Notes under the pieces: model-generated
Told to the model about the DNA's origin: nothing
Database searches by the model: none
Seen by the model: only the letters and a program-made list of their open reading frames with translations
Assembly (NCBI GenBank): GCA_013152535.1
Contig: JAADGE010000033.1
Span: 1 to 35,558, forward strand
DNA length: 35,558 nucleotides
DNA from: Chlorobiota bacterium
GTDB lineage: Bacteria; Bacteroidota; Bacteroidia; Bacteroidales; JAADGE01
Direction: 5' to 3'
Translations under genes and position numbers: made by a program
Shown here: positions 1 through 35,558 of the stretch, piece after piece
Numbering within the stretch: position 1 is the first letter of the stretch
Layout: every line of letters begins with the position of its first letter

Positions 1-1610
1 GGAGCAACCGAAAAGGCAATTAAAATTGTTAAGGCTGCTATTGCAAGAGTTAAAGAATCGGTTTCATTAGAACCGATAGAAATCAAAGCACGAAAAGCCG
101 TTGCCGTTTTGGGAGCCGGTGTTGCGGGAATGCGAGCTGCCAAAGAATTGGCGGATCTCGGCATACAAGTCTATTTGATTGAAAAAGAATATTTTGTAGG
201 CGGCAGAATTTCGCAGTTAGATTATTTATGCGGAGCTGATGTTACCGGAAAAGAACTGGTAACACATTTGTATGAAAAAATTCACGAACATCCTAATATA
301 ACTCTTTTTACAGGTGCAGAAGTTGTTAAAAAAGGCGGGAGTATCGGTAATTTTAAAATAAAAGTAAAAATAACTCCTCGTTTTATTAAAAAAGAATGTA
401 TTCCGGATGAGTTGCAAAAAGCAATAGAAGAAAAGCAATAGAAGTTTGTCCTGTTGAAGTTGACGATGATTTTAATTTCAATATAACAAAACGTAAAGCA
501 ATCTATAAGAACTATCCGAGTGAATATCCTCAAATTCCTACAATTGATAATAAAAATTGCACACGTTGCGGAGAATGCGAAAAAGTTTGTTCAAGTATTG
601 ATTTTTCGCAAAAAGAAGAAATTTTGGATTTAACTGTGGGCTCAATTTTAGCAGCTACCGGTTTTGACCCGTATGAACCTAAAGAAAATGAGTTCGGATG
701 GGGTATAAGCAATGTGGTTACATTGCCTCAATTTCGAAGAATTGTTAATATGTGTGATGATGAGTTAGTATATAAAGGTAAAAAAATTAAGGATATTGCC
801 TACATTTATTGCGTAGGAAGTCGGCAAGTTGACGGCGACAATAAATATTGCTCACGTTATTGTTGTACTGCAACACTTTACACTTCTATTTTAACACATA
901 AAAAATATAAAGGAATAAACAGCTATCATTTTAACAGAGGAATACGAACTTACGGAAAGCAAGAAGTTATTTATGATGAGGCTTCACAACTCGGAGATAT
1001 ATTTCTTCAATCTTATGAATATGATCCTCCTGCAGTAGAAGCAGCGAATGATAAAACAAAGGTTAAGATTAAAGATATATTAACAAACGGAACGGAACTT
1101 GAAGTTGATGCAGATCTTGTTGTTCTCGTTACCGGAATGGAGCCGAGAAATGATTGCAGTATCGGCGATGTATTAAAAATTCCGAAAGGAAGAGATCGGT
1201 TTTATAACGAAATTCATATGAAACTTCGCCCGGTTGAAACCGTTATTGACGGTGTAACAATTGCCGGAGCTTGTCAAGGTCCCAAGAATATTTTAGAAAC
1301 TATGAATTCAGCATTATCGGCAGCTGCAAAATCTTATTCTATTGTGAATAAAGGTGAACTTGAACTTGAACCGATTATTGCAAAAGTTGATAAAGAAACA
1401 TGTGTTTGGTGCGGTAAATGTGCCGAAGCATGTTCGTATGATGCAATTAGTTCAGTAAAAGAAAACGGAAAAGAAATTGCCGAAATTAATGAGTCGGTTT
1501 GTAAAGGATGCGGAATGTGTCTTCCTGTTTGCGAAAGTGATTCCATTGATATGGACGGATTTACAAATGACGAGATTGAAAGCATGATTAATGTTCTTGC
1601 AATGGCTTAA
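1..1610 (+). pseudogene. HdrA/QmoA-like heterodisulfide reductase flavoprotein, 5'-truncated by the window and frameshifted
   Basis: The reading frame is open from base 1, so the true start lies left of the window. It begins in the linker before the FAD domain (ATEKAIKIVKAAIARVK), then VLGAGVAGMRAA, the GxGxxG dinucleotide fold of HdrA. The frame stops at 439-441 because a 14-bp unit is duplicated in tandem (417-430 and 431-444). Reading on in the third frame gives AIEVCPVEVDDDFN, CTRCGECEKVC, the HdrA motif CVGSRQVDGDNKYCSRYCC, and two C-terminal [4Fe-4S] motifs, CVWCGKCAEAC and CKGCGMCLPVC. Removing one copy of the repeat restores one continuous frame to the stop at 1610. The first ferredoxin-like site, usually CxxCxxCxxxCP, is degenerate here (CIPDELQKAIEVCP). 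By family, the protein bifurcates or relays electrons through FAD and iron-sulfur clusters. It is the first gene seen of an operon with the two genes downstream. Either a true pseudogene or an assembly/read error. Confidence 0.9.
417..444 (+). repeat. 14-bp perfect tandem duplication inside hdrA
   Basis: The unit AAAAGCAATAGAAG occurs at 417-430 and again, identical and directly adjacent, at 431-444. Fourteen is not a multiple of three, so the second copy shifts the frame and creates the TAG at 439-441. Deleting either copy rejoins DELQKAIE to VCPVEV, which is the family sequence. Confidence 0.97.
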
Positions 1611-1643
1611 TTATTTGATTATAAACTCTTTAAAAAATTTATT

Positions 1644-1928
1644 ATGAGTGCAGGTAATAAAAAAACAGTATTGATAATGAAAGAAAGACGTCAAGTCACT
1701 CAAGAGGTTAAAGATGATTTGAAGTTTTTTGTACGAGCAAAAAAAGAAATATTAAAAGCATTAAAAGAAAAAAGTATGACCGTACCTGAATTATCGGAAG
1801 TACTTAATATGTCTCAAGATAAAACTTTATATTTATTAATGTCTCTGCAAAAATACGGTTTTGCGGAAGTTGACAGAATTGATGATACGGATGAATATTT
1901 TTATTATAAATTAAAAAATAATGGCTAA
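1644..1928 (+). CDS. Small winged-helix/HTH protein of the hdr operon
   Basis: 94 residues. The middle (about residues 30-80) reads as a winged-helix fold: AKKEILKALKEKSMTVPELSEVLNMSQDKTLYLLMSLQKYGFAEV, with a recognition-helix-like segment followed by a short wing and DEYFYYKL. There is no signal peptide, membrane segment or cysteine, so it is not a redox subunit. It starts 33 bp after hdrA and its last 8 bp overlap the start of the HdrC-like gene, so it is translated with the redox operon. It could be a local regulator of the operon or a small structural partner of the complex; the fold favours DNA binding, but no target site is evident. Residues before 30 are basic. Confidence 0.7.
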   Translation: MSAGNKKTVLIMKERRQVTQEVKDDLKFFVRAKKEILKALKEKSMTVPELSEVLNMSQDKTLYLLMSLQKYGFAEVDRIDDTDEYFYYKLKNNG

Positions 1929-2970
1929 GATAAATCCTGATTTTAAAGATGAATTAAAAAAATACGGGGCTTTTGATTTAAATGCCTGTTACAATTGCGG
2001 ACAATGCACGGCAGTGTGTTCACTTTCTACGGAGGAAGATTCATTTCCTCGCGAAATGGTTCGTTTCAGTGTTTTGGGCTTGGAAGAAAATTTGAAAACT
2101 TCATTAAAACCTTGGCTTTGTTATTATTGCGGCGAATGCAGCGAAACCTGCCCGCGACAAGCTTTTCCGGGTGAATTAATGATGACATTAAGACGCTGGT
2201 TAACAGCAAAGTATGATTGGACAAGGCTCTCCGGACTGTTGTATAAGTCATTGCCCGTAAGTATTATTTTTTTTATTCTTGCAATTGCTGCCGTACTCGG
2301 GTTCAGTTCATACGAAAAATATAATGTCGAACATATAATGCACATCGGGCATTATTTTGAAATGTTTGCTATTGCCGGGGTTTTTACTATTATTTTATTG
2401 CCGAATATCATTCGAATGTGGTATTTTACAATTATTAAAACAAGGGCAAAAGTTAAATTCGGAACGTATTTTAAGAAATTTCGGGAATTAATTGTGCATA
2501 TGTTTACACAAAAAAGAGCATTGGGTTGTGATGATAATCAGGTAAGATGGTTTGAACATTTAATTCTTGTCATCGGATATTTATCTTTGCTTTTTACTAC
2601 GGTTGTTTTGGATTGGTTCGGAACACAAAGTCAATTTGTGATTTATTTGGGTTATGCCGAAAGTGCAATTATTTTTATTGTAACTTTAATTTTTATGTAT
2701 GGTCGCGTAAAAAAATCAAAGGAATTATCGAGGCATGCTCATCCGAGTGATTGGTTTTTTGTAATTTGGTTGTTTTTGATGGGTTTAACTGCTTTTCTTG
2801 TCAGAATTTTCATCGATGCCGATTTATTGGCAACTAATTTATGGATGTATCTGATCCATTTAACGGTTTTGGTTCAGTGGGCACTTATTATTGTTCCCTT
2901 CGGGAAGTGGACACATTTTTTATATCGTTCTTTTGCAATGTATTTTGATGCTTTGAAAAAGATAAAATAA
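1921..2970 (+). CDS. HdrC-HdrE fusion / QmoC-like membrane iron-sulfur protein
   Basis: 349 residues. The N-terminal HdrC-like part carries two [4Fe-4S] sites of type CxxCxxCxxxC: Cys23, 26, 29, 33 and Cys67, 70, 73, 77 (CYYCGECSETCP). The rest is membrane: about six hydrophobic segments near residues 111-129, 147-168, 211-231, 239-260, 278-298 and 307-327, with His141/144, His213 and His313 in or beside them as possible heme b ligands, as in the DsrM/HdrE/NarI-type cytochrome domain. This order (HdrC then HdrE) is that of QmoC, which passes electrons between a soluble HdrA-type partner and the quinone pool. Its start overlaps the upstream small gene by 8 bp, supporting one transcript with hdrA. 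No HdrB- or HdrD-type CCG-domain subunit lies in the window; it may be upstream. The electron donor or acceptor cannot be told from the sequence. Confidence 0.85.
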   Translation: MAKINPDFKDELKKYGAFDLNACYNCGQCTAVCSLSTEEDSFPREMVRFSVLGLEENLKTSLKPWLCYYCGECSETCPRQAFPGELMMTLRRWLTAKYDWTRLSGLLYKSLPVSIIFFILAIAAVLGFSSYEKYNVEHIMHIGHYFEMFAIAGVFTIILLPNIIRMWYFTIIKTRAKVKFGTYFKKFRELIVHMFTQKRALGCDDNQVRWFEHLILVIGYLSLLFTTVVLDWFGTQSQFVIYLGYAESAIIFIVTLIFMYGRVKKSKELSRHAHPSDWFFVIWLFLMGLTAFLVRIFIDADLLATNLWMYLIHLTVLVQWALIIVPFGKWTHFLYRSFAMYFDALKKIK

Positions 2971-2990
2971 AAAGAAACCAGAACTGAAAT

Positions 2991-3016
2991 CCGTGCCACG
3001 CTGCAGCGTGGCACGG
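2991..3016. repeat. 26-bp perfect GC-rich palindrome between convergent genes
   Basis: CCGTGCCACGCTG is followed at once by its exact reverse complement, with no spacer. It lies 20 bp after the stop of the HdrC-like gene and 9 bp before the stop of the convergent helicase gene. Its GC-rich arms stand out in an AT-rich region. There is no T run right after either side, so it is not a textbook terminator, although it could block or process both transcripts. It may also be one copy of a dispersed REP-like repeat. Confidence 0.9.
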
Positions 3017-3025
3017 TAAAAAAAC

Positions 3026-5476
3026 TTATTTTTTATTTTTCAAAAATTTCATATAATACTGAACCATTTTTAGTTGTGCCCAAGTTATCTCATCGGGCAA
3101 AGCATTTTTTGTTTCGGATAATGTATTGTCGGGATATTTTTCAAAATAATTTTTTATTTTTTCAACTGTTTCGATATCCGTTAATTCTTCAATTTTTATT
3201 TCACCGCTTTCAATATAATGTCCGAGATGATTTTCGATAGTTTGTGTAGTAAATTCCCGCTCTTTTGCAATTTCTTCTACGGTTTTCCCGGCTTTGTATA
3301 ATTCGTATGTTATTTCCCACGTTTTTTTCTTTTCAGGTTTCGGGATTTCGGGAAGATCTTCTTTCGGCTCAATATTGTTTTCTTTAAGATAATACAAAAC
3401 CATTGCAATAATTTCTTCTCCGAATTGGCTTAACTTTGCTTTGCCTATTCCGGAAATTGCTTTCAGTTGTTTTGTGCTCGAAGGCAATTTGTTTGCAATT
3501 TCCTGCAAGGATTTATTGGATAAAACCATATATAATTTAACATCGGCATTATCTGCCGTTTCGTAACGCCATTGTTTGAGTTGTGCATACAGTTCGGGAT
3601 GTTCGGTTTTAACATCTTTAACTTTAATTTTTGTTTTCCTTCTTTTTTTATCTTCGAGTGCTGCTTTTGCTTTTGTATTTATAAAATCTTTTGTGTTAAA
3701 TCCCGATAAACAACTGTTTAGGCACTTTTGTTTGATATTTAAAATCTCATCCGATGATATTAAACTTTCTTCAATTGCTTTTTTAACAGCGGTATTATCA
3801 GTTTCAAAACTGCTGTCTTCAAGTTTTTTAATAATTTCTTCATTATGAAAATTAATAAAATAATCGCCGGCTTTTTTTAATCTTTCCTGTAAAAGTTCGT
3901 TTTTCTCTGCATCCGGATTTTCTTTTAAAAGAGCATTAACTTGTTTTACAAAACTTTGTGCAATACCCGCAATTTTCGGTAAGGATTTTTGATTTATTTC
4001 CGAAACTGTTTCATCAATATTTCCGAGATAATATCCCGCGTATTCTTTAAATTTTCTTTGAACCGTATTAAACCTGTAAATCAGTTGTTTGTAATTAAAT
4101 AAATCATTTATAAGTTCTGCTTGGTAAGTGTGAACAGCCTCTTTCAGTTTGTTTTCGTCGGGTTGATTATTTTCTGTTTCTTTATTAAAATTAATCACTT
4201 CTGTGTCGCAAATAATTGCACTTTCCGAAATTTTTGAACTTAAAACCAAACCTTCCAATGTTTTGCAACGACTTAAAGCAACGTAAGTTTGTCCGTGAGC
4301 AAATGCAGATGAGGCATCAATAACGGCTTTTTCAAATGTAAGTCCCTGGCTTTTGTGAATTGTTATTGCCCAGGCAAGTCGCAACGGAAATTGTGTAAAC
4401 GAACCGATAAAATCTTCTTCAATTGCTTTGGTTTCTTTGTTGATATTGTACCTGATGCTTTCCCAAGTTTCTTTTCCCACATCAATTTCTTCGTCATCAG
4501 TTTCGCATTTTACGGTAATGCTGTCATCGTCAAAACTTGTAATAATGCCTATTTTTCCGTTAAAATATCGTTTTTCATAAGAGCTGTCGTTTTTAACAAA
4601 CATAACTTGTGATCCTGTTTTTAGTTCTAAATTAAAATTTGTAGGGTAGGCATATTCCGAAAAACTACCTTTTACAATTGCTTCGAATTTATGCAATTTA
4701 CCTTTGAGTTCTTTCAACTTTTTTTCATTAATAATACTTGCCGAATTATTATGCGTTGTTAAAGTAATATATCCGTCGTTGTCAGCCGGCGTAAAATCCG
4801 GAATATATCTTTTGTGAAGTAAATCGTAGGATTTTTTTGTCAGCGTATCGTTTCTTATTTCGTTCAGAATTTTTATGAAAGTGTTATCTTCCTGACGATA
4901 AATGTGTTTCAATTCAATGCTTATCATATTTGCATCCTGCAATGCCTTGCTGTTGAAAAAATACATTGATTTGTAGTAAGGACTTAACACCTGCATTTCG
5001 TCATTTTTTACTACCGGCGGAAGTTGTTGTAAATCGCCTATCATCAATAATTGCACACCGCCGAAAGGCAGAAATCTGTTTTTGTAACGTCTTAATACTT
5101 CATCAATTGCATCAAGAACATCAGCTCTTACCATTGATATTTCATCAATTACGAGAAGGTCTAATGTTTTAATGATATTGATTTTTTGTCTGTTGAATTT
5201 ATGTTTGAAATTTGGGTTTTCGATTTTATATCCGGCGACTTTTTCGGTAATAATAGGTCCGAAAGGGAGCTGAAAAAATGAATGTATCGTAACGCCGCCG
5301 GCATTAATTGCTGCAACTCCGGTAGGAGCAACCACAACGGTTCTTTTAAAAGTTTTGTGTTTTAATGATTTAAGAAAAGTAGTTTTCCCGGTTCCGGCTT
5401 TTCCGGTAAGAAATATATTTCGATTTGTATATTGAACAAATTTTTCTGCTAATTCTAATTCCGGGTTTTTGGTCAT
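3026..5476 (-). CDS. PIF1-like superfamily 1 helicase with HRDC and C-terminal HTH domains
   Basis: 816 residues. The N-terminal half is a PIF1-like ATPase: Walker A GKAGTGKT (25-32), APTGVAAINAGG (50-61), Walker B LLVIDE (107-112), motif III GDLQQLPPV (147-155), and the UvrD_C_2-like end ITIHKSQGLTFEKAVIDA and TYVALSRC (371-404). A long charged middle follows. Near residues 620-690 is an HRDC domain (LPSSTKQLKAISGIGKAKLSQFG), which in RecQ helicases binds DNA structures. Near 715-770 is a winged helix-turn-helix with a TVEEIAKER...TIENHLGHY pattern, as at the C-terminus of some RecQ proteins. It probably unwinds 5'-3' at forks, G-quadruplexes or recombination intermediates; direction and substrate are inferred from family. 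It is read leftward, 84 bp after dgkA, and could belong to the same transcript. This arrangement is widespread in Bacteroidota. Confidence 0.9.
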   Translation of the reverse strand: MTKNPELELAEKFVQYTNRNIFLTGKAGTGKTTFLKSLKHKTFKRTVVVAPTGVAAINAGGVTIHSFFQLPFGPIITEKVAGYKIENPNFKHKFNRQKINIIKTLDLLVIDEISMVRADVLDAIDEVLRRYKNRFLPFGGVQLLMIGDLQQLPPVVKNDEMQVLSPYYKSMYFFNSKALQDANMISIELKHIYRQEDNTFIKILNEIRNDTLTKKSYDLLHKRYIPDFTPADNDGYITLTTHNNSASIINEKKLKELKGKLHKFEAIVKGSFSEYAYPTNFNLELKTGSQVMFVKNDSSYEKRYFNGKIGIITSFDDDSITVKCETDDEEIDVGKETWESIRYNINKETKAIEEDFIGSFTQFPLRLAWAITIHKSQGLTFEKAVIDASSAFAHGQTYVALSRCKTLEGLVLSSKISESAIICDTEVINFNKETENNQPDENKLKEAVHTYQAELINDLFNYKQLIYRFNTVQRKFKEYAGYYLGNIDETVSEINQKSLPKIAGIAQSFVKQVNALLKENPDAEKNELLQERLKKAGDYFINFHNEEIIKKLEDSSFETDNTAVKKAIEESLISSDEILNIKQKCLNSCLSGFNTKDFINTKAKAALEDKKRRKTKIKVKDVKTEHPELYAQLKQWRYETADNADVKLYMVLSNKSLQEIANKLPSSTKQLKAISGIGKAKLSQFGEEIIAMVLYYLKENNIEPKEDLPEIPKPEKKKTWEITYELYKAGKTVEEIAKEREFTTQTIENHLGHYIESGEIKIEELTDIETVEKIKNYFEKYPDNTLSETKNALPDEITWAQLKMVQYYMKFLKNKK

Positions 5477-5560
5477 TTTTTGTATCTTTTTCTGTATGTA
5501 AAATTAGAAAAAAATGTATAATATTTATTATTTGTAACGACTTTATTATTCTAATAAAAT

Positions 5561-5905
5561 TTAAATTAACTCAAGAATTTTCGGTAAGAAAATCATTAAA
5601 GCCAACATAAAAGCCCCTATTGCAGAAATCAATACCGCACCGGCAGATGCATCTTTTATTCTTTTTATTTTCTCGTTATAATCGGGTGATACAAAATTAC
5701 ATAAGTATTCAATTGCTGAATTTATCAGCTCTGCTGCAAGTACTATGCTGACAGCAATTATTATCATTATCCATTCTGTTTTGCTGATTGAGAATATAAT
5801 TCCGGCTGCAATTACAAGAATTGTTGCGAATGTATGTATTTTAAAATTTTGTTCTTTTTTGAATACGTATAAAATACCGTTAACGGCATGAATAAATCGT
5901 TTCAT
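5561..5905 (-). CDS. dgkA: Diacylglycerol/undecaprenol kinase family protein (DgkA fold)
   Basis: 114 residues, the usual family length. Three membrane helices are visible (about 27-41, 46-66 and 87-108) after an amphipathic start. The active-site signature is present: Glu59, Asn62 and Glu66 in ELINSAIE, spaced as Glu69/Asn72/Glu76 of the E. coli enzyme, and KDASAGAV (84-91). The stretch after Glu66 (YLCNFVSPDYNEKIKRIKD) resembles the Gram-positive undecaprenol kinase branch, so the substrate may be undecaprenol rather than diacylglycerol. It phosphorylates a membrane lipid alcohol with ATP and feeds lipid carrier or phospholipid recycling. It lies 118 bp behind the winged-helix regulator gene; the gap holds repeated operator-like motifs, so this gene may be controlled by that regulator. 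Confidence 0.9.
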   Translation of the reverse strand: MKRFIHAVNGILYVFKKEQNFKIHTFATILVIAAGIIFSISKTEWIMIIIAVSIVLAAELINSAIEYLCNFVSPDYNEKIKRIKDASAGAVLISAIGAFMLALMIFLPKILELI

Positions 5906-5936
5906 ATTTTTTAGTATAAAATTAATGTAATAATTT

Positions 5937-6008
5937 TAAGTTGCAAAGTACTCGGAAGATAATTTGTAAGTTGCAAGGTACTTTACAAGTGCTTTGCAGT
6001 GCAAAGCA
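5937..6008. promoter_or_regulatory. Operator-like repeat array upstream of dgkA
   Basis: Two near-identical 16-mers, TAAGTTGCAAAGTACT (5937-5952) and TAAGTTGCAAGGTACT (5967-5982), lie exactly 30 bp apart on the + strand. Next to them is a 19-bp inverted repeat, TGCTTTGC-AGT-GCAAAGCA (5990-6008). The core TTGCAAAGTACT occurs again at the promoter of the lipoprotein-regulator operon (7008-7019, other strand). Spacing of about three helical turns and placement between a winged-helix regulator and dgkA suggest binding sites for that regulator. This is inferred; no -7 box of good quality was seen in this gap. Confidence 0.55.
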
Positions 6009-6023
6009 AGCAGGTAAAATTCT

Positions 6024-6323
6024 TTATTCCTGTTCTTTAATTAATTTTTCTAAAGCATTAATGTGTTCTGTGAATGCGTGTCGTCCCGGTACGGTTGTTT
6101 TATAGGTTGTTTGTGTTTTTCTGCCGGCAAATTCTTTGCTGTATTCGATGTATTTTTTATTTTCCAGTGCACGCAAATGCGAAGCAAGGTTCCCGTCGGT
6201 TAAGTTGAGTGTGTCTTTTAAGGTGTTAAAATCAACTTTGTCGTGTATCATTAATATCGACATAATACCGAGACGAACCCTGCTTTCAAAAAATTTATTG
6301 ATATTTGAGATGATTGATTTCAA
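6024..6323 (-). CDS. Winged-helix transcriptional regulator
   Basis: 99 residues. The sequence NKFFESRVRLGIMSILMIHDKVDFNTLKDTLNLTDGNLASHLRALENKKYIEYSKEF is the classic winged-helix DNA-binding domain (ArsR/MarR-like, HTH_34 type) that fills nearly the whole protein; the wing is AGRKTQTTYKTT. There is no separate ligand domain and no metal-binding cysteine cluster. No ATG lies in the frame before residue 20; the start is a TTG at 6323, two bases after the stop of the lipoprotein gene, so translation is probably coupled. Regulators of this kind in Bacteroidota are often co-transcribed with a membrane or lipoprotein partner and autoregulated. The inverted repeats at 7011-7027 and 5990-6008 are likely sites. 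The signal sensed is unknown. Confidence 0.85.
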   Translation of the reverse strand: MKSIISNINKFFESRVRLGIMSILMIHDKVDFNTLKDTLNLTDGNLASHLRALENKKYIEYSKEFAGRKTQTTYKTTVPGRHAFTEHINALEKLIKEQE

Positions 6324-6325
6324 TT

Positions 6326-6919
6326 CTATTTGCTGATTTTTTCTTGAATGCTTTTAATAATGTTTAAATATTCTGCTTTTAAACCCGTAACCGTATTGGT
6401 ATCCGGCATATTTTGGTTTTGATATTCTTGGTTTTGTTTCATAGTTAATAAAATTTTTAAAGAAGTATAGTAATCGTTCAATTCGGCTTGTTTTTGTGAA
6501 ATTTCGCCGAGAAGCATTGTCATTTTTTCTGTTTTAGAATTGTAAGTATTTTCGTTTTCGCTTAATTTTTCAAAGATTTTTTCTCTTAACACACTGTCCT
6601 GAATAATTTCAATTCTGTCATAAGCGGCATTGTAAAACTTTTGATTATTCTCGTAGAATTTATTGATATCCTCCGTTTTTTCGGATGTTTCGGTTTTTAA
6701 TTTTGATATTTGATCTTCCAAAGTTTGAAGTTCTTTGTTTTTTGCAAGAATTTCGGAATACAATTGAGAAATCAAATCCGGATTTCCTCTTTTCAGTGAT
6801 GAAATATCGCTGATAACAGTTTTTTCCTGAAAAGCTTCCGGCGTATCCGGAGTTTCTTGACGACAAGAAAATATCAGTGTTACAAAAATAAAAGCCGGAA
6901 TTAAAGTTAATTTTTTCAT
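6326..6919 (-). CDS. Coiled-coil lipoprotein of unknown function
   Basis: 197 residues from the ATG at 6919. An in-frame ATG at 7024 exists, but it would put 35 residues before a perfect lipoprotein signal (MKKLTLIPAFIFVTLIFSC, lipobox Cys19) and would cover the promoter, so 6919 is chosen. After the signal the protein is mostly helical and charged: QLYSEILAKNKELQTLEDQ and later segments have the heptad look of a coiled coil (roughly residues 50-130). No enzymatic motif is seen. It is the first gene of a unit with the winged-helix regulator just downstream (2 bp apart), which suggests that regulator and envelope lipoprotein act in the same response. I do not recognise a named family. Confidence 0.75.
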   Translation of the reverse strand: MKKLTLIPAFIFVTLIFSCRQETPDTPEAFQEKTVISDISSLKRGNPDLISQLYSEILAKNKELQTLEDQISKLKTETSEKTEDINKFYENNQKFYNAAYDRIEIIQDSVLREKIFEKLSENENTYNSKTEKMTMLLGEISQKQAELNDYYTSLKILLTMKQNQEYQNQNMPDTNTVTGLKAEYLNIIKSIQEKISK

Positions 6920-7010
6920 AATTTTAAATTTATAGTAAATATTTATTTTTTTGTTCAGGTTTTCTAAATGTTTTTGATTTTTATTATTCACAATTAATGA
7001 TTTTAAAAGT

Positions 7011-7052
7011 ACTTTGCAATTCAAAGTTAAAAAGTAATTTTCTTATTTGCAA
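7011..7052 (-). promoter_or_regulatory. Promoter of the lipoprotein-regulator operon with an overlapping operator
   Basis: Read on the - strand: TTG (7052-7050), 20 bp, TAACTTTG (7029-7022), an exact match to the Bacteroidota -33/-7 pattern TTG-N19-21-TAnnTTTG. A 17-bp perfect inverted repeat, ACTTTG-CAATT-CAAAGT (7011-7027), overlaps the -7 box and the expected start site, the position expected of a repressor site. The leader to the ATG at 6919 would be about 95 nt. Confidence 0.65.
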
Positions 7053-7094
7053 ATTTTTCACACATTTTTTAAAAGAATGTTTTTCCGAAAATAA

Positions 7095-7124
7095 AAAAGT
7101 CCTGTTTTATAATTCAGGACTTTT
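7095..7124 (-). terminator. Rho-independent terminator of the sigma-factor operon
   Basis: Perfect 10-bp stem AAAAGTCCTG (7095-7104) and CAGGACTTTT (7115-7124) with a 10-nt loop. On the - strand it is followed by a T run, and it lies 41 bp after the last gene of the leftward operon (stop at 7166). Confidence 0.85.
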
Positions 7125-7165
7125 GAAGTTTTATTATACATTAAAATTGTAGGGCAGCTGCGAAA

Positions 7166-7657
7166 TCAGTCTTTAGAGTTTTTTACTTTTTCCGTATCAA
7201 CGGATTCTATAAATTTTTTTAATTCTTCATGTGTAAAACTGCCTTCAATATTCATAACAACAAATTCATTATCATCTTCAATAAGCATTATAATTTCTGA
7301 AATTGAATTGTTTCTCTCACGTGCTTTAAAACTGATTTTACTGCCGCTGTCATTTATAATCATTACATCTTTATAATTGCTTTTCGGCAAATAATTATTT
7401 AATTCACTCAGAAGATCGGTATTGCTATTTTCTGCAATAAAGAAATTAAGATTATCAATATTTTTTAAAAGATGTTTCAAATCTTTATCTTCCTTTTTAA
7501 GAAATATTGAGAACAGACTTGTCGGTACCCGAAAACTTATTACGTTTTCATCATTTTTATGAGACTTGTAAAAGTCTTTGTAATCAATTGTGTTTTTTGA
7601 ATTTGCACAGGATATAAAAATCGCTGTTATTACAAATATACTTATTATCTTTTTCAT
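7166..7657 (-). CDS. DUF4252 lipoprotein
   Basis: 163 residues. A lipoprotein signal ends in IFISC (Cys17), followed by a polar region. The body follows the DUF4252 pattern of small exported Bacteroidota proteins: an initial FRVPTSLFSIFL segment, a central LNFFIAENS segment, LLSELNNYL, then alternating strands ending FVVMNIEGSFTHEELKKF. Function is unknown for the family, which is typically encoded beside ECF sigma factors. Last gene of the sigma operon, 5 bp after a second DUF4252 gene, with a terminator 41 bp further on. It is probably held at the outer or inner membrane facing the periplasm. Confidence 0.8.
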   Translation of the reverse strand: MKKIISIFVITAIFISCANSKNTIDYKDFYKSHKNDENVISFRVPTSLFSIFLKKEDKDLKHLLKNIDNLNFFIAENSNTDLLSELNNYLPKSNYKDVMIINDSGSKISFKARERNNSISEIIMLIEDDNEFVVMNIEGSFTHEELKKFIESVDTEKVKNSKD

Positions 7658-7662
7658 ATTTT

Positions 7663-8184
7663 TTATTTTTTGTCAATTTTTTCTAAATATTTAAAATCGT
7701 TTACATCCATCGTTTTTGATAGTTTTGCAATATTTTTCAGATTTATATCGCCTTCAAGCATAATCAGAACAGGATCTCCTTCGCCGTAAACAATCATAAG
7801 AAATTCGGAAATTTTGTCATTCTTTTTATTTATCAGAAAATTTACAGTTTGCTTGCCGTCTTTTACAATCATCAGTTGTTTGTAAATTGATTTCGGTAAG
7901 TTTTGTAATAATTCTTTATTGAACTTTATTGAATTTTTTGCATTCAGAGCTGAATCTAAAGTTAAAATTTTTATGGCATTTAATTTTGAGGTTATTTCGT
8001 GAAACTCTTTATCTTCTGTATCATTACTTATTTTGGCAAATAAGTCAAACATATATTTGGTTATGTAAACAGATGTGTATCCTTTTTGACCGGAATATTT
8101 ATTAAAGAATTTTACAGCCTGAGTTTCTTGTGCTGTTGTCCATATTGAAATGAGCATAAAGAATGCTATTGTTAAATGTTTCAT
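7663..8184 (-). CDS. DUF4252 secreted protein
   Basis: 173 residues with a type I signal peptide (MKHLTIAFFMLISIWTTAQ) and no lipobox, unlike its neighbour. The mature part has the same order of elements as the next gene: KYMFDLFAKI, the LNAIKILTLDS segment, LLQNLPKSIYKQLMIVKDG, and a final EFLMIVYGEGDPVLIMLEGDINLKNIAKL. The two proteins are therefore distant paralogs. Its ATG overlaps the stop of the anti-sigma-like gene as ATGA, so translation is coupled. Likely an envelope protein regulated by, or feeding back to, the sigma/anti-sigma pair; the activity is unknown. Confidence 0.8.
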   Translation of the reverse strand: MKHLTIAFFMLISIWTTAQETQAVKFFNKYSGQKGYTSVYITKYMFDLFAKISNDTEDKEFHEITSKLNAIKILTLDSALNAKNSIKFNKELLQNLPKSIYKQLMIVKDGKQTVNFLINKKNDKISEFLMIVYGEGDPVLIMLEGDINLKNIAKLSKTMDVNDFKYLEKIDKK

Positions 8185-8648
8185 TTTTCTCCTTTTTTAA
8201 TTAATTGTTCGATTTTGTTTAATTTGTTTAAATAATTCAGATTTTCGGTACCTGTATTTAAATTTTCAGAAATTCTGTATAATGCAAGTTTTGAGTATTT
8301 TTCGGCTTTCCTTTTTTCATAAATCGGTTTACCGTTTACGTAGGCATAAATAATTTTATTTTCCGATTTTGATTTTGAGAAAATTATGAATGCGGCAATT
8401 AAGATAACAGCAGCAATTCCGCTTAACCGGTATAATAATTTGTGTTTTGACTGATTTAACAGAACAGGTTTATTGAAAGTTTTTGATTGTTCTGTTTTAA
8501 TAAATTGAAAAAATGATTTAAGATAAATTAATTCCGGCGGAATATTTTTTGCTTCATTAAAGAAACGTGTTAATTCTTGTTCTTCCTGCAATGAAGTATT
8601 TCCTTCAAAATATTTATCGGTTAATTTTTTAATTTTTTGATAGTCCAT
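8181..8648 (-). CDS. Single-TM anti-sigma-like protein
   Basis: 155 residues. The N-terminal cytoplasmic part (MDYQKIKKLTDKYFEGNTSLQEEQELTRFF) has the short helical pattern of Bacteroidota anti-sigma factors (a threshold of elongated LTxxEexeLxxfl-like helices). A single membrane helix follows at about 72-90, with a periplasmic tail of 65 residues containing YAYVNGKPIYEKRKAEKY. It overlaps the sigma-factor gene by 20 bp and the next gene by 4 bp. Position right after an ECF sigma gene plus the one-TM topology support an anti-sigma role; the sequence alone is not decisive, and no zinc-binding (ZAS) motif is present. Confidence 0.65.
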   Translation of the reverse strand: MDYQKIKKLTDKYFEGNTSLQEEQELTRFFNEAKNIPPELIYLKSFFQFIKTEQSKTFNKPVLLNQSKHKLLYRLSGIAAVILIAAFIIFSKSKSENKIIYAYVNGKPIYEKRKAEKYSKLALYRISENLNTGTENLNYLNKLNKIEQLIKKGEK

Positions 8649-9141
8649 AATTTATTTTTTTCAGCAGGTTTTGTTTTACGCTTGCTCTTGCACGAGATAA
8701 ATTTACTCTGATATTATTTAAAGTTTCGCCGGTTATTTCTGATATTTCATTAAATTCATAACCTTCGATATCGCGTAAATGCATTATTATTCGTTGTTTT
8801 TCAGGTAAATTATTAATGATATTTTTAATTAATATCGACATTTCATTCGTATCATCTTCCGGTTCAATACTTGTGCTTGTCGTATGTATCGTATGTGTTG
8901 AATATTTAAGTTCAATTTTATTATGTTTTATTTTATCCAAGCAAAGATTTTTTACGGATTGCATAACAAAAGCATCGGTATTTTTGTAATTCGATATTTC
9001 GTTTCTGTTAACCCAAAGTTTTTCAAAAATATCCTGAGTGATATCTTCTGCGTCTTCGTTATTTTTTAATAACATTCTTGCAAATCTGTACACCTTATTT
9101 TTTAGTGAAACAATATTTGTGTTGAATTCTTTTCTTGTCAT
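8629..9141 (-). CDS. ECF-type RNA polymerase sigma factor
   Basis: 170 residues from the ATG at 9141. Region 2 is VYRFARMLLKNNEDAEDITQDIFEKLW with the following NTDAFVMQSVKNLCLDKIKHNK; region 4 is LPEKQRIIMHLRDIEGYEFNEISEITGETLNNIRVNLSRAR, the helix-turn-helix that contacts the -35 element. Length and two-domain build are those of ECF (group 4) sigma factors. A longer start at 9174 is possible but adds an unconserved hydrophobic stretch and overlaps a promoter-like element, so it is rejected. First gene of a four-gene unit with anti-sigma-like and two DUF4252 genes. It probably responds to an envelope cue; the cue is unknown. Confidence 0.93.
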   Translation of the reverse strand: MTRKEFNTNIVSLKNKVYRFARMLLKNNEDAEDITQDIFEKLWVNRNEISNYKNTDAFVMQSVKNLCLDKIKHNKIELKYSTHTIHTTSTSIEPEDDTNEMSILIKNIINNLPEKQRIIMHLRDIEGYEFNEISEITGETLNNIRVNLSRARASVKQNLLKKINYGLSKN

Positions 9142-9149
9142 TATATTGT

Positions 9150-9178
9150 TAAGACGACTAAACGATAAAAACATTACA
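9150..9178 (-). promoter_or_regulatory. Candidate ECF-type autoregulated promoter
   Basis: On the - strand TGTAAT (9178-9173), 16 bp, CGTCTTA (9156-9150). The GTAA-type -35, 16-bp spacer and CGTC-type -10 are typical of ECF promoters, suggesting that the sigma factor drives its own operon. The ATG follows only 8 bp later, so the transcript would be nearly leaderless; this keeps the call tentative. Confidence 0.35.
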
Positions 9179-9277
9179 AAAAAAAATAAAAAAATATCAG
9201 ATCGACACGAAAGGTTGACAATCAGTAGAATTTTGAGGAATAAATTTTGGAAATTGAAGCAAGAAAGGATATGAGAA

Positions 9278-10375
9278 TCAGATTCTTATTCCGATAAGAA
9301 TGACATCGTCGGTTTGTTCAAAATTATTTTTCCATTTATTAAAGAAACGTTCAATAATATCTTTTTGTTCTTTAAGATTTTTATTTTGAATATTAAGAAA
9401 CATATTTTTAAAACGTTTATTCATAAGCTTTTTACCTAATTTTCCTCCCATTTGGTCAACAAATCCGTCAGAAAACATATAAATTGTATCTCCTTTGTCA
9501 AGTTTTATATTTTGTGTTTTAAAGGGTTGAAATATAGGATGTAAGCCTATGTGCATTTTGTCGGGTTTTAAATGATATAAAATATGACTGTTCGAGTCTG
9601 TTATTGTATAATTCGTATTTTCAAAATTTGTAAGATTTTTTTTATTCTTAACGATAAAAATCGGATTTTTAGCACCCGAAAATTGAATTTCATTTGTTTT
9701 AGGATTTAGAATTATAATAGATAAATCAATTCCGGAAACGGAGATTGCATCTTCTGCATCTTGTTTTAAAGAAGTTATAACTTTATCTTTGAGTATGTCT
9801 AAAATTTCGCCTGATTTTAATTCTTTGTCGGTTTCATTAATAATATCATTGAGTGAAGAAATGCCGAGCACACTCATAAATGCACCGGGAACTCCATGTC
9901 CCGTGCAATCGCCGGCAACAATTACTGTTTTACCGTAATGTTGTGCAAACCAATAAAAATCTCCGCTGACAATATCTTTCGGTTTGTAAAAAATGAACCT
10001 GTCAAGAAATTCCGGAAGCTTGTTTTTGTCGGGTAAAATTGCTTCTTGAATACGACTTGCATAACGGATGCTTTGCATAATTTCATTATTTTGCAATTCT
10101 ATTTTTTCACGTTGCAGTTTATTGATTTCAAGTTGTTTTTCTATAAATTTGTTTAAATAATATTGTGTTTCAACAACAATTAAAAAACTTAAAACTAATG
10201 TAACATATTTTAAATATCGAGCGTGAAAAAGAATTAAAGGGTCATTAACATATTCCGGAACAGTCCAAGCAAAGAAAAATACAGTAAGAAAAAAGAAAAA
10301 TGAAAACAAAATTGTTTCAAGTATAACAAACTGATTTCTTGTAAGGTAGATAAACCCGAGAATTTTTATCTTCAT
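9278..10375 (-). CDS. Membrane-anchored SpoIIE/PP2C-type serine phosphatase
   Basis: 365 residues. Two membrane helices (about 18-38 and 56-74), a coiled-coil linker (about 78-100), then a SpoIIE-type phosphatase domain from about 103 to the end. Metal-binding motifs are intact: DIVSGDFYW (Asp139), AGDCTGHGVPGAFMS (Asp156), MFSDGFVDQMGG and the final QTDDVILIGI. SIRYASRIQEAILP just before the catalytic core is the usual entry to this domain. It dephosphorylates serine/threonine, classically on an anti-sigma-factor antagonist, but no STAS or RsbW-like partner is encoded here. There is no sensor domain apart from the short membrane part. It is divergent from the SH3 gene at 10476, separated by 100 bp. 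Confidence 0.9.
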   Translation of the reverse strand: MKIKILGFIYLTRNQFVILETILFSFFFFLTVFFFAWTVPEYVNDPLILFHARYLKYVTLVLSFLIVVETQYYLNKFIEKQLEINKLQREKIELQNNEIMQSIRYASRIQEAILPDKNKLPEFLDRFIFYKPKDIVSGDFYWFAQHYGKTVIVAGDCTGHGVPGAFMSVLGISSLNDIINETDKELKSGEILDILKDKVITSLKQDAEDAISVSGIDLSIIILNPKTNEIQFSGAKNPIFIVKNKKNLTNFENTNYTITDSNSHILYHLKPDKMHIGLHPIFQPFKTQNIKLDKGDTIYMFSDGFVDQMGGKLGKKLMNKRFKNMFLNIQNKNLKEQKDIIERFFNKWKNNFEQTDDVILIGIRI

Positions 10376-10392
10376 TTTATTTTTTCATTATA

Positions 10393-10424
10393 TTGAGAAA
10401 TGAACAAAAAGATTCTTAACTTTG
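10393..10424 (+). promoter_or_regulatory. Promoter of the SH3-domain gene
   Basis: TTG (10393-10395), 21 bp, TAACTTTG (10417-10424): a full match to the Bacteroidota -33/-7 pattern, giving a leader of about 45 nt before the ATG at 10476. Confidence 0.6.
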
Positions 10425-10475
10425 AAGTGAAAAATCTAACTTAAGAAAACAAATTTACCTAAAATTTTTAATCTG

Positions 10476-11387
10476 ATGAGAATATTTGATAAAATAAAAA
10501 ATAAAAAATTTAAAAAAGAGAATATTAAAACGCAAACTTTATTTATCGGCGGTATGCTTTTCGGAATTATTCCGTTTCTTTTTATTGTTTATTTATTGAT
10601 CGGACCTTTGGTTAAAGTAATAAAAAAGGATTTTTCATCCGACACGATGATGACAATTAGTGAAAATTTGCGCATTCGTTCCGATAAAGATAACAAGGCT
10701 TATGTCATCGGTTCTTATCCTTTCGGAACAAAAGTTGAAGTTTATAAAGTGTTTGATAATAATTGGGCCGAAGTTTCAATCGGCGATAAAAAAGGCTATA
10801 TGTCTTTTGAGTATTTAGTTCTGCCGGAAACATTTTATATTATTGAAGGTATGTTCGGGAATGACAATGCTAAAAAATTAATAGCATCAACAAAATACAG
10901 AAAAGCAATTTCAAATTATCTGAAATCTAATGATTATACAACAAAGATATCGAAAAGCGAACGTGAAAAATTATACGGTAAAAATTCTGAGAAAGAAATG
11001 TGGCAAATATATGCAGAATCTCCCAAATCTGAATTTAATTCTTTTTGTTATGGTGATTATAATGGTGATAATAAGAGAGATGCAGCATTTATTCTTACAA
11101 ATATTAAATCCGGTAAACGAAAGTTGATTGTTCTGGAAATTAATAATGACATCGCCGGAAGATACGGAAATTTAATCGGAGCAAAAGATTTGAATGAAGA
11201 TTATGTGTATATTAAGAACATTCCGAAACGAACTAAAATGATTATTGGGGACAGTTTGCAAAGGATTGATGTTGATGCCGTTTTACTTGGTGTAAACAGA
11301 TCAAAAAGTTTTAATGATGTCGATACTTTAATGATTTATAACGGCAGAGATTTTGATTATTTTCCGCAAATTATAAAAGAAAAATAA
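10476..11387 (+). CDS. Membrane protein with a bacterial SH3 domain
   Basis: 303 residues. A basic N-terminus precedes one membrane helix at about 22-45, so the remainder should face the periplasm. Residues 59-115 form an SH3b-like domain: ENLRIRSDKDNKAYVIGSYPFGTKVEV followed by NWAEVSIGDKKGYMSFEYL; such domains often bind cell-wall peptides. The C-terminal half contains an FCYGDYNGDNKRDAAFIL stretch that resembles the acidic Asp/Asn-rich loops of FG-GAP or VCBS repeats. No catalytic motif is seen. It stands alone between a divergent phosphatase and a convergent CoA-transferase operon, with its own promoter. The role is unknown; envelope sensing or wall binding is a guess from the domains. 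Confidence 0.7.
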   Translation: MRIFDKIKNKKFKKENIKTQTLFIGGMLFGIIPFLFIVYLLIGPLVKVIKKDFSSDTMMTISENLRIRSDKDNKAYVIGSYPFGTKVEVYKVFDNNWAEVSIGDKKGYMSFEYLVLPETFYIIEGMFGNDNAKKLIASTKYRKAISNYLKSNDYTTKISKSEREKLYGKNSEKEMWQIYAESPKSEFNSFCYGDYNGDNKRDAAFILTNIKSGKRKLIVLEINNDIAGRYGNLIGAKDLNEDYVYIKNIPKRTKMIIGDSLQRIDVDAVLLGVNRSKSFNDVDTLMIYNGRDFDYFPQIIKEK

Positions 11388-11419
11388 GTTTTTGAATTTA
11401 TACTGATACAAATAAAAAA

Positions 11420-11565
11420 TTTATAAATGAATCAGCTCCGAAAATTCTGAAAGCTGTGAAAGTATGAATATTGTCCCAAGCCTAAGATGTTGTATGTCAA
11501 CATATTGCACCCTGTTGAATTAATGCTGATTCCTGAAAACAAAGTTTTCGGAGCGAGTTTATAAA
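11420..11565. repeat. Inverted-repeat element between convergent genes
   Basis: A 10-bp perfect inverted repeat, GCTCCGAAAA (11435-11444) and TTTTCGGAGC (11545-11554), is bounded on both sides by the octamer TTTATAAA (11420-11427 and 11558-11565). Inside are further hairpins: ATGTTG/CAACAT (11487-11503), CAGCT/AGCTG near 11434-11456, and GAAAAC-AAA-GTTTTC near 11534-11549. The whole could be a structured 3' untranslated region, a terminator complex or a small non-autonomous element. It has no coding potential that I could see. Confidence 0.5.
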
Positions 11566-11572
11566 TATATTA

Positions 11573-12229
11573 TTATAATTTCATTTCCGGAATTTCACCC
11601 TCAACGATTAAATTTCCTTCTGTTGCATTTTTTATGTCTTCAATGCTGACTCCGGGAGCACGTTCAATAAGTTTATAACCGTTTTCGGTAATATCCAAAA
11701 CAGCTAAGTCTGTTACAATTCGTTTTACACAAGCCACACCTGTAAGCGGCAATGTGCATTTTTTTAACAATTTAGATTCTCCGTTTCTGTTTGTGTGTGT
11801 CGTGGCAACAATAATATTTTTGGCAGAAGCAACCAAATCCATCGCACCTCCCATTCCTTTAACTAATTTTCCGGGGATTTTCCAACTTGCAATATCTCCG
11901 TTTTCGGAAACTTCAAAAGCTCCGAGGACGGTTAAATCAATGTGTCCGCCTCTGATCATGGCAAAGCTTGTTGCCGAATCGAAAAAAGAAGCTCCTTTCA
12001 TTGCTGTTACAGTTTGTTTGCCTGCATTTATTAAATCCGGGTCGGCATTACCTTTTTCCGGAAACGGTCCGATTCCGAGAAGTCCGTTTTCTGATTGAAG
12101 TGTAACTTCCATTCCTTCAGGTATATAATTCGCAACTAAGGTGGGAATTCCAATCCCGAGATTTACATAATACCCGTCTTGTAATTCTTGTGCAATTCGT
12201 TTTGCTATGCCGTTTTTATCAAGTGCCAT
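11573..12229 (-). CDS. scoB: 3-oxoacid CoA-transferase subunit B
   Basis: 218 residues, normal for the beta subunit. The catalytic glutamate that forms the acyl-CoA thioester intermediate is Glu47 in QSENGLLGIGP; the N-terminal LGIGIPTLVANYIPEG and the later IRGGHIDLTVLGAFEVS and GMGGAMDLVASAKNI motifs are typical of this family. With subunit A it moves CoA between succinyl-CoA (or acetyl-CoA) and a 3-oxo acid such as acetoacetate, in ketone-body or amino-acid breakdown. It lies 79 bp downstream of scoA in the same direction. Whether the natural acceptor is succinate or acetate (AtoDA type) cannot be settled from sequence reading alone. Confidence 0.93.
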   Translation of the reverse strand: MALDKNGIAKRIAQELQDGYYVNLGIGIPTLVANYIPEGMEVTLQSENGLLGIGPFPEKGNADPDLINAGKQTVTAMKGASFFDSATSFAMIRGGHIDLTVLGAFEVSENGDIASWKIPGKLVKGMGGAMDLVASAKNIIVATTHTNRNGESKLLKKCTLPLTGVACVKRIVTDLAVLDITENGYKLIERAPGVSIEDIKNATEGNLIVEGEIPEMKL

Positions 12230-12308
12230 AATATTATCAGTTAAAAATTTATAAAGTTTAAAGTTTTGTAACTTAAAAGTAAGATGTGCTGTTCAGGCAA
12301 CTAATATT

Positions 12309-12998
12309 TTATCTTGTTGTTTCAAACTCAATCCGTTTCTCATAATTTGTTCCTTGGAAAATACGTTGTACAAAAATTCCCGGTGTATGAATTTGATTAG
12401 GATCTAACTCTCCGGTGGGCACGAGTTCCTCAACTTCGGCAACGGTTATTTTTCCGGCTGTTGCCATCATATTATTAAAATTATTTGCTGTATTATTGTA
12501 TATTAAATTCCCGGAATAATCACCGTATTTTGCTTTAACAAATGCAAAATCAGCTGTTAAAGCAGTTTCTAAAAGGTGCATTTTACCGTTATATTCTCTT
12601 ACTTCTTTACCTTCTGCAACTTCGGTTCCGTAACCTGCCGGAACAAAAAATGCCGGAATCCCCGCACCGCCGGCTCTTATTCTTTCTGCGAGAGTACCCT
12701 GCGGATTCAGTTCCACTTCTAATTCTCCGCTTAAAAATTGACGTTCAAATTCCTTATTTTCACCGACATATGAAGCAATCATTTTTTTAAGTTGATGGTC
12801 GCGTAAAAGAACACCCAATCCGAAATTGTCAATTCCGGCATTATTGGAAATACAAATTAAATCATTTATTCCGCTTTCAGCTAATGCTTTAAGACTGTTT
12901 TCGGGAATACCGCATAATCCGAATCCGCCGAGCATTAGGGTCATTCCGTTTTTTATGTCTTTTATGGCTTCTTCGGCATTTTTCACAACTTTATTCAT
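12309..12998 (-). CDS. scoA: 3-oxoacid CoA-transferase subunit A
   Basis: 229 residues. The CoA-binding glycine-rich loop is [13 protein letters not shown] (21-33), followed by [16 protein letters not shown], and the family block [21 protein letters not shown] with [13 protein letters not shown]. It forms a heterotetramer with subunit B, which carries the catalytic Glu. It starts 20 bp after the stop of the PBP1A gene on the same strand and precedes scoB, so all three may share a transcript, although cell-wall synthesis and ketoacid metabolism have no clear functional tie. No metabolic partner gene (thiolase, hydroxybutyrate dehydrogenase) is in the window. Confidence 0.93.
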
Positions 12999-13018
12999 AA
13001 CAAAATATATTAAATTGA

Positions 13019-15487
13019 TTAATAAACATCATCATCCTGATTATATTGAGAATTATTTTCAGGATGCATTTCATCATATTTTTCACAATCAAGTTCCACT
13101 CCGTCATACAGAGGAGGTTTTTTAAACGGTTCTTCAGAGACACCCAGCTTTTTGTTTTTATAAACTCGTTGCATATACAAAGCCCAAATAGGCAATGCCA
13201 TAGCGGCTCCTTGTCCTTCGGCAGTACTTTCAAAATGAATGCTGCGTTCTTCGCCTCCTACCCATATTCCGGTTACTAAATTCGGAACAAAACCGATGAA
13301 CCATCCGTCGGAATTGTCGTTGGTTGTTCCTGTTTTTCCGGCAATTTCATTAGTGAAATGGTATCTGTAACGAAGTCGAGTACTTGTTCCTATGTTAACA
13401 ACTGCTTTCATTAGGTCAATCATTCGGTAGGCTGTATTTGCATTTAAAGCTTCTCTGTGTTTCGATTTAAATTTTGCAATAATATTTCCGTTTTTATCTT
13501 CAATTCGAGTAACAAAAACAGGATCGGAATGAATTCCTTCATTGGCAAAAGTTGTGTAAGCAGAAACCATTTCCGATAATCGAACTTCGGCGGCACCCAC
13601 ACATAGTGAAGGAACAGGCGGCAGCCAACTTCTTATTCCTATTTTATATGCCATTTCTCTGATTTTTATCGGACCGTATTTTTTCATTATCCAAGCAGAA
13701 ATTTGATTTAATGAATTTGCTAATCCGTATTTTAATGACACCATTTCGCCGTCTTTTTTTCCTGATGAAAAGGTCGGTGTCCAAGTAGGAGGTTCCTGTC
13801 CTTCCGGTAAAGTGATGGTTATAGGCACATTAGGAACTTTATGACATGGTGATATTTTATCTTCCATGGCAATGGAATAAACAAAAGGTTTAAATGTTGA
13901 ACCCACTTGGCGTTTAGACAATGAAACATTATCATATTTAAAATAATCATAATCAATATCTCCGACATATGCTCTGACATATCCGGTTTGCGGTTCTATT
14001 GACATCAAGCCGGCATGCAGAAAATATTTGTAATAGCGAATGGAGTCCATCGGAGTCATAATGGTATCAATTGGTCCGTTCCACGAAAAAACACGCATTT
14101 TAACGGGGGTATTAAAAATTTTTGCAATTATTGCAGAATCCTTTTTTTGTTTGTATTTCAAATTTCTGTATCTTTCTGTCCTTTTCATTGATGAACGAAG
14201 AATTTTATTAATTTGCTTATTAGTTATACGCCAAGTAAACGGTGCTTTTTTACGTCCTTTTTGTCTTTTGAAAAATAAAGGTTGTAAATATCCTTTCATA
14301 TATTCAGTAACGGCTTCTTCGGCATAAGTTTGCATTTGATAATTAATGGTTGTATATATTTTTAATCCGTCTCGGTATATATTATAGTTTTGCCCGTTGG
14401 GTTTTTTGTTTTTATTGCACCATCCGTATAATTGATTATCAACCCATTCTGATGAATCTTCCATATATTTTTGATGTTTAATTTCGTAGGCGGCTATATC
14501 TCGTTTATATTTTTTATAAGACAGGTCTCGCCAAGTAACATTTTTTGGTTTTACAGGTTTTTTTACAGCTACAGGTTTTTTTCTATACATCAAAATTCTG
14601 ATATATTCTCTGAAATATCTTGCAATTCCTTTTGTATGAGACTGAACACTGTAATGTAATTTAATAGGTAAGGCTCTTAAAGAATCATAATATAAATGCG
14701 ATTTTGGTTTGTACCCGTGTAAGTCTTCTAATTTATCCTGATATTTTTCAACTTGGCTGATTACTGTATTTCTTCTGCGTAAAGAATTTTCCGGATTTAT
14801 TTTAGGGCTGTAATAAGTTGGTGCTTTCAGTAAACCGATTAATACAGCTGCTTGTTCTAATGTTAATGAATCCGGTGTTGTCTCAAAAAAAGTAGCGGCA
14901 GCTGATTTAATTCCGAATGCGTTGCTTCCGAAATCTACGGTTGTAAGATACATAGCAATAATTTCTTGTTTTGTATAATTTCTCTCTAATCTGACAGCGG
15001 TTACCCATTCTTTAAATTTACTGATAATCAAATTTGCTTTTCCGTGCAGTCCTGTATCATATTCAGATGAATCTTCACGCATTTTATATAAATTCTTTGC
15101 CAGTTGTTGGGTAATTGTACTGCCGCCTCCGGATAAATCCAAAGTTGCTACACCTTTAAATACACGTAATAATGCTCTTGCATCAATTCCTGAATGTTGA
15201 TAAAAACGGATATCTTCTGTCGCAACCAAGGCATTTAATACATTCGGCGAAACATCTTTAAAGTCAACAATCGTTCTGTTTTCTTTAAAGAATTTACCGA
15301 GAAGCATTTGATCGGAAGAGTATATTTCTGTTGCAAGGTTTGTTTTCGGGTTTTCTAATTCCTGAAAACCGGGTAATTTACCGAAAACATTTAAATTTAT
15401 TAAAATAAAAATTAAAGTTATAAGTATAACAGGGGCTAAAATAATTGCCCAAAATATGCGAAGAAATTGTTTATTTTTCTTTTCCAT
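13019..15487 (-). CDS. mrcA: Penicillin-binding protein 1A: bifunctional transglycosylase/transpeptidase
   Basis: 822 residues from the ATG at 15487; an ATG five codons earlier is less likely because [10 protein letters not shown] gives the usual basic start. One N-terminal membrane helix (about 10-33). The GT51 transglycosylase domain follows with its catalytic Glu in [12 protein letters not shown] (Glu91) and the [13 protein letters not shown] block. The transpeptidase domain has STFK (Ser530, the acylated serine), SLN (592-594) and KTGT (Lys718). A basic, low-complexity insert (about 300-345) lies between the domains. It polymerises and cross-links peptidoglycan on the periplasmic side. 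The tail is acidic and Asp/Asn-rich. It is divergent from topA across 216 bp, and scoA starts 20 bp downstream. Confidence 0.93.
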
Positions 15488-15559
15488 AAATATTAAAAAC
15501 AATTGTATTAATAATGTGTAAAATTAATAAAAAATACGATTCTTATATCAGTTCACTTA

Positions 15560-15567
15560 CAAACATA
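15560..15567 (-). promoter_or_regulatory. Possible -7 box for the PBP1A gene
   Basis: The - strand reads TATGTTTG here, an exact TAnnTTTG, about 73 bp before the PBP1A ATG. No TTG sits at the right distance upstream (TGG is the nearest), so the call is weak. The rest of the 216-bp gap to topA is AT-rich with nothing else recognisable. Confidence 0.3.
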
Positions 15568-15703
15568 ATAATAAAATATTATAAAAACCAGATTGTCAAT
15601 AAGTTACAAAATTTAGAAAAATAAAATTTTGATGTTAATTTTTTATTTCTTTTAATTTGCAGATTTTAAAATTCGTAAATATCGTATATATATAATTTCT
15701 GTT

Positions 15704-18217
15704 ATGAGTAAAAACCTTGTTATTGTTGAGTCCCCGGCAAAAGCCAAAACGATTGAAAAATTTCTCGGGAAAGATTATAAAGTAAAATCAAGTTTCGGAC
15801 ATGTTCGAGATTTAGCAAAAAAAAATTTCGGTATTGATGTTGAACACAATTTCAAACCTGAATATATTATTCTTCCCGATAAGAAAAAAATTATTACGGA
15901 ATTACGAAAAGAAGTTAAATCAGCCGATAAAGTTCTTCTTGCTTCCGATGAAGATCGTGAAGGAGAAGCTATTGCATGGCATTTGTATGAAGTTCTGAAA
16001 TTAAAAGATAAAAATACGGAACGAATTGTGTTTAATGAAATCACAAAAGAAGCAATCAAGAATGCTGTTGATAATCCCGGTGAAATAAATTACGATTTAG
16101 TTAATGCACAGCAAGCCCGTCGTATTTTAGATCGATTGGTGGGATTTGAATTATCCTCGGTTTTATGGAGAAAGGTGCAGTCAAAGTTGTCTGCCGGAAG
16201 GGTACAATCTGTTGCTGTTCGTTTGTTAGTTGAACGAGAACGTGAAATAAATGTATTTAAACCTGAAGTGTTTTTTAAAGTAACGGCAGAATTTTTATCT
16301 CCGGAAAATAATCAAATATTTAAAGCTGATCTGTCACAAAAATTAAAATCAGAAAAAGAAGTTCGAGATTTTTTTAACAGTTTAAATACTCCCGGATATT
16401 TTGTTGCCGATATTGAAAAGAAACCAAGCAAACGAACACCGTCAGCACCGTTTACAACATCATCACTTCAGCAGGAAGCAAGCAGAAAATTCGGATTTCC
16501 GGTAGGAAAAACAATGCGAATTGCTCAAAAATTGTATGAAGCAGGTTTTATTACATATATGAGAACCGATTCCGTCAATCTTTCATCATTAGCATTAAAT
16601 ACAGCAAAAGATACTGTTATTAAGGAGTTCGGTGAAAAATTTTATAAAAAAAGAGTTTTTAAAACCAAGTCTAAAAATGCACAAGAAGCCCACGAAGCAA
16701 TTCGTCCTGCTTATATTCAGAATAAATCAATCAGCGGTACTTCGGAAGAAGAACGTTTGTACGATTTAATAAGAAAAAGAACATTAGCGTCGCAAATGGC
16801 TGATGCTGCTTTTGAACAAACAAAAGTTACGATTAAAATTAAAAATTCCGAATATAAATTTATTGCTTCCGGTGAAGTCTTATTATTTCCGGGATTTTTG
16901 AAAATTTATTCTGAAAAAAATGCAGATTCTTTATTGCCGCCTTTAAATACAAATGATATTTTAGAAGCAAATTTTATTGAAGCAACAGAACAATTCAGCA
17001 AATACCCGCCCAGATATTCCGAAGCTGCTTTAGTGAAACAACTGGAGGACAAAGGAATCGGAAGACCTTCAACATATGCACCTACAATTTCAACAATTGA
17101 AAAGAGAGGGTATATGATAAAGGAGAGTCGCCAGGGTATTGAAAAAGAAGTTTTACATATCAGATATAAGAACAACAAAATTTCTGAAAAAACTGAACGA
17201 AAAATATTCGGCGCCGAAAAGAATAAATTATTTCCGACCGATATTGCTATGGTTGTAACCGATTTTTTGAAAGATAATTTTCAGAATATCATAGATTATA
17301 ATTTTACGGCTAATGTTGAAGAGCAATTTGACCAAATTGCAAACGGAAAAATTATTTGGCATAAAATGATTGAAACTTTTTATAATAAATTTCATAAAAA
17401 AGTAGAAAATACCATTGAACATGCGGACAGAAATGCAGGAGAACGTATTTTAGGGGACGATCCGGAAACAGGAAAACAAGTGTCTGTCAGATTAGGGAAA
17501 TACGGACCTGTTGTTCAATTGGGACTTCCGGATGAAGAAGCTAAAATAAAACCGAAATTTGCAAGTTTAAGAAAAGATCAGCATATTGAAAATATTACGC
17601 TTGAAGAGGCATTAGAATTATTGAAAAATTCAGGTAACGGCAGATTGCTCGGGAAAGATCCGGTAAGCGGAAAAAATATATATGTTCGATTTGCACGCTA
17701 TGGTGCTGTAGCTCAATTAGGTGATGCCGATGATAAAGAAAAACCGAAATATGCCGGATTATTAAAAGGAATGACCATAGATACCGTAAGCTTGGAAGAA
17801 GTTCTTGAATTATTTAAGTTGCCGCGTGATGTCGGTGAATTTGAAGGAAAAAAAGTGGTTGCTGCTGTCGGCAGATTCGGACCGTACATTCGGCATGATT
17901 CTAAATTCATTTCATTAAAAAAAACAGATGACCCTTTGTCAATTACTATCGGAAGAGCTGAAGAATTAATACTTGAAAAACGTGAAAAGGATAAAAAACG
18001 CCTGATAAAAGAATTTAAAGAAGACGATACTCTGAAAATTATAAAAGACAGATGGGGAAAACCGTGTGTTTTCTATAATAAAAAGTATATCAGACTTTCA
18101 GCAAATGCAAAACCCGAAGACTTAACTTATGAAGATTGTTTGAAAATTATTGAAAAAGAATTCGGAACACTTGATAAAAATAAAAAAAAGAAAACAACAC
18201 GTAAAACAAAAAAATAA
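15704..18217 (+). CDS. topA: DNA topoisomerase I
   Basis: 837 residues. The Toprim domain opens with VESPAKAKTIEKFLG (Glu9) and has the acidic metal site SDEDREGEAIAWH (81-93). The catalytic tyrosine is Tyr285 in ITYMRTDSVNLSS, and KLSAGRVQSVAVRLLVEREREI is the family hinge. The C-terminus lacks the zinc-finger cysteines of the E. coli enzyme and instead carries at least three Topo_C repeats, e.g. LGDDPETGKQVSVRLGKYGP, LGKDPVSGKNIYVRFARYGA and FEGKKVVAAVGRFGPYIRH, followed by a lysine-rich tail. It relaxes negative supercoils by a 5'-phosphotyrosine intermediate. The next gene starts on the base after its stop. Conserved position upstream of the gliding/type IX genes is common in this phylum. 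Confidence 0.96.
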   Translation: MSKNLVIVESPAKAKTIEKFLGKDYKVKSSFGHVRDLAKKNFGIDVEHNFKPEYIILPDKKKIITELRKEVKSADKVLLASDEDREGEAIAWHLYEVLKLKDKNTERIVFNEITKEAIKNAVDNPGEINYDLVNAQQARRILDRLVGFELSSVLWRKVQSKLSAGRVQSVAVRLLVEREREINVFKPEVFFKVTAEFLSPENNQIFKADLSQKLKSEKEVRDFFNSLNTPGYFVADIEKKPSKRTPSAPFTTSSLQQEASRKFGFPVGKTMRIAQKLYEAGFITYMRTDSVNLSSLALNTAKDTVIKEFGEKFYKKRVFKTKSKNAQEAHEAIRPAYIQNKSISGTSEEERLYDLIRKRTLASQMADAAFEQTKVTIKIKNSEYKFIASGEVLLFPGFLKIYSEKNADSLLPPLNTNDILEANFIEATEQFSKYPPRYSEAALVKQLEDKGIGRPSTYAPTISTIEKRGYMIKESRQGIEKEVLHIRYKNNKISEKTERKIFGAEKNKLFPTDIAMVVTDFLKDNFQNIIDYNFTANVEEQFDQIANGKIIWHKMIETFYNKFHKKVENTIEHADRNAGERILGDDPETGKQVSVRLGKYGPVVQLGLPDEEAKIKPKFASLRKDQHIENITLEEALELLKNSGNGRLLGKDPVSGKNIYVRFARYGAVAQLGDADDKEKPKYAGLLKGMTIDTVSLEEVLELFKLPRDVGEFEGKKVVAAVGRFGPYIRHDSKFISLKKTDDPLSITIGRAEELILEKREKDKKRLIKEFKEDDTLKIIKDRWGKPCVFYNKKYIRLSANAKPEDLTYEDCLKIIEKEFGTLDKNKKKKTTRKTKK

Positions 18218-19384
18218 ATGTCGGAATTTAAATTACACGATTTCTGCACTCCGTTTAATAAAGATTCAATAAACCTTCCTTTAGTACATAATAAAGAAGA
18301 TTTAATGTTTGCTCATATTCTGTTTCATACAGATAATGCAAAATCGGATTATTTGAAAAATTCTGATATTGCAATTATAGGTGTTCCCGAAGAAAGAAAT
18401 TCGGAAAATAAAGGATGTTCTGCCGCACCGGACAGAATAAGGGAAGAACTTTATAAGTTGTATGCACCGTCAAAAATCAAAATTACGGATTTAGGGAATT
18501 TAAAAAAAGGAAAAAATGTAAAAGATACCTATTTTGCACTGACAGAAGTTGTTTTTGAATGTTTTAAAAATGAAACCGCCGTTATTATTATAGGAGGCAG
18601 CAACGATTTAATTGCTCCGATTTGTACGGCTTATGCACAAGGAAAAAAACAATTTAATTTATGTGTAATTGATTCTGTTTTTAATCTTGATGACAATCCG
18701 GAACTTATAAGTTCTCAAAATTATCTGTCATATATATTAAATAAAAACAAAAATATTTTTTCATATACAAATATCGGTTATCAAACTTATTATAATTCAT
18801 CGGAAGAAATTAATTTTATCAAATCCAATTTTGAAGCTGTTCGATTAGGAATTGCAAGAACTGATTTATTCGGGAATGAACCTTTTATTCGAGATGCAGA
18901 TTTTGTATGCGTAAACGGAAGAAGTATAAAAATGACCGATGCCCCGGCAAACATAAAACCTTCGGTTCACGGATTTTACGGAGAGGAAATTTGTCAATTG
19001 GCAAAATATGCCGGTATAAGTGATAATGTTTCGGCTTTCGGATTATTTGATATAAATCCTAAATATGATAAAAGAAATCAAACTGCAGCTCTGGGAGCTC
19101 AAATTATTTGGCACTTTTTAGAATCATTTTATCAAAGGAAAGGTGAAAATGATAAAAATATTATTAAAAAATATAAGAAATATATTGTAAACATCGATGA
19201 TGTCTCTGAAAAATTAGTTTTTTATAAAAGTCAAAAAACCGATCGTTGGTGGGTTGAAGTTCCTTATCATATCAAAGACAAAGAAAAAGTATATTTATTA
19301 TCATGTACAAAAGACGATTATATTAAGGCCGGAAACAATGAAATTCCCGAACGCTGGTGGAATTTTTTTCAAAAATTAAATTAA
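18218..19384 (+). CDS. Arginase/formimidoylglutamase-fold protein lacking the metal ligands
   Basis: 388 residues. The N-terminal block IAIIGVPEERNSENKGCSAAPDRIREELYKLY matches the ureohydrolase fold, and the order of later blocks fits too. But the Mn2+ ligands are gone: GGDH is GGSND (126-130), DAHxD is DSVFN (152-156), and the SxDxD block reads VNGRSIKMTDAP (232-243). Hydrolysis of arginine, agmatine or formimidoylglutamate is therefore unlikely; it is probably a pseudoenzyme with a scaffold or binding role. It is usually annotated formimidoylglutamase by homology. Its ATG follows the topA stop with no gap, so translation is coupled, and porP starts 140 bp downstream. That it serves type IX secretion is an inference from position. 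Confidence 0.75.
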   Translation: MSEFKLHDFCTPFNKDSINLPLVHNKEDLMFAHILFHTDNAKSDYLKNSDIAIIGVPEERNSENKGCSAAPDRIREELYKLYAPSKIKITDLGNLKKGKNVKDTYFALTEVVFECFKNETAVIIIGGSNDLIAPICTAYAQGKKQFNLCVIDSVFNLDDNPELISSQNYLSYILNKNKNIFSYTNIGYQTYYNSSEEINFIKSNFEAVRLGIARTDLFGNEPFIRDADFVCVNGRSIKMTDAPANIKPSVHGFYGEEICQLAKYAGISDNVSAFGLFDINPKYDKRNQTAALGAQIIWHFLESFYQRKGENDKNIIKKYKKYIVNIDDVSEKLVFYKSQKTDRWWVEVPYHIKDKEKVYLLSCTKDDYIKAGNNEIPERWWNFFQKLN

Positions 19385-19524
19385 TTTTCTTAACTTTATC
19401 TTTTATTAAATCATTGGTTTACACTATAATTTTATTTTATCAGGAAAAAGATATTTATAATTTTACATAATTTTAATCAAATTTTTGAGTTTATTTCAAA
19501 AAAAATTATTTATTTTGTATTTAC

Positions 19525-20463
19525 ATGAAGAAAATATATCTATACATCTTATTTTCGATATTATCAATAGAAATATTTTCACAGCAAGACCCTCAGTTTG
19601 CACAAAATGCTGATAATTTGTTATTTACAAACCCTGCTTTTGCAGGAATGACAGACGGAATTTGTGCTTCTGCAATTAACAGGCAACAGTGGGTAGGTTT
19701 TGAAGGAGCACCGGTAACAACAATGGCGAGTGTTCATACAGGAGTAAAGTTGTTCGGGATTCAAGGAGGAATAGGTCTTTCAATAGTTGATGACAGATTT
19801 GAATTTGAAAAAAAATTTCAGGCAAAAGCGGCGTTTTCTTACCATAAAAAAGTAGGACTCGGTACTTTAGGAATAGGAGTTGAAAGCGGAATAATAAATA
19901 ATGATTTAAACGGAAACTGGAAATATCCGGATCCGAACGGGAGTGAGGACCAATTAATTCCTCAGGGGCAAGTAAGAAAAATAGTTCTTGATTTAGGTTT
20001 AGGAGTTTTTTATAAAGTCGGTGAAAGGTTTTATGCAGGAGTTTCGATTTCGCATATTAATCAACCGGATATTAATTACCCGAAAGTACCTGCGGCATCA
20101 TTTTTGCGTCGTCATTATTATGCCACAGCAGGCTATGATTTTAGGTTAATGAACAGTCCGATAGAATTGCAACCTTCTGTTTTTGTTAAGTTTGACGGAA
20201 CAAAAATGCAGAGCAGTGCTAATCTTACGGCTTTATACAATAAAAAATTCTCAGTCGGCGTTTCATACAGAAACCGAGAAGCATTTATACCGATGGTCGG
20301 TATTCATTTATTGAACGGCTTAAAAATCGGTTATGCTTATGAAGTTCCTTTAACAAGAATGATTAGCGTAAGCAAAGGAAGCCATGAAGTTTTTGTCGGA
20401 TATTGTTTCGACTTTTGGGGAGCAAACACAAATTATAAATATAAAAGTATACTCTATTTATAG
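19525..20463 (+). CDS. porP: PorP/SprF family type IX secretion outer-membrane protein
   Basis: 312 residues with a signal peptide (cleavage near IEIFSQ|QD). The mature start, QQDPQFAQNADNLLFTNPAFAG, is the hallmark of the PorP/SprF family, and the rest alternates as an amphipathic 14-strand-like barrel (GIQGGIGLSIVDD, LGTLGIGVESGIINND, FYAGVSISHINQPD), ending in FDFWGANTNYKYKSILYL. PorP proteins bind PorE/PorK-type partners and adhesins at the outer membrane. First gene of the porP-gldKLMN run; gldK follows after 33 bp. The 140 bp upstream is AT-rich; a TATTTTG at 19511-19517 would give an almost leaderless message and is a weak promoter candidate. Confidence 0.93.
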   Translation: MKKIYLYILFSILSIEIFSQQDPQFAQNADNLLFTNPAFAGMTDGICASAINRQQWVGFEGAPVTTMASVHTGVKLFGIQGGIGLSIVDDRFEFEKKFQAKAAFSYHKKVGLGTLGIGVESGIINNDLNGNWKYPDPNGSEDQLIPQGQVRKIVLDLGLGVFYKVGERFYAGVSISHINQPDINYPKVPAASFLRRHYYATAGYDFRLMNSPIELQPSVFVKFDGTKMQSSANLTALYNKKFSVGVSYRNREAFIPMVGIHLLNGLKIGYAYEVPLTRMISVSKGSHEVFVGYCFDFWGANTNYKYKSILYL

Positions 20464-20496
20464 AATAAAACTACTTAATTAAATAACACAGGTATC

Positions 20497-21912
20497 ATGA
20501 AAAAATTGATTTTTTTATCATTTGTATTAGTTGCATTGATTTTGGGAAGTTGCGGAGACAAGGGCTCTCACGGTGAGTTAGTCGGAGTCGGAGATGCAGG
20601 AGACTGGTTTGAACCAAATCCTTACGGAATGGTTTTTATTCCGACGGGAAGTTTCAATATGGGACTTAACGACCAGGATATTACTTATGCCAATACGCAA
20701 GAAACTAAAACTGTTTCAATTGATCCGTTTTGGATGGATGAAACCGAAATTACTAATAGTGAATATAAACAATTTGTTTATTGGGTAAGAGATTCAATTG
20801 CAAAAAGATTATTGGTTGCTGCTGATTTCGATGAGTTTAAGAAAGAAGTTGATGAAGATAAGATGGCTGCCGTTGATCCGGACTATGATCCCGATGATCC
20901 GGAAACCTGCCTTCTTAATTGGGACATTGATATTGATTGGAATCGACCGGACGAAGATTTTCAAACAGCATTAAGCGAATTATATCTTCCCGTACAAGAA
21001 AGATTTTATAAACAAAAAGAGATTGATTCAAGAAAATTAATTTATAGTTATGAATGGGTTGATTTAAAACAGGCTGCAAAAAGAAGTAATCAATATTATT
21101 ATAACGAAGATTTTACAGGCGGCGAATATAAAGGTACAGTTGTTAACAGCAAAGGTGAAACTGTTCCCGTAAAAGACAGATCAGCATTTATTATGCACGC
21201 TAAAATTAATGTATATCCTGATACCTTAGTATGGATGAGAGATTATACTTATTCTTATAACGAACCTTATGCAAGAAGATATTTCTGGCACAGTGCATAC
21301 AACAATTACCCTGTTGTCGGGGTAAACTGGAAACAAGCGAATGCTTTTTGTATTTGGAGAACAGATTTAATGAGAAACTATCAAAAATCTCAGGGAGAAC
21401 CGGTATATCAAGATTATAGATTACCTTCCGAAGCTGAATGGGAATATGCTGCAAGAGGCGGTTTAGCTTTATCAATGTATCCTTGGGGCGGAATATATAC
21501 TCGTAATGTACATGGTTGTTTTATTGCAAATTTTAAACCTTTAAGAGGCAGATACGGTGACGACGGTGCTAACAAAACTTTAGCCGTGAAAAAATATGCT
21601 CCGAATGAATATCATTTATATGATATGGCCGGAAATGTTGCGGAATGGACGAGTAATGCTTATGATGAATCAGCATACAGTTACACGCATGATTTAAATC
21701 CGGATTATCGATATAATGCACGTGCAGAAGATCCTCCGGCATTAAAACGAAAAGTTATCAGAGGCGGTTCTTGGAAAGATGTAGCTTATTTTCTTCAAGT
21801 AGGTGCTCGCACCTATGAATATCAAGATTCTGCTAAATCTTACATCGGTTTCAGATGTGTTCGTTCATACATGGGCGGTGATGAATATGCTTGGGATGCA
21901 AATAATTTTTAG
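20497..21912 (+). CDS. gldK: GldK/PorK type IX secretion ring lipoprotein
   Basis: 471 residues. Lipoprotein signal with lipobox LGSC (Cys19). The body is a formylglycine-generating-enzyme (SUMF1) fold: MVFIPTGSFNMG, DPFWMDETEITNSEYKQFV, an insert of about 150 residues, PVVGVNWKQANAFCIWRT, DYRLPSEAEWEYAARGG, NVAEWTSNAYDE, RKVIRGGSWKD and GFRCVRS. The copper-binding cysteine pair of active FGE enzymes is not evident, as is usual for GldK. With GldN it builds the large periplasmic ring under the outer membrane. A long hairpin separates it from gldL, 195 bp downstream. Confidence 0.96.
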   Translation: MKKLIFLSFVLVALILGSCGDKGSHGELVGVGDAGDWFEPNPYGMVFIPTGSFNMGLNDQDITYANTQETKTVSIDPFWMDETEITNSEYKQFVYWVRDSIAKRLLVAADFDEFKKEVDEDKMAAVDPDYDPDDPETCLLNWDIDIDWNRPDEDFQTALSELYLPVQERFYKQKEIDSRKLIYSYEWVDLKQAAKRSNQYYYNEDFTGGEYKGTVVNSKGETVPVKDRSAFIMHAKINVYPDTLVWMRDYTYSYNEPYARRYFWHSAYNNYPVVGVNWKQANAFCIWRTDLMRNYQKSQGEPVYQDYRLPSEAEWEYAARGGLALSMYPWGGIYTRNVHGCFIANFKPLRGRYGDDGANKTLAVKKYAPNEYHLYDMAGNVAEWTSNAYDESAYSYTHDLNPDYRYNARAEDPPALKRKVIRGGSWKDVAYFLQVGARTYEYQDSAKSYIGFRCVRSYMGGDEYAWDANNF

Positions 21913-21943
21913 AAAGAACTTAAATTAACAAGATTTATATTTA

Positions 21944-21979
21944 TGAGGTATTCACAATATATTAATTGTGAATACCTCA
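21944..21979. repeat. 15-bp-stem hairpin in the gldK-gldL gap
   Basis: Perfect stem TGAGGTATTCACAAT (21944-21958) with ATTGTGAATACCTCA (21965-21979) and a 6-nt loop. No T run follows, so a processing site, 3' end stabiliser or pausing structure is more likely than a strict terminator. A second 9-bp stem, AAATTACAA (21982-21990) and TTGTAATTT (22001-22009), follows and is itself trailed by T/A-rich sequence. Confidence 0.8.
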
Positions 21980-22107
21980 ATAAATTACAAAAACGATTTG
22001 TTGTAATTTTATTATATCGTGTAATAAATTTTGTTTTAAAATGAATAATTTTTAACTTTAACCGATATTTTGAAAATCAATTATTATTAATTCTAAAATT
22101 TTATATT

Positions 22108-22989
22108 ATGGCTAATTTCACAGAAAGTCACACGTTTAAAAATTTTATGAAGTACTTATACGGATGGGGTGCTTCTGTTGTTTTAATCGGTGCATTATTT
22201 AAATTAACTCACTGGCCCGGTGCAAATGCTATGTTAACAGTAGGTTTAATTGTTGAAGCTGTTATTTTCTTTTTCTCAGCTTTTGAACCTTTACATGAAG
22301 AATTGGATTGGACATTAGTGTATCCGCAATTAGCCGGTTTAGACGGTGTTGTTGATGTTATGGGAGAAAAAGATTCCTTACCTGCTACACCGAATGCTAT
22401 CCTTAAATTCAATGAAATGATTGAAAAAGCCGGAGATACAAATCTTTTTGAGAAATTCGGTTCGGGTATTGAAAAATTAAATACTCAAGTTACACAAATG
22501 ACGGAAATTTCAGATGCCGGAGTTGCAACAAATGAATTTACCGATAATATGAAAAATGCAGCTTCTGCTGTTTCTTCTTTAGCTGACACATATACTAAAT
22601 CTTCTGAATCTGTCAGTTATTCAACTGAAAGTTTATCAGATGCATTTAACGGAACTTCACAAAAAGTTACTAAAGGCGGAGAAGAATTTGCCGAAGCTTA
22701 TCAAAGATTAACAAGTTCAATGGATTTGGATTTTTCTTCGTTAAAAGAAGGAAATTCCGAATACAATACTCATATCGGCAGTTTGAATAAAAATTTATCT
22801 GCTTTGAATGCTATTTTTGAATTACAACTGAATGAAACCGATCTTGAACAAATGATGTCAGATTTACAAGGTTCTGTAGAACATTCTAAAAAATACAATA
22901 CAGAAATTACCAAATTAGGACAAAAACTGGAAGCTCTTAATACTATATACGGAAATATGCTTAGTGCTATGAATGTAAGTATGGATTAA
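22108..22989 (+). CDS. gldL: GldL/PorL inner-membrane motor protein
   Basis: 293 residues. Two N-terminal membrane helices (about 15-33 and 41-59) joined by the conserved THWPGAN turn. Polar residues in the membrane, Lys32, His35, Glu50 and Glu60 with Tyr18, lie where GldL family residues needed for proton coupling are found; Glu50 is the best candidate for the proton site (inference from family). The rest is a helical cytoplasmic domain with GSGIEKLNTQVTQM and SSLADTYTKSSESVS segments, ending NTIYGNMLSAMNVSMD. It forms a pentamer around two GldM helices and drives secretion from the proton motive force. gldM starts 53 bp on. Confidence 0.96.
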   Translation: MANFTESHTFKNFMKYLYGWGASVVLIGALFKLTHWPGANAMLTVGLIVEAVIFFFSAFEPLHEELDWTLVYPQLAGLDGVVDVMGEKDSLPATPNAILKFNEMIEKAGDTNLFEKFGSGIEKLNTQVTQMTEISDAGVATNEFTDNMKNAASAVSSLADTYTKSSESVSYSTESLSDAFNGTSQKVTKGGEEFAEAYQRLTSSMDLDFSSLKEGNSEYNTHIGSLNKNLSALNAIFELQLNETDLEQMMSDLQGSVEHSKKYNTEITKLGQKLEALNTIYGNMLSAMNVSMD

Positions 22990-23042
22990 TATTTTAAATC
23001 CTAAAAAATTAATTTATTGTTTAATTTAAAAACATACAGATT

Positions 23043-24620
23043 ATGAGCGGACACGGACAACTGTCTCCGAGGCAGAAGATGATAAACATGATGTATCTTA
23101 TTTTAACGGCATTGCTTGCAATGAACGTGTCAGCTGAGATACTTAATGCATTTGTCTTGGTAAACGATAGTTTAACTAAAACTGAAAAAGGTATAAATTC
23201 TAAAAACCAAGAAGTTTATACAAAATTTAATGAAAAATTTCAAACAAATCCAAAAAAAGTAAAACCTTGGAAAGATAAAGCCGATAAGGTAGGGGCTTTA
23301 AGTACTGAATTGGTTAATGAAATTTCTAATATTCAAAAAGAAATGTTATTGGCTGATGACGAGGATTATCCAAAATTCCTAAAAGACGGCAGCGGAGTTA
23401 TTAAGAATAAAAAAGATAAAGAAACTCCTACCAGAGTGATGCTTGAAGGAAAGAAACCGAATAAAGCAACGCAATTAAAAAATAAGATTAATGAGTTTGT
23501 AAAAAATGTTGAAACTGTATTAAGCGGTGTGCCTAAAGCAGATGCAATTCTAAATAGTATGAAAGCTAATTTAAGTACTGCTGATGTTGTGGGTGAAAGC
23601 GGAGAAAAAAAATCATGGCAATTAGCTAATTTTGATCAACTCCCCTTAGTTGCTGCTATTACAATGTTAACAAAATTTAAAACAGACATTTTAAATGTTG
23701 AATCTGATGCTATTAATACTCTGTTAACTCAAGTAGATGCAAAGTCATACAAATTCACAAGTTTAAACGCTATTGTGAAAACAGATAAAGGTTATGTATT
23801 ATCCGGCGAAACATTTAAAGCTCAAATTTTTGTCGGTGCTTCGGATACAACTCAAAATCCGGAAATTATTCTTGATAACGGACAAAAAATTGATTCTTTT
23901 GATAGTCAGAAAAGAGGAATTTTTTCTGTTAAAACCGGTGCACCGGGAGTATATATATTAAAAGGAAAAATTGTTGTCAACAGACCCGGAACAACTTTAA
24001 AAGATTCTTTTCCTTTTTCATATCCTTATCAGGTAGCTGTTCCGAGTATTAGTGTATCTCCCGATAAAATGAATGTATTTTATATAGGAGTTGATAACCC
24101 TGTTACAGTTACGGCTGCAGGAACACCTGCAGATCAAATTCATGCAACGGTAGCCGGAGGTTCTATGATTTCCAGAGGCAATTCAAAATATACCGTCAGA
24201 GTTAAAAGACCCGGAAAAACAAGGGTTACAGTTTCAGCTAACGGAAGAGCATTAGGGTCTAAAGAATTTCGTGTAAAAACATTACCGGATCCTGTTACAA
24301 CTCTTGGTGCAAAGGGTACTTCTTATTACAAAGGCGGGCTTTGCCCGAAATCAACTTTATTGGCTTTGAGCGGTGTTAATGCTACTATGGAGAATTTTGA
24401 TTTTGAACTCCGTTATCGAATTACACAATTTGTTGTTACATGTAATATTGGTGGTTTTGATGAAAGTGCAAAATCAAATAATAGAAGATTTACGCCGCAA
24501 CAAAAAGCTGTTATCAGAAAAGCACGAAGGAAATCACGTGTGATTATAGAAAATGTAAAAGCTGTGGGACCCGATAAGCGAACACGAAAAATTAATGACC
24601 TGGTTTTAAAACTAAGATAA
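23043..24620 (+). CDS. gldM: GldM/PorM motor-shaft protein
   Basis: 525 residues, normal length. The N-terminal signature SGHGQLSPRQKMINMMYLIL leads into one membrane helix (about 15-35) that is inserted into the GldL pentamer. The periplasmic part is a helical D1 (residues 40-225, with EKFQTNPKKVKPWKDKADKV) and beta-rich D2-D4 domains: GYVLSGETFKAQIFVGAS, YPYQVAVPSISVSPDKMNVFYIGVDNPVTV, and RPGKTRVTVSANG. The end (FVVTCNIGGFDESAKSNNRRFTPQQKAVIRKA) is the conserved C-terminal domain thought to contact the GldK/GldN ring. GldM transmits motor motion to the outer membrane. Confidence 0.96.
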   Translation: MSGHGQLSPRQKMINMMYLILTALLAMNVSAEILNAFVLVNDSLTKTEKGINSKNQEVYTKFNEKFQTNPKKVKPWKDKADKVGALSTELVNEISNIQKEMLLADDEDYPKFLKDGSGVIKNKKDKETPTRVMLEGKKPNKATQLKNKINEFVKNVETVLSGVPKADAILNSMKANLSTADVVGESGEKKSWQLANFDQLPLVAAITMLTKFKTDILNVESDAINTLLTQVDAKSYKFTSLNAIVKTDKGYVLSGETFKAQIFVGASDTTQNPEIILDNGQKIDSFDSQKRGIFSVKTGAPGVYILKGKIVVNRPGTTLKDSFPFSYPYQVAVPSISVSPDKMNVFYIGVDNPVTVTAAGTPADQIHATVAGGSMISRGNSKYTVRVKRPGKTRVTVSANGRALGSKEFRVKTLPDPVTTLGAKGTSYYKGGLCPKSTLLALSGVNATMENFDFELRYRITQFVVTCNIGGFDESAKSNNRRFTPQQKAVIRKARRKSRVIIENVKAVGPDKRTRKINDLVLKLR

Positions 24621-24705
24621 TATTATAATAAATTAATTAACTTATACGTTTAGTGTAAGAAACAAAATAGTCATTTTGAGGTTTTCCTCACAAAAATAAA
24701 TTAAT

Positions 24706-25548
24706 ATGAAAAAGTTATTGTTTTTATTCATCGGTTTATTCTTAATCTCCGGCATTTTTACAAAAACAGAAGCCCAAAGTGTTGACGGTGTTTATACGAA
24801 ACATATTACTGCGAAAAGGAAACCTATTCCTTATCAATACATTAGAGAAGCTGATGTTATGTGGTCGAAGGTTTTGTGGAGAAGAGTAAACTTAACGGAG
24901 AAAAGAAATTTATCTTTGTATTATCCTACTGAAGAAATGGACGACAGAAAAAGTCTTATTCAGTTAATGATGTGGGGTATTAAAAACAAAAGTTTAACAC
25001 CTTTTGCATCCGATGAGTTTTTAACACAATACACTTTAAACGAAATTGATGAGCGTTTTGGTGCCGGAATTGATACAACTTATGATATTGATCCCGAAAC
25101 CGGGGAAACTATCCCTTTAATTACAAAAAAACCGGCAGATATCAGTGAAGTAAAACAATTACTGATTAAAGAACGTTGGATTTTTGATAAACAAAGATCT
25201 GTTATGGAACCCAGAATAATCGGTTTATGTCCTATTAGGGAATATTACAGAGATGATGATTTAGATCACGAAGCAGTACATTATAAAAAATTATTTTGGG
25301 TATTTTTCCCGGAAGCAAGGAATATTTTTGCAAGTCAAGCTATTTACAATCCTAAGAATCAGTCTCAAGAAATTTCTTTTGATGATTATTTTGTAAAAAG
25401 AATGTTTGACGGTTATATTTTCAAAGAATCCAATGTTTATGATAACAGAAGAATTGCTTTGTATGCTACCGGCTTAGATGTATTACTTGAATCGGAAAGA
25501 ATTAAAAATGAAGTATTTAATTATGAACACGATTTATGGGAATTCTAA
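24706..25548 (+). CDS. gldN: GldN/PorN type IX secretion ring protein
   Basis: 280 residues with a signal peptide (MKKLLFLFIGLFLISGIFTKTEAQS). Family blocks include READVMWSKVLWRRVNLTEKRN, the FASDEFLT segment, KQLLIKERWIFDKQRSVMEPRIIGLCPI and LFWVFFPEARNIFASQAIYNP. It binds GldK to form the periplasmic ring and touches GldM. It is the last gene of the run; a strong bidirectional terminator starts 18 bp after its stop. The 85-bp gap before it holds a small TGAGG-TTTT-CCTCA hairpin (24677-24690), of no known meaning. Confidence 0.95.
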   Translation: MKKLLFLFIGLFLISGIFTKTEAQSVDGVYTKHITAKRKPIPYQYIREADVMWSKVLWRRVNLTEKRNLSLYYPTEEMDDRKSLIQLMMWGIKNKSLTPFASDEFLTQYTLNEIDERFGAGIDTTYDIDPETGETIPLITKKPADISEVKQLLIKERWIFDKQRSVMEPRIIGLCPIREYYRDDDLDHEAVHYKKLFWVFFPEARNIFASQAIYNPKNQSQEISFDDYFVKRMFDGYIFKESNVYDNRRIALYATGLDVLLESERIKNEVFNYEHDLWEF

Positions 25549-25565
25549 AAAGAATTAATAATAAT

Positions 25566-25601
25566 AAAAAAACCTCAATATTTATTTATTGAGGTTTTTT
25601 T
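25566..25601. terminator. Bidirectional terminator between gldN and manC
   Basis: A 15-bp perfect stem, AAAAAAACCTCAATA (25566-25580) and TATTGAGGTTTTTTT (25587-25601), with a 6-nt loop. T runs on both strands make it work in both directions; it sits between the stops of convergent genes. Confidence 0.93.
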
Positions 25602-25615
25602 ATTTTGCTTTTATA

Positions 25616-26704
25616 TTAAATATACTTTTCTCCGAATTTTTCACCTGTATCTTTAACAAAATCTCGAATTCGTTTCTCATTATCTCTTTTACATATTAGT
25701 AAGGTATTTTCTGATTCTGCGATAATATAATCTTCCAAACCCTCTGCAACAACTAATTTATTTTTCGGGATATTGATTATCGTATTTTTCGTATTATAGC
25801 ATAATATTTTATCAGTATTTTTTACATTTCCGTCTTTATCTTGCTTGCTGTTTTGATATAATGAATCCCAAGTTCCCAGATCCGACCAGCCGAAGTCTGC
25901 CGGCATCACAAATACATTATCGGCATGCTCCATAATACCGTTATCAATAGAAATACTGTCACATTCGGAATATGCTTTTGAAATAAAATTCTTTTCAGTG
26001 TTTGCGGAAGTTAAAACCGAAGTATCAGAAAATAATTTGTGAATATTCGGTAAGTATTTGTTATAAGCTGAATTAATACTTTTCAGAGACCAAACAAAAA
26101 TTCCTGAATTCCACAAAAATTCACCGCTTTCAAGAAATTTAACTGCTGTTTCTTTATCCGGTTTTTCAGTAAAACTTTTTACTTTAAATATTGAATTGAA
26201 ATCAACCGCTTTTTTATCACTTATTTGAATGTAACCATAACCTGTTTCAGGTCTTGTCGGTTTGATACCTATAGTTAATAAGCTGTTATTTTCTGAAACA
26301 AAATCAAAACAGATTTTAATAATTTCAGAAAATTTTTGTTCATCAATAATTAAGTGGTCTGACGGAGCCGTAACTATTACAGCATCAGGATTTTCTGCTT
26401 TTATTTTCAAATTAGAATATGCGATACACGGGGCGGTATTACGTTTAACGGGTTCTGAAAGAATTTGTTTATCGGTAAGTTCCGGTAATTGTTTTTTTGT
26501 TAAATCAGCATAAATTTCGTTTGTAACGATATAAATATTTTCAGGCGGACAGATATTTGTAAATCTGCTGTAAGTTTGCTGTAACAGACTTTTACCTGTT
26601 CCGAGAATATCCAAAAATTGTTTTGGTTTTTTTGTTTTGCTTATCGGCCAAAAGCGACTTCCTATACCTCCTGCCATTATCACGCAATAATAGTTTTTAT
26701 TCAT
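25616..26704 (-). CDS. manC: Mannose-1-phosphate guanylyltransferase
   Basis: 362 residues, the short form without the C-terminal isomerase domain. The nucleotidyltransferase signature is VIMAGGIGSRFWPISKTKKPKQFL (9-32); downstream are LSEPVKRNTAPCIAYS, the ETGYGYIQ motif, SFTEKPDKETA, the FLWNSGIFVWS sugar-binding segment and SIDNGIMEHADNVFVMPADFGWSDLGTWDSLY. It makes GDP-mannose from GTP and mannose-1-phosphate, for GDP-fucose, O-glycans or capsule. It starts 9 bp after valS on the same strand, so it is likely co-transcribed with it; the pairing looks accidental in function. Confidence 0.94.
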   Translation of the reverse strand: MNKNYYCVIMAGGIGSRFWPISKTKKPKQFLDILGTGKSLLQQTYSRFTNICPPENIYIVTNEIYADLTKKQLPELTDKQILSEPVKRNTAPCIAYSNLKIKAENPDAVIVTAPSDHLIIDEQKFSEIIKICFDFVSENNSLLTIGIKPTRPETGYGYIQISDKKAVDFNSIFKVKSFTEKPDKETAVKFLESGEFLWNSGIFVWSLKSINSAYNKYLPNIHKLFSDTSVLTSANTEKNFISKAYSECDSISIDNGIMEHADNVFVMPADFGWSDLGTWDSLYQNSKQDKDGNVKNTDKILCYNTKNTIINIPKNKLVVAEGLEDYIIAESENTLLICKRDNEKRIRDFVKDTGEKFGEKYI

Positions 26705-26713
26705 CTTCCTGTT

Positions 26714-29344
26714 TTAAAGGTTTTTTATTTGTTCTTCTAAAGCTTTAATTTTTGCCTCGGCATCGGCTTGTTTTGCTTTTTCTTTTTCCACAACTTGCGG
26801 CGGAGCATTATTTACAAATCTTTCGTTACCGAGTTTTTTCATTACGGCATTCAAAAATCCTTTTGTGTATTTTAATTCTTCACTTAGTTTTTTTATTTCT
26901 TCATCCGTGTCAATTAAATTTCCCAACGGGACAAAAAATTCTGTTTTCTTAATTACAAATTGCATAGCCCCTTCAACTTTGTCCGCAGTTTCGGAAATTT
27001 TATCAAGCCCTGATAATTTTATAATAACAGAATCAAAAATTTTATTATAGCTGTTGTTATTGTCTTTGTAAAAAAGTAACAGTTTATTTTTGTATGAAAT
27101 ATTTTTTTCTTTTCTGATATTTCTTATTTGTGTGATGATGTCTTTTGTAATATCGAAATTATTCAACAATTCGGCATCGAAGATCTTCGGTTCGGGCATT
27201 TCTGAAATCATAATACTTTCACCGTTTTTTCTTTCTTTAATATTTTGCCAAATTTCTTCTGTAATAAAAGGCATAAACGGATGTAAAACACGGAGTAATT
27301 TATCGAAAATTTCAATAACTTCATTATATGTTTTTTTATCAACAGGTTTTTGATAATCAGGTTTTATGATTTCCAACAGCCACGATGAGAATTCATCTTT
27401 AAATAAGCGATAAACGGTCATTAAAGCTGCCGAAAGTTTAAACGTGTCGTATTGCTTGTCTATATCTTGTATTTGTTCATTGAACTTGTTTTTGAACCAT
27501 TTAATTGCAAGTTCGGAATGTTTTGGTTGAGGAATCTCTTTGTCAACAGTCCACGATTTTATTAATCGGTAGGAGTTCCAAATTTTATTTGCAAAATTTC
27601 TGCCTTGTTCCGGTAAATTGTCAACGTAAAGTAAATCACCGCCGGCGGGAGAACACAGCATCATACCGAAACGTACGCCGTCGGCACCGAATTTTTTTAT
27701 TAAATCAAGCGGATCCGGTGAATTTCCGAGCGATTTTGACATTTTTCTTCTTTTGTCGTCTCTAACCATACCGGTAAAATATACGTTTTTAAACGGAAGG
27801 TTATTTCTGAACTTATACCCTGCAACAATCATTCTGGCAACCCAAAAAAAGATGATATCGTGTCCGGTTGCTAAAACATTGGTCGGGTAGTAGTAATTAA
27901 TTTCCGGATTATTCGGCTCATTAATACCGTTAAAAACTGAGATAGGCCATAACCACGATGAAAACCAAGTGTCCAAAACATCTTCGTCTTGATGTAAGTC
28001 TTCAAGTTTCAGATTTTGATTTCCGGTTTTTTCTTTTGCAGATTCAAGTGCTTTTTCTGTATTTTCGGCAACTACAAAATCATTGCTGTCGGGCAAATAA
28101 TAAGCAGGAATGCGGTGTCCCCACCAAAGTTGGCGAGAGATATTCCAATCTCTTATATTTTCCGTCCAATGAAAATAGGTATTTTTAAATCTTTCCGGTG
28201 AAAAATGAATATTGTTGTTTTTAACATTTTCAATTGCCGGTTTTACCAATTCTTCCATTTTCAAGAACCATTGCATCGAAAGTTTGGGTTCAATCGGAAC
28301 ATTAGTCCGCTGTGAATAACCGACACGATTAACGTAATCTTCAATTTTTACCAAATTGCCGGCTTTCTCAAGGTCTCCGATAATAGATTTTCTTAATTCA
28401 AACCTGTCAATGCCTTCATAAATACCGGCTTTGTTACTTATTGTTCCGTTTTCGTTAAAAATGTCAATAATTTGCAGTTTATATTTTTGCCCCAGCATAT
28501 AATCGTTTTCATCGTGTGCCGGGGTTACTTTTAAAGCTCCTGTTCCGAATTCAATATCAATATAGTCATCGAAAATAATCGGCACTTCTCTGTTTACGAG
28601 AGGAATAATAACTTTTTTACCTTTAAAATGTTTATAACGTTTATCGTCGGGATGCACACAAACTCCGGTGTCGCCGATTATAGTTTCGGGTCGGGTAGTG
28701 GCAATGGTTATGTAGTCGTCTGTATCGGCAATTTTATATTTTACGTAGTAAAGTTTTGATTGTTCGTCTTTGTATTCGACTTCTTCGTCGGAAACTGCGG
28801 TTTTGGCTTTCGGGTCCCAATTTACCATACGGATACCTCTGTAAATAAGCCCTTCATTATATAAATCTGTAAAAATTTTTATAACGCTTTGATATAAATC
28901 GTTGTCGAGTGTAAATTTTGTTCTGTCCCAATCGCAGGAAGCTCCGAGTTTTTTAAGTTGTTCGAGAATAATACCGCCGTGTTTATCAGTCCATTTCCAA
29001 GCATGTTTCATAAAATCTTTGCGGCCGATATCTTCTTTGCTGATTCCTTCTTCGGCAAGTTTGTTAACTACTTTTGCTTCGGTAGCTATTGATGCGTGGT
29101 CGGTACCGGGAATCCAACAAGCATTTTTTCCTTGCATGCGGGCACGTCTTATCAGAATGTCCTGAATAGTGTTATTCATAATATGCCCCATATGCAACAC
29201 GCCTGTAACGTTGGGCGGAGGAATTACAATCGTAAAAGGTTCCCGTTCGTCGGGTGTTGATTTAAAAAGTTTATTATCAAGCCAATATTTATACCATTTA
29301 TCCTCCGTGTTTTGAGGATTATAATTTGTTGAGGTTTCGCTCAT
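26714..29344 (-). CDS. valS: Valyl-tRNA synthetase
   Basis: 876 residues. Class I signatures: HMGH (51-54) in PPPNVTGVLHMGH and KMSKS (534-538). The editing (CP1) domain has TIATTRPETIIGDTGV and PAHDENDY; the WNISRQLWWGHRIPAYY and TGHDIIFFWVARM blocks mark the IleRS/LeuRS/ValRS group, and the PPPNVTG form is the ValRS one. The C-terminal 60 residues form a helical coiled-coil arm (EEIKKLSEELKYTKGFL) that binds tRNA. It charges tRNA-Val and removes mischarged threonine. Promoter at 29378-29407; manC follows 9 bp downstream. Confidence 0.97.
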   Translation of the reverse strand: MSETSTNYNPQNTEDKWYKYWLDNKLFKSTPDEREPFTIVIPPPNVTGVLHMGHIMNNTIQDILIRRARMQGKNACWIPGTDHASIATEAKVVNKLAEEGISKEDIGRKDFMKHAWKWTDKHGGIILEQLKKLGASCDWDRTKFTLDNDLYQSVIKIFTDLYNEGLIYRGIRMVNWDPKAKTAVSDEEVEYKDEQSKLYYVKYKIADTDDYITIATTRPETIIGDTGVCVHPDDKRYKHFKGKKVIIPLVNREVPIIFDDYIDIEFGTGALKVTPAHDENDYMLGQKYKLQIIDIFNENGTISNKAGIYEGIDRFELRKSIIGDLEKAGNLVKIEDYVNRVGYSQRTNVPIEPKLSMQWFLKMEELVKPAIENVKNNNIHFSPERFKNTYFHWTENIRDWNISRQLWWGHRIPAYYLPDSNDFVVAENTEKALESAKEKTGNQNLKLEDLHQDEDVLDTWFSSWLWPISVFNGINEPNNPEINYYYPTNVLATGHDIIFFWVARMIVAGYKFRNNLPFKNVYFTGMVRDDKRRKMSKSLGNSPDPLDLIKKFGADGVRFGMMLCSPAGGDLLYVDNLPEQGRNFANKIWNSYRLIKSWTVDKEIPQPKHSELAIKWFKNKFNEQIQDIDKQYDTFKLSAALMTVYRLFKDEFSSWLLEIIKPDYQKPVDKKTYNEVIEIFDKLLRVLHPFMPFITEEIWQNIKERKNGESIMISEMPEPKIFDAELLNNFDITKDIITQIRNIRKEKNISYKNKLLLFYKDNNNSYNKIFDSVIIKLSGLDKISETADKVEGAMQFVIKKTEFFVPLGNLIDTDEEIKKLSEELKYTKGFLNAVMKKLGNERFVNNAPPQVVEKEKAKQADAEAKIKALEEQIKNL

Positions 29345-29377
29345 TGAAATTAAATTTTCAGATTAAAATAATTCGTG

Positions 29378-29407
29378 CAAAGATAAAAGAGATTGTTGTA
29401 AAAACAA
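29378..29407 (-). promoter_or_regulatory. Promoter of valS
   Basis: On the - strand: TTG (29407-29405), 19 bp, TATCTTTG (29385-29378), an exact match to the Bacteroidota -33/-7 pattern, followed by GCAC. The leader is about 27 nt. No T-box is recognisable in such a short leader. Confidence 0.65.
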
Positions 29408-29439
29408 GAGTTATATGCAGACTGAAATTTATGTTTGAA

Positions 29440-30195
29440 CTACAACTTAAAAACTAACTTATTATTAAAATACCAAAACGTATTTTGAATGTTTTCGGGT
29501 GGTCGGTTGTCGTAGTCAAATGCAAAACTCACTTTGTATCCGAGATGTTTATTGATATTGAAACTTATACCTGCTTCGCTTGAAATTCTGTAATCGGCAA
29601 AGTCGGAAAATGCCGGCTGAAAATATAAAATATGATTAAAAGAAACAAAATCATTAATGTTAAAATGTAAATTTGTGTATGAATCAACACACATTAAATT
29701 TGTTTCGGTGTGCAAACTGTCCGACAAAACTTCTTGTTCGAACATAGCAAGGGGAGCAAAATAAAATGAAAAATTCTTTTTGCGGAAAACGGCAAATCGC
29801 GGACCGCCTCCGGCAAGAATTCTTTTAGTCAGAAGTTTTTGTTCGTTGTATTGATATTGTCCGAATGCTTCAAGTGTCAGAAAACTGCTGTCTTTTATCG
29901 TATAATTATAGCGTAAATGTTGGAATCCGTTGTTGATAAAAGACCCTTTGTCAATATTCAATAATTTAATGTTATTCAAAAAAATTATGGTGTGTGCTTT
30001 GTACGAATATTGAATATCGGCAGAATTTATTAATTCAATAATTCGTTTTCCGTTTTCTTTAATATTAAAATTAATTCCTAATGTTGCCTGAAACCCTTTT
30101 GAGTTTTTTCTTTTTTTCTCTACATTAACAATTTGAGAGTAAGAATTTACGGAAATAATAATTAAAAAAACAACCGGCAAAATTCTCTTTATCAT
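29440..30195 (-). CDS. DUF481-like outer-membrane beta-barrel protein
   Basis: 251 residues with a signal peptide (MIKRILPVVFLIIISVNSYSQ). The mature part is alternating hydrophobic/polar strands: GFQATLGINFNIKEN, ADIQYSYKAHTIIFLNNI, FLTLEAFGQYQYNEQKLLTKRILAGGGPRF, NFSFYFAPLAMFEQEV and EAGISFNINKHLGYKVSFAFDYDNRPP, with a final aromatic-rich strand ending in KLVFKL. This order (a glycine-rich turn after a KR-rich arm, then a GxGPRF block) is what DUF481 proteins show. An outer-membrane barrel is likely; the ligand is unknown. It follows the SPOR-domain gene after 11 bp, so the two form one unit with the promoter near 30687. Confidence 0.7.
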   Translation of the reverse strand: MIKRILPVVFLIIISVNSYSQIVNVEKKRKNSKGFQATLGINFNIKENGKRIIELINSADIQYSYKAHTIIFLNNIKLLNIDKGSFINNGFQHLRYNYTIKDSSFLTLEAFGQYQYNEQKLLTKRILAGGGPRFAVFRKKNFSFYFAPLAMFEQEVLSDSLHTETNLMCVDSYTNLHFNINDFVSFNHILYFQPAFSDFADYRISSEAGISFNINKHLGYKVSFAFDYDNRPPENIQNTFWYFNNKLVFKL

Positions 30196-30206
30196 TTGTT
30201 GTCTGT

Positions 30207-30668
30207 TTACTCAATACTTTCAATCGGATAATAGACTTTATCTTTTATTACCCACGATTGCGGAAAGGTTTTGTCTATTTGTGTTTTGAAAAATAAAGCT
30301 TCTGCTTTTGTTCTGAAATCACCGACTCTGACCTTGAAAAAGGGGGAATCGTAAACAATGTACGCACCGTTTTTATTACCGTAGCGTATAAGAAATTTCT
30401 TTTTTGCGTTTTGTGCCTGTGCCATCGCACTTTGTCCTGAACCGAAAAATATTTGTACACGCCAGCCGTCAAATTTGTTGTTATTAACTTCAATATGGCG
30501 TTTAATGATTTGTCGAAGACGAGAATCTTGGGTGATTGTTATTGTCCCGTTACTGAATTTTTTTTCACCGGAAATGATTCCGGAATTATCTAATTCAAAA
30601 GTTTCATTTTGAGCAAAACTGCTTAAAATCAGACTAAACAAAAATAATATTGTCAGTAATTGTTTCAT
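30207..30668 (-). CDS. SPOR-domain exported protein
   Basis: 153 residues from the ATG at 30668; an earlier start at 30698 adds a stretch that precedes an already complete signal peptide (MKQLLTILFLFSLILSSFAQ) and overlaps the promoter candidate. Residues about 78-140 match a SPOR domain: GWRVQIFFGSGQSAMAQAQNAKKKFLIRYGN, then PFFKVRVGDFRTKAEALFFKTQIDKTFP. SPOR domains bind peptidoglycan stripped of stem peptides, often at the septum. The region between signal and domain is short (about 45 residues) and includes a helix IKRHIEVNN. It lies 11 bp upstream of the DUF481-like gene. Confidence 0.88.
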   Translation of the reverse strand: MKQLLTILFLFSLILSSFAQNETFELDNSGIISGEKKFSNGTITITQDSRLRQIIKRHIEVNNNKFDGWRVQIFFGSGQSAMAQAQNAKKKFLIRYGNKNGAYIVYDSPFFKVRVGDFRTKAEALFFKTQIDKTFPQSWVIKDKVYYPIESIE

Positions 30669-30686
30669 ATAAACTTTTAATCTTGC

Positions 30687-30694
30687 CAAAAATA
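30687..30694 (-). promoter_or_regulatory. Possible -7 box for the SPOR/DUF481 unit
   Basis: The - strand reads TATTTTTG, an exact TAnnTTTG, 18 bp before the chosen ATG at 30668. The only upstream TTG is 27 bp away, beyond the usual range, so this is a moderate call. It supports the shorter start of the SPOR gene. Confidence 0.4.
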
Positions 30695-30801
30695 ACAATT
30701 AATTATTAATGTAAAAACGTTCAAGTTTATAATTCCGGTATTTAAAATTTTTTATATGTTTTGCTTTTAGCATATTTGCACTTTCATCATAATAAAAAAA
30801 T

Positions 30802-31821
30802 ATGTCAAGCATTGCAGAATTAGGCGAATTCGGATTAATAAAAAGATTCAGTAACAATATTAAAATAATAAACTCATCAACTGTTAAAGGAATTGGAGAT
30901 GATGCTGCAGTCCTTGATTATAAGGATAAACAAATTATTGTAACTACAGATATTTTGGCAGAAGGCATTCATTTTGATTTAGCTTATACACCGTTGAAAC
31001 ATCTTGGGTATAAGGCTGTTGTTGTTAATCTTTCGGATGTTTATGCAATGAATGCAATTCCTAAACAAATTACGGTTACAATTGCAATTTCAAATCGCTT
31101 TACTTTAGAAGCGGTTGATGAGTTATACAAAGGTATAAAATTAGCTTGCGAAACATACGGAGTTGATATTGTCGGAGGTGATACAAGTTCTTCATATACC
31201 GGGTTGATTATCAGCATTACAGCAATCGGAGAAGCAGAAAAAAATGAAATTGTTTACAGAAACGGAGCAAAACCAAATGATTTAATTTGTGTTTCGGGAG
31301 ATTTGGGCGGTGCTTATGCCGGACTGAAAATATTGCAAAGAGAACAAGATGTTTTCAAAGCAAATCCTGACGTTCAGCCGGAATTAAAAGGCTATGACTA
31401 TATTTTGGAAAGACAATTAAAACCGGAAGCAAGAGTTGATGTAATAAGAATGTTTGGCGAAATGAATATTATGCCCACATCAATGATTGACATCTCTGAC
31501 GGTTTATCTTCAGAGATTATGCACATAAGCGAAGACTCAGAATGCGGAAGCCGACTTTATGACGAAAAAATACCGCTTGCTGACGAGACTAAGAAGTTTG
31601 CGGAAGAAACCCTGATAGTACCGACTACTTTTGCAATGAACGGCGGTGAAGATTACGAGCTGTTGTTTACTGTTTCCCAAGACGATTTTGATAAAGTAAA
31701 AAATAATCCGCTCATCAGTATTATAGGTCATATTACCGAACAATCAAAAGGAAATTTTTTGGTAATGTCTGACGGAAGCGAAGTTGAATTAAAAGCACAA
31801 GGTTGGAGTCATAATAAATAA
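30802..31821 (+). CDS. thiL: Thiamine-monophosphate kinase
   Basis: 339 residues, the usual length. PurM-like ATP-binding fold with GELGEFGLIKRF-type start, the metal/phosphate site GIGDDAAVLD (30-39), VTTDILAEGIHFD (48-59), VVNLSDVYAMNAIP and VGGDTSSS (124-131), then MIDISDGLSSEIMHIS and MNGGEDYELLFTV. It phosphorylates thiamine monophosphate to the diphosphate, the last step of vitamin B1 cofactor synthesis. No other thi gene is in the window and no TPP riboswitch is visible in the 100-bp gap upstream, so it appears to be expressed alone and constitutively. Confidence 0.95.
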   Translation: MSSIAELGEFGLIKRFSNNIKIINSSTVKGIGDDAAVLDYKDKQIIVTTDILAEGIHFDLAYTPLKHLGYKAVVVNLSDVYAMNAIPKQITVTIAISNRFTLEAVDELYKGIKLACETYGVDIVGGDTSSSYTGLIISITAIGEAEKNEIVYRNGAKPNDLICVSGDLGGAYAGLKILQREQDVFKANPDVQPELKGYDYILERQLKPEARVDVIRMFGEMNIMPTSMIDISDGLSSEIMHISEDSECGSRLYDEKIPLADETKKFAEETLIVPTTFAMNGGEDYELLFTVSQDDFDKVKNNPLISIIGHITEQSKGNFLVMSDGSEVELKAQGWSHNK

Positions 31822-31860
31822 TTTGATAATTTTTTACCCGTCCGATTTAAACTAAAACAC

Positions 31861-32607
31861 TTATTTTTTAATACTGCGCATTAATTTGGTGGCAAATACA
31901 AAATCATTTAATTCTTTATTATCACTTGTCAAAATCTCATTGTTATTTCCTGTCCACCATTTTTCTCCGTGATAAATAAAGGCAATATTATCACCGATTT
32001 CAACAACAGAATTCATATCATGGGTATTAATAACCGTAACCGTATTGAAATCTATTGTCAATTCTTTAATTAAATTATCAATGACAATAGCAGTTTTTGG
32101 GTCAAGTCCGGAATTCGGTTCATCAAAAAATAAATATTTCGGATTTAATACAATAGCTCTGGCAATAGCAACACGTTTTTGCATTCCGCCGCTTATTTCA
32201 GAAGGATATGAATTATTAATATGATGCAGATTAACTCTGTCAAGACAAAAATCTACACGCTCGGTCATTTCTTTTTTTGTCATTGTAGAAAACATTCGTA
32301 AAGGGAAAATGACATTTTCATAAACGGAGTATGAATCAAATAAAGCACCGCCTTGGAAAACCATTCCGATTTCTTTGCGGATTTTTTGTTTTTCTTTGTG
32401 ATTCATTGCAGAATAAACTTCGTTTCCCAAAATAATTTCACCTTTATCTATTTTATGAATTCCTACAACTGATTTTAATAAAACAGTTTTTCCCGAACCG
32501 CTTTGACCGATGATTAAATTTGTTTTTCCTTGTTCAAATATCAGGGAAATATCTTTTAATATTTGCTCATCACCAAACGATTTTGATATGTTTCTGACTT
32601 CTATCAA
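31861..32607 (-). CDS. mlaF: MlaF-like lipid-transport ABC ATPase
   Basis: 248 residues. Walker A GQSGSGKT (34-41), the MlaF-type Q-loop segment VFQGGALFDSYSVYENVIFPL, signature SGGMQKR (139-145), Walker B YLFFDE (158-163) and the D-loop SGLDP. The start is TTG at 32607, overlapping the mlaE stop as TTGA; no ATG lies in frame before the ABC domain. It hydrolyses ATP to move phospholipids between membranes through MlaE and an MCE protein (MlaD), which is not in the window. Transcribed with mlaE from the promoter at 33409-33439. Confidence 0.92.
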   Translation of the reverse strand: MIEVRNISKSFGDEQILKDISLIFEQGKTNLIIGQSGSGKTVLLKSVVGIHKIDKGEIILGNEVYSAMNHKEKQKIRKEIGMVFQGGALFDSYSVYENVIFPLRMFSTMTKKEMTERVDFCLDRVNLHHINNSYPSEISGGMQKRVAIARAIVLNPKYLFFDEPNSGLDPKTAIVIDNLIKELTIDFNTVTVINTHDMNSVVEIGDNIAFIYHGEKWWTGNNNEILTSDNKELNDFVFATKLMRSIKK

Positions 32608-33344
32608 GATAATAAAATTTGAGTGATAATAACATTAAAAAACAGTATCAGAATACTGGAATAAACCACAGCTTTAGTGCTGGCGTTACCTACTTCCAAA
32701 GCACCGCCTTTAATGAAATATGCCTGATAAGCAGGTATTGTTGCTGTTATAAATGCAAAAATTACCATTTTAATTAATGAATAGCTGATGTAAAACGGAA
32801 TAAAATAATAATGCAAACCGTAAACAAAGTCATCAACCGGAATAGCATCCGTAAAATAAACAGCAAGATAACCTCCGAAGATACCTACAAACATGCTGAA
32901 AAGTGTCAATAAAGGATAACTGAAAACAGCAGCAATTATTTTAGGTAATACCAAATAACTTTCAGAATTAACACCCATCATATCAAGTGCTTCAATTTGT
33001 TCTCTTATTTTCATTGTGCCTATTTCAGAAGCAATATTTGCACCTACTTTTCCGGCAAGGATTAATGCAACAATGGTAGAAGAAAATTCCAAAAACATTG
33101 AATCTCTTGTGCCTAATCCGACAAGATATAACGGAACGAAAGAGACTTCAATATTATAAGCCGTTTGTAAAGTTATAACCGCACCCATAAAAACAGAAAC
33201 AATAAAAACTATAGTAATAGAATTAATCCCGAGTTTTTCTATTTCAAAAAAAACATTTTGGAAAAAAATTTTACGTTTTTGGGGTCGTTTAAAAACTTTT
33301 TTGAGAAAGAGTAAATATTTTCCTATATGATAAAAGAATTCCAT
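32604..33344 (-). CDS. mlaE: MlaE-like lipid-transport permease
   Basis: 246 residues of the MlaE/YrbE fold: an amphipathic N-terminal interface helix, then hydrophobic segments around 55-75, 88-110, 144-170, 195-215 and 222-243. Conserved blocks are MGAVITLQTAYN, LVGLGTRDSMFLEFSSTIVALILAGKVGANIASEIGTMKIREQIEALDMMGVNSESYLVLPK and YQAYFIKGGALEVGNASTKAVVYSS. It dimerises and, with MlaF, forms the core of the transporter that keeps outer-membrane lipid asymmetry. It is followed by mlaF with a 4-bp overlap; the MCE gene is probably elsewhere. Confidence 0.93.
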   Translation of the reverse strand: MEFFYHIGKYLLFLKKVFKRPQKRKIFFQNVFFEIEKLGINSITIVFIVSVFMGAVITLQTAYNIEVSFVPLYLVGLGTRDSMFLEFSSTIVALILAGKVGANIASEIGTMKIREQIEALDMMGVNSESYLVLPKIIAAVFSYPLLTLFSMFVGIFGGYLAVYFTDAIPVDDFVYGLHYYFIPFYISYSLIKMVIFAFITATIPAYQAYFIKGGALEVGNASTKAVVYSSILILFFNVIITQILLS

Positions 33345-33408
33345 AATATTAACCTTTCGGATTACTTACAAAGTAAAGAAATATTTTTAATATAAATGTT
33401 TTGTTGTG

Positions 33409-33439
33409 CAAAAATACAATAATTGCTTTTCTTTTTCAA
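33409..33439 (-). promoter_or_regulatory. Promoter of mlaEF
   Basis: On the - strand: TTG (33439-33437), 20 bp, TATTTTTG (33416-33409), followed by CACAA. An exact match to the Bacteroidota pattern, with a leader of about 60 nt to the mlaE ATG at 33344. Confidence 0.65.
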
Positions 33440-33510
33440 TTTATCTCGCATTATTCAAGTGATTAGCCTTGTATAGATTCGATAAGTCAAAGCCTGAACT
33501 GTGTAATTCG

Positions 33511-33541
33511 TTGAGAAACCGCAAGTTAACGGTAATCTCAA
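33511..33541. other. Hairpin in the mlaE / 33614 intergenic region
   Basis: TTGAGA (33511-33516) with TCTCAA (33536-33541) and an inner ACCG/CGGT stem (33518-33521 and 33530-33533) around an 8-nt loop; the bulges are 1 and 2 nt. The surrounding 33440-33560 is less AT-rich than other gaps and has no long open frame. It may be a small RNA, a leader of the GTG-start gene, or a relic. I see no match to a known RNA. Confidence 0.35.
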
Positions 33542-33613
33542 ATTGAAGAAGTGAATAAAACAAGATAATAAAAGGGAATTGTATATCTTTACACCGAAAT
33601 TAAATAATTTATT

Positions 33614-34474
33614 GTGAATACTGAAAAATCAGAAAAAATATCCGACTTTTTTTCAGATGAAGAACATGCGGCATTTAAACCGTCTGATTATACAAAATAC
33701 GGTTACGTTTTTTTATTTTTGGGTTTGTCGGTTGTTTGTCTCTCTTGGTTCGGTTATATCGGAAATTATATCCTGCTCGGCATAGCTTTTATTTTAACAG
33801 GAATTGTTTTAATACGAAAAAAACTGAATGACTTATTTTCTTTCGGTAACAGGGAAATACAGGATGATGAAGAAATGATTGACTTATTTTTTAAGGATGT
33901 AAATGACTTTGTTTTAAAAAAAGCATTTCAAATTGCAGGAATTGATAACGGAAATGCTGATGCACAAAACATATTTAAATTTTACTTTCCGGTTTATGAA
34001 AAGTCTTTCGGGACGGAGTCGGAGACTATTGTAAAAAAACAGCTTGATGATGAAACATTTATGTATTCAGTGTGGAAAGTTCATATTTTTATTGCAACAA
34101 AAAATTTTCTTAGTTATTATTCCTGTATATTTAACTGGATTGATAATGAGTGCAACAGTGAAGTGTCGAATGAGTTTTTTTATTCAGATATTGCAAGCAT
34201 AAAAAACGAATTTACAGAAAAAGAAATTTTAGAAACTAATGAAGAAGAAGAAATGCCTGAAAAAGTGAAGAAATTTATTGTTTCTAATATTTCCGGTGAT
34301 AAAATTGAATTTGAATTTGAAAATTCGTTACTGAAATTACCCGTAAGATTTGAAAATGACATCGAAAGCTTTGTTAGAGAAATGCGTTTATTAATCAGAA
34401 AAAAACGGTTTCCCAAAGAAGAAAATTATACCGGTGATGATGTTGATTTTGAAATTGAGGATAAGAGAACTTAA
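33614..34474 (+). CDS. Two-helix membrane protein of unknown function, GTG start
   Basis: 286 residues. The frame starts with GTG at 33614; no ATG is in frame before the membrane part. A short cytoplasmic lead (SEKISDFFSDEEHAAFKPSDYTKYG) is followed by two close membrane helices (about 30-46 and 50-67), and the rest (about 220 residues) is cytoplasmic, acidic and partly amphipathic: YSDIASIKNEFTEKEILETNEEEEM and ISGDKIEFEFENSLLKLPVRFENDIESFVREMRLL. The strand-rich tail with a closing helix resembles a PH-like or YcxB-like domain, but this is only a look-alike. The next gene starts 5 bp after its stop, so it is co-transcribed with the zinc-finger gene. Confidence 0.65.
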   Translation: MNTEKSEKISDFFSDEEHAAFKPSDYTKYGYVFLFLGLSVVCLSWFGYIGNYILLGIAFILTGIVLIRKKLNDLFSFGNREIQDDEEMIDLFFKDVNDFVLKKAFQIAGIDNGNADAQNIFKFYFPVYEKSFGTESETIVKKQLDDETFMYSVWKVHIFIATKNFLSYYSCIFNWIDNECNSEVSNEFFYSDIASIKNEFTEKEILETNEEEEMPEKVKKFIVSNISGDKIEFEFENSLLKLPVRFENDIESFVREMRLLIRKKRFPKEENYTGDDVDFEIEDKRT

Positions 34475-34479
34475 GAAAT

Positions 34480-34812
34480 ATGCGGAACAAAAATACGGAA
34501 GAAATAAAAGAGAAAATTTTTTCGGAAATTGAACAAACCGAAAAACGTATTGCCGAATATAAAGAACTTACCAAACCAATTGCTCCGGATTGTGCCGTCG
34601 GCAGGGTTTCTCGTATGGATGCAATTAATAATAACAGTATTAATCAGGCAGTTTTACGAAAAAGCGAAGAGAAATTGAAAAACTTAAAATATATGTTATC
34701 AAAAATTGACGATGATGATTTCGGATTATGTGCAACATGCAAACAAGAAATACCGTTTCAACGCTTACTTATTATGCCTCAAAGTCGTTTTTGTGTCAAT
34801 TGTTCACAATAA
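34480..34812 (+). CDS. TraR/DksA-family zinc-finger protein
   Basis: 110 residues. The N-terminal half is a helical hairpin (KEKIFSEIEQTEKRIAEYKEL and LRKSEEKLKNLKYMLSKI) with DAINNNSINQAVLR between the arms; the C-terminus has the four-cysteine zinc finger Cys84, Cys87, Cys105 and Cys108 (CATCKQEIPFQRLL...CVNC). This build is that of DksA/TraR proteins that insert into the secondary channel of RNA polymerase. The coiled-coil tip of DksA has DxxDxA acidic residues; here the tip is shorter and its D47 / N-rich sequence may not act the same way. It is 5 bp downstream of the membrane protein gene. Confidence 0.85.
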   Translation: MRNKNTEEIKEKIFSEIEQTEKRIAEYKELTKPIAPDCAVGRVSRMDAINNNSINQAVLRKSEEKLKNLKYMLSKIDDDDFGLCATCKQEIPFQRLLIMPQSRFCVNCSQ

Positions 34813-34818
34813 TATTTT

Positions 34819-35274
34819 TTAGATATTTCGGTTAATATATTCTGAATAATCTTTAATATCCGGTTTATAATCGTTTTGTAATAAGGGGGATGCAATAATG
34901 TAATCTGCAGTTGAGCGGTTATTTGCCGTAGGGATATTATAAAGAACAGCAATACGTAACAGAGCTTTTACATCAACATCATGCGGCTGCGGTTGCATAG
35001 GATCCCAAAGGAAAATAAACAAATCAATTTTACCTTCGGTAATTAAAGCACCCATTTGTTGGTCGCCGCCGAGCGGACCGGATTTTAACCGAACAACTTC
35101 CGGCAGTTTGTGGTGGTGTTCGGCACATTTTTCTGATAATGACTCTTTTACAAGCTTGCCGGTTGTGCCGGTACAGTAAATCTTATGTTTTGAAAGTTCT
35201 TTCCAGTTAAAACTTACCCATTCTATTAAATCCGGTTTTCTGTTATCGTGAGCAACAAGTGCAATTGTTTTCAT
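34819..35274 (-). CDS. mgsA: Methylglyoxal synthase
   Basis: 151 residues, normal size. The family core SGPLGGDQQMGALITEGKIDLFIFLWDPMQPQPHD is intact, with Gly66, the catalytic base Asp71, Asp91, His98 and Asp101 in the same positions as in the E. coli enzyme; VAHDNRKPDLIEW (7-19) supplies phosphate-binding residues and His9. It turns dihydroxyacetone phosphate into methylglyoxal plus phosphate, a bypass used when phosphate is low and sugar phosphates build up. The stop is 6 bp from the end of the convergent zinc-finger gene. No glyoxalase is nearby. Confidence 0.95.
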   Translation of the reverse strand: MKTIALVAHDNRKPDLIEWVSFNWKELSKHKIYCTGTTGKLVKESLSEKCAEHHHKLPEVVRLKSGPLGGDQQMGALITEGKIDLFIFLWDPMQPQPHDVDVKALLRIAVLYNIPTANNRSTADYIIASPLLQNDYKPDIKDYSEYINRNI

Positions 35275-35331
35275 CGTATAAAATTAGTTTCTTCAATGCC
35301 AAAATTAAATATATCTTGATAATAAAAGAAT

Positions 35332-35366
35332 AAGAGATATTATTTTTATGTAAAATAATACCTCTT
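35332..35366 (-). terminator. Likely terminator for the gene at the right edge
   Basis: A 15-bp stem, AAGAGATATTATTTT (35332-35346) and AAAATAATACCTCTT (35352-35366), with a 5-nt loop. The single mismatch becomes a G-U pair on the - strand, and that strand continues into a U-rich tail. It lies 38 bp after the stop of the leftward gene. Confidence 0.65.
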
Positions 35367-35403
35367 TGATTAAAATTGTTTTTTAGATTTTATAAAAATA
35401 AGA

Positions 35404-35558
35404 CTAAAATCCGAACATTAAATCAAACATAGGATATAATCTGCCTTCTTTTCCGAAAGGAAATTCTCCGTAGCTGTATATTGCCCCAAGTTTTACGGCA
35501 AATTTGTCGGATTTTTGCCAACTTATGTTTAATTGATTTTCAGTTATTATTCCGGCAT
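35404..35558 (-). CDS. C-terminal end of an outer-membrane beta-barrel protein (partial)
   Basis: The frame is open from the right edge and stops at 35406-35404, giving the last 50 residues of a larger protein. They read as amphipathic strands (TENQLNISWQKS, FAVKLGAIYSYGEFPFG) and end in LMFGF, a terminal phenylalanine as used by the BAM machinery to recognise outer-membrane barrels. The family cannot be named from so short a piece. The start lies beyond the window. Confidence 0.6.
   Translation of the reverse strand, partial: AGIITENQLNISWQKSDKFAVKLGAIYSYGEFPFGKEGRLYPMFDLMFGF

Follow-up and report, generated by a model that had tools for sequence, protein, structure and literature searches.

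Between topA and the genes of a type IX secretion system (T9SS) lies a gene for a protein of the arginase fold, and its place among such neighbours raises the question of what it does there. The window, by which we mean the whole stretch of DNA analysed, is 35,558 nucleotides long and comes from a Chlorobiota bacterium. It had been predicted from this DNA alone that the protein has lost its metal site but kept the fold, that it is a conserved pseudoenzyme and perhaps an accessory of secretion or gliding, and that its usual name, formimidoylglutamase, is probably wrong. The features of the window that are needed below are:

15704..18217, + strand: topA, type I DNA topoisomerase, whose stop adjoins the start of the arginase-fold gene (Pfam/NCBIfam)
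18218..19384, + strand: gene for the metal-free arginase-fold protein, 388 aa (ORF, Pfam, NCBIfam, family alignment)
18593..18607, + strand: metal block 1, residues 126-130, GGSND (canonical GGxH; H129 to N; alignment)
18671..18685, + strand: metal block 2, residues 152-156, DSVFN (canonical DxHxD; H154 to V, D156 to N; alignment)
18911..18946, + strand: metal block 3, residues 232-243, VNGRSIKMTDAP (canonical DxD; D233 to N, D235 to R; K238; alignment)
19145..19381, + strand: family-specific C-terminal module, residues about 310-388, FYKS..RWW.EVP...C..DY..A...E.P.RWW...KL (alignment)
19525..20463, + strand: T9SS membrane protein of the porP/sprF family, 140 bp downstream of the arginase-fold gene (Pfam/NCBIfam)
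20497..21912, + strand: gldK/porK, T9SS ring lipoprotein (Pfam/NCBIfam)
22108..22989, + strand: gldL, T9SS motor protein (Pfam/NCBIfam)
23043..24620, + strand: gldM, T9SS motor protein (Pfam/NCBIfam)
24706..25548, + strand: gldN, T9SS ring subunit (Pfam/NCBIfam)
25563..25604, no strand: AT-rich inverted repeat of 18 pairs with T runs on both strands, resembling a bidirectional terminator (consensus scan)

The ATG of the arginase-fold gene directly abuts the topA TAA (18215-18217), and the coordinates and Pfam/NCBIfam matches agree with the predicted order, in which the gene begins right after topA and precedes porP-gldKLMN. In a motif scan, no promoter motif of the Bacteroidota type was found in the window's own gap before porP. 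Across 53 gaps before porP, the -7 motif of this promoter type occurs in 12 (mean 6.3 and maximum 13 in shuffles) and the two-box motif in one. In the window, the protein would most likely be made from the topA message. At the other end of the cluster, the terminator-like repeat separates gldN from a converging nucleotidyltransferase gene.

Loss of the metal site in a conserved family

In the window protein, the ligand positions H129, D152, H154, D156, D233 and D235 are occupied by N, D, V, N, N and R, respectively. All three metal blocks are altered, as predicted, and a single ligand out of six (D152) is retained. The prediction had called for an alignment of homologues, and this alignment extends the loss to the family: among 105 members (the window protein, L031-L033, L182 and the proteins of 100 fetched loci), none keeps more than four of the six ligands, and the two histidines are never found together. 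Histidine is present at position 129 in 12 of the 105 members (glutamine in 70) and at position 154 in only one (lysine or arginine in 54), and aspartate is present at position 235 in only one (serine in 54). Aspartate is kept at positions 152, 156 and 233 in 97, 81 and 91 members, respectively; moreover, position 238 is lysine or arginine in 100 members, and position 241 is aspartate or glutamate in 100. Most relatives retain the three aspartates (D152, D156, D233), and the window protein has decayed further than is typical, agreeing at 63 of 76 conserved columns compared with a family median of 71. Given these persisting aspartates, relatives outside the window's own lineage may bind one metal.

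Since H129, H154 and D235 are lost almost family-wide, the loss of ligands is not a product of chance or sequencing error. A sequencing error or a pseudogene was also rejected on other grounds: the frame is open, a relative that is 92% identical to the window protein (L031) agrees with it at each of the six ligand positions, two further relatives (L032, L033) also lack most ligands, L033 retaining D152 and D233, and dN/dS is 0.11 (0.111 between the window protein and L031, and 0.108 between it and L033). We did not accept the change of the first histidine to asparagine as a sole sign of inactivity, since the formimidoylglutamase of PDB entry 3m1r carries N at this position (GGDNS).

The loss of ligands goes together with the C-terminal module, which was scored as present when at least three of eight signature residues were found. 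The comparison had 168 rows in all, consisting of family members and canonical ureohydrolases, and left out L219, L225, L229 and L231, in which at least two ligand columns are gapped, and L232, a fragment at a contig edge. All 133 rows with the module have 0-4 ligands (132 distinct, as G253 is counted twice, as L182 and L218), and all 30 rows without it have five or six.

In a sample with one genome per species, the family is matched in 187 of 198 Bacteroidia genomes, 185 of them by protein search (E ≤1e-3) and the divergent G061 and G098 by the family profile. The three nearest named relatives of the window protein are from Bacteroidetes/Bacteroidales MAGs. Class genomes without a match are G032, G073, G107, G139 and G170 in the window's order and G017, G025, G052, G130, G161 and G183 outside it; G025 is a genome of 0.5 Mb, and G052, G161 and G183 are 72, 82 and 56% complete. 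In a sample of the order, the protein search matched 44 of 60 genomes. The profile matched four of the remaining 16, none of them reaching the C-terminal module; of these four, L270 and L272 were read and proved to be canonical enzymes. In one family of the order, all 81 genomes are without a pseudo-arginase, three of them showing partial matches. Among 89 genomes elsewhere in the phylum, 43 were matched, none past profile position 324, and a module-bearing match was found in none. No relative was found among viral contigs. The family was probably inherited vertically across Bacteroidia.

Loss of the binuclear site combined with purifying selection is what marks a metal-free arginase pseudoenzyme, and both are found here. 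Judged by the family-wide loss of ligands, the occurrence in 187 of 198 genomes and the dN/dS, the window protein belongs to a conserved family of predicted pseudoenzymes, in line with what was proposed.

Relation to formimidoylglutamase and the C-terminal module

The ureohydrolase fold appears to be retained, as the prediction had it. Pfam Arginase (PF00491) matches residues 50-300 of the window protein with 64.5 bits (gathering 22), and the family profile matches formimidoylglutamase 3m1r over positions 47-303 (E 3e-20). This match across the whole domain places the family in the ureohydrolase (arginase) superfamily, and the best profile relatives among solved structures are formimidoylglutamases (3m1r, 1xfk, 4mxr). 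Since an AlphaFold2 model of the window protein from 4 sequences reached a mean pLDDT of 34, what we say of the former metal pocket is drawn from alignment columns alone.

The arginase-fold domain, with its best profile match among solved structures, is what the family has in common with HutG. In contrast, the window protein scores 72.7 bits with the NCBIfam model for formimidoylglutamase (HutG, TIGR01227), far under the cut-off of 229.15, and the family differs further in its lost ligands, its extra C-terminal module and its separate clade. We therefore rejected an identity with HutG, and on the evidence of sequence the name formimidoylglutamase is wrong for this family, as had been suspected. 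The HutG model is over its cut-off in only 8 of 149 class genomes, and these eight matches (L183-L190) are canonical enzymes that do not carry the module. As to histidine degradation, the direct neighbours of the gene in the window are topA and T9SS genes, and the search of its genome for hut genes covered hutG. Metabolic reconstructions that count the pseudo-arginase as a step of histidine degradation would err.

The family profile is based on an alignment of 68 members with a mean column identity of 47%. Invariant in all 68 are G93, Q189, E221, G252, W298, F335, W345, Y368 and P377, of which F335, W345, Y368 and P377 lie in the C-terminal module, and two cysteines, C259 and C363, are near-invariant (99%). 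No credible Pfam match was found for the module, the best having E values of 0.05 and 0.1, far under the cut-offs. Even where divergence is greatest, in L267, L268 and L269, whose metal blocks are hard to discern, the module can be recognised; two of these members, from G061/G098, are shortened (L268, 315 aa; L269, 308 aa), keeping the module with the metal blocks largely gone. We suggest that the function resides in the C-terminal module, with the arginase domain as a scaffold. In a quick maximum-likelihood tree, one branch (support 100, length 1.56) separates 47 rows of the family from 30 canonical ones, which places the family as one clade of single origin.

Among the matches listed, we found no description of a pseudo-arginase family in the open-licence literature, and no paper there was found to pair formimidoylglutamase with gldK. 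For arginase and gliding motility, the matches listed all concern protozoa or protozoan infection, and for arginase and type IX secretion there is only a Prevotella genome paper, to go by the parts of these sources that were available. The result is a class-wide family of predicted pseudoenzymes with an undescribed C-terminal module, which would be a broad natural case of the arginase fold turned to another use.

Gene neighbourhood and co-occurrence with secretion genes

We compared the gene neighbourhood in 100 loci spread over families, 90 from the listed matches of the class search, the weakest of which are not among them, and 10 from the order search. In 64 of the 100 loci topA adjoins the pseudo-arginase gene (in L153 another gene lies between), and in 57 gldK is found at most 5 kb away on the same strand. 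Both neighbours are present in 54 loci, topA alone in 10, gldK alone in 3 and neither in 33, with a contig end near in 2, 1 and 3 of the last three groups, respectively. The linkage to gldK that had been expected is real and common, being seen in 57 loci, and 33 loci have neither neighbour. One of the loci with topA alone, near a contig end (L075), still shows porP, and one of those with neither (L083) has a weaker gldK-like gene and a porP-like gene, both on the opposite strand at a distance of about 5-6 kb.

The pseudo-arginase gene starts a median of 15 bp after the topA stop (n=64), compared with a median gap of 140 bp between the gene and porP (n=53); five loci that lack porP have gldK 70-385 bp further on. 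By this measure, the secretion genes are less closely coupled to the gene than topA is. On the far side of topA, genes that we named by reading their sequences as MiaB-like, sigma-54-regulator-like and LptE-like are found in 34, 30 and 25 loci, respectively. Since unrelated genes are also kept beyond topA, the conservation of gene order is not specific to secretion. L107 and L099 represent a flavobacterial arrangement, topA, pseudo-arginase and gldK without porP (in L107 followed through as gldKLMN), and GldM of L107 matches that of PDB 6ys8, which we take to be the F. johnsoniae protein, end to end with 1010 bits.

Two loci keep topA beside secretion genes without the pseudo-arginase. In L178 (around 11341-11500) the topA stop codon and the porP start codon share a single base (TGATG), which is most simply read as an apparent clean deletion that left topA and the secretion genes coupled; in L168 topA adjoins gldK, with neither pseudo-arginase nor porP between. 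As a separate observation, of the 33 loci with neither topA nor gldK nearby, 13 have a gene read as NAD-dependent-epimerase-like on the other strand next to the pseudo-arginase gene, mostly directly upstream of it (e.g. L090, L091, L102, L104, L105, L123); L112, L114 and L136, with no ORF for the gene, were left out of this neighbour table.

In the phylum sample, GldK is over its cut-off in 29 of 118 genomes, and module-bearing family matches (position ≥377) are found in the same 29, a coincidence that amounts to one class. In the order sample, GldK is over the cut-off in 57 of 60 genomes, and 13 of these 57 have no pseudo-arginase. To judge by these 13 genomes, the T9SS as such does not seem to need the protein, and on the same ground we rejected a component always needed by type IX secretion. 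The gene follows GldJ more closely than GldK: when GldJ is called by a TIGR03524 match of at least 290 bits, the pseudo-arginase is found in 43 of 49 GldJ-positive genomes of the order, compared with 1 of 11 GldJ-negative ones; the lone GldJ-negative carrier (G249) is an assembly that is 85% complete. GldJ is present without the pseudo-arginase in 6 of the 49, and also in G017 and G161 (82% complete).

A tree of GldK was built from 56 rows, 15 of them without the pseudo-arginase gene, using every second of the other class loci and counting divergent members found by the profile as present. Eight of the gene-less rows form one clade (support 99), and all eight genomes are also without GldJ, which may reflect one joint loss. 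GldK of L172, from this clade, matches PDB chains named PorK, presumably the P. gingivalis nomenclature, with 611 bits. The other seven gene-less rows are scattered on the tree, with L176-L179 close to the window's own lineage. In G170 (C1:2263397-2263999), a GldJ/GldK-like match was seen inside a frame that stays open over 2885 codons, which may be a fusion or no more than a long open frame.

We also compared lineage rates between the pseudo-arginase and its neighbours as residuals over 39 loci, with no phylogenetic control. The correlation is 0.49 with topA (permutation p 0.001), 0.44 with porP, 0.00 with gldK, 0.18 with gldL, -0.34 with gldM and 0.10 with gldN. In a set of 19 loci, r is 0.35 for topA (p 0.07) and 0.20 for porP.

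A protein that may act by binding

The fold, the loss of ligands, the module, the single clade, the selection and the distribution are established at the level of sequence. We infer a cytoplasmic location, as the window protein has no strongly hydrophobic stretch, its best mean hydropathy over 19 residues being 1.41 compared with 2.23 in the window's GldL, although a 19-residue stretch with hydropathy ≥1.6 is found in 8 of the 105 members. We argue that the protein is probably a ureohydrolase-fold protein of the cytoplasm that has lost its catalytic activity, is of single origin and vertical descent in Bacteroidia, and works by binding. The simplest route would lead from an active ureohydrolase ancestor through loss of the two-metal site and gain of a C-terminal module of about 80 residues. 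The old metal site could persist as a metal-free pocket, in which the basic residue at 238, joined in about half of the members by the one at 154, would pair with aspartates 152, 156 and 233, and such a salt-bridge cluster could stand in for the metals. The C-terminal module would be the main contact surface, and the protein would hydrolyse neither formimidoylglutamate nor agmatine nor arginine.

Hai et al. reportedly described in 2015 an arginase-like protein of Trypanosoma brucei that lacks a manganese cluster, which would be, like our family, an arginase fold whose binuclear site was lost in nature. To our knowledge, that protein is eukaryotic and has neither a conserved operon nor such a C-terminal module. 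Another parallel is MetCb of metformin hydrolase (PDB 8snf and others), which, in the part of the source available (PMC11271267), is a metal-free arginase-fold pseudoenzyme acting through a partner. The family profile aligns to MetCb only as far as position 309, with no sign of the C-terminal module there. By this precedent from the same superfamily, the window protein could be the non-catalytic subunit of a heteromeric ureohydrolase, as MetCb is with MetCa, but MetCb pairs with a catalytic ureohydrolase, whereas protein and HutG-model searches of the window's genome, which is 98% complete, match only the pseudo-arginase gene, and we regard such a subunit as highly improbable. An enzyme with an altered, metal-independent chemistry through conserved Asp, Arg and Cys would account for the conservation of the remodelled pocket (D233 in 91, basic 238 in 100 and D/E 241 in 100 of the 105 members) and of C259 and C363. 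Yet several members, the window protein among them, have lost pocket residues but keep the C-terminal module, as is expected if the module and not the pocket carries the function, and we consider altered chemistry quite unlikely. A partner or regulator of topoisomerase I, co-translated with topA and acting in DNA topology, would agree with the short gap to topA, with the excess of loci having topA alone (10, two near contig ends) over those having gldK alone (3, one near a contig end), and with the rate residuals of topA in both sets; we find it unlikely, as 36 of the 100 loci are not beside topA, L168 and L178 keep topA next to secretion genes without the pseudo-arginase, and neighbours in an operon need not interact.

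If the protein works by binding, as we prefer, its target may have nothing to do with secretion. A housekeeping protein of the cytoplasm, whose position between topA and porP is ancestral and was kept by slow rearrangement, is an explanation that we entertain tentatively. It would fit with the conservation of the protein in the 33 loci with neither neighbour, only three of which are near a contig end, with the MiaB-like, sigma-54-regulator-like and LptE-like genes kept beyond topA, and with L178 and L168; it does not sit well with a family range equal to that of GldK at the phylum level, or with the joint absence with GldJ. These two patterns would instead be expected of an accessory of the T9SS or of gliding, which from the cytoplasm would dock on the motor in the inner membrane (e.g. 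the cytoplasmic part of GldL) or tune the assembly of a GldJ-type machine. Such an accessory is a reasonable hypothesis among others, though less likely than not: it is consistent with gldK near on the same strand in 57 loci, 54 of them with topA too, with the same 29 of 118 phylum genomes carrying GldK and the module-bearing family, with 43 of 49 GldJ-positive compared with 1 of 11 GldJ-negative genomes carrying the gene, and with the eight rows of one GldK clade that have neither GldJ nor the gene. However, the phylum and GldJ patterns each come down to about one clade and not to many independent events, the lineage rates of the protein follow porP and not gldK, gldL, gldM or gldN, and L178 looks like a clean deletion. 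Although the pseudo-arginase shares its neighbourhood with PorP, GldK, GldL, GldM and GldN, it differs from these core proteins in not always being kept with the machine, as seen in the GldK-positive genomes of the order that do not have it, in the six GldJ-positive ones, and in G017 and G161. Moreover, we know of no gliding screen in F. johnsoniae that reported a pseudo-arginase. The evidence opposes only the strong form, in which type IX secretion needs the pseudo-arginase. A more specific conjecture, which we regard as somewhat less likely still, is that the protein is one cytoplasmic part of the GldJ-type (gliding-capable) T9SS, that its module binds the motor, and that it was lost with GldJ in the PorK-type clade, which secretes in its absence. 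If a role in secretion or gliding is true, the protein would be a component on the cytoplasmic side that has escaped notice.

A minor observation from elsewhere in the window, at 7166-8184 (- strand) with 8629-10375 (- strand), is that two adjoining DUF4252 proteins come after genes for a sigma-70-family (ECF-like) sigma factor and a SpoIIE-type phosphatase.
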